Positions 1 to 27,485 of a DNA stretch of 27,485 bases are shown here, one piece after another; within the stretch, counting starts at the first letter, position 1; every line of letters starts with the position of its first letter. The stretch comes from a virus, in IMG/VR virus record IMGVR_UViG_3300046533_000883, positions 1 through 27,485 of that record; one strand, written 5' to 3'. The notes below the pieces were generated by a model. That model was not told the DNA's origin and searched no databases. It was given only the letters and a program-made list of their open reading frames with translations. The position numbers and the translations under genes were made by a program.

Positions 1-2
1 CC

Positions 3-305
3 AAGATCCTCTTGTCGAGCGGCAACACCAACACCCCGGCGGCCTTCTTCTCCACGACCACGATGTCGGCCAACACCACGGGCAACGTCGTGCCGGTCGG
101 CATCTGGCTGATCCCGTCGACCGCCAATGTGGTGCTGCAAGCCAACAACGGCACGTCGATGGTCAATGTCGGCGTGAGCGGCGCGGGCGGCTTCATCCTC
201 TCCGACGGCATCAACGTGCAATTGCTGGCCTCGGCCAACGTCGCGGCGGTGACGCTGATCGGCATCGACGGCGGCATCCCGATCACCAACACGTTCATCA
301 CGTGA
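3..305 (+). CDS. Small virion protein, 5'-truncated by the window edge
   Basis: An open frame enters from the left edge (first full codon at base 3) and ends with TGA at 303-305; an internal TTG at 12 could start it but has no ribosome binding site, so I treat the gene as incomplete at its N-terminus. The visible ~100 residues are rich in Asn, Thr, Val, Ala and Gly, with alternating beta-strand patterning and no Cys. It resembles the 108-residue protein at 4261-4587 in composition and style. Its position just ahead of the adaptor gene, in the structural block, suggests a capsid decoration or other small virion protein. That role is inferred from place and composition; I do not recognise a named family. 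Confidence 0.6.
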   Translation, partial: KILLSSGNTNTPAAFFSTTTMSANTTGNVVPVGIWLIPSTANVVLQANNGTSMVNVGVSGAGGFILSDGINVQLLASANVAAVTLIGIDGGIPITNTFIT

Positions 306-425
306 GCCGTATCCCATCATCCATCTCATGTGGTTGCGGTCCCCGCTGCATCTGTGTGTGGATGAGCAGGTCCCCTTTCTCATCGGAAGGTGGGAAGGGG
401 GACTGAGCTTCAACGATGAGGAATT
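306..425. other. Short intergenic gap in the structural block
   Basis: 120 bp without a gene between the first structural gene and the adaptor gene. It contains an imperfect hairpin (GTCCCC near 370 pairing with GGGGAC near 398) with no T-run, so it is not a classical terminator. The end carries the ribosome binding site GAGGAA just before the ATG at 426. Confidence 0.5.
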
Positions 426-1271
426 ATGGCGGCCACGCTGCAAGATTACGTGAACGAATGCCGCTTGCTTTTGCATGATGCAAACGCGAACTTTTACACC
501 AATCCCGAACTGATCTCGCAGATCAACGCCGCCCGCGAGCGGGTGGTGCGCGACACCGGCTGTCTCCGCACGCTGCAAGTCACCCAGGTTCCGGCCCCGC
601 CGCCGCCGGGCGGCCTCAACCCGGTGCCGTGGCAAGCGAGCACGCTCGAGAGCCTCAACAGCTACGTCTTCTCCAACATCTTCACTTATCGCGTGACGCA
701 GACCGGCACCTCGGGCACGACCGCGCCGCCTTACCCGGTCGCGACGGCGCAGATCCCGCCATCGACGCCGTTCGCCGACGGCACGGCGATGCTGCAGTTC
801 GTGCAGAACGTCGAGATCCTGCCTTACGCGGTGCTGCCCAATTCGCTCTCGACCATCGACGTGCTCGCCATCAACGTCTACTGGGGCAACAGCCGCATCC
901 CGCTGCGCTACCTGCCGTGGCGCGAGTTCAACGCGCAGCTGCGCTACTGGCAGAACTACATCGGGCGGCCGGTGTGCTTCTCGGTCTACGGCCAGAGCAC
1001 GCTCTACCTCGCGCCCGTGCCCGACCAGATCTACCCGATGGAACTCGACACGGTGATCCTGCCGCAGCCGCTGGTGAGCCTCGCCGACCCGGACGTGATC
1101 AACGACCCGTTCACCACCGCGGTCGGCTACTACGCTTGCCACAAGGCGAAGTTCAAGGAGCAGTCGTTCGGCGAGAGCGACATCTTCATGCAGAAATACA
1201 AGGATCAGATCCAGGCGATCCAGGTCGCCATCATGACCGGCCGCATCCCCAACCCCTACGCGCAGATGTGA
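426..1271 (+). CDS. Head-to-tail adaptor-like structural protein
   Basis: 281 residues, ATG preceded by GAGGAATT. The N-terminus (LQDYVNECRLLLHDANANFY, then ELISQINAARERVVRDTGC) matches the general pattern of phage neck/adaptor proteins, where a short helical segment 'LxxxRxLLhD...ELxxxiNxAReevv' opens the protein. The middle (residues ~50-120) is Pro/Thr-rich and probably inserted. The C-terminal part returns to a helical fold ending in KYKDQIQAIQVA. The gene lies directly before the nozzle gene with a 3-bp gap, the usual order adaptor then nozzle in short-tailed phages. Known: such proteins form a dodecameric ring between portal and nozzle. Inferred: this protein does the same. A DUF6682-type annotation would also fit. 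Confidence 0.6.
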   Translation: MAATLQDYVNECRLLLHDANANFYTNPELISQINAARERVVRDTGCLRTLQVTQVPAPPPPGGLNPVPWQASTLESLNSYVFSNIFTYRVTQTGTSGTTAPPYPVATAQIPPSTPFADGTAMLQFVQNVEILPYAVLPNSLSTIDVLAINVYWGNSRIPLRYLPWREFNAQLRYWQNYIGRPVCFSVYGQSTLYLAPVPDQIYPMELDTVILPQPLVSLADPDVINDPFTTAVGYYACHKAKFKEQSFGESDIFMQKYKDQIQAIQVAIMTGRIPNPYAQM

Positions 1272-1274
1272 GCC

Positions 1275-3251
1275 ATGGCCGTCACCGAGCGGGTCAAGCA
1301 GTATCACATCGTCAAGTCGTTCAAGGGGCTGAACACCAAGGCCAACCGGACGGCGATCGACCAGAACGAGTTCTCCTGGCTCGAGAACGCGATGCCGATC
1401 GGCGACAGCAATCTACGCATCGTGCCGACCGTCTCGGCCTCGGTCGACCTCCTGCGCGCGCCGGTGGCGTGGGACGCGAAGGTCACCAACCTCACCTCCG
1501 ACAATGTCGAGCTCTCCGACTATGTCTTCGCGTTCGAGATCAACGGCGAGCTCCAGGCCTACAACCTGACGCACACGACGCTGATCACCATCGCGCCGGC
1601 CGGGACGTTCAATCCCGCAGGCGCGGAGATCACGCAATGGAAGAACGAGCGCATCATCATCGGCGACCCGACCAAGGGCCTCTTCTCCTGGGACGGCAAC
1701 AACCTCGTCTCGATCGGCTCGGTCGGCTTCATCGGCATCACCGCGCACGGCACCGGCTACACCAGCGCCCCGGCCGTGATCATCGGCGCGCCCGGCGACC
1801 CGCATGGCCAGCAGGCGGTCGGCGAGGCGACCATCTTCGGCAACGGCGTCTCGAGCGTGTTCCTGACCCAGCCCGGCACCGGCTACAGCACCCCGCCCGC
1901 CGTCAGCTTCTCAGGCGGCGGCGGCTCGGGCGCGACCGCCATCGCCAGCCTCATCACCTTCGCGACCGGCACCCTGCAGCTTGTCGTCGCGGCCGGCGGG
2001 GCCGGCTACACCACGACCCCGACGATCACCATCACGGGCGGCGGCGGAACCGGCGCGGCGGCGACCCCGATCGTGTTCGGCAATTCCCTCACCTCGGTGG
2101 TGATGACCAACCCCGGCACCGGCTACACCGATGCCTCGACCGTGGTGGCGACGGTGACCGGCGGCGGCGGGTCGGGTGCGGTGCTGACCCCGGTGCTGAC
2201 CACCGACCCGATCAGCGATGTCGCGACCTTCTCGGGCCGCGTCTGGGTGTCGCAAGGCCGCACCATCACCTTCAGCGCCGCCGGCAGCTACAACGACTTC
2301 ATCTCGGTCTCGGCGGGCAATTTCGTCGCCACCGACACGACCTTGCACGGCAACATCAACGCGCTGCTCGCGGCCAACAACTTCCTCTACTGGTGGGGCG
2401 CGGACTCGATCAACGTCTTCTCGGACGTGCAGGTCAACGGCACCACGGGCGCGACCGTCTTCACCAACACCAACATCTCGGCCTCGATCGGCACCGAGCT
2501 GGTGCACGCGATCTTCCCGTATTTCCGGTCGATCCTGTTCATGAACCGCTACGGCGTCTACGCGCTGGTCGGCTCGACCACGACCAAGTTGTCGGACGCG
2601 CTCGACGGCATCTTCACGCTGATCGACTTCACCAAGCCGGTCACGGGCGGGCAGGTGCTGATCTACAACATCCTCTGCGCCGCGTTCAATTTCTACTACA
2701 TGGACCCGGTGCGGGGGACGATCCCGCTGCAGGCCGTGTTCTTCGACAAGAAGTGGTTCCTGACCAACCAGGGCGCGATCGACCTGACCACCAGCATCCC
2801 GTTTCACGGCCTGATCCATCTCTACGGCACGGGCGGCACCAACCTCGTCAACCTCTATACCGACCCCTTGAGCGCGATCTTCTCGCGCACGCAGATGGCG
2901 CTCAGTCATATCGGCGATCCGGTCAGGGACAAGCAGGCGCTGAAGTTCGGCATCGAGGTGACCTCGGCCATCGGCGTGGCGCTCGAGGCGACCATCGATT
3001 CGGAGATCCGGCAGAGCCCGCTCTATCCGTTCAACACGGTGATCAACTGGGTCAACAACAACGGCCAGGTGATCGGCTGGACCAACAATGTCGGCACCAC
3101 GCTCTACTGGCTGGGCGGCTACGGCTACCAGCTGCTCAAGACCGACGCGCAGCAACTGGGCAAGTATCTGGGGCTGACGATCACCTCGAACGCGGCGCAG
3201 TTCACCCTCAACACCGTCGAGTACGAGCTCGAATATGGAGCGCGTTTTTAG
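1275..3251 (+). CDS. Tail nozzle / tail tubular protein B-like (P22 gp10, T7 gp12 type)
   Basis: 658 residues. The opening segment (FKGLNTKANRTAIDQNEFSW followed by LENAMPIGDSNLRIVPT) is the hallmark 'GLNT...ai.d.efs.leN......lr.rpG' start of phage nozzle / DNA-stabilisation proteins that close the tail end of the particle. Residues ~159-305 carry four tandem copies of a ~41-residue unit beginning G-T/A-G-Y-T/S at 159, 201, 242 and 281, each followed by a V-x-I/F strand and three by a GGGG-S/T-GA turn. This is an inserted beta-rich repeat domain. The remainder is beta-propeller-like. The gene follows the adaptor with a 3-bp gap and is followed without gap by the fibre gene, which fits a neck-nozzle-fibre series. 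The family role is known; assignment of this member rests on motif and order. Confidence 0.7.
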   Translation: MAVTERVKQYHIVKSFKGLNTKANRTAIDQNEFSWLENAMPIGDSNLRIVPTVSASVDLLRAPVAWDAKVTNLTSDNVELSDYVFAFEINGELQAYNLTHTTLITIAPAGTFNPAGAEITQWKNERIIIGDPTKGLFSWDGNNLVSIGSVGFIGITAHGTGYTSAPAVIIGAPGDPHGQQAVGEATIFGNGVSSVFLTQPGTGYSTPPAVSFSGGGGSGATAIASLITFATGTLQLVVAAGGAGYTTTPTITITGGGGTGAAATPIVFGNSLTSVVMTNPGTGYTDASTVVATVTGGGGSGAVLTPVLTTDPISDVATFSGRVWVSQGRTITFSAAGSYNDFISVSAGNFVATDTTLHGNINALLAANNFLYWWGADSINVFSDVQVNGTTGATVFTNTNISASIGTELVHAIFPYFRSILFMNRYGVYALVGSTTTKLSDALDGIFTLIDFTKPVTGGQVLIYNILCAAFNFYYMDPVRGTIPLQAVFFDKKWFLTNQGAIDLTTSIPFHGLIHLYGTGGTNLVNLYTDPLSAIFSRTQMALSHIGDPVRDKQALKFGIEVTSAIGVALEATIDSEIRQSPLYPFNTVINWVNNNGQVIGWTNNVGTTLYWLGGYGYQLLKTDAQQLGKYLGLTITSNAAQFTLNTVEYELEYGARF

Positions 3252-4241
3252 ATGCCGACGCTACCGATCACGGTCCCGAACGTCTTCGCCAACGCGACCA
3301 GCAACATCGCCTTGTCCTTGCTGGATGCGGATTTCCTCGCGGTCTCGCAGGCGATCAACGGCATCGGCAACGGCAGCACGCCGCTGACCAACGTCACAAT
3401 CACGGGCGGCACGCTCACCAACACGACGCTCAACAGCCCCGCGATCAGCGGCGGGTCGATGACCGGCACCAACCTGTCGAACGTCACGATCACGGGCGCT
3501 GCTACGCTGTCGCAGCACGGCCAGTGCCGCCTCATCTACAGCAACGCCAACCAGATCATCCTGCATCCCTATAACGGGCAGGCGATCCAGATCGCGGGCA
3601 TGATCTACGCCATTCCGCCGAACGGCGTGAGCCTCACCAACGCCGGGATGATTGCGAACACGCTCTATTACATCTACGCCTTCGTCAGCGGCGGGGCACT
3701 CGCTCTGGAGTTTTCCACTAACGGGCATGTCGCCTCCCTGGACCCCGGCAATTACGGCGTCGAAGTCAAACAGACCGATGGGACGCACTCGCTGGTTGGC
3801 ATGATCAGAACGACCGGCGCTAGTGGATTCTCCGACACCGATACGTTTCGCGGCGTGGCCTCCTGGTTCAACCGCCGCAATGTTTCGACCTATCTCAACG
3901 GCCCTGTCAACGGCTTCTCGACCTCGAACGCCTGGATAGATTTCAGTCTCGGCACCACCACCTCCATGCTCTGGGGCGATGAGGCGCTCTATGCCTTCAC
4001 GTCGGTGTACGCAGTATCGAGCGCCACCGCCGAAAATCTGGCAATAAGACTCACGTTTAACGGCAACCCGGCGGGGCAACAAGGCGCAGCGTACCTGCCC
4101 ATCGGTGGAGCCGGCACGGCGGTCGATACCTATAACTTCATGCCTGGAGAAGCCCCTATCACCGTGGGTGTGCAAGGCCTCACGCCCGGCACAGATCCAA
4201 AGAATTGTGTTGTCACCCTCACCACAATAACGCGGCAATGA
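3252..4241 (+). CDS. Putative tail fibre / receptor-binding protein
   Basis: 329 residues starting immediately after the nozzle stop codon. Residues ~40-85 contain strand-turn repeats (NVTITGGTLTNTT, NSPAISGGSMTGTNLSNVTI) of the type that form a triple beta-helix or collar in trimeric fibres. Then comes a beta-rich domain with aromatic patches (MIYAIPPNGVSL, LYYIYAFVSGG). The C-terminal half (from base ~3650) looks less GC-rich and less biased in codon use than its neighbours, as often seen in exchanged receptor-binding tips. I infer an adsorption role from position and repeat pattern; no enzymatic motif is visible. Confidence 0.6.
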   Translation: MPTLPITVPNVFANATSNIALSLLDADFLAVSQAINGIGNGSTPLTNVTITGGTLTNTTLNSPAISGGSMTGTNLSNVTITGAATLSQHGQCRLIYSNANQIILHPYNGQAIQIAGMIYAIPPNGVSLTNAGMIANTLYYIYAFVSGGALALEFSTNGHVASLDPGNYGVEVKQTDGTHSLVGMIRTTGASGFSDTDTFRGVASWFNRRNVSTYLNGPVNGFSTSNAWIDFSLGTTTSMLWGDEALYAFTSVYAVSSATAENLAIRLTFNGNPAGQQGAAYLPIGGAGTAVDTYNFMPGEAPITVGVQGLTPGTDPKNCVVTLTTITRQ

Positions 4242-4260
4242 CGCGGAAGGACGCCACGAC

Positions 4261-4587
4261 ATGAGCAGCAACGCCTTCAGCCCCACCGGCAACACGGTGG
4301 TCTTCACCGCCAACGTCGCCGCACCCACCGCGGTGCAGGTGCCTGGCGCAGGCGGCGGGCAGTACCGCGTCGTCAACGCAGGCACGTCGGATGTCTATAT
4401 AGGCAGCGGGTTGACCGCAGCAGCGGCCAATTCGAGCGCGGTGATCATCGGCACCAGCAACGCCACGACCTTCCTGATCTTGGGGCGCACGGTCGAGGTG
4501 TTGAGCCTCGCGCCGAACCTGTTCTTCACCGGGATCACGGCGGCGGGCGGCTCGTCGGTGCTGATCACGCCCGGCGATGGGAGCTGA
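4261..4587 (+). CDS. Small beta-rich virion protein
   Basis: 108 residues; ATG preceded by GGAAGG at good spacing. Pattern of short Val/Ile/Thr strands with Asn/Gly turns (for example VVFTANVAAPTAVQVPG and YRVVNAGTSDVYIGSG) and no Cys. The segment 'QYRVVNAGTSDVYIGSG...' is typical of small proteins beside tail fibre genes in many phages. Similar in composition to the truncated protein at the left edge of the window. Probably a virion component; exact role unknown. Confidence 0.55.
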   Translation: MSSNAFSPTGNTVVFTANVAAPTAVQVPGAGGGQYRVVNAGTSDVYIGSGLTAAAANSSAVIIGTSNATTFLILGRTVEVLSLAPNLFFTGITAAGGSSVLITPGDGS

Positions 4588-4589
4588 CC

Positions 4590-5069
4590 ATGACCTTGCG
4601 CGCCGTCAGCGACACCGGCACCAGAGGGCAATATCCCGGCACGACCACCAACGACAACGCCTTGCCGGGCATGATCGGTGAGTATCTGCTCTCCGACATC
4701 CCGAAAGTGTCATCGGTCGGGCTGACGAACAACGTCACCGCCAATATCGCAACGATCGCGCTCACGGCCGGCGATTGGGATGTATGGATCAATGGGGCGT
4801 TGATGGGCGTCACCGCCACCGCTCTCGGCAATGCAAATTTTTACATTTCGTCAACCTCGCTCGGTGGCAACAACACGAACGGAGCCGTCGCGCGCCTCGC
4901 ATACAACCCCGCCACCGCGCCCTTCGCCAGCGGTGACTTGACGCTGGACATTGGCCCGTGGCGTGTGAGCTTGGCCGCTCCCGCAACCTATTATTTCACC
5001 GCCTTGTGCGGCTTTGCCAGCGGCGCATTGAGCGCTTATGGCTGCATCCAGGCGCGGCGGGCACGCTGA
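4590..5069 (+). CDS. Tail-associated beta-sandwich protein
   Basis: 159 residues with ribosome binding site GGGAG before the ATG. The stretch LTNNVTANIATIALTAGDWD is a recurrent motif of phage tail fibre and tail tip proteins (strand-turn followed by 'LtaGdWdv'). It is followed by a hydrophobic Gly-rich core and a short basic tail (ARRAR). Its stop codon overlaps the next start (5069). Most likely a fibre accessory or receptor-binding protein. This is inference from the motif and the neighbourhood. Confidence 0.55.
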   Translation: MTLRAVSDTGTRGQYPGTTTNDNALPGMIGEYLLSDIPKVSSVGLTNNVTANIATIALTAGDWDVWINGALMGVTATALGNANFYISSTSLGGNNTNGAVARLAYNPATAPFASGDLTLDIGPWRVSLAAPATYYFTALCGFASGALSAYGCIQARRAR

Positions 5070-5413
5070 TGGACATGAGCGCGCTGTCATCGGCCGAGTT
5101 CGGCAACGTCGAGTCGCTCAACGCGATGCTGTTCGAGAACGGCATGCAGCATCAGCTCTTCCGCGACACCGTGTTCCGCCTGGGCCAGAGCGTGCCTGCC
5201 TATCCGCTGATGGAGGCCGATGTCGACAACCTCGACGACTGGCTGATCGCGCATCAGGACGAGCATCAGGCTTATGCGTCGCTCCTGGGCCTCAACAACC
5301 CGTTCAATCTGCTCGATGTCGACTGGAACGACCAGGATCAGTTCTACGATTGGATTTCGTCGCATTTGTTCATCCACGAGACGATTGCGAGCGCCTTGGG
5401 GGTCGTCGGATGA
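5069..5413 (+). CDS. Small acidic protein of the tail block, unknown function
   Basis: 114 residues starting at the ATG that overlaps the previous stop (ATGGACATGAGC; a second ATG two codons later is an alternative start). Strongly acidic and hydrophilic with clustered Asp/Glu/His and aromatic residues (NLDDWLIAHQDEHQAYASLL, VDWNDQDQFYDWISSH); predicted all-helical. Ends by overlapping the next gene in ATGA fashion, so it is translated in series. I do not recognise a family. Confidence 0.65.
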   Translation: MDMSALSSAEFGNVESLNAMLFENGMQHQLFRDTVFRLGQSVPAYPLMEADVDNLDDWLIAHQDEHQAYASLLGLNNPFNLLDVDWNDQDQFYDWISSHLFIHETIASALGVVG

Positions 5414-5892
5414 GCCCTCCAAACCCGCCCCCGCAAGGCCCGCAGCAGCAGGATCTGTCACAGAACCCGCAAGCGGTTCAGCAATTCAACGAGACCGCGG
5501 AGATCCTCTGGGGCAGCGCGCAGAAAGAGGGCTTGCCGCCGGGCATGACGCGCGATCGATATCTCGGCGCGGTCGCGCAGAAGCTCAAGCAAGGAACGCG
5601 GCTGGCACAAATTGGCAAGACCGTGTTTTTATTGACGCCAATAGAGCCGCTCGTGCTGGAGTTGCACACCTCGACATTGGAGGACGGCAAGGCGCTGGTG
5701 CAGCGCTATGTGGTTGCAGCAAAGACGGCCAAGCAGCAGGGCATCAAGAAGATCATCAGTTACGCGGATAGTCCTGCGTTTGTGAAACTTGCGAAGGCGA
5801 CCGGATTGCCCGTGAAGATCACGCAAGAGCCGCACATGGACGAGATCACCGGGCAAATGAAGCCGATGTACAAGTTCGAGCTGGACCTCTGA
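5410..5892 (+). CDS. Internal-virion-associated protein resembling T7 gp13 / GNAT fold
   Basis: 160 residues; ATGA overlap with the previous stop and GGGGGT upstream. Residues 1-25 are a Pro/Gln-rich tail. From ~60 a compact alpha/beta domain follows the order of GNAT-like phage proteins: strand (TVFLLTPIEPLVLELHTS), helix (KALVQRYVVAAKTAKQQG), strand (IKKIISYAD), then 'SPAFVKLAKATGLPVK', which parallels the T7 gp13 pattern 'N-s-x-h-i-r-f-l-k-t-i-G-a'. It stands just before the large internal-virion genes, as gp13 stands before gp14-16 in T7. The relationship is inferred from memory of that pattern and needs a profile search. Confidence 0.5.
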   Translation: MSPPNPPPQGPQQQDLSQNPQAVQQFNETAEILWGSAQKEGLPPGMTRDRYLGAVAQKLKQGTRLAQIGKTVFLLTPIEPLVLELHTSTLEDGKALVQRYVVAAKTAKQQGIKKIISYADSPAFVKLAKATGLPVKITQEPHMDEITGQMKPMYKFELDL

Positions 5893-5893
5893 C

Positions 5894-8008
5894 ATGCCCG
5901 TTCTCGCGATCATCATCCCGATTGCCGTCGACCTCGCGGTTACGACGGTAGCGGCGGATCTGATCGCCACGATCGCGGTCAGCACCTTGGTGATCGATGT
6001 TGCGGCGGGCGTCATCGGCGGCATTGCCGGCGGCATCGTGTCGGCGGAACTGACTGGCGGCGATGTCGGCAAAGCGGCGCTGCTGGGTGGGCTTGGCGGC
6101 GGCTTGAGCGGCGGCCTGGCCGCGGCAGGCGGGCTCACGGGCGGCATCGTCAAGACTGTTGCCAATGCGACGAACCTGCCGACTGGCGTCGTCAACACGG
6201 TACTGAAGGCGGCGGAAGGCGCAGGCATCGGCGCGGGCCGGGCCTTAGCGACCGGCGGCAATATCGGGCAGGGGGCGCTGGCGGGCGGGATCTCGGGCCT
6301 CGGCAGCGGCCTCGGCGGTCAGTTCGATTACGCCGGCATCGCAAAGGATACCGGCCTGCCCGAGAATGTCGTGCAGGGCGTGCTCAACGCCGCGGGCAAG
6401 GCGGGGTTCGGGGCGGGCGCTGCGGCGGCCACGGGGCAGGATGTCGGGCTCTCGGCGCTGTCGGGCGCGGCGCAGGGCGCGCTGCCGCCGGCAATCAAAG
6501 CGGCATTTGATGGAGCAAAAGCGGCTTACAACGCGGCGTTTGCCCCGGCTCAGGACGCTGCGACCCAAGCGGCGCAGGATGCCTACGCCCAGATCGTCAC
6601 CCCGGCGCAGAACCAACTCAACGCGCTCGAGCAGCAGGGTCAGGACTATCTCGATAGCTACAAGGCGGGCTTAACGGATCAGGTCCAGGCCGCGCAGGAC
6701 AAATATCAGAGCGCCATCGACAGCGTGAACAGAAATGTCGGCGCGCAGCTGCTGGCGGCGGGGCGGCTCGACGATTTCACCAAGGTCGGCTTCAACTATT
6801 CCCAAGCGGAGCAGTCGATCGAGCTATGGCAAGCATACAATCAGGCGAAAAGCGATTTTCAAACGGTGACGCAGCAGACCGCCACCGAGTGGAACTCGAT
6901 CCAGCAGATGGTGCAGCAGCAATTCGACCAAGCAGCCCAGCCTCTGGTGCAGACGATCCAGAACGCGGGCAGCGACCCGAGCGTGCAGCAGGCCTACGAC
7001 ACGACGCTGCAGCAGAACCTCGCCCCGGCGCAGGAGAAGCTCGCTGCGGCCGAGGCTGCGGTGCAACAGGCCACCGACGCAGCATCGGGCGGCCCGAAAG
7101 AAGGACCGGCCCCGAGCTATCAGTATTACTCGACGTTCGACCAACTGAACGCCGCGTTCCCCGGGCAAAACTTCCCCGGTGACGTCATCCATCTCTCGCA
7201 GCCGGATTCGTCCGGTAATCCCGCCGGCTACTATGTGATGCCGCCGGGAGGTAGCCTCGCCGGGACCGGCGATGTGGCTCCCCCGGTCGCAGGCGGCGGC
7301 GGCGCAGGCGGCGCGCCCAGCCCGGCACAAGGCGCGACCACCGGCCCGGATACGACCGGCGGCGGCGCGACAGCGGCCGGCAGCACGCCAACCACCAGCC
7401 GCGATCAGCAGCTGCTCAATCTCACCGGCCTGTCAAAAGACACCGCGCCGCAGCAAGGCGTGAGCACGACCAACCTCGATTTCGGCACCTTCAGCGCGCC
7501 CGTCCCGAGCACGCACGACCAGCAGATCCGCACCCTCGCCGGCCTCTCGACCGCGCCGACGGCCAGCCAGACGGCGGCCGCGGCGGCCGATAGCGGCGGC
7601 AGCACCGCGGGCACGGGCACCTCGCCCGGCACCGGCAGCGGCACCGGCACGACCTCGGGCGGCGGCGGCACCGGGACTGGCGCAGGCGGCGCAGGCACCG
7701 GCACGGGCGCAGGCGGCACCGACGGGACCGGCGGCGGGGGCGAGGGCGGCACCGGCTCGGGCGGCGGCAAGACCCTCGATTTCGGCGCGGGCACCATCCC
7801 GCTGCCGCAGCGGCGGCCGGCAGGCACCACCGGCCCGGCCGTGCCCGACATTCCCGGCCCCGGCTCGCAGGCGCTGTCCCAGGCGCTCGCGGCCCCCGCG
7901 ATCGGCTATTCGCCGGGGGGAGACGTGTTCGGCGTACTGGGAAAACGTACTCCGGTCTGGAACAAGAGTTCGCTGCGCGCCGAGGACACCAGCGGGGTCA
8001 GCGGGTGA
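5894..8008 (+). CDS. Large Gly/Ala/Gln-rich internal virion (ejection) protein candidate
   Basis: 704 residues, one base after the previous stop. Residues 1-80 are very hydrophobic with Gly-zipper spacing (VIGGIAGGIVSAEL, GGLGGGLSGGLAAAGG), suited to membrane insertion. Residues ~100-215 contain two related blocks beginning 'TNLPTGVVNTVLKAAEGAG' and 'TGLPENVVQGVLNAAGKAG', a clear internal duplication. Residues ~225-400 are Gln/Ala-rich and probably coiled-coil. Residues ~565-640 are almost pure Gly/Thr/Ser/Ala (GTGTGAGG repeats). This architecture suits proteins stored in the capsid and ejected into the host envelope. No catalytic motif such as a lytic transglycosylase is visible. Role inferred. 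Confidence 0.6.
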   Translation: MPVLAIIIPIAVDLAVTTVAADLIATIAVSTLVIDVAAGVIGGIAGGIVSAELTGGDVGKAALLGGLGGGLSGGLAAAGGLTGGIVKTVANATNLPTGVVNTVLKAAEGAGIGAGRALATGGNIGQGALAGGISGLGSGLGGQFDYAGIAKDTGLPENVVQGVLNAAGKAGFGAGAAAATGQDVGLSALSGAAQGALPPAIKAAFDGAKAAYNAAFAPAQDAATQAAQDAYAQIVTPAQNQLNALEQQGQDYLDSYKAGLTDQVQAAQDKYQSAIDSVNRNVGAQLLAAGRLDDFTKVGFNYSQAEQSIELWQAYNQAKSDFQTVTQQTATEWNSIQQMVQQQFDQAAQPLVQTIQNAGSDPSVQQAYDTTLQQNLAPAQEKLAAAEAAVQQATDAASGGPKEGPAPSYQYYSTFDQLNAAFPGQNFPGDVIHLSQPDSSGNPAGYYVMPPGGSLAGTGDVAPPVAGGGGAGGAPSPAQGATTGPDTTGGGATAAGSTPTTSRDQQLLNLTGLSKDTAPQQGVSTTNLDFGTFSAPVPSTHDQQIRTLAGLSTAPTASQTAAAAADSGGSTAGTGTSPGTGSGTGTTSGGGGTGTGAGGAGTGTGAGGTDGTGGGGEGGTGSGGGKTLDFGAGTIPLPQRRPAGTTGPAVPDIPGPGSQALSQALAAPAIGYSPGGDVFGVLGKRTPVWNKSSLRAEDTSGVSG

Positions 8009-8028
8009 CGATTTCGCTGCCAAAAACA

Positions 8029-8044
8029 TGTTTCACGTGGAACA
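8029..8044. promoter_or_regulatory. parS: parS-like ParB binding site
   Basis: TGTTTCACGTGGAACA matches the canonical 16-bp bacterial chromosomal centromere consensus TGTTNCACGTGNAACA at every fixed position and is palindromic except for one base pair. It lies between two internal-virion genes and overlaps the ribosome binding region of the second. No ParA or ParB gene is present in this window. By simple counting, 14 fixed bases are expected about once per 2.7 x 10^8 positions, so chance is unlikely here. Confidence 0.75.
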
Positions 8045-8051
8045 TTCAGCC

Positions 8052-9227
8052 ATGACAGCCCTCGAAAGAGCCCTCAAACTCAGTCCAACCGCCGCGGCGA
8101 AGGCCCTGGAGCGCCATGGACGGGGCAAAGACAGTATTCTGGCGCACATTAACCCGCGTGAAGCGGAGCTTTTGAAGGCGCTGGGCGGTTCGGGCAAGCG
8201 CAACCCCAAGACCGGGCTGCTCGAGTTTCAGGACGACGAGTCATCGATTTACCAACCGTCGCCGATCTTCGGGGGCGGAAGCGGCGACAGCGGTGGCGGT
8301 GGCGGCGGCTTCCTGAGCGGGCTGTTCGGCGGCGGCGGCGGCGACACCAGCACAGCGGCCAGCGACACCAGCACCAGCGCGCCGACCACGTCGGTCTCGG
8401 CCCCGCAGCAACTGGCGGACGCCTCGGGCGGCGGCACCGATTTTGGCGGCCCCGGCCAATTCAACTTCGGTTACGGCGGCACGTCAGGTGGACAGCCCGC
8501 AGCAGCGCCGGCTCAAACGGCGGCGGCACCGGCAGCAGCGCCCGACGCGCTCGGCGGCGGCCTCGCCTTGGGCACGCCGACCGCAGGCGGGACCGGAGCC
8601 AACCCGATGCAATCGATCCTGGGCGGGCCCGACGCGGCGCTCGGCGGCGCTGGCACCGATCAAGCCACCAAGCCCGGCACCAAGGCCCCGCCGAGCTACG
8701 GCGACAAGCTGCTCTCGAGCCTCGGCGGCCTCGTCGCGCCCGACAACCTGACCAAGCTGCTCGGGGCGGCGATCCCCGCCGGGATCGGGCTGCTCAACAA
8801 CCGCCAGGCGGGCAAGCAGCAGGCGGCGCAGGCGCAGCAGATCACCAATATCGGCGCGCCCTACTCGACCCTCGGTCAGCAGGACATCACCGCGGCAACG
8901 CAGGGCGCGCTCACCCCGCAGAGCGCGCAGTCCTACCAGATCATGCAGGCGAGGCTGGCCCAGGACGCGGCGCAGCGCGGCGGCGTCGGGGCGCAGCAGA
9001 ACATCGCCCTGCTCGAGAACCAGCGGCAGAACCTCTTGGCGCAGCAGCTGCAGACCGGCATCACCCTCGCCCAGGTCGGCGACCAGTACACCATGGCAGG
9101 CATCCGGCAGACGATTCAGAACGATCAGAACCTCAACACCTCGACCAACAATTTCCTGACCGCGATGACCAAGGCCATGGGAGCCGTGCCGCCGCAAACG
9201 GCCACAGGAGGAACCCGTGCCGCTTGA
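8052..9227 (+). CDS. Internal virion protein with LAHINP-type N-terminal motif
   Basis: 391 residues from ATG 8052; an ATG at 8028 would add eight residues beginning MFHVEH, but that stretch is simply the translation of the parS-like site and lacks a ribosome binding site, whereas GTGGAA precedes 8052. N-terminal motif 'ILAHINPREAELLKALGGSG' followed by 'KRNPKTGLLEF' is a recurrent motif of phage structural proteins. Residues ~70-215 are Gly/Ala/Ser/Thr-rich low complexity. The C-terminal ~140 residues are Gln/Ala-rich helical (RLAQDAAQRGGVGAQQNIAL, ENQRQNLLAQQLQTGITLAQ), a pattern I associate with internal virion proteins of marine and soil podoviruses. Function in DNA ejection is inferred. 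Confidence 0.6.
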   Translation: MTALERALKLSPTAAAKALERHGRGKDSILAHINPREAELLKALGGSGKRNPKTGLLEFQDDESSIYQPSPIFGGGSGDSGGGGGGFLSGLFGGGGGDTSTAASDTSTSAPTTSVSAPQQLADASGGGTDFGGPGQFNFGYGGTSGGQPAAAPAQTAAAPAAAPDALGGGLALGTPTAGGTGANPMQSILGGPDAALGGAGTDQATKPGTKAPPSYGDKLLSSLGGLVAPDNLTKLLGAAIPAGIGLLNNRQAGKQQAAQAQQITNIGAPYSTLGQQDITAATQGALTPQSAQSYQIMQARLAQDAAQRGGVGAQQNIALLENQRQNLLAQQLQTGITLAQVGDQYTMAGIRQTIQNDQNLNTSTNNFLTAMTKAMGAVPPQTATGGTRAA

Positions 9228-10857
9228 TAATCCCAGCCAAAACGCAGGGCCGGTCGCGGGCGCGTCAGACATCGGCGAGCTTTCCCCGTTCATCCGAACC
9301 TTCGCGCCCAAACAGCAACTCGGCTATCTGAGCCCGTCGCAAGCGCAACTGCCTCAATCCCAAACCGAAATGCCCGCCGTCCCTGCTATTGACCCAAACG
9401 TTCGGGGGCAGGCAGCGCCTGCGCCGGGCGGCGGGCAAGCGGGGTTGCCTGACACCTCGCCGCTGCTGCAGGACATCATCAATGCGCCAGGACAGATGCG
9501 GGCGCTCGGCGGGCAGATCACCGGGGCTTACAACAAGGAGGGCAAGCTCAAGGCTGATCAGGACGCCTTCGCCGCCCAGCAGAACGCCGTGGCCGCCAAC
9601 AAGACGGCGCAGGACTTCACCAACATCTCGCAGCCCTACGAGAAGAAGCTCGAGGAGACGCCGCTCCCGGCTTTCGCGCCGACCGAGCAGAACTCGCAGG
9701 ATCTCCTCAGCCTCTTCGGCATCGTCTCGGTCATGGGCGCGGTCCTCGGCAAGGCCGGCGGCGGGCACCAGGCGGCGCTCGGCGCGATGGACGCGATGAC
9801 GGGGATGATGAACGGCTGGCAGGAGGGCCGGCAGGATCTCTACCAGAAGGAAAAGGACAAGTTCGACGAGAACTTCAAGATCGTGCAGGCAAAGCGCAAG
9901 GACCTGACCGACGCGCTTACGCGGGCGCTGCAGAAGCTGCCGCTCGATGCGAAGGCGGCCGAGGCCGACGCGCAGATCGCCATCGCGCAGCATGGCGGCC
10001 CCTTGGTGATGGCGACCTATCAGCGCCAGGGGCTCGAGAAGGCCGCCGAGATGGCTGAGAAAATCACCAATGCCGAGGCCAAGGCGGTCGAGGCCGTCTC
10101 GAAGCTGGAAGAGCGGGCGGGCATGGGCAGCGGCGATCCGATGGAGATCGCCAAGAAGATCGCCAACTACCAGCAGCCGATGCCGACCGGATACATCCTG
10201 CGCCAGCCTTATTGGCAGCAGGTGCAGCAGATGGTCTACCAGGTCAACCCGGGCTACAACGCGCCCGACTACAACCGGATCAACAAGGCGGTCAGCGCCT
10301 TCGCCACGGGCGCGGAAGGCAAGAGAGCCACCTCCATTGGCGTCGCCGCCGATCATCTCGCGGTGCTGGAGCCGCTGATCAAGAATCTCGACAACGGCGA
10401 CATCCGCTTCATCAATAAATTGAGACAAGACTACACCGCCGCCGTGGGCGGCGCGGCCCCGACCAACCTCGACACGGCGAAAGAGATCGTCACCGTCGAG
10501 GTGACCAAGGCGGTCGCAGGCGGCGTGCTCGCGGAGCGGGATCGCGATCGCATTCAGCAGAACCTCGACCGCGCCAATTCACCGGAGCAGCTGCTCGGCA
10601 CAGTCGATGTTCTCAAATCGCTGATGGCGGGTCAGGCGCGCGGCCTGAAGCGGCAATTCGAGTATGCGACCGGACGGCCGATCGAGCAGTACGGCCTGAT
10701 CTCGCCGCAGCAGCTCAACTACGTTCTCGGCTCGGGCACGGGCGCATCCAGCGGCACATATACCTCGGCCGACGATGTGAAGGCCGATGTCCAATCGGGC
10801 AAGCTGACCAGGGAAAAAGGTTTGGAAATCCTCAAGCAGCAATTCGGATACGAGTGA
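9217..10857 (+). CDS. Helical internal virion protein
   Basis: 546 residues, GTG start at 9217 chosen because a strong AGGAGG lies five bases upstream; it overlaps the previous gene by 11 bp. N-terminal ~80 residues are Pro/Gln-rich, then a Gly/Ala segment (residues ~170-200, hydrophobic). The rest is long charged helices rich in Lys, Glu, Ala and Gln (EKAAEMAEKITNAEAKAVEA). The C-terminus contains 'SADDVKADVQSGKLTREKGL' followed by 'EILKQQFGYE', a short helical tail. It shares the run of overlapping genes with its neighbours, so co-translation is likely. No enzyme motif is seen; inferred to belong to the ejection apparatus. Confidence 0.6.
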   Translation: MPLDNPSQNAGPVAGASDIGELSPFIRTFAPKQQLGYLSPSQAQLPQSQTEMPAVPAIDPNVRGQAAPAPGGGQAGLPDTSPLLQDIINAPGQMRALGGQITGAYNKEGKLKADQDAFAAQQNAVAANKTAQDFTNISQPYEKKLEETPLPAFAPTEQNSQDLLSLFGIVSVMGAVLGKAGGGHQAALGAMDAMTGMMNGWQEGRQDLYQKEKDKFDENFKIVQAKRKDLTDALTRALQKLPLDAKAAEADAQIAIAQHGGPLVMATYQRQGLEKAAEMAEKITNAEAKAVEAVSKLEERAGMGSGDPMEIAKKIANYQQPMPTGYILRQPYWQQVQQMVYQVNPGYNAPDYNRINKAVSAFATGAEGKRATSIGVAADHLAVLEPLIKNLDNGDIRFINKLRQDYTAAVGGAAPTNLDTAKEIVTVEVTKAVAGGVLAERDRDRIQQNLDRANSPEQLLGTVDVLKSLMAGQARGLKRQFEYATGRPIEQYGLISPQQLNYVLGSGTGASSGTYTSADDVKADVQSGKLTREKGLEILKQQFGYE

Positions 10858-12893
10858 TGCCAAAGGCGGAGGATTTTCTAGACACGCCAGCCCCGGCATC
10901 ACCGCCAGCCAAGACCGGCAAATCGGCGAGCGATTTCCTCTCGGGTCCATCGACCGCCGCTGCGCCCAAACAAACCGAACAAGATTACAACCCTTATGCC
11001 GTACTGGCGGCGAGCGGCGGCAATCCGAACCTATCCCCCCGCAATGTCGGGCAGACCGCCGCAGGAGCGATCGGGGGCGTGCCGGGTCTCTTCGGCGACA
11101 TCGAGACGATGGGCCGCGAGGGGATCAACTTCCTCGGGCGCAACTTGGCCAAAGGCGAGGGGGCAGTGCCGGCAGACCAGCCGGTGCCGGATCTCGTCAG
11201 GCCCACCTCTAGCCTGCCGACCAGCGAGCGCGCGACCACCGGGCTATTCGGCAAGCCCAAGGACGAGGAATCGAAGAAATATCGCGAACTCGGCGGCATC
11301 ATCTCGCCGTTTCCCTTCGGCACGCTGGCGAAGGGGCTGGGCCTTGCCGGCCGCGGCGTCGGCGCGACCGTTTCGGCGATCCGCGGCACGGAGAGCGCGG
11401 CCAAGATCGGCGGCCTCGCGGAAAAGGTGCGCGGCGGGGAATTGGCAAGCGACATTCTGACCCCGGCACACGGCGCAGCGATGGGCGAGGAGAGCGCGCA
11501 ATCGATCGAGCGGGCGGGGCAGCGGTTCGGAGCCGAGACGCAGTTGGCGGGCGAGCAGGAGCATTTCGCGGCGAGCCAGGCGGAAAAGCGGGCGCAGCTT
11601 CAGGAGGCGGGGGCCATCGGCGACGACATCGCCGAGCGCGAGGCGGCGGGGCGGATCGATCCCTCGGCGCGCGGCGGCGAGATGCTCGACGCGATCAAGA
11701 CCGAGACCGACCGCAAGGTCGGCATCCGCAAGCAGGGGGCCGATCAGGATTACGGCGCGTTCGACGAGGCGGCCAAGGGCCGGATCGCGGCCAAGGACTA
11801 CTTCCAGACCTCCAAGCCCGGACAGGATCTGCGGCTATGGTTCAGGAAGGCGATGTCGACCGCGCGCAACGTCACGCAGTCGGCGGCGAGCCGGGATGAT
11901 CTGGCCAAGATCTACGCCGACCTCTTCGGCGTCGAGAAGAAGACCGGCATGGCCTATTCGAGCCCCGACCTGATGCGCGAAGTGCTGCGCCGCGTGCGCG
12001 ACCGCGCGAAAGGACATCCCGCGACCGGCTACGACGCCATCGACCAGCAGGAGGCGGGCCGGCTCGCCAATCGCATCTCGGACGCGCTGGCGGAATGGGA
12101 GCCGACGCTGCAGGAGGCCGACAGAAACTACAAGCTGCGGTCGGAGGCCCTGCAGCCGACGCAGACGGCGCGCGGCGCGAAGGCGCTGAAGCGCGAGAAG
12201 TTCGACTACAACCAGCTCGCGGTCGACCCTCAAGCCCTGCCGAATTTGTTCTTCAAGAGCGAGCAAGGTGTCGACGAGCTGATCGATCTGACCGGCAGTC
12301 TCGAGCGTGTCGAGACCTTCGCTTGGGACCATGTGCTCGACAGCTTGCGCGGCAAGACCCCGCAGCAGGCGGCGCAGTGGCTCGAGGCGCAACGCTCCTG
12401 GCTCAATGCATCGGTCCTGCCCGACACTTTTGCCAAGGCAACCACGCTGGTCGACAAGGCGGAATACGCGGCCAGCCGGGCGGCAACGGCGGCCGGGCAA
12501 GCCAAAGGCGCGGTCAGCCGCGGCAAGTCATTGCGCGATGCGTTGCGAACCGGCGCGTTCAGCCCCGAAGAAATGGCGCGGCCGCAACCGGGACCGAAGG
12601 GCAAGGCGCTGGCGGGGGCGCAGGCCGATGTGAGCGACCTCGCCAGCCGACTCGAGGCCGGCACCATCAAGCCCGACGATCTGATTAATGAGGTGCGCCA
12701 GCTACTCGGCCGCCAGGATCAGGTGATGGAGAAGGCGACGGCGAAGCGCCTCAACGCCGAGCTCGACGAGATCCAGAAGATCAAGAGCCACGAGGCCAAG
12801 GTGAGAAAACTCTCCTATTGGCTTGGCGGCGGCGCGTTGACCTCGATGGGTTTTTATGGGGGAAAGCAATTCTTAGGACAGGTCATGCCATAA
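10857..12893 (+). CDS. Large internal virion / ejection protein candidate
   Basis: 678 residues; ATG overlaps the preceding TGA (an in-frame GTG one codon earlier is an alternative). The N-terminal ~60 residues contain two short linear repeats, AEDFLDTPAPASPP and ASDFLSGPSTAAAP, separated by Lys-rich spacers. Residues ~150-170 form a hydrophobic Gly-rich patch (PFGTLAKGLGLAGRGVG). Residues ~220-640 are mostly charged long helices (RAGQRFGAETQLAGEQEHFA). A single hydrophobic segment near the C-terminus (LSYWLGGGALTSMGFYGGKQ) could be a membrane anchor after ejection. It ends in an ATG overlap with the next gene. No catalytic motif recognised; role inferred from order and architecture. Confidence 0.6.
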   Translation: MPKAEDFLDTPAPASPPAKTGKSASDFLSGPSTAAAPKQTEQDYNPYAVLAASGGNPNLSPRNVGQTAAGAIGGVPGLFGDIETMGREGINFLGRNLAKGEGAVPADQPVPDLVRPTSSLPTSERATTGLFGKPKDEESKKYRELGGIISPFPFGTLAKGLGLAGRGVGATVSAIRGTESAAKIGGLAEKVRGGELASDILTPAHGAAMGEESAQSIERAGQRFGAETQLAGEQEHFAASQAEKRAQLQEAGAIGDDIAEREAAGRIDPSARGGEMLDAIKTETDRKVGIRKQGADQDYGAFDEAAKGRIAAKDYFQTSKPGQDLRLWFRKAMSTARNVTQSAASRDDLAKIYADLFGVEKKTGMAYSSPDLMREVLRRVRDRAKGHPATGYDAIDQQEAGRLANRISDALAEWEPTLQEADRNYKLRSEALQPTQTARGAKALKREKFDYNQLAVDPQALPNLFFKSEQGVDELIDLTGSLERVETFAWDHVLDSLRGKTPQQAAQWLEAQRSWLNASVLPDTFAKATTLVDKAEYAASRAATAAGQAKGAVSRGKSLRDALRTGAFSPEEMARPQPGPKGKALAGAQADVSDLASRLEAGTIKPDDLINEVRQLLGRQDQVMEKATAKRLNAELDEIQKIKSHEAKVRKLSYWLGGGALTSMGFYGGKQFLGQVMP

Positions 12894-13042
12894 TGCCGCT
12901 CAAGCAAGGCTCGAGCCGCGCGACCGTGTCGAGCAACATCCGCGAGATGAAGAAGGCGGGCTATCCGCAGCGCCAGGCGGTGGCCGCCGCGCTATCGACC
13001 GCGCGCCGCGGCAAGCGCCGGAGCCGCAAGCGTGGCCGCTAA
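12893..13042 (+). CDS. Small basic phage protein (SS.NI.EM...G.PQ.QAVA.AL type)
   Basis: 49 residues, starting on the last base of the previous stop codon. The pattern 'SSNIREMKKAGYPQRQAVAA' followed by an AL-S-T-A helix and an Arg/Lys-rich tail (RRGKRRSRKRGR) is a small conserved phage family commonly annotated as a DUF near structural genes (DUF6496-like). The strongly basic tail suggests DNA or RNA contact. Exact role unknown. Confidence 0.7.
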   Translation: MPLKQGSSRATVSSNIREMKKAGYPQRQAVAAALSTARRGKRRSRKRGR

Positions 13043-13256
13043 GAAGAAGCACAACGGGCGCGCCGACAAGAAGTCCGATGTCAATCCCGACCTCGAGGCG
13101 GTTATCGAGCGCAAGCTCAAGGATCTGCTCGAGGATGACGGCGGCGAGAAATTCTCTCTTACGGACTGGGCTAAGGTGGTTGACCGCGCGCTGGCCTTGG
13201 AGAAGGTCAAGCATGCGGTCAAGGAAGAAGAGTTCGGTGCCGCGTTCGAGGAATAA
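13032..13256 (+). CDS. Small charged helical protein, unknown function
   Basis: 74 residues from a GTG that overlaps the previous gene by 11 bp. The first 15 residues are basic (AAKKKHNGRADKK), the remainder amphipathic helix (ERKLKDLLEDDGGEKFSLTD, then WAKVVDRALALEKVKHAVKE). Similar short proteins often follow the basic protein upstream in phage structural blocks. I do not recognise a function. Confidence 0.65.
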   Translation: MAAKKKHNGRADKKSDVNPDLEAVIERKLKDLLEDDGGEKFSLTDWAKVVDRALALEKVKHAVKEEEFGAAFEE

Positions 13257-13267
13257 GAAGGGGACCT

Positions 13268-13543
13268 ATGGACCAGACCGTCGCGCTGCTGCGCCTCGCC
13301 ATCGCCGTGCTGACCGACCGCACGCTGACCCTGATCTCGCTGATCATGACCTTCGCGCTCGCCTGCTGGGTGATGCACGAGCCGTCGTGGGAGCGCGAGG
13401 GGATGGCCGGGTTCTTCGCCCTCGCCGTGTTCATCCCGTGCATCATCCGAGAGCGACCGAAGAAGGAGAAGATCAGTGCGCCAGCCGTACACGAACGACA
13501 TGAAGCCCAAGGAACCGAAGCAATCCCAGCCGGTTATGCCTGA
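13268..13543 (+). CDS. Small two-helix membrane protein (holin-like candidate)
   Basis: 91 residues; AAGGGG precedes the ATG. Two predicted membrane helices at residues ~19-36 (TLTLISLIMTFALACWVM) and ~46-60 (MAGFFALAVFIPCII), separated by a short acidic loop, then a highly charged C-terminal tail (RERPKKEK). Size and topology are compatible with a class II holin or another late membrane protein. No endolysin is adjacent, so the lysis role is only a possibility. Its 3' end overlaps the next gene by 68 bp in another frame. Confidence 0.6.
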   Translation: MDQTVALLRLAIAVLTDRTLTLISLIMTFALACWVMHEPSWEREGMAGFFALAVFIPCIIRERPKKEKISAPAVHERHEAQGTEAIPAGYA

Positions 13544-13673
13544 CCGCATGAACATCTGCGGCCCGGGCGGGAACATCACCAAGCCCGAGGACAAGATCTA
13601 CGCCAGCCCGACCTCGCAGATGACGCTGCGGCGCGGGCGTCAGCCGCGGATGTTCATCCCGCCGGGGAAGTGA
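13476..13673 (+). CDS. Short Pro-rich basic protein, unknown function
   Basis: 65 residues from a GTG at 13476 with a strong AAGGAG at ideal spacing; an ATG at 13500 is a fallback start. Hydrophilic, rich in Pro, Lys, Arg and Met (NDMKPKEPKQSQPVMPDRMN; QMTLRRGRQPRMFIPPGK). It overlaps the end of the membrane protein gene, which suggests coupling. The C-terminal 'RRGRQPRMFIPPGK' resembles tails of small phage proteins, but I cannot name a family. Confidence 0.6.
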   Translation: MRQPYTNDMKPKEPKQSQPVMPDRMNICGPGGNITKPEDKIYASPTSQMTLRRGRQPRMFIPPGK

Positions 13674-13705
13674 CGAGCGCTATATACCGATGAACATATT
13701 GCGCG

Positions 13706-13867
13706 ATGTTCCCGAACTTTCCGCAGGGATCGTTCGCGCAATTCCTCGACCGCCTCGAGCCGTCGATCATTGATGCGACCGCGCTGCTGACCTTCGTCTA
13801 CGTCGCGATCAAGATCTGGGAGTCGGAGACGATGCGCTGCCTCGTGCGGCGCTGGCGTCAGCGATAG
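13706..13867 (+). CDS. Very small single-helix membrane protein, last gene of the rightward block
   Basis: 53 residues: an amphipathic start (MFPNFPQGSFAQFLDRLEPS), one predicted membrane helix (ATALLTFVYVAIKIW) and an Arg-rich C-terminus (RRWRQR). There is no good ribosome binding site, which lowers confidence, but hydrophobic periodicity and the positive-inside tail look protein-like. It converges with and overlaps the leftward KTSC gene by 10 bp. Confidence 0.4.
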   Translation: MFPNFPQGSFAQFLDRLEPSIIDATALLTFVYVAIKIWESETMRCLVRRWRQR

Positions 13868-14076
13868 TGATCGTAGCGGCCGCGGATGTTGGCGCGGTAG
13901 AAGCGCCCCGCCGAATCGGCCTCGCACAGGCCCATGTAGCAGCCGCTGTCGACGTTCTGGTAGGTGTACGGCTTGCCGGTCGCCTTGCGGAACTCGATGG
14001 TGAGCTCGCGGCGGTCCTCGTCGTAATTCGCGCGGGCGATGCTGTTGGAGAGCGGGAAGTCGCGCCATTCGCTCAT
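13858..14076 (-). CDS. KTSC domain protein
   Basis: 72 residues. The protein follows the KTSC pattern: S-x-x-I near the start (SNSIARANYDED), an 'L.IEFRK.TGKPYTYQNV' strand pair, then 'ADSAGRFYRANIRGRYDHYR', matching the family's 'S.G.f.n..Ik..Y' end. The first Ser of the usual S-S is replaced by Asn. KTSC domains are short stand-alone proteins in phages and bacteria, or are fused to lysyl-tRNA synthetases, and are thought to bind nucleic acid; the biochemical role is unclear. The start at 14076 is set by AAGGA eight bases upstream; longer versions lack such a site. It is the last gene of the leftward small-gene operon. Confidence 0.85.
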   Translation of the reverse strand: MSEWRDFPLSNSIARANYDEDRRELTIEFRKATGKPYTYQNVDSGCYMGLCEADSAGRFYRANIRGRYDHYR

Positions 14077-14084
14077 AGCTTCCT

Positions 14085-14252
14085 TCAGTAGATCACGCCG
14101 AGACAATCGGGGCAGCCCAGGCATTCATCGCCAAAACTCGGGCAAGGCTTGTGCAATAGCGCCGCGTCAGTTCTCTCCGCTTCAGCGCGCGCCTCTTCTT
14201 CCTTCTGGAATCTGGTCCAGCCGTCAGCAAAATCTTTCACGAGCCACGCCAT
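14085..14252 (-). CDS. 55-residue protein with C-terminal Cys cluster
   Basis: ATG at 14252 preceded by TAGGGAAC, the same junction used by its neighbours. N-terminal half is a charged helix (FADGWTRFQKEEEARAEAER), C-terminal half has Cys at CPSFGDECLGCPDC, spaced as C-x7-C-x2-C-x2-C, a possible zinc knuckle. Its stop overlaps the ribosome binding site of the KTSC gene (TGAAGGA). I cannot name a family, but start signal, spacing and composition make it a convincing gene. Confidence 0.65.
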   Translation of the reverse strand: MAWLVKDFADGWTRFQKEEEARAEAERTDAALLHKPCPSFGDECLGCPDCLGVIY

Positions 14253-14257
14253 GTTCC

Positions 14258-14395
14258 CTAGTCCTTCCCCTGGTGGTGAGCGTAATAGGCGTCGATCTGC
14301 TCAAGGAACGTCATCTCGCCGTTCGGGTCGTGCTCGGCAACCCAGGCGAGAAATTCCGCTTCCGCGCGGTCATAGAGTAGTTTGAGCGTGTCCAT
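14258..14395 (-). CDS. 45-residue acidic helical protein
   Basis: ATG at 14395 follows the AAGGACTAGG junction. Hydrophilic and acidic with aromatic residues (MDTLKLLYDRAEAEFLAWVA; EHDPNGEMTFLEQIDAYYAH), predicted helical. Ends with GKD-stop, the stop being part of the next gene's TAGGGAA ribosome binding site. Unknown function. Confidence 0.6.
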   Translation of the reverse strand: MDTLKLLYDRAEAEFLAWVAEHDPNGEMTFLEQIDAYYAHHQGKD

Positions 14396-14400
14396 GTTTC

Positions 14401-14655
14401 CTAGTCCTTCGACTTGTCAGTGACGAATTTAGATAGCCAATGAGCGCCTAGCGTCAGTAACCCGATGCCTCGCACATCATCGGTGTCGCCCCCCCACCCG
14501 AAAACTTGGGGCTCGCCAGCATCATTAAGCAGCACGCAGACACCGGCCACTATCCTGCCGAACTCACCTTCGCGCGTCTGCTTCGCCACCGCCTCAATCA
14601 GAGCAGGGATGTCTTGCAGGTTTCCGGTCAGCTCGACCACTTTTAGGTCTGTCAC
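14401..14655 (-). CDS. 84-residue alpha/beta protein of phage small-gene type
   Basis: GTG start at 14655, preceded by TAGGGAAC. Pattern: strand, 'QDIPALIEAVAKQTREGEFG' helix, then 'RIVAGVCVLLNDAGEPQVFG' strands, a 'WGGDTDDVRGIGLL' loop and a final helix (TLGAHWLSKFVTDKSKD). I have the impression that similar proteins are common in phages of alpha- and betaproteobacteria as hypothetical proteins. It ends SKD-stop, within the same AAGGACTAGG junction as its neighbour. Function unknown. Confidence 0.65.
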   Translation of the reverse strand: MTDLKVVELTGNLQDIPALIEAVAKQTREGEFGRIVAGVCVLLNDAGEPQVFGWGGDTDDVRGIGLLTLGAHWLSKFVTDKSKD

Positions 14656-14663
14656 GGCGTTCC

Positions 14664-14891
14664 CTATCCTTTCGGTGCTTCGCTGAACGGATTGCGGCGC
14701 GGGCATAGCGGGGCCTCGCAGTCCTTGTTGGAGCCGGGCGGGCAGATGCAACCCGCTGGTCGCGTCATGACTGGCGGCTCGCCACTTACAAACCGGCGCA
14801 TCGCGTCTTGTTTCTCTTTCGGCCACGTCTCGAACATGCGCTTTGCTTCGGCCAACCTTTCCTCGATGAATGGTCGTTGCCAGTCGCTCAT
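14664..14891 (-). CDS. 75-residue protein with Cys-rich C-terminus
   Basis: ATG at 14891 with AGGGAA upstream. N-terminus is a helical charged segment (RPFIEERLAEAKRMFETWPK), C-terminus carries four Cys in the spacing C-x-C-x7-C-x4-C with Pro/Arg (GCICPPGSNKDCEAPLCPRR), suggesting a small metal site. Start overlaps the stop of the upstream gene in ATGA fashion. Function unknown. Confidence 0.6.
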   Translation of the reverse strand: MSDWQRPFIEERLAEAKRMFETWPKEKQDAMRRFVSGEPPVMTRPAGCICPPGSNKDCEAPLCPRRNPFSEAPKG

Positions 14892-15067
14892 GGATTCCCT
14901 ACCGCGCGAAGCGCTGCGCGGATTTTATAGCGCTCGTAATCAGCGACGGCCGCATGAAGCTCGCAGATGCCGCTAAAAACCGGCTTGGCGGTCATGGGCG
15001 CTTCGTCAATGAGTCGATTGAGCCGGCGCAATTCGCGTTTCGCGTTGAGATATTCCTGCTCGGTCAT
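14888..15067 (-). CDS. 59-residue basic helical protein
   Basis: ATG at 15067; GAAGG lies about 12 bases upstream, a weak signal. Sequence is helical and basic (EQEYLNAKRELRRLNRLIDE), with a second helix near the end (CELHAAVADYERYKIRAALR). Overlaps the next start by 4 bp. Unknown function; small helical basic proteins of this kind are frequent in phage early operons. Confidence 0.55.
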   Translation of the reverse strand: MTEQEYLNAKRELRRLNRLIDEAPMTAKPVFSGICELHAAVADYERYKIRAALRAVGNP

Positions 15068-15082
15068 CGCTTCACGTGTCCT

Positions 15083-15301
15083 TCACTTCATCGCCCACGG
15101 CATGATGGCGTAGCCATAGATCTTCTTGTTGCGCTTGAACCATTCGCGGCGCTTGGCCTTGGTCCAGTAGCGCGCCTTATCGGGAGCGGTGTACGTCATC
15201 AAGACGATCATCTTGGGAACGAACGCCCGCCGCGTCGTCCTGTGCAACTTGCCATCGTAATCTTTGACGAGATCGCCTTCGCGAGGGTGCCTTCGATTCA
15301 C
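15083..15301 (-). CDS. 72-residue very basic protein
   Basis: GTG at 15301 with AAGGAG seven bases upstream, overlapping the end of the glycosyltransferase gene. It is strongly basic (NRRHPREGDLVKDYDGKLHR; KARYWTKAKRREWFKRNKKI) with an SH3-like beta start, compatible with nucleic acid binding. No family recognised. Confidence 0.6.
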   Translation of the reverse strand: MNRRHPREGDLVKDYDGKLHRTTRRAFVPKMIVLMTYTAPDKARYWTKAKRREWFKRNKKIYGYAIMPWAMK

Positions 15302-15304
15302 GAG

Positions 15305-16057
15305 TCACTCCTTCAAGAGCTCGCCCTCGAACAGGTAGCTGCCGAGGTGGCCGAGATTGACCCACGGCGCGACATGGATCTTGCCGCCCAGCGCGCGCCA
15401 CACGTGGCAGAAATGGTAGTCCTCGGAGAGGAGGTGCCGGGTCTCCGGGTCGATGCTGGTTTTGAAGAATTCCAAGATCGTCTCGCCGTTCTGGATCGTG
15501 CCGCCCCCGATCGGCATGGTGTCGGTCACATAGGTGTCGACATGGGGGCCCATGGCCTCGAGGACGCGGCGGGCGATCAGCATGCAGCCGGTGCCGGCAT
15601 GCCAGACCTCGGCCGGGCGGTCGCCCGGGACCGCCAAGGCCCCCTGGTAGCCGACGAGGTTGACCACCATGGCGGCGGTGTGGTGCTTGAGTTCCTCGGC
15701 CGGGACGCCCCGCATAACCGCCGCGTGCACCGACGCCCAGTTAATCTCCTTTTTAGGGTAGACGCCGCACAGCACCGGAGCCTCCTCGGTGAAGGCCAGC
15801 ATCCGGAGGATCTCGGGGGTTTTCCAGCGAATGTCCGAATCGAGGAAGAGGAGATGGGTGCAGTCGGTCTTCAAAAATTGGTGCGCCAAAGTGTTCCGGC
15901 CGCGCGTGATGAGGCTCTCGTTGAACAAGAACGACCAGTGGATCTGCAAGTTGATCGTCTTGCACGCGCTGTAGAGCTCGAGCGCCGACTGCACATAGAA
16001 GCCCGAGGCTTGCGCGGCGAACATCGGCGAGGCGACGAAGAGGCGGATCTTCGACAC
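15305..16057 (-). CDS. GT-A type glycosyltransferase
   Basis: 250 residues from GTG 16057. It opens with a Rossmann-like strand (KIRLFVASPMF). Further motifs are ITRGRNTLAHQFL (50-62), the metal/sugar-nucleotide motif FLDSD (DxD, residues 73-75), AGTGCMLIARRVLEAMGPHV, and a C-terminal EDYHFCHVWRALGGKIHV then NLGHLGS, whose His is a usual metal ligand in phage glycosyltransferases of this type. Such enzymes transfer a sugar to phage DNA bases, virion proteins or host surface glycans; the acceptor here is unknown. An upstream ATG at 16228 would add 57 Pro/Ala-rich residues, but that region is used by the zinc-ribbon gene in another frame and its ribosome binding site touches the ATG, so I prefer 16057. 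Confidence 0.75.
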   Translation of the reverse strand: MSKIRLFVASPMFAAQASGFYVQSALELYSACKTINLQIHWSFLFNESLITRGRNTLAHQFLKTDCTHLLFLDSDIRWKTPEILRMLAFTEEAPVLCGVYPKKEINWASVHAAVMRGVPAEELKHHTAAMVVNLVGYQGALAVPGDRPAEVWHAGTGCMLIARRVLEAMGPHVDTYVTDTMPIGGGTIQNGETILEFFKTSIDPETRHLLSEDYHFCHVWRALGGKIHVAPWVNLGHLGSYLFEGELLKE

Positions 16058-16059
16058 AT

Positions 16060-16266
16060 CTATCGTGAGCGCTGGAGTTGCCGTTTCCGGGCCTGCCGCA
16101 GGGCTTTCTCGTAACGTCGCGTCCCCAGCGGCGGATGGCGCTTGCGCCACCAGCGACTGTAGGCGGCGCTGCACTTCAGGCAGTAGCTCGGGTGGCGGCC
16201 ATCCTTCTTCTTTCCGCACGAAGGGCATCTCCTCTTATGCCTGGCCTTCATGCCTCCACCATACAT
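16060..16266 (-). CDS. Zinc-ribbon basic protein, first gene of the leftward operon
   Basis: 68 residues from ATG 16266, or 63 from ATG 16251. A clear treble-clef-like site: RCPSCGKKKDGRHPSYCLKC (C-x2-C, then C-x2-C), followed by a strongly basic helix (AAYSRWWRKRHPPLGTRRYE). Nucleic acid binding is likely; such proteins in phages include HNH relatives and small transcription factors, but no HNH catalytic residues are present. The 3' end stops two bases before the glycosyltransferase GTG. The promoter and palindrome lie immediately upstream. Confidence 0.7.
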   Translation of the reverse strand: MYGGGMKARHKRRCPSCGKKKDGRHPSYCLKCSAAYSRWWRKRHPPLGTRRYEKALRQARKRQLQRSR

Positions 16267-16285
16267 GTGGAATTATTGACGTCAA
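16258..16285 (-). promoter_or_regulatory. Candidate leftward promoter overlapping a palindrome
   Basis: On the minus strand TTGACG (16285-16280), 16-bp spacer, TATGGT (16263-16258). The -35 box lies inside the 22-bp palindrome, so a bound protein would block it. Initiation about 7 bases past the -10 box would fall at or next to the ATG at 16251, giving a nearly leaderless transcript. Confidence 0.45.
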
Positions 16286-16291
16286 TAATTC
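16270..16291. promoter_or_regulatory. 22-bp perfect palindrome, putative operator
   Basis: Half-site GAATTATTGAC followed directly by its reverse complement GTCAATAATTC, with no mismatch and no spacer. It is AT-rich in a GC-rich neighbourhood and sits upstream of the leftward operon, overlapping its -35 box. Dyad symmetry fits a dimeric regulator; the binding protein is unknown. Confidence 0.6.
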
Positions 16292-16382
16292 GGGTCCGGG
16301 GTGGAGGGGGGGTGTCCCCGGGCGAGGGCCGAGAATCTAAGAGTCTGGACAATATGGCTGAATTATGATGGCCTAGACAGCA

Positions 16383-16407
16383 CAACAGCCCCTGCCGGGG
16401 GCTGTTG
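16383..16407. other. Strong hairpin without T-run
   Basis: Perfect 10-bp stem CAACAGCCCC / GGGGCTGTTG with a 5-base loop. No T-run follows on either strand, so it is not a classical intrinsic terminator, though it may still stop or stabilise transcripts. Confidence 0.5.
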
Positions 16408-16786
16408 CGTAGAATAGCCAATGCGTTTCAAGCGGAATTGGCTGGTTTGGTCCCCAAAAAAGGAACAAGCCAAGCTACTGAGCCGAAACCCTGAAAGTCA
16501 ATGGTTTTCTACCGTACCCATAGCGGCCTCGGCCCGTAATCCGTTCGCATTTGTGTGAAACGGTAGGTGGTGCTGAAGGGTGCCGGCAGAGCCCGACCGA
16601 GCTGGCAGTCGTGCCGCTCGCTGAACACAACTCGATGGCGCGCGCCCTGTAGCCCGGCGTGCGTCTCAAATCCGCGACATGAACTAGGCGCTTAATATGC
16701 CGGTGGAAGGCGCCGACCGGCAGGCGATCACCGCCGCGCGAGGCTGCACTGAGCCGCTGAAGGGACCCCTTCAAAGTGATGGCTCA

Positions 16787-16818
16787 ACAGAGTTGTCCCC
16801 GCGTCGGGATAACTCTGT
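16787..16818. other. 13-bp hairpin
   Basis: Left arm ACAGAGTTGTCCC, right arm GGGATAACTCTGT, 6-base loop CGCGTC; one position pairs as G-U, so the hairpin is better as RNA read rightward. It lies in the long non-coding region. Confidence 0.5.
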
Positions 16819-17125
16819 CCGCACCCCGCTTAAAATGATGAGGGTCCAGAAAGAGGGGGGAGGGGCGTTAATCGTCGTCGTCGTCTCTGCAACCGTGCAA
16901 CACCCCCTCTCTCTCAGGTCCGGGCGGAGCGAGCGGAGACCTCACAGCGGGAGCGAGCGCAGCCCGGACACGACGCAACTCGAGCGCCGCGTCTGGTATC
17001 TCTAAAAAAAGATCCGCTGACCGGGACCGGAGGTCGGGTCCGATGGCGCAGCTTGTCGAGGCGCTGGGAGGTCGGAGGAAGTTGCGTCTCGAGCACGGAC
17101 AAAGCCGGAACGGGTTATGCACAGG

Positions 17126-17287
17126 TCAGCGGCGGGCGATCAGGACGAGGGCGGCGTTGGCGGCGGCGCAGGCGAAGTTGACCGCGGCGAGGAGCGGGCG
17201 GTCCTGGGTGGCCGCGAGGACGGCCAGCGCGAGGCAGGCGGCGGCGGCGAGGCCGGCGACCAGCGGGATGAGCCGCAGCGGGATCAT
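17126..17287 (-). CDS. 53-residue membrane protein
   Basis: ATG at 17287 overlaps the previous stop (ATGA). Two hydrophobic helices, residues ~6-27 (LIPLVAGLAAAACLALAVLA) and ~31-50 (PLLAAVNFACAAANAALVLI), with a short polar turn (TQDR) and an ARR end. Typical of small phage membrane proteins (holin-like, superinfection exclusion or anti-holin). It is the last gene of a three-gene leftward set with a lipoprotein. Confidence 0.6.
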   Translation of the reverse strand: MIPLRLIPLVAGLAAAACLALAVLAATQDRPLLAAVNFACAAANAALVLIARR

Positions 17288-17514
17288 TCCGGGGGGACGA
17301 CCCACAAATGCCGGGCGTTGAAAGCCTCGATGACCTCGCGGCGGACGCGGGCCATGGTGGCGTCGGCCTCGACCAGGGCGGCGCGGGCCGCGCGGGCGTA
17401 GGCGAGCACGTTCTCGACCGCCGCGATGGTGGCGATGCCGGCGGTGTCGGCGGCGCGGATGCGCTCGCACTCCGCGATGATCTCGTCGATCGGGGCGATC
17501 AGCGGGTCGGGCAT
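17284..17514 (-). CDS. 76-residue helical protein, unknown function
   Basis: ATG at 17514 with AAGGAG eight bases upstream, a strong start; longer in-frame versions lack support. Almost entirely helical and Ala-rich with regular charges (IDEIIAECERIRAADTAGIA; LVEADATMARVRREVIEAFN), ending HLWVVPPE. Middle gene of the lipoprotein-membrane protein trio. No family recognised. Confidence 0.65.
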   Translation of the reverse strand: MPDPLIAPIDEIIAECERIRAADTAGIATIAAVENVLAYARAARAALVEADATMARVRREVIEAFNARHLWVVPPE

Positions 17515-17515
17515 G

Positions 17516-17641
17516 TCAGGCTCCTTGGCTGGCCCAGATGGTCCCTCGAGGGGAGGCGGCGATGAAGCGGTGGTCCGGGTCGGCCGGGTGCGCGGCGCAG
17601 GCGGACAGCCACAGGAGCAAGGCCAGGGCGAGGTAACGCAT
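17516..17641 (-). CDS. 41-residue lipoprotein
   Basis: ATG at 17641 with AAAGGA seven bases upstream. The N-terminus MRYLALALLLWLSAC is a lipoprotein signal: one Arg, a hydrophobic core and lipobox L-S-A-C, so the mature part would be only 27 residues attached to a lipid at Cys15. Small outer-membrane lipoproteins encoded next to small membrane proteins can be outer spanin subunits (Rz1-like) or exclusion proteins. The mature part is not especially Pro-rich, so the spanin reading is only a possibility. First gene of its leftward set; its upstream region is shared with the ERF gene. Confidence 0.6.
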   Translation of the reverse strand: MRYLALALLLWLSACAAHPADPDHRFIAASPRGTIWASQGA

Positions 17642-17668
17642 ATGTATTCCTTTCGTGCCAACGAATGC

Positions 17669-17682
17669 CATGATATATCATG
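17669..17682. promoter_or_regulatory. Palindrome between divergent genes, putative operator
   Basis: CATGATATATCATG is a perfect 14-bp palindrome midway between the leftward lipoprotein gene (start 17641) and the rightward ERF gene (start 17709). Its AT-rich core could be part of a -10 box in either direction. ATCATG half-sites recur in the divergent region at 19514-19537. Confidence 0.5.
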
Positions 17683-17708
17683 CTCCATGGATAGAGGAGC
17701 ATAGAACG

Positions 17709-18452
17709 ATGAGCTTTCCCGAGATCGAGCTCTATGGCGACATGGGGCCGCTGTTCGCGGCGCTGGCCAAGGCGCAGGCGGAAATCAGAGGCGCGCTGAA
17801 GGACGCGGTCAACCCGCATTTCAAGTCCAAGTATGCGGATCTGGAGAGCACCTGGCAGGCGTGCCGCGGCCCGCTGGCGAAGAACGGCCTGGCCGTGATC
17901 CAGTCGCCGTTCAGCGAGGGCGGCAATGTCGGCGTGGTCACGATTCTGGGCCACGAATCGGGGGCGATGATCCAGGGCAAGCTGGTGGTCGCGCCGATGA
18001 AGTTCGACGCCCAAGGGGCCGGCTCGACGCTGACCTATCTGCGCCGCTACGCGCTGGCGGCGATGGTCGGGGTCGCGCCCACCGACGACGACGGCGAGGC
18101 CTCGGTCGGGCGGCCGGTCAATGGGAAGGCGGCTCCCGCTAAAGAGGCGGCCCCTCCAGCCCCGCCCGAGTTGCAGTACGACCCGATGACCGGCGAGCTG
18201 ATGCCGCAGGCGCTGCCGTACACGGGCGACTACGTGAAGTTCGGCCGCGTCTTCGTCGACGCCATCAAGACCGCCGAGAGTCTTGCCGAGCTCAACCGGT
18301 GGGAGGGTCACAACCGGGAGACGATCGACGGCGGCAAGGAGCGCCTGCCCAAGGCCTACAACTCGCTCCAAGAGGCGATCGACAAGCGCCGCGTGCAGCT
18401 GTGGGAAGAAAGCCGGGACGAGAAGCCGTCCAACCCGCTCCTGGGAGGCTGA
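17709..18452 (+). CDS. erf: ERF-family single-strand annealing protein
   Basis: 247 residues from ATG 17709, preceded by GAGGAG; an in-frame ATG at 17655 is less likely because it would span the operator region. Recognisable ERF core: NPHFKSKYADL (35-45), hydrophobic strands around residues 74-95 (VGVVTIL, MIQGKLVVAP), GSTLTYLRRYALAA (105-118) and the acidic DDDGE (126-130). ERF proteins bind single-stranded DNA and anneal complementary strands during phage recombination, genome circularisation and repair. The C-terminal ~110 residues are a less conserved tail after a Pro/Ala linker. The downstream zinc-ribbon and exonuclease genes complete an annealase/nuclease pair. Confidence 0.9.
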   Translation: MSFPEIELYGDMGPLFAALAKAQAEIRGALKDAVNPHFKSKYADLESTWQACRGPLAKNGLAVIQSPFSEGGNVGVVTILGHESGAMIQGKLVVAPMKFDAQGAGSTLTYLRRYALAAMVGVAPTDDDGEASVGRPVNGKAAPAKEAAPPAPPELQYDPMTGELMPQALPYTGDYVKFGRVFVDAIKTAESLAELNRWEGHNRETIDGGKERLPKAYNSLQEAIDKRRVQLWEESRDEKPSNPLLGG

Positions 18453-18455
18453 CCC

Positions 18456-18671
18456 ATGGTTACCAAAAAAGGCGAGCGCGCGACGCGAATCTGCGGCGAT
18501 TGTCGCCACTGGGAGATCGACGAGGACGAAACCGCCTTGGGCGAGTGCCGCCGCTATGCGCCGCGGGCAGCGGTGGTCAGCGAGATCGACGGAGCGATCC
18601 ATGAGGCCTGGTGGCCCCTGACCTGGCATCACGAATGGTGCAGCGAGTGGGCGACCGGAGAGGATTTGTGA
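18456..18671 (+). CDS. 71-residue Cys-rich (zinc-ribbon-like) protein of the recombination module
   Basis: ATG at 18456 with GGAGG seven bases upstream. Cys spacing C-x2-C (CGDCRHW), then GECRRYAP and a final WCSEW. The pattern 'C..C.hW......G.CRryaP ... W.....hWC.eW' is a widely seen small family in phages and mobile elements, probably binding one zinc. It lies between the annealase and exonuclease genes and its stop overlaps the GTG of the nuclease, so it is co-translated with them. A role in recombination is inferred only from position. Confidence 0.7.
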   Translation: MVTKKGERATRICGDCRHWEIDEDETALGECRRYAPRAAVVSEIDGAIHEAWWPLTWHHEWCSEWATGEDL

Positions 18672-19324
18672 GCGACCCGGCAGGCCGATCCGGACCCGCT
18701 TACGACGCCTGGGTCGCGGCCCGGCTGGGCAAGGTCACCGCCTCGCGGGTGGCCGACGTCATGGCCATGACCAAGAAAGGCCCCTCCGAGCGCCGCAGCC
18801 ACTATCTGGCCGAGCTGATCGCCGAAAGGCTGACAGGACTGCCCAAGGACCAGCCGCTCACCGGCGCGATGCTCTGGGGCCTGGAGACGGAGCCGCATGC
18901 CCGCAACGCCTATGAGGCCGCGACCGAGACGGCGGTGGCCGAGACCGGCTTCGTGCGCCACCCGGAGATCTTCATGGCGGGCTGCTCCCCCGACGGCCTG
19001 GTCGGTCTGGACGGTTTGATCGAGATCAAATGTCCGCAGTCGCTGACCCATGTCGAGACCCTGATCGCCGGGGCGGTGCCCGAGCGCCACCGCGCCCAGA
19101 TCCAGTGGCAGCTGGCCTGCACCGGGCGGCAATGGTGCGACTTCGTCTCGTTCGACCCGCGCATGAGCGGCAAGCCGCGGCTGTTCATCGACCGGGTGCC
19201 GCGCGACGACGCCGCGATCGCCGCCATGGAGGAGCAGGTCTCGCTGTTCCTCGCCGAGCTCGAGATGCTGATGACCTTCCTGACCGGCGCACCGGCCGAT
19301 CTGGACGCGGCGATCCCGTTTTGA
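18668..19324 (+). CDS. YqaJ / lambda-exonuclease-type recombination nuclease
   Basis: 218 residues from GTG 18668, which overlaps the previous stop and has GGAGAGG upstream. PD-(D/E)XK fold signature: helix with 'GLETEPHARNAYE' (Glu75), 'GCSPDGLVG' (Asp109) and 'LIEIKCPQSLTH' with E119-x-K121, then 'AQIQWQLACTG', a conserved Gln-rich helix of this family. These enzymes degrade one strand of double-stranded DNA ends, leaving single strands for an annealing protein, here the ERF protein two genes upstream. The catalytic residues are all present, so the enzyme should be active. Confidence 0.88.
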   Translation: MSDPAGRSGPAYDAWVAARLGKVTASRVADVMAMTKKGPSERRSHYLAELIAERLTGLPKDQPLTGAMLWGLETEPHARNAYEAATETAVAETGFVRHPEIFMAGCSPDGLVGLDGLIEIKCPQSLTHVETLIAGAVPERHRAQIQWQLACTGRQWCDFVSFDPRMSGKPRLFIDRVPRDDAAIAAMEEQVSLFLAELEMLMTFLTGAPADLDAAIPF

Positions 19325-19329
19325 CCCTC

Positions 19330-19485
19330 TCAGGCCATCAAGGCGATGACCGCGATGGTCAAAGCGAGCGCGCCGGCCGCGGCCTCGACCACCAGCCAGA
19401 AGCGGTACGCGCGCGGCAGCTTCCGGCGGCCTCCCTTGGCCGTGGCGTTGGCGATGTGCAGCGACAGCGGCGTGAGATCGGTCAT
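19330..19485 (-). CDS. 51-residue membrane protein, leftward in a rightward region
   Basis: ATG at 19485 with AAGGGGG six bases upstream. N-terminal ~28 residues are polar and basic (NATAKGGRRKLPRAYRFW), followed by one strongly hydrophobic helix to the end (LVVEAAAGALALTIAVIALM). Its stop lies just past the exonuclease stop, so the two genes converge. It shares a divergent promoter region with the ribbon-helix-helix gene. Function unknown; small membrane proteins in such regulatory spots may act in superinfection exclusion. Confidence 0.55.
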   Translation of the reverse strand: MTDLTPLSLHIANATAKGGRRKLPRAYRFWLVVEAAAGALALTIAVIALMA

Positions 19486-19499
19486 GACGGCCCCCTTGG

Positions 19500-19537
19500 T
19501 TGACAAGCGTGGCTTATCATGTCACGATTAATCATGC
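19500..19537. promoter_or_regulatory. Divergent regulatory region with TTGACA and ATCATG repeats
   Basis: TTGACA at 19500-19505 is a consensus rightward -35 box, but no good -10 box sits at 17 bp. Two ATCATG half-sites lie 16 bp apart (TATCATG near 19515, TAATCATG near 19530), the same half-site as in the palindrome at 17669-17682. This suggests one regulator for both divergent regions, possibly the nearby ribbon-helix-helix protein; that link is inferred. Confidence 0.35.
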
Positions 19538-19561
19538 AATGTCATTACGAAGGAGGCCGTT

Positions 19562-19780
19562 GTGGCCAAGAAGCCTGAGCGGAAGAAGCCCGGCCGCGCC
19601 ACCGACACCACGCGGGCGCGGCGGCACATCTTCATCAAGCGCGAGTTGCTCGCCGCGGTCGACGCCCTTGCTGCGGATGGAAGGCGGAACTTCTGCGCCG
19701 AATTGGAACTGCTGATCGAGGCCGGTTTGGGGCGGATTCATCTGCCCGCTTCGGGTAGTGTACACGCGTTGACCCGATAA
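19562..19780 (+). CDS. Putative ribbon-helix-helix regulator
   Basis: 72 residues from GTG 19562 with AGGAGG at ideal distance. Basic N-terminus (AKKPERKKPGRATDTTRARR), then a short strand (HIFIKREL) followed by helix-turn-helix spacing 'LLAAVDALAADGRRNFCAEL' and 'ELLIEAGL', the strand-helix-helix order of Arc/MetJ-type repressors. Such proteins bind short palindromes as dimers. It lies beside ATCATG repeats that could be its operator. Assignment is moderate: the helices fit, but I see no family-specific signature. Confidence 0.55.
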   Translation: MAKKPERKKPGRATDTTRARRHIFIKRELLAAVDALAADGRRNFCAELELLIEAGLGRIHLPASGSVHALTR

Positions 19781-19804
19781 ACCACAATACTGGAGACGCC
19801 CATC

Positions 19805-20323
19805 ATGCCCTACGTTTCCGGCTGGCTGCAGATCACGGAGCGCGGCCATCCCGACCAAGGTCTTCCCGGCCAAGGCCAGCAGCCCGGCTATCCCAGCCAG
19901 GGCTTGCCCGGCGGGGGCTTCCCCGGCCAAGGCCATCCCGACCAGGGCCTCCCGCCCCAATGGGGCGGCGGTCACCCCGACCAGGGCCTCCCCGGCGGGG
20001 GCCATCCTTGGATTCCGGGGCACATCCCGCCGCCGCCGCCCGGCGTGTGGCCGCCGCCATCGAGCACCTTGCCCATCGTCCCCGCGCCCCCGGATACCCC
20101 GCCGGGCGTGATCTGGCCGCCGTTCCTGCATCCCGACCAGGGCCTGCCCGGCGCGCCGCCGCCGGTTCCCGGCCAAGGCCTGCCCGGCCAGCCGCCGCAG
20201 CCCGACCAGGGCTTGCCCGGACATCCGCAGGGCAAATTCTGGATCGTCGCCGGCATCCCCGGCTATGGCTGGCGCTATGTGTGCGTCGATCCGAGCCTGA
20301 CCCCGACCCCGAAGCCGCAATGA
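19805..20323 (+). CDS. Pro/Gly-rich protein with PDQGLPG repeats
   Basis: 172 residues; GGAG nine bases before the ATG. After a short start (MPYVSGWLQITERG) the protein is a series of about seven P-D-Q-G-L-P units and related GQGLPG/SQGLPG units, often preceded by His. A Pro-rich centre (PPPPPGVWPPPSS) follows, and then a short ordered end (GKFWIVAGIPGYGWRYVCVD). I recall proteins of the same type (start motif, PDQGLP repeats, 'W.Y..VDPSL' end) in phages of alphaproteobacteria and Burkholderia. Likely extended and flexible, perhaps binding a surface or envelope partner. Function unknown. The first of two rightward terminators follows. Confidence 0.65.
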   Translation: MPYVSGWLQITERGHPDQGLPGQGQQPGYPSQGLPGGGFPGQGHPDQGLPPQWGGGHPDQGLPGGGHPWIPGHIPPPPPGVWPPPSSTLPIVPAPPDTPPGVIWPPFLHPDQGLPGAPPPVPGQGLPGQPPQPDQGLPGHPQGKFWIVAGIPGYGWRYVCVDPSLTPTPKPQ

Positions 20324-20337
20324 ACTAGAGGCCACCT

Positions 20338-20393
20338 GGCCGCTGCCGGGGGACTGACAGGCCCCCCTACCAGCCTCGGCGGCGGCCTTTTTT
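20338..20393 (+). terminator. Intrinsic terminator after the PDQGLPG gene
   Basis: Outer stem GGCCGCTGCCG (20338-20348) with CGGCGGCGGCC (20377-20387), one G-U pair, an inner G-rich/C-rich hairpin, then six T at 20388-20393. It isolates the next gene from upstream transcription. Confidence 0.75.
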
Positions 20394-20412
20394 GAGAGAG
20401 AGAGGAACGCCT

Positions 20413-21150
20413 ATGAAAAACCTGGCACTTGCCGCGCTTGCCCTCGCCGGGGCCGGCCTCGCCGCCACCCCGGCCCACGCCGTCCTGCAATTCAGCGCCA
20501 ATATCGGCGGCACCACTTTCAGCTGCGTCGATAACGCCGCCTGCGACACCAACCCGCTCGTCGGCACCATCACCACGGGGACGCAGACATTCGGCGCGGT
20601 CACCTTCCTGGGATCGGCCCAGACCCAGACCACGGGGGCGAGCAACACCCTTGACACGACCTCATTCCAGATCACCAATTCCGGGACTGCCGCCGTCGCG
20701 GTGACCATCGCCGTCGGCGGCACCAGCTTCACCGGGCCCGTGACCAGCTTGTCCGAATCAGGCTCAGGCACCTGGCAGAACGCCGCCGGCTCGACCATCG
20801 ACCTGACCTACTATGCCGACAACGCCAACACCCAGGGGGCGGGCACCCCGACGGATCATCCCGGCATCCTGCAAGCCGACAGCGGCCTCCTCACCGCCGC
20901 CGGCCTCACCGACAGCTTCAACTTCAACCACGTCTCGGGCTTCATCGACCCGGATCTCTATTCGATGACCCTCGAGACCACCGGGACGATCGCGGGCGCG
21001 GTCGGTGGCGTGGCCTCCCAGCTTACGGGCCGCTCGCAAGCGATCGTCGCGACGGCGGTGCCCGAGCCCGGCACCTTGGGCCTTCTCGGCGCAGGCCTGA
21101 TCGGCCTCGGCCTCGTCGCCTGGCGTAAGCAGGGTCATGGCATGACCTAA
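20413..21150 (+). CDS. Exported PEP-CTERM sorting-signal protein
   Basis: 245 residues from ATG 20413 (GAGAGGA upstream); an in-frame ATG at 20392 would only add seven residues before the signal peptide. Residues 1-23 are a Sec signal peptide ending AHA. The mature part is Thr/Gly/Ser/Asn-rich and beta-like with one Cys pair (SCVDNAAC). The C-terminus has the PEP-CTERM triad: VPEP at 216-219, a hydrophobic helix (LGLLGAGLIGLGLVAW) and a basic end (RKQ). PEP-CTERM proteins are cut by exosortase and usually placed on the cell surface or in exopolysaccharide; a host exosortase would be needed. The gene is bounded by terminators on both sides, like a moron. A PEP-CTERM protein is unusual phage cargo. 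Confidence 0.85.
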   Translation: MKNLALAALALAGAGLAATPAHAVLQFSANIGGTTFSCVDNAACDTNPLVGTITTGTQTFGAVTFLGSAQTQTTGASNTLDTTSFQITNSGTAAVAVTIAVGGTSFTGPVTSLSESGSGTWQNAAGSTIDLTYYADNANTQGAGTPTDHPGILQADSGLLTAAGLTDSFNFNHVSGFIDPDLYSMTLETTGTIAGAVGGVASQLTGRSQAIVATAVPEPGTLGLLGAGLIGLGLVAWRKQGHGMT

Positions 21151-21192
21151 CCCGTTCCCCTGGGTGCTTCCAACATCCACCCAGCGAACTGG

Positions 21193-21233
21193 GGGCCGCT
21201 GCCGGCCCTACCCCCCGGCAGCGGTCCTTTTTT
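21193..21233 (+). terminator. Intrinsic terminator after the PEP-CTERM gene
   Basis: 13-bp stem GGGCCGCTGCCGG (21193-21205) / CCGGCAGCGGTCC (21215-21227) with one G-U pair, followed by six T (21228-21233). It lies at the converging end of the leftward methyltransferase gene, whose stop codon overlaps the T-run. Confidence 0.85.
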
Positions 21234-22062
21234 ATGTTGGCCGGTAAACCGCCGCGATGTGGCGCGCGAGCGCCGGCGGGATCTTGGCGATCATCGCCGA
21301 GGCGAACTTCCGCCCCGATGACTTGCTGCCGAACCGCTGCAGCGAGGCGTCCTCGCCCGGGCCGAACCAGTCGTTCCCGTTCTTGATCGCGGTCGCCTCG
21401 CGGCGGCGCGCGTCGAAGGTCTCGTCCCACCACGCCGCGCCCGACCCGCCCTGCTTCACGCCCTCATGCTCGGCGGGGTTGGTCCAGTGCCCCGCCGTGC
21501 GATGCGGGATGTTCTTGATGTGCCGCTCGGCAGTCCGGTTGAAGCCTTGCGGAATGTAATCGTCCTTGCCGAAATTCGACCACGAAAAGCCGCCGACCTT
21601 CACCCCGGTCCTGACGACGATCGGCATGAGCGCCGGCACGTCGCCCCACAAGTAGAAGCTGCCGTAGTTCCAGCGCGCCCGCCCGACCCATTTCTGCGCC
21701 CCGCGCACGTTCTCGACCACCAGGGGGATGTGACGCCCGGCCGCGGCGCTCGCCTCGCGCTGCAGCCTGAAACAGCTTTCAAACAATGTGTTATCCGGCG
21801 GCGGCAGGGCCCGGGCGCGCGACCACGGCATGGCGCGGTAGCTGTAGGCCTGGCACGGCGGCGAGGCGACGATCAGCGCCGCGTCCCGGAACTGCGACCC
21901 GTGCAGGGTCAGCACGTCCTGCACCACGAGGCTGCCCGGATAGCGGCGCGCGCCGTACTGGTGCGCCTCGCGGTCGAAGCCGACGACCTCGTAGCCCTCG
22001 GCGAGCAGCCCCTCGGTCCAGCCGCCGAGGCCGCAGAAGAGATCGATCGCGAGCGGCCTCAT
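21232..22062 (-). CDS. dcm: C5-cytosine DNA methyltransferase
   Basis: 276 residues. All core motifs are present: motif I DLFCGLGG (7-14), motif II with Asp30 (VVGFD), motif III QDVL (~48-51), motif IV SPPCQ with the catalytic Cys70, motif VI ENVRG with Glu117, and the closing helix 'RKFASAMIAKIPPALARHIA'. Motif IV continues QAYSYRAMPW rather than the more usual QPFS, as in a phage-specific subgroup with 'RHIPLVVENVRGAQKWVGRA'. The enzyme transfers a methyl group to C5 of cytosine at an unknown site. No restriction enzyme partner is present, so protection of phage DNA from host restriction is the likely role. Its start overlaps the upstream gene's stop (ATGA). Confidence 0.9.
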   Translation of the reverse strand: MRPLAIDLFCGLGGWTEGLLAEGYEVVGFDREAHQYGARRYPGSLVVQDVLTLHGSQFRDAALIVASPPCQAYSYRAMPWSRARALPPPDNTLFESCFRLQREASAAAGRHIPLVVENVRGAQKWVGRARWNYGSFYLWGDVPALMPIVVRTGVKVGGFSWSNFGKDDYIPQGFNRTAERHIKNIPHRTAGHWTNPAEHEGVKQGGSGAAWWDETFDARRREATAIKNGNDWFGPGEDASLQRFGSKSSGRKFASAMIAKIPPALARHIAAVYRPT

Positions 22063-22388
22063 GCATTGCCGTCCGTCTTCAAGCCCGCCGCCATGAGCGC
22101 GCCGAGGGCCCGGCTGTGCTCGACCAGCTCGGCGTCGATCGCGGCGACGACCGCGGTCGATTCATCCAGCGGCATCGCCTCGTCGATGACCGCGACCAGG
22201 GTCAGGTAGGCATAGGTCGCGCCGGCAAAGAACGACGCCTTCATGTCGCGCAGCTGCACGTCCGGCGCATCCGGCTTGATCGAGGTGTCGCGGAACCCGT
22301 TCCACCCCCCTTCCACCACCTTGCCGCCGCTGACCGCCATGAACTTGCGCGTCAGGTCCCGCATCATCGCCCGCTGCTCTGCGTTCAT
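22059..22388 (-). CDS. 109-residue helical protein between two methyltransferase genes
   Basis: ATG at 22388 chosen for its strong AAGGAGG site; an ATG at 22463 overlaps the upstream methyltransferase stop in ATGA fashion and would give 134 residues, so both starts are possible. Sequence is helical with a Trp/Gly loop (RKFMAVSGGKVVEGGWNGFR) and a long acidic C-terminal helix (AVIDEAMPLDESTAVVAAID; AELVEHSRALGALMAAGLK). No family recognised. It overlaps the C5-methyltransferase gene by 4 bp and is probably co-expressed with it. Confidence 0.65.
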   Translation of the reverse strand: MNAEQRAMMRDLTRKFMAVSGGKVVEGGWNGFRDTSIKPDAPDVQLRDMKASFFAGATYAYLTLVAVIDEAMPLDESTAVVAAIDAELVEHSRALGALMAAGLKTDGNA

Positions 22389-22459
22389 GGACTCGCCTCC
22401 TTCTCTTGAGGGACCATCCGGCAACCCCTCCGCAGCCGTTCGGCAGATCGAGGCGGCGC

Positions 22460-23080
22460 TCATCTCAGAGCCCCAGCGCACGCATCGGCTGCGACCTGCG
22501 GGACGATTGGCGGGTTCTTCTCGTAGCCGATAGCCGTCATACCGCACGCCTCGGCGGCGCGGAGGATCGCACCAGAGCCGGCGAACGGGTCGAGCATAGT
22601 GCCGCCAGCAACCGCGAACGGTTTGACCATCCACAGGGCCACCGCAGCCGGCAGTTCGGCGCGGCGACCGCTGATCTCCGGCAACGCCGTAATGTGGTCA
22701 AGATCGGTCGCCGCGCAGTCGTCGAGCGCCTTGCCCTTGCGGAAGGCGATGACGTTCACGCTCGCCCATTTCCAGCCGGTCGTCTCCACCTTCGTCCTGG
22801 CCGCGGGTTTGCACCACGTTGCAATGCGCACGGGTTCGACAATGCCACGCACCGCCTCAACCATGTAGGCAGTCGATCTCCAACTTGAGGCGCACATAAC
22901 TAACATCCAGCGCCCCTTGGCGAGCCGTGTCGCCGCCTCGCGTAACACGACCGCGACCGTCGCCGAGATCGCGTGTTCGGTTCCGGACCCGCCGAACGCA
23001 TACGGCGGGTCGGTCACGATGAGATCGGGCGTCGCCGTCTCCGCGAGGATGAGATTCAGGCTATCGCCTTGGCGCATCAT
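22460..23080 (-). CDS. N6-adenine / N4-cytosine DNA methyltransferase
   Basis: 206 residues from ATG 23080 (a second ATG follows directly). Motif IV TDPPY (Asp24-Tyr27) comes first. It is followed by a target-recognition stretch, then motif X-like 'ELPAAVALWMVKPFAVAGG' and motif I LDPFAGSGA (163-171) with GYEKNP. This IV-X-I order is the beta class of amino-methyltransferases. The DPPY tetrad is most often found in adenine-N6 enzymes, but N4-cytosine activity cannot be excluded. It is a phage solo methyltransferase with no restriction partner in view. No ribosome binding site lies directly upstream; instead an 11-residue open frame with GGAGG overlaps its start. Confidence 0.88.
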   Translation of the reverse strand: MMRQGDSLNLILAETATPDLIVTDPPYAFGGSGTEHAISATVAVVLREAATRLAKGRWMLVMCASSWRSTAYMVEAVRGIVEPVRIATWCKPAARTKVETTGWKWASVNVIAFRKGKALDDCAATDLDHITALPEISGRRAELPAAVALWMVKPFAVAGGTMLDPFAGSGAILRAAEACGMTAIGYEKNPPIVPQVAADACAGALR

Positions 23081-23096
23081 ATTTTTGATTCGTCAT
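23061..23096 (-). CDS. Putative 11-residue leader open frame (MTNQKYDAPRR)
   Basis: An ATG at 23096 has a good GGAGG about ten bases upstream and encodes only MTNQKYDAPRR. It ends with TAG 17 bases inside the methyltransferase gene, in another frame. The methyltransferase itself lacks its own ribosome binding site, so translation of this mini-frame could deliver ribosomes to its start. It may also be accidental. Confidence 0.35.
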   Translation of the reverse strand: MTNQKYDAPRR

Positions 23097-23122
23097 CGCT
23101 AACGCACCTCCACCGCCACGGG

Positions 23123-23593
23123 TTAAGTCTCGAGCAACTCGAACATGCGACCCTGCGGCGGATCGGTCATCCCTTCCAACTCGGGCCGCAGGGCCAGGGC
23201 GACGATGCGCCCGCGCCGGTCGCGCATGATGTCATAGACCCGGTGCCGCGTGTCGGTGCCGTCCGTCGCCGCCATGACCACGGCCTCGACCCGGTCGGGC
23301 CGGTCGGCGATGCGGCCATGCACTGCGGCGGAATCGCCCCTCTCGACATAGGCGATCCACGCCTCCGAGATGTGGACATAAGCGATGATCTGCCGCTTCT
23401 GAAACTCCTCCTTCAGCGCCTTCAAGGCCGCCGTCTTCTCGTCCGGCGAGGCCCACGGGGTGCCCATGACATGGATGGTCCCTTCCGCATCGCAGGCAAA
23501 GAAGATCGGGGTCAGCGCCTTCGGCCTCTCGCGCTCGATCAGGTGATGCAGCGCCATGGTCGCATCGGCGACCAGCTCATCAAGCAGGCTCAT
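23123..23593 (-). CDS. 156-residue protein, unknown function
   Basis: ATG at 23593 with GGAGG nine bases upstream, overlapping the upstream gene by 14 bp. A helical start (LLDELVADATMALHHLIERE) leads into an alpha/beta domain: strand IFFACDAEGTIHVMGTPW, helix KTAALKALKEEFQKRQ, strands IIAYVHISEAWIAYV and VEAVVMAATDG, then RHRVYDIMRDRRGRIVALAL. This looks like a conserved family of hypothetical proteins in phages and alphaproteobacterial genomes, with no active-site motif I can identify. It lies between two helix-turn-helix genes and the methyltransferase genes in one operon. Confidence 0.7.
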   Translation of the reverse strand: MSLLDELVADATMALHHLIERERPKALTPIFFACDAEGTIHVMGTPWASPDEKTAALKALKEEFQKRQIIAYVHISEAWIAYVERGDSAAVHGRIADRPDRVEAVVMAATDGTDTRHRVYDIMRDRRGRIVALALRPELEGMTDPPQGRMFELLET

Positions 23594-23885
23594 CGTCGCC
23601 GCCCTCCTCGACATAGTCCGGATCGTCCTCGTCCAAGGGTTCCGCCGCATCCATCAGCGCCGGCAGCAACTCCTCGAGCTCGGCCACGCGCGCCCGGGCC
23701 AGCGCCGCCAGCTTGGCGTAGATCCCCGGCGGCGGGGCCTGCTTGCCCGAGGCCCAGCGCTGCACGGTGCGGAGGTTCACCCCGAGATCCTCGGCCAGGG
23801 GCATCTGCCACACCCGGCCGTAAACGAGGGTCACGAAGGCATGGAGCAGCGGATTGGGTTGTTGCCAAGGTTGCTCTTCGCTCAT
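23580..23885 (-). CDS. Helix-turn-helix DNA-binding protein
   Basis: 101 residues, ATG overlapping the previous stop. Residues ~22-60 form a helix-turn-helix: VYGRVWQMPLAEDLGVNLRT then VQRWASGKQAPPPGIYAKLA, a typical 'LA..lGv..rTvqRW.sG...pp' recognition pattern of phage and bacterial Cro-like or transposon regulators. The C-terminal 30 residues are very acidic (EPLDEDDPDYVEEGGDD), perhaps a protein interaction or DNA-mimic tail. Likely a transcription regulator acting on early operons; its operator is unknown. Confidence 0.75.
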   Translation of the reverse strand: MSEEQPWQQPNPLLHAFVTLVYGRVWQMPLAEDLGVNLRTVQRWASGKQAPPPGIYAKLAALARARVAELEELLPALMDAAEPLDEDDPDYVEEGGDDEPA

Positions 23886-24355
23886 GATCCGGCATCATCC
23901 TTGCCCGCTTGCCACAGCGCCGCCAGCACAAAGGGCAGGTAGCGCCGCCGCTCCTCGTCCAGCCCCGCCACCATCCACGGGTGATCCTCGATCCATTGCA
24001 GCGCCGCGCCCCAGGCTGTCGCGGGGATGCCCGCCGCGGGGATCACAGGGGCCGCTGCCCCTCCCCCTCCGGGGGCCCCAGATCCTCTCGAGCCCGTTGG
24101 AACGATCGGCGGCACCAGGGTCGCCGCCGGCACGCCCAGCGCCGCCGCCAGCCTGATGAGATTGGCCGGATCGGGATAGCTCGTGCCGCGCAAATAATGC
24201 CCGATGCGATCGCGATTGCGCGCCACCGCATAGCCCCGCTTGTCCTGCACCGTGCCCCACACCCGCCGCGCCAGCTGCGAGGCATTGAGCCCTTCCCGCG
24301 CCATCGCCGCCTTGAGCGCCGCCGCGAACTCGGGATGCTTCCCCGCCCCGCTCAT
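23882..24355 (-). CDS. XRE-family (Cro/CI-like) repressor
   Basis: 157 residues from ATG 24355 (ATGA overlap with the preceding gene). The N-terminal domain reads EFAAALKAAMAREGLNASQLARRVWG, then an 11-residue insertion, then RNRDRIGHYLRGTSYPDPANLIRLAAALGV, the XRE pattern in which the recognition helix is followed by 'YLRG..yP....L..lA.aLgV'. After a Pro/Gly linker the C-terminal part is helical with aromatic residues (ALQWIEDHPWMVAGLDEERR) and no LexA-like protease residues are visible. Probably a repressor or early regulator. The best candidate sites are the palindromes at 16270, 17669 and 27304, but no link can be shown. Confidence 0.75.
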   Translation of the reverse strand: MSGAGKHPEFAAALKAAMAREGLNASQLARRVWGTVQDKRGYAVARNRDRIGHYLRGTSYPDPANLIRLAAALGVPAATLVPPIVPTGSRGSGAPGGGGAAAPVIPAAGIPATAWGAALQWIEDHPWMVAGLDEERRRYLPFVLAALWQAGKDDAGS

Positions 24356-24471
24356 CGCAAAAACCAGTGCAGGAGCCAGCCGAGGATGACGGGGCCGCCG
24401 ATCGCCGCCCCCAGGACCCACTTGAAATCGGCCATGAAGACGCCGACCAGGGCAAGGTTCATCGGGTCCAT
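24352..24471 (-). CDS. 39-residue single-helix membrane protein
   Basis: ATG at 24471, one base after the stop of the upstream gene; internal ATGs at 24462 and 24435 are alternatives. The protein is mainly a hydrophobic helix (FKWVLGAAIGGPVILGWLLH) with a WFLR end. It overlaps the repressor start by 4 bp, which supports translation. Function unknown. Confidence 0.5.
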   Translation of the reverse strand: MDPMNLALVGVFMADFKWVLGAAIGGPVILGWLLHWFLR

Positions 24472-24472
24472 G

Positions 24473-24721
24473 CTACGCGCCTGCGGCGCTGCGCGGGGAT
24501 CGGGCCCGAGCGCCCGATCGCCCATCCGCCACGATGCGCTCGTGGTGCTGCTCGTAAACCCGCAGCCACGGGTCGCCCTTCTTCTTGTCGCCGCGATAAA
24601 CCGCGCGCCCTCCCCATGCCCGCCGCAAGGCCGCCTCCAGGGTGCGGTGCGAGGAGAACACCACGCTGCGGTCGCCGTAATACCCGGGCGCGGCCGTGAC
24701 GAAAAATGCCGTCTGGGCCAT
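24473..24721 (-). CDS. 82-residue protein, unknown function
   Basis: ATG at 24721, with GGGAG ten bases upstream. Beta-like N-terminus (MAQTAFFVTAAPGYYGDRSV; VFSSHRTLEAALRRAWGGRA), then a Lys/Asp loop (YRGDKKKGDPWLRVYEQHHE) and an Arg/Ala tail. The pattern '...v.ss.rTle.Alrra......v..g..kkgd.w.r.ye' looks like a small phage family, but I cannot name it. Second gene of the leftward operon from the promoter at 25006. Confidence 0.65.
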   Translation of the reverse strand: MAQTAFFVTAAPGYYGDRSVVFSSHRTLEAALRRAWGGRAVYRGDKKKGDPWLRVYEQHHERIVADGRSGARARSPRSAAGA

Positions 24722-24724
24722 GGG

Positions 24725-24949
24725 TCAGAGGCTCCCTTGCGCGGTGGCGCGGCGGTTCTCGGCATAACCCGCCGCCATCTGCTCGATCCCGTCGTTCCGA
24801 CCCGCCCAGTAGGCGTCGTCGATCGCATCCGAAATCTTCCAGCAGGCCAGCTTGTCCATGATCTCGCCTTGGCCGAGGCGCTCCTTGACGGCGGCAAACA
24901 CCGCCGCCGCCAGCAAATTCCGATGCTCCTTGTATGAATAGGGTGTCAT
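24725..24949 (-). CDS. 74-residue helical early protein
   Basis: ATG at 24949 with GGACCGAAGAGA upstream, ~50 bases downstream of a strong promoter. Predicted helical and mixed-charge (EHRNLLAAAVFAAVKERLGQ; DDAYWAGRNDGIEQMAAGYA). First gene of the operon holding the regulators and methyltransferases; small leading genes of this kind are often host-takeover proteins. No family recognised. Confidence 0.65.
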   Translation of the reverse strand: MTPYSYKEHRNLLAAAVFAAVKERLGQGEIMDKLACWKISDAIDDAYWAGRNDGIEQMAAGYAENRRATAQGSL

Positions 24950-25005
24950 GTCTCTTCGGTCCTTCCGTGCCTCGCCGCGCGCATGATCGCCGCGGCATCC
25001 AGTGA

Positions 25006-25034
25006 AATATATAGCGTGGTCAGTCGTGCGTCAA
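25006..25034 (-). promoter_or_regulatory. Leftward sigma70-like promoter for the methyltransferase operon
   Basis: On the minus strand TTGACG (25034-25029), exactly 17 bp, then TATATT (25011-25006). Five of six bases fit at each box. Transcription would start near 24999, giving a leader of about 50 nt before the ATG at 24949. Confidence 0.7.
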
Positions 25035-25045
25035 CGTGATTTGTG

Positions 25046-25321
25046 TCATTCCCCCTTTGCTTTGGCGATAGCGGCGAAAGCATCAGACGCGACGCCTTGT
25101 AGCTCGGGATAGCTGCGCTGCTCCATCGCGTGCGCGAAGCGCTCCAGCGCCGCCAGCAGGTCGGGCGCGGCGGCGATCAGGCGCGCGTTAGCCTCTTGTT
25201 GAACGCGGTCGGTGTTGACCGTGCAAATGTTGAAGCTGCGCGGCTTGTCGCAAGTGGTCACGTTCCACTTGGCCATGCCGATGCGGGCTTGCCACGGGCC
25301 GGGCGTGTGTGTGGTGGTCAT
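25046..25321 (-). CDS. Ea22/ead-type phage early protein
   Basis: 91 residues; AAGGAG eight bases before the ATG at 25321. It begins TTTHTPGPWQARIG and contains 'VQQEANARLIAAAPDLLAAL', the most frequent signature of small phage early proteins in proteobacterial phages (HTPGPW start; EANA.LIAaAPdLL.AL). Function is unknown in the family; such genes are expressed early and are not essential in well-studied phages. It lies leftward, just upstream of the promoter at 25006. Confidence 0.8.
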   Translation of the reverse strand: MTTTHTPGPWQARIGMAKWNVTTCDKPRSFNICTVNTDRVQQEANARLIAAAPDLLAALERFAHAMEQRSYPELQGVASDAFAAIAKAKGE

Positions 25322-25379
25322 ATCCGGTGCTCCTTACCGAGTGTGCCGATGGTCACATCAGGCGGTGCCTTACACCGCG

Positions 25380-25404
25380 ACAGGGGTTGCCCCCTGTTTC
25401 GACC
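25380..25404 (-). other. RNA hairpin with GCAA tetraloop and GGTCGAAA box (copy 1)
   Basis: In the leftward transcript, GGTCGAAA runs into the stem ACAGGGG-GCAA-CCCCTGT, a perfect 7-bp stem capped by a GNRA-type loop. The box and hairpin recur at 25869-25894 with a different stem sequence. A second hairpin (GCGGTG/CACCGC, 25362-25378) follows downstream. Confidence 0.55.
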
Positions 25405-25409
25405 TGCCC

Positions 25410-25757
25410 TCATGCCGCGCGCTCCAACAAGGCGAGCGCCTGCGCGACATCGCCGCGCGCCAGCGCTGCGCGCGCCGTCGCCGCGATCTTGCGCCAGTCC
25501 GGCCGGACAACCGCCGCCGCCCCCCCTACGGGGGCCCCAGCCGCCGGCACGATCGCAGCGCCCTGCCATTCGGCATGGCCGACCGCGACGCGCGCGCCCG
25601 TGACCTGCTCGATCAGCCGCTTGCCGGCCTCGGGATCGACCGGCTTGCGCTTGTCGCTCCAAAACGACATCCGCACCTGCTCCCCCGTCTCCAGCACGGC
25701 GACATAAACCGCCGCCGGATAGCGACCCTTGTTTCGGAAAGTCGAAAGTTTCGGCAT
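25410..25757 (-). CDS. 115-residue alpha/beta protein after leader element A
   Basis: ATG at 25757 with GGAG eight bases upstream inside the conserved leader; an ATG at 25775 (MNGVD) would lie in the leader and is less likely. Residues 1-35: KLSTFRNKGRYPAAVYVAVL then ETGEQVRMSFWSDKRKPVDP, a small beta sheet with basic loops. The rest is Ala-rich helix (DWRKIAATARAALARGDVAQ). I do not recognise a family. It is one of two genes carrying the same leader, which suggests shared post-transcriptional control. Confidence 0.65.
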   Translation of the reverse strand: MPKLSTFRNKGRYPAAVYVAVLETGEQVRMSFWSDKRKPVDPEAGKRLIEQVTGARVAVGHAEWQGAAIVPAAGAPVGGAAAVVRPDWRKIAATARAALARGDVAQALALLERAA

Positions 25758-25870
25758 CGGATCTACTCCGTTCATCGGGTCGGCACTGCGCCGCTCCCTC
25801 CTATGCCCTTAAGGCTCGCAGGGGTCACCCGTGCGAGCCGGTAAGGGGAATGATGCGCCGCCTACCCGCG
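25755..25870 (-). other. Leader element copy A upstream of the gene starting at 25757
   Basis: About 115 nt closely similar to the element at 26307-26420. Shared blocks are the 16 bases ending in the GGAGTAGATCCG-ATG start, an 18-base block around CTTAAGGGCATAGGAGGG, and CGGGTAGGCGGCGCATC at the far end. The central hairpin is GGCTCGCA (minus strand 25839-25832) with TGCGAGCC (25820-25813). Likely an RNA control element of the early transcript. Confidence 0.65.
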
Positions 25871-25894
25871 GGAGACACTTCTCCCGTTTCGACC
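25869..25894 (-). other. RNA hairpin with GGTCGAAA box (copy 2)
   Basis: In the leftward transcript, GGTCGAAA (25894-25887) is followed by CGGGAGA-AGTG-TCTCCCG, a 7-bp stem with a 4-base loop. Same layout as the hairpin at 25380-25404 with different stem bases, so pairing rather than sequence is kept. It directly follows the 25908-26186 gene and precedes leader A. Confidence 0.55.
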
Positions 25895-25907
25895 TTATGC
25901 CCGTGGT

Positions 25908-26186
25908 TCAGTCGAGCCAGCCGCTCGACACCGCCCATTCGTAAAGCCTGCGCTCGAAGTCCCCGAGGTCGTCACTCAGATCGTCATACCGGTCGAGCAA
26001 CAGAAACCACTGCCGCTCGTCGCCATTGGGCCAGCCTTGCTCGGGCTTGCGCTCGATCCACAACCCGCCAGCGTAAATCCGCCCGCGCCCCACGTAGCCG
26101 GAATATTTCCAGTGGCCATCGCTCAACGCCGCGCCCAGATCGGCGCAATCAACGCCGCTCGCCTGAAATTCCGCAAAGGTCATCAT
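25908..26186 (-). CDS. 92-residue acidic Trp-rich early protein
   Basis: ATG at 26186 has a strong GGAGG five bases upstream. A longer in-frame version from the ATG at 26309 (133 residues), which sits in leader element B, adds an Arg/Gly-rich low-complexity stretch and is a real alternative. The core begins MMTFAEFQASGVDCADLGAA, continues with 'GRGRIYAGGLWIERKPEQGW', and ends in an acidic amphipathic helix (RYDDLSDDLGDFERRLYEWA). It resembles small phage proteins annotated only as hypothetical. Expressed from the early leftward promoter. Confidence 0.65.
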   Translation of the reverse strand: MMTFAEFQASGVDCADLGAALSDGHWKYSGYVGRGRIYAGGLWIERKPEQGWPNGDERQWFLLLDRYDDLSDDLGDFERRLYEWAVSSGWLD

Positions 26187-26197
26187 CGTCCCCTCCC

Positions 26198-26290
26198 TCA
26201 ATGAACCGGATACGCCACGTTGGCGACATCCTTGCTCCAGCACGCGCGGCATGCGCCGCAAACGTTGCCTTGGCCACGGGCCGCCTTCAC
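26198..26290 (-). CDS. 30-residue Cys motif frame (CGACRACW), Gp88 tail-like
   Basis: In a different frame from the 133-residue version of the gene above, GTG 26290 opens a frame with 'GQGNVCGACRACWSKDVANV' and the end AYPVH. The C-x2-C-x2-CW ... V-x-Y-P-x-H ending is, to my knowledge, the C-terminal signature of the phage Gp88 family. Only this tail is present here. GGAA lies about ten bases upstream, a weak site. It is either a stand-alone mini-protein or a relic of a deleted gene. Confidence 0.45.
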   Translation of the reverse strand: MKAARGQGNVCGACRACWSKDVANVAYPVH

Positions 26291-26306
26291 TGTCGTGATT
26301 TTCCGT

Positions 26307-26420
26307 CATCGGATCTACTCCGCACGTTCGGGCGACACTGTGCCTGCCCTCCTATGCCCTTAAGCCTCGCTACGGTCGCCCGTGCGAGGCTCGAAGGGAA
26401 CGATGCGCCGCCTACCCGTG
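26307..26420 (-). other. Leader element copy B
   Basis: Second copy of the ~115-nt leader. Central hairpin GCCTCGC (minus strand 26390-26384) with GCGAGGC (26370-26364), holding an inner ACGG/CCGT pairing. Compared with copy A, the stem bases differ on both sides in a way that keeps pairing. It ends in the same GGAGTAGATCCG-ATG start at 26309. Confidence 0.65.
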
Positions 26421-26627
26421 CGTCAATCCACTCTCGTATCCCGTCCATCCCGTCGGCATCCCGATCGCCTCCAGTGTCGCCGTGAAATGAATGATCGCCT
26501 TGTACCCCATGCGCCCGATGTCATCGGCCAGCGCTACCGCCTCCGCACTCGACAGCACCGGCAAACACTTGCGCCACTTCGCACTCTCCGTGCCGCCCGT
26601 GCGATAAACTACCGTGAATGTCTCCAT
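26412..26627 (-). CDS. 71-residue early protein, unknown function
   Basis: ATG at 26627 with AAGGGA upstream. Small alpha/beta pattern: strand METFTVVYRTGGTESAKWRK, helix LSSAEAVALADDIGRMGYKA, strand IIHFTATLEAIGMP, ending TGWTGYESGLTHG. The start and the 'ALADdI.RMGYKAiIh' helix-strand unit look like small phage proteins of hypothetical annotation. Its stop lies inside the far end of leader element B. No catalytic motif. Confidence 0.65.
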   Translation of the reverse strand: METFTVVYRTGGTESAKWRKCLPVLSSAEAVALADDIGRMGYKAIIHFTATLEAIGMPTGWTGYESGLTHG

Positions 26628-26640
26628 GATCCCTTCCCCC

Positions 26641-26871
26641 CTAGTCCTGCAGCAGCGCCATGTTGCGCGCGTCAAACGCCTTGGCCGTCGCCGCGTCGCG
26701 CCACGCGCCACAACCGTTCTCGCCGTCCAACATCTCACGCGCCGTCGCCGCGCACTTGCCGCGCTTCGCCGCTACCGCATGCGTGCTCGTCGGATACGCA
26801 TAAGCCGTCCGACCCGTCGCCGTGTCGCCGCATACAAACCCGCCGTCGTCCAAAATCTTCATGATGATCAT
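26641..26871 (-). CDS. 76-residue early protein, first gene of the right leftward operon
   Basis: ATG at 26871 with GGAG seven bases upstream, just downstream of the TTGACG-N17-TACAGT promoter. Mixed alpha/beta sequence (MIIMKILDDGGFVCGDTATG; RTAYAYPTSTHAVAAKRGKC) ending in an amphipathic helix (WRDAATAKAFDARNMALLQD). Two Cys, no clear metal site. No family recognised; position suggests one of the earliest expressed proteins. Confidence 0.65.
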   Translation of the reverse strand: MIIMKILDDGGFVCGDTATGRTAYAYPTSTHAVAAKRGKCAATAREMLDGENGCGAWRDAATAKAFDARNMALLQD

Positions 26872-26953
26872 CGGTCTTCTCCGCTACCAGGCACCCGGCT
26901 TGATTGCCGCGTCCACGGCCCTCGGGCAAAACCGCCCGAGAACCAATGATCAG

Positions 26954-26982
26954 ACTGTACCGTGTGCAATCGTGGGCGTCAA
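26954..26982 (-). promoter_or_regulatory. Early leftward promoter
   Basis: On the minus strand TTGACG (26982-26977), exactly 17 bp, then TACAGT (26959-26954). It precedes the small early genes ending at 25046. The same -35 box and spacing occur in the promoter at 25006-25034. Confidence 0.65.
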
Positions 26983-27301
26983 ATCTTTTCTTCGCACGAT
27001 GCAAATTATTTTCGCTGCCACGCTGTCTATATAGCGCTGCCGGAAACCCCGCATTTTCTGGTGGCGGGGGAACCGTGGGGTGCACGCGCACCTGCGCTCG
27101 CGGTCCCAATGCCGCAGCCAGCGCCCCGTGCCAGGCAATCGTTGCTCGAGGCCGACCGTCGGCCGGCGGCGACAACTGCCGCCGTGGAGTTGTTGGCAGC
27201 TGCTATCCGCCCAGCGGCCCCACTGGCCCTCGATCGTTGACCAGCTCCTACAATGCTGCGGTGGATCTGTTGCTGCCGGCCGATCGTAGGCATGGGTACC
27301 A

Positions 27302-27339
27302 CTATAGGAGAAACCTATCGTGCTATAGGCAAAACCTAT
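27302..27339. promoter_or_regulatory. Two phased operator-like palindromes
   Basis: ATAGG-AGAAA-CCTAT (27304-27318) and ATAGG-CAAAA-CCTAT (27325-27339), each 15 bp with 5-bp half-sites, 21 bp apart, i.e. two helical turns on the same face. Together they form a direct repeat of the 17-bp unit CTATAGG-N2-AAACCTAT. This arrangement fits cooperative binding of a repressor or initiator. Confidence 0.6.
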
Positions 27340-27381
27340 TTCTTAACCTTTCGAGAACAAGATACACTTAGACCGTATCTG

Positions 27382-27415
27382 ATTAGGTACCCTCTGGTAT
27401 CCTCATTAGGTACCC
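27382..27415. repeat. GGTACC box array in the loop of the inverted repeat
   Basis: ATTAGGTACCC at 27382-27392 and again at 27405-27415 (23 bp apart), with a related GGTATCC at 27396-27402 between them. A further GGTACC closes the left arm (27295-27300). The last copy runs into the right arm of the inverted repeat. Confidence 0.5.
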
Positions 27416-27485
27416 ATGCCTACGATCGGCCGGCAGCAACAGATCCACCGCAGCATTGTAGGAGCTGGTCAACGATCGAGGGCCA

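Follow-up and report, generated by a model that had tools for sequence, protein, structure and literature searches.

The hairpin telomeres of N15-type phages are palindromes that carry no unpaired centre of 110 nt and they need a telomere resolvase. In chloroplast genomes, small inversions are associated with hairpins in which a short loop lies between inverted-repeat arms. Long perfect interrupted palindromes are expected to be unstable because hairpins are attacked by SbcCD-type nucleases. The chloroplast inversions are the subject of a review (PMC12371153) and, in E. coli, a 246-bp interrupted palindrome was found to form hairpins and thereby to give rise to inverted duplications in cells lacking SbcCD and RecA (PMC3315005). 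For Kaumoebavirus, a 102-bp hairpin has been described whose two ends are both joined to the terminal repeat, on either of its strands, and which occurs in both orientations (PMC7909422).

Here we describe an inverted repeat at the end of a phage contig which is likely to be a real DNA element, either a control or an end region able to form a hairpin, conserved in a genus, and not a one-off assembly error. The window, the whole stretch of DNA that was analysed, is a phage record of 27,485 bp from IMG/VR. As the first-pass annotation had reported, its last 77 bases (the second arm, 27409–27485, minus strand) repeat the left arm (27224–27300, plus strand) in perfect inverted form, matching its reverse complement at 77/77 positions. 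The two arms are separated by 108 nt, and the contig stops inside the second arm. Since only about 1e-38 exact inverted pairs of 77-mers are expected by chance in 27.5 kb, the pair of arms is not fortuitous. The GC content is 61% in the arms and 39% in the loop, against roughly 65% for the contig. Searches of phage and plasmid collections with the arm found nothing, and a search with the loop yielded chance-level matches only. A 20-bp core within the left arm (27256–27275; CTGCGGTGGATCTGTTGCTG) gave two single matches in bacterial genomes, apparently by chance.

The genes of the window are those of a tailed phage. Plus-strand genes for adaptor and virion proteins are followed by genes for an Erf-type annealing protein and a YqaJ exonuclease, and then by minus-strand genes encoding methyltransferases, HTH proteins and small proteins, extending up to about 26.9 kb. 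One virion protein (1275–3251) carries tandem glycine-rich repeats of the GTGYT / GGGGSGA type, each of about 41 residues, and the plus-strand gene at 20392–21150 encodes a predicted secreted protein with a PEP-CTERM-like tail (VPEPGTLGLLGAGLIGLGLVAWRKQ), unusual in a phage. Three neighbouring direct repeats (25749–25890 and 26301–26440), spaced about 551 bp apart and 76–83% identical, are apparently duplicated leaders of small minus-strand genes.

The same structure was found in two relatives. G001 (IMGVR_UViG_3300046727_000437, 28,876 bp), reached via a small gene near the window end, is colinear with the window over nearly its whole length, mostly at 80–95% identity, and G005 (IMGVR_UViG_3300046718_000648, 25,675 bp), reached by a YqaJ protein search, is also colinear and ends at the same place. 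The three contigs, all from soil phages, derive from different metagenomes (3300046727, 3300046718 and the window's own). In each, a non-palindromic loop, of 108, 112 and 112 nt in the window, G001 and G005, respectively, is enclosed by perfect inverted arms, which measure 77, 65 and 50 bp. All three genus contigs that reach the site end within the second arm, at 32, 38 and 23 nt past the 20-bp core, which is identical in all of them, and the left ends of these contigs are spread across about 2.5 kb. The first-pass suggestion that the 77-bp overlap is the signature of a de Bruijn assembler with k=77 is not supported because no single k fits overlaps of 77, 65 and 50 nt. Inverted repeats of at least 20 bp with loops of up to 600 nt were absent from the other loci, about 210, among the 219 fetched, distant relatives included. 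In 20 further genus or family contigs and two complete genomes, the sole inverted pair was one of 16 bp whose copies lie 278 nt apart.

The arms differ between genomes and are perfect inside each genome. The outer 52 bp of the left arm (27224–27275) are identical in the window and G001, which differ in the inner arm and in the loop, and about 18 extra inner bases are present in both arms of the window. Between G001 and G005, 7 mismatches and some indels occur over the 50-bp arm, all mirrored within each genome; for example, the inner arm reads GGGGGCTA in G001 and GAGTGCTA in G005, with matching TAGCCCCC and TAGCACTC. Three readings of this identity can be considered: copying maintains it between the arms, both arms represent a single duplex end, or library preparation generated the second arm from the first. 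Each of these needs something special at the site.

The loops of G001 and G005, which share the boundaries GCTA|112|TAGC, are identical at 111 of 112 positions and lie in opposite orientations relative to the flanking arm. The loop of the window (27301–27408), AT-rich and at the homologous position, is a diverged version in the G001 orientation; only 6/500 shuffles scored as well, compared with 297/500 for the opposite orientation. Such a difference in orientation would be expected from real inversion or from genome ends of the flip-flop kind. However, the reverse complement of an arm-loop-arm sequence is the same sequence with its loop flipped, and an assembler supplied with hairpin or fold-back reads may therefore print either orientation; thus the difference between G001 and G005 is no proof of inversion within a population.

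Within the loop of the window there is a 17-nt direct repeat, consisting of operator-like dyads CTATAGGAGAAACCTAT (27302–27318) and CTATAGGCAAAACCTAT (27323–27339), 21 bp apart. The copies match at 15/17 positions, which was reached by none of 300 shuffles, and each has the form ATAGG-n5-CCTAT; the number of dyads alone is unexceptional (27/300 shuffles). A scan limited to sigma-70-like sites detected no promoter in the loops of the window, G001 or G005.

The only good sigma-70-like site of the region, in a pattern scan of the whole window, is the putative early promoter TTGACG-17-TACAGT (26954–26982, minus strand), located 240 bp outside the repeat; the scan thus gives no sign of operators flanked by promoters. 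The sequence around the site is conserved in G001 (53/53 identical) and G005 (45/47). It is predicted to fire leftward into the minus-strand genes, and so the repeat lies upstream of the promoter and is not its leader. Between promoter and repeat, G001 carries an HNH endonuclease gene, and a GP88-family gene occurs there in both G001 and G005 (L002, 480–1133 and 2099–2956; L220, 633–1430); no counterpart was found in the window. A hairpin-rich noncoding flank (27065–27223) runs into the left arm, with positions 27065–27275 being 94% identical to G001; relative to shuffles it folds better on the plus strand (z -2.8) and not on the minus strand (z -0.1). A duplicated early leader RNA of the put/nut-like antiterminator kind was considered and rejected, given the position of the arms upstream of the promoter, the minus-strand folding value and the result for Rfam, where no match reached the gathering score and a single hit with E<1 fell far below its own cut-off. 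A coding function of the arm region was likewise discarded because single-base indels shift the frames between relatives.

Judged by synteny only, the repeat is probably internal to the genome map, every contig stopping in the second arm. Among family members with about 55–65% protein identity, contigs that start elsewhere cross from the minus-strand early genes into the plus-strand terminase block, and two GenBank records of relatives are circular with the syntenic region inside the circular map. The terminase-portal-capsid side is carried by L012, which has the same sequence as the window for 5,538 bp, and by L092. The latter, which alone among the contigs extends well upstream of the terminase, has 620 bp ahead of its first plus-strand gene, and no arm is seen at its left end. 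Between terminase and portal, L012 (2–2731) and L092 (~3950–7033) carry thiamine-enzyme subunit-like pieces and glycosyltransferase-like and radical-SAM-like genes, names that derive from reading the translations only, and all or part of this stretch is found in L092–L097 at about 96% identity.

Compared with the described systems, the phage repeat resembles chloroplast small inversions in having a short loop that appears in opposite orientations in close relatives, but it occurs in a phage, its perfect arms are much longer and the site is kept across divergent genomes. In its arm-loop-arm layout and total size (262 bp in the window) it is similar to the E. coli palindrome; the latter occupies a single chromosomal test site whereas the phage repeat is natural and conserved. 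It shares with N15-type telomeres the presence of a palindromic element in a phage genome, but differs in its loop of about 110 nt and in that no telomere resolvase (PF16684) was matched in six genus records, which are incomplete genomes. Flip-flop hairpins of pox, asfar-like and chlorella viruses also show a loop of about 100 nt, attached at both sides to one arm and seen in both orientations, with contigs ending there. Here, in contrast, the loop is not incompletely self-paired, the maps of relatives are circular and no second terminus was seen. A pox-like self-paired loop was rejected because the loop, aligned with its own reverse complement, scored no better than shuffles.

The explanation that we favour, with a probability of about 0.5, is that the repeat is an internal, noncoding interrupted palindrome, upstream of the leftward early promoter, in which the arms are kept identical and the loop flips. 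Two perfect inverted arms, each at least 50–77 bp long and separated by about 110 bp of AT-rich loop, would pair as a hairpin or cruciform. One arm would then be copied from the other, by hairpin-templated repair or by recombination, producing their identity, and exchange between the arms would flip the loop. The Erf-type annealing protein and the YqaJ exonuclease would be available for such recombination, and the genus also encodes a DUF1064 protein with a match to a family of Holliday junction resolvases. All three would suit the task, although enzymes of these kinds are common in phages. The AT-rich loop with its dyad sites may constitute the core of a replication origin or of early control, a role suggested by its position, AT content and dyads. 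Short-read assemblies would stop at the repeat because each arm reads alike into and out of the loop, and beyond the second arm the genomic map probably leads on to the terminase genes, as it does in the relatives. Several points count against this explanation: no contig extends past the second arm, assembly symmetry can yield either loop orientation, arms of 77, 65 and 50 nt suggest contigs whose reads gave out and not a repeat with good coverage, and the six genus records contain no recombinase match.

A rival explanation is that the second arms, which are short and of unequal length, arose by fold-back during library preparation or amplification, seeded by a genuine inverted repeat that flanks the loop and is shorter (6–8 bp or more). 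This inner repeat would then be real and conserved, and the long second arm would have been copied from the first at end repair. Chimeric reads of this type, with the intervening sequence inverted, have been reported at natural inverted repeats in sonication libraries (PMC10908179). The ambiguity of loop orientation would follow automatically, and the inner boundaries are indeed short palindromic or complementary blocks (GGTACC; GGGGGCTA/TAGCCCCC). However, chimeric reads make up only a minor share, so that the assembly should follow the true continuation, yet 3/3 contigs stop here and the loop or arm was not met with a different continuation in any other contig. Moreover, a real inner repeat, changing in concert on both sides of the loop, is still required in each genome. 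We regard this explanation as possible but rather unlikely.

The stopping of the contigs of all three phages at one place would also be expected at a true genome end in the form of a terminal hairpin, covalently closed or self-priming, whose loop has flip and flop forms. The perfect identity of the arms within each genome would then be automatic, the early promoter points inward from the end, the DUF1064 protein could be cited as a candidate enzyme, and the loop, joined at both sides to the same arm in both orientations, recalls the 102-bp hairpin ends of Kaumoebavirus (PMC7909422). Against this stand the relatives with circular records or with contigs crossing the syntenic region, a loop that is not an imperfect palindrome and the lack of a telomere resolvase family match in the six genus records. 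Terminase-driven packaging, moreover, normally generates its own genome ends. We consider a genome end in a tailed phage improbable on this evidence. In its specific form, where this genus of tailed soil phages would have a linear genome, or a linear replicative stage, ending in a covalently closed hairpin whose loop, about 110 nt long, is of the flip-flop type, the proposal is a long shot; closed-hairpin termini of the flip-flop kind are described in large eukaryotic DNA viruses and we know of none in tailed phages.

Very improbable, in our estimate, is a site-specific invertible switch, in which a recombinase acting on the inverted arms would flip a promoter or operator segment and alter expression. 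The invariant 20-bp core of the arms, the operator-like dyads and the opposite loop orientations in the two relatives are compatible with such a switch. Nevertheless, on the phage side, the six genus records contain no match to the tyrosine (PF00589) or serine (PF00239) recombinases, although a host enzyme may act instead, the loop carries no sigma-70-like promoter, the conserved one lying outside, and site-specific flipping would leave the inner arms free to diverge. A random, one-off fold-back or amplification chimera is rejected because the structure is conserved at the same site in three samples, with the same boundaries in two. The first-pass annotation had offered a terminal hairpin, an inverted terminal repeat, an origin, an invertible switch or amplification fold-back; the common site of the 3/3 contigs and the inverted loop of two of them support a structure that is real and whose loop can flip or be exchanged.

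A structure that is expected to be unstable is nonetheless kept up in several phages with diverged arms, which points to a function in the start of replication, in end formation or in early control. The repeat explains the break of all three genus contigs that reach the site, and it serves as a warning that such contig ends are not necessarily assembly errors. If the repeat is a terminus, tailed phages would possess a new means of terminating or replicating the genome.

Follow-up and report, generated by a model that had tools for sequence, protein, structure and literature searches.

Which role, if any, is played by a phased pair of small palindromes at the very end of a phage contig? The window, i.e. 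the whole stretch of DNA analyzed here, is an entire but incomplete IMG/VR virus record of 27,485 bases. Its right end comprises an AT-rich stretch that harbors several short repeats and is framed by the arms of a perfect inverted repeat. The elements of this end are:

27224..27300, + strand: left arm of a perfect 77-nt inverted repeat (arms 100% identical)
27301..27408, no strand: AT-rich stretch forming the fold-back loop (108 nt, GC 38.9% versus 65.5% for the window)
27304..27318, no strand: palindrome 1, ATAGG-AGAAA-CCTAT (ATAGGAGAAACCTAT), exact match
27325..27339, no strand: palindrome 2, ATAGG-CAAAA-CCTAT (ATAGGCAAAACCTAT), exact match, centre 21 bp from that of palindrome 1
27360..27380, no strand: third small inverted repeat of the loop, AGATAC-N9-GTATCT, seen in the sequence and as a hairpin in predicted folds
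27379..27392, + strand: direct repeat CTGATTAGGTACCC, second copy at 27402-27415 (93% identity, 23 bp apart)
27409..27485, - strand: right arm of the perfect 77-nt inverted repeat, ending at the record's last base; possible fold-back or assembly end

An earlier note on this DNA described two 15-bp palindromes with identical half-sites, 21 bp apart and embedded in an AT-rich loop. Both statements hold: the palindromes match exactly at 27304-27318 and 27325-27339, the loop is as AT-rich as claimed, and the 108-bp step with the lowest GC content in the window begins at 27298, within a few bases of the loop start. A search for the 15-mer beyond the pair, also proposed there, revealed no further exact copy of ATAGG-N5-CCTAT in the window, an incomplete genome; both copies lie at 27304-27339. 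If up to two mismatches are tolerated, four matches are obtained (two exact, two with two mismatches) versus a shuffle mean of 3.37. The 17-mers at 27302-27318 and 27323-27339 are 88% identical. None of 5,000 dinucleotide shuffles of the loop yielded, within 60 bp, two inverted repeats of any sequence that agree in 5-nt half-site and spacer length (3-8), and among 20,000 loop shuffles a single exact ATAGG-N5-CCTAT appeared in nine and a double one in none. Shuffles of the whole window, in contrast, contained at least one such pair of any sequence in 28/200 cases (mean 0.155; 0.16 in 100 further shuffles). For this reason, the pair is clearly non-random for its AT-rich stretch, yet, as a single pattern picked post hoc from 27 kb, only mildly surprising. 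Searches for Rfam matches above the gathering score and for tRNAs found neither.

The exact pair at 21-bp spacing has no match in the viral collection. It is present in four bacterial genome contigs (L200-L203), for which no connection to the window was seen: in L201 and L202 the two sites are reverse complements of each other and so form a long hairpin, in L203 the pair lies inside an open frame and in L200 between frames. Nothing plainly about an operator with this half-site was found in the literature, which does not exclude prior publication.

Where on the phage map this end belongs can be deduced from overlapping contigs. The proteins of the window place it in a tailed-phage group that includes numerous environmental contigs as well as MW202753 (54%) and MW202825 (52% identity), as judged over a 658-aa tail protein, a relative of which is encoded in at least 561 of the 599 viral-collection stretches among the matches listed. 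The window codes for ERF and YqaJ recombination domains and yields two methyltransferase matches. Its leftward gene block opens, in our reading, with the following frame:

26641..26871, - strand: first open frame of the leftward gene block, 76 aa, without family match

Contig L005 is identical to positions 1-5538 of the window (100%) and adds 7,778 bases upstream, and L122, which stems from another sample and is about 96% identical to L005, extends the map by a further 4,302 bases. A 592-aa frame of L122 (2095-3873) is read by us as terL, by its place and sequence. L005 and contigs L121-L125 extend the map on the terL side without reaching the right end of the window; L122 and L125 stop short of it. 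The window thus misses at least the terL side, and the assembly breaks off at its right end. The same end was searched for in relatives by protein, by a 24-mer of the arm, and by distant blastn against phages and plasmids, with nothing useful retrieved; the protein search gave a single 32% match on a 153-kb contig and blastn a single match inside an HTH gene. Records very near the window were possibly left out of these scans for relatives.

Several further observations concern the same map. The window frame at 20392-21150 (+ strand) ends in a PEP-CTERM sorting motif (PF07589, 30.2 bits) and may hint at an exosortase host. Frames that in our reading resemble a pyruvate-dehydrogenase E1 subunit and a radical SAM protein are located near structural genes (L005 2-370 and 1361-2731, L122 4304-4669), and a relative of the E1-like protein is encoded in 103/108 matched viral-collection stretches. 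Close to the contig start of a close relative, on the terL side, ATTACT occurs three times at an 11-bp period (L125 60-87).

The position of the AT-rich stretch, in contrast to its palindromes, recurs in the family. When the three 108-bp stretches richest in AT were taken from each of 14 relatives, in 13 of them one of the three sat 1.1-2.8 kb upstream of terL, a range that was chosen after seeing the data and measured from approximate terL ends. This stretch ranks first in nine relatives, second in three, and third in one, the exception being G007. The relatives were treated as circular (G017, G018, and MW202753 were counted across their ends) and are partly non-independent, since G010 and G014 share 91% identity over 149 nt in this stretch. 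Because of this shared placement, the AT-rich loop is probably real phage DNA and a candidate for the control region of the family, a reading based on positional evidence. In L122, the 2,094 bases upstream of the terL frame contain no such stretch (lowest GC 0.50), which leaves room just beyond, where the window may end. As a more general clue, the shared AT-rich stretch marks where to look for transcription control or a replication start in this group.

None of the 14 long relatives contains the palindrome pair itself; two of them (G012, G013) carry pairs of other half-sites. The single palindrome, at no more than one mismatch, occurs at one to three places in each of 11/22 related records, which is taken as chance. 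Long inverted repeats were considered as a family feature and rejected: among 16 relatives (518,205 bases), a score of at least 15 is reached only in G013, where it is due to low complexity, and in G015. For inverted repeats at the AT-rich stretch of 13 relatives, shuffles were as good in 0/60 cases for G015, 1/60 for G013, and 4/60 each for G009 and MW202825; nine of the 13 show none at a score of 10.

An indication of a function comes from other viral contigs. Scanning for two copies of the palindrome separated by 0-25 bp gave 27 pairs on 22 viral contigs. Ten of these pairs overlap a promoter-like match (9 or more of 12 positions), while random placement within the same loci would give 2.68. 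The other 17/27 pairs lack such an overlap, some lying within open frames, so that the palindrome alone does not mark an operator. On five contigs (L205, L206, L212, L223, and L225), all eight tandem pairs (8/8) overlap a sigma-70-like match, versus 0.29 expected in the same loci, with the sites spaced by 24-25 bp. Each of these contigs encodes a small Cro-like protein with an HTH_3 match above the cut-off. Its gene starts at a pair on three of them (L205, L206, L212); on the other two, L223 and L225, the start is close to an additional single site. The frames in opposite orientation likewise score above the HTH_3 cut-off in L205, L206, and L225 and are without family match in L212 and L223. 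This layout suggests that the pairs of the five contigs are operators. Three of the five contigs have two pairs about 0.8-1.1 kb apart and are apparently of the immunity-switch type. Threefold occurrences of the palindrome were seen in L208 (14376-14466, 38 and 38 bp apart) and L221 (3790-3866, 30 and 32 bp apart).

Given the sites, their phasing, their AT-rich position, and the same palindrome over promoter-like sequence near Cro-like genes elsewhere, we infer, at roughly even chances, that the window pair constitutes a tandem operator-like site for a putative regulator in a divergent control region. Each of the two 15-bp sites is spaced as expected for a symmetric HTH dimer, and at a distance of two helical turns two dimers would come to lie on the same face of the DNA. 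The sites would be located in the AT-rich control region of a tailed phage, with early genes running leftward on one side and the terL block rightward on the other; its divergent nature is presumed, as only other contigs show the terL side. Binding, if it takes place, would regulate transcription out of this region.

As in Cro/CI-type operators, two symmetric sites of one sequence stand in tandem in the window. Sites that overlap or flank a promoter, a further trait of such operators, were not found: a scan with a sigma-70-like consensus, covering the side within the contig, gave no match over the window pair. One match is present upstream of the leftward genes:

26954..26982, - strand: sigma-70-like promoter match TTGACG-17-TACAGT, 9 of 12 matches

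It is the sole match in 26600-27485, versus 0.3 in shuffles, and lies about 320 bp from the pair. The earlier note had called the arrangement typical of repressor or replication initiator sites. The first half of this statement gains fair support as an operator class, given the 8/8 promoter overlap and the Cro-like genes on the five contigs; for the second half, the window offers no direct evidence. If the sites are bound, the pair offers a way into the control region of an uncultured but widespread group of phages.

The same note had nominated two encoded regulators as candidate binders:

23580..23885, - strand: XRE/Cro-like HTH protein, 101 aa (HTH_3 18.4 bits, below the cut-off of 23; phrog_12690, E 9.3e-13)
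23882..24355, - strand: HTH protein, 157 aa from an inner ATG (HTH_3 23.4 bits, cut-off 23, on the 179-aa frame 23882-24421)

These are the only two HTH_3 matches of the window, and both genes are situated within the leftward gene block, about 3 kb from the pair. HTH specificity is set by the recognition segment. The 101-aa protein aligns with the Cro set and shows NLRTVQRW at this position versus SQPTVSEW or alike in the latter; neither candidate contains a SQPTVSEW-like segment. Among 231 frames beside such sites at 13 loci, the sole match was the Cro-like protein of L206, to the 101-aa protein only (E 1e-4) and of a general HTH kind, and tblastn of both proteins against L200-L225 gave nothing better than E 0.54. 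The 157-aa protein is 54% identical to a Microcystis phage repressor over 76 aa, and the region upstream of that repressor contains no such palindrome. Two copies of ACCTA, 11 bp apart, are found there (L086 1369-1385) and weakly resemble the window half-site. No relative turned up when genomes were scanned for the HTH protein. The nomination is thus not supported, considering the weak HTH_3 scores, the distance, the differing recognition segment, and the tblastn result. The binder may be a host protein or come from a gene that lies past the contig end.

Two real alternatives stand beside the operator reading, which is the most likely of the three. It is possible, if rather unlikely, that the AT-rich stretch is a replication origin in which the palindromes serve as iterons or initiator sites next to DNA that melts. 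The relatives share an AT-rich stretch upstream of terL, and one of them, G015, looks like an origin in several respects: all four (4/4) of its DnaA-box matches (TTATNCACA; L113 3666-3871) fall within 205 bp upstream of the start of the stretch, and a 19-nt inverted repeat, matched by 0/60 shuffles, flanks it. Irrespective of the window, this DnaA-box cluster beside an AT-rich stretch is a candidate phage origin. Repeated 7-mers exceed the shuffles in G013, G015, and G018 (0, 2, and 1 of 200 as high). The window loop, however, shows no excess of repeated 7-mers (3 versus 1.4; 41/200 shuffles as high). The DnaA-box scan found no initiator boxes beside its AT-rich stretch, where boxes of other initiators may still be present: the single TTATNCACA match of the window is not within 1,500 bp of the stretch, and 8/13 relatives likewise lack TTATNCACA within this distance. 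No initiator protein was recognized among the frames scanned.

The second alternative, also doubtful, regards the pair as a functionless local tandem duplication of a 21-bp unit. According to our reading, 15/21 positions agree between 27300-27320 and 27321-27341; moreover, pairs of this general kind arise in 28/200 shuffled windows, and the pair is not conserved in the 14 relatives. Against this, all six differences fall into the spacer or outside the half-sites, and 10/10 half-site positions are kept in both copies. Such a distribution fits selection on the half-sites, an argument that is partly circular because the pair was noticed by matching half-sites.

The earlier note was silent on the 77-nt, 100% identical inverted repeat that closes the loop. 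GGTACC is present at both arm edges. The predicted single-strand fold, a 77-bp stem with small loop hairpins, has a z of -24 that is driven by the arms, versus -1.8 for the loop region folded alone. Ends folding back by at least 18 nt are rare: 2/398 ends of 199 loci do so, both being copies of this window end, as opposed to 0 of the other 394 ends (197 loci), many of which are cut points and some of which belong to overlapping loci. The arms probably result from an end effect, be it of assembly or of an amplification fold-back, and would not belong to the operator; an arm that ends at the contig end and GGTACC at the edges are compatible with this origin. The length of 77 may, as we suppose, be the word length of the assembler. 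Exact direct end repeats of the assembler-word kind, 99 and 127 nt long, occur in 2/15 whole relative records, but the overlap between L122 and L006, neighboring contigs from the same sample, is 147 nt long and contains one mismatch.

Were the fold-back real, the AT-rich control and origin element of the family would in this lineage have become a large inverted-repeat element with arms of at least 77 bp and the phased sites in its loop, where cruciform extrusion and one protein could switch replication and the divergent operons together; this is very unlikely. Highly improbable, too, is a real structural end in the form of a closed linear terminus or long hairpin, with both palindromes among several small hairpins of its loop. 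The perfect 77-bp stem of the predicted fold, the stop of the contig exactly where the arm ends, and the rarity of fold-back at other ends would fit such a terminus. Yet the loop is non-palindromic, unlike that of a protelomerase end, and a telomere-resolvase domain (PF16684) was found in 0/20 records, with a positive control that matched only 1/14 and an incomplete genome. Furthermore, the break points differ among the relatives, MW202753 and MW202825 were deposited as circular, the direct end repeats of two of the 15 whole records point elsewhere, and only 2/16 relatives (G013, G015) reach an inverted-repeat score of 15 or more. GGTACC at both arm edges is also what an inverted amplification chimera could leave. 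Motifs at contig ends inside exact inverted repeats hence call for read-level checks. A role of the sites as promoters for a single-subunit RNA polymerase of the T7 type can practically be dismissed: the 12-mer CACTATAGGAGA, which we take to resemble this promoter class, is exact at 27300-27311, but it is the sole match at up to two mismatches with 0.49 expected by chance, and RNA_pol was found in 0/20 records, a result that is not decisive as the positive control matched nowhere.

N15-like phages possess hairpin telomeres, with which the window end shares an inverted repeat at the contig end; it differs from them in the 108-nt non-palindromic loop and in that no telomere resolvase was found. 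Another parallel to the arms is found among chimeras formed by multiple displacement amplification. A study of amplified DNA describes inverted chimeras with short complementary junctions, 406/475 being inverted (Lasken and Stockwell 2007, PMC1855051). In these descriptions, as at the window end, the second segment is inverted, the intervening stretch is left out of the inverted copy, and the junction is a short complementary sequence, here GGTACC. In contrast to them, the chimera would here be the dominant path at a contig end.

With iteron and DnaA-box origins, the locus has in common an AT-rich stretch with short repeats, and the relative G015 shows clustered DnaA-box matches there; the window differs by the lack of a DnaA-box near the stretch, the lack of a recognized initiator gene, and a copy number of only two. 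A tyrosine-integrase domain was not found in 20 records, most of them incomplete. Unlike in a Cro/CI-type (lambdoid-like) switch, no Cro-like gene lies beside the window sites on the contig side of the pair. From the presumed Cro/CI-type pairs of L205, L206, L212, L223, and L225, the window pair deviates by its spacing (21 versus 24-25 bp) and the lack of an overlapping promoter-like match, whereas it has in common with them the half-sites, the spacer length, the tandem arrangement, the variable spacer sequence, and the location on phage DNA.
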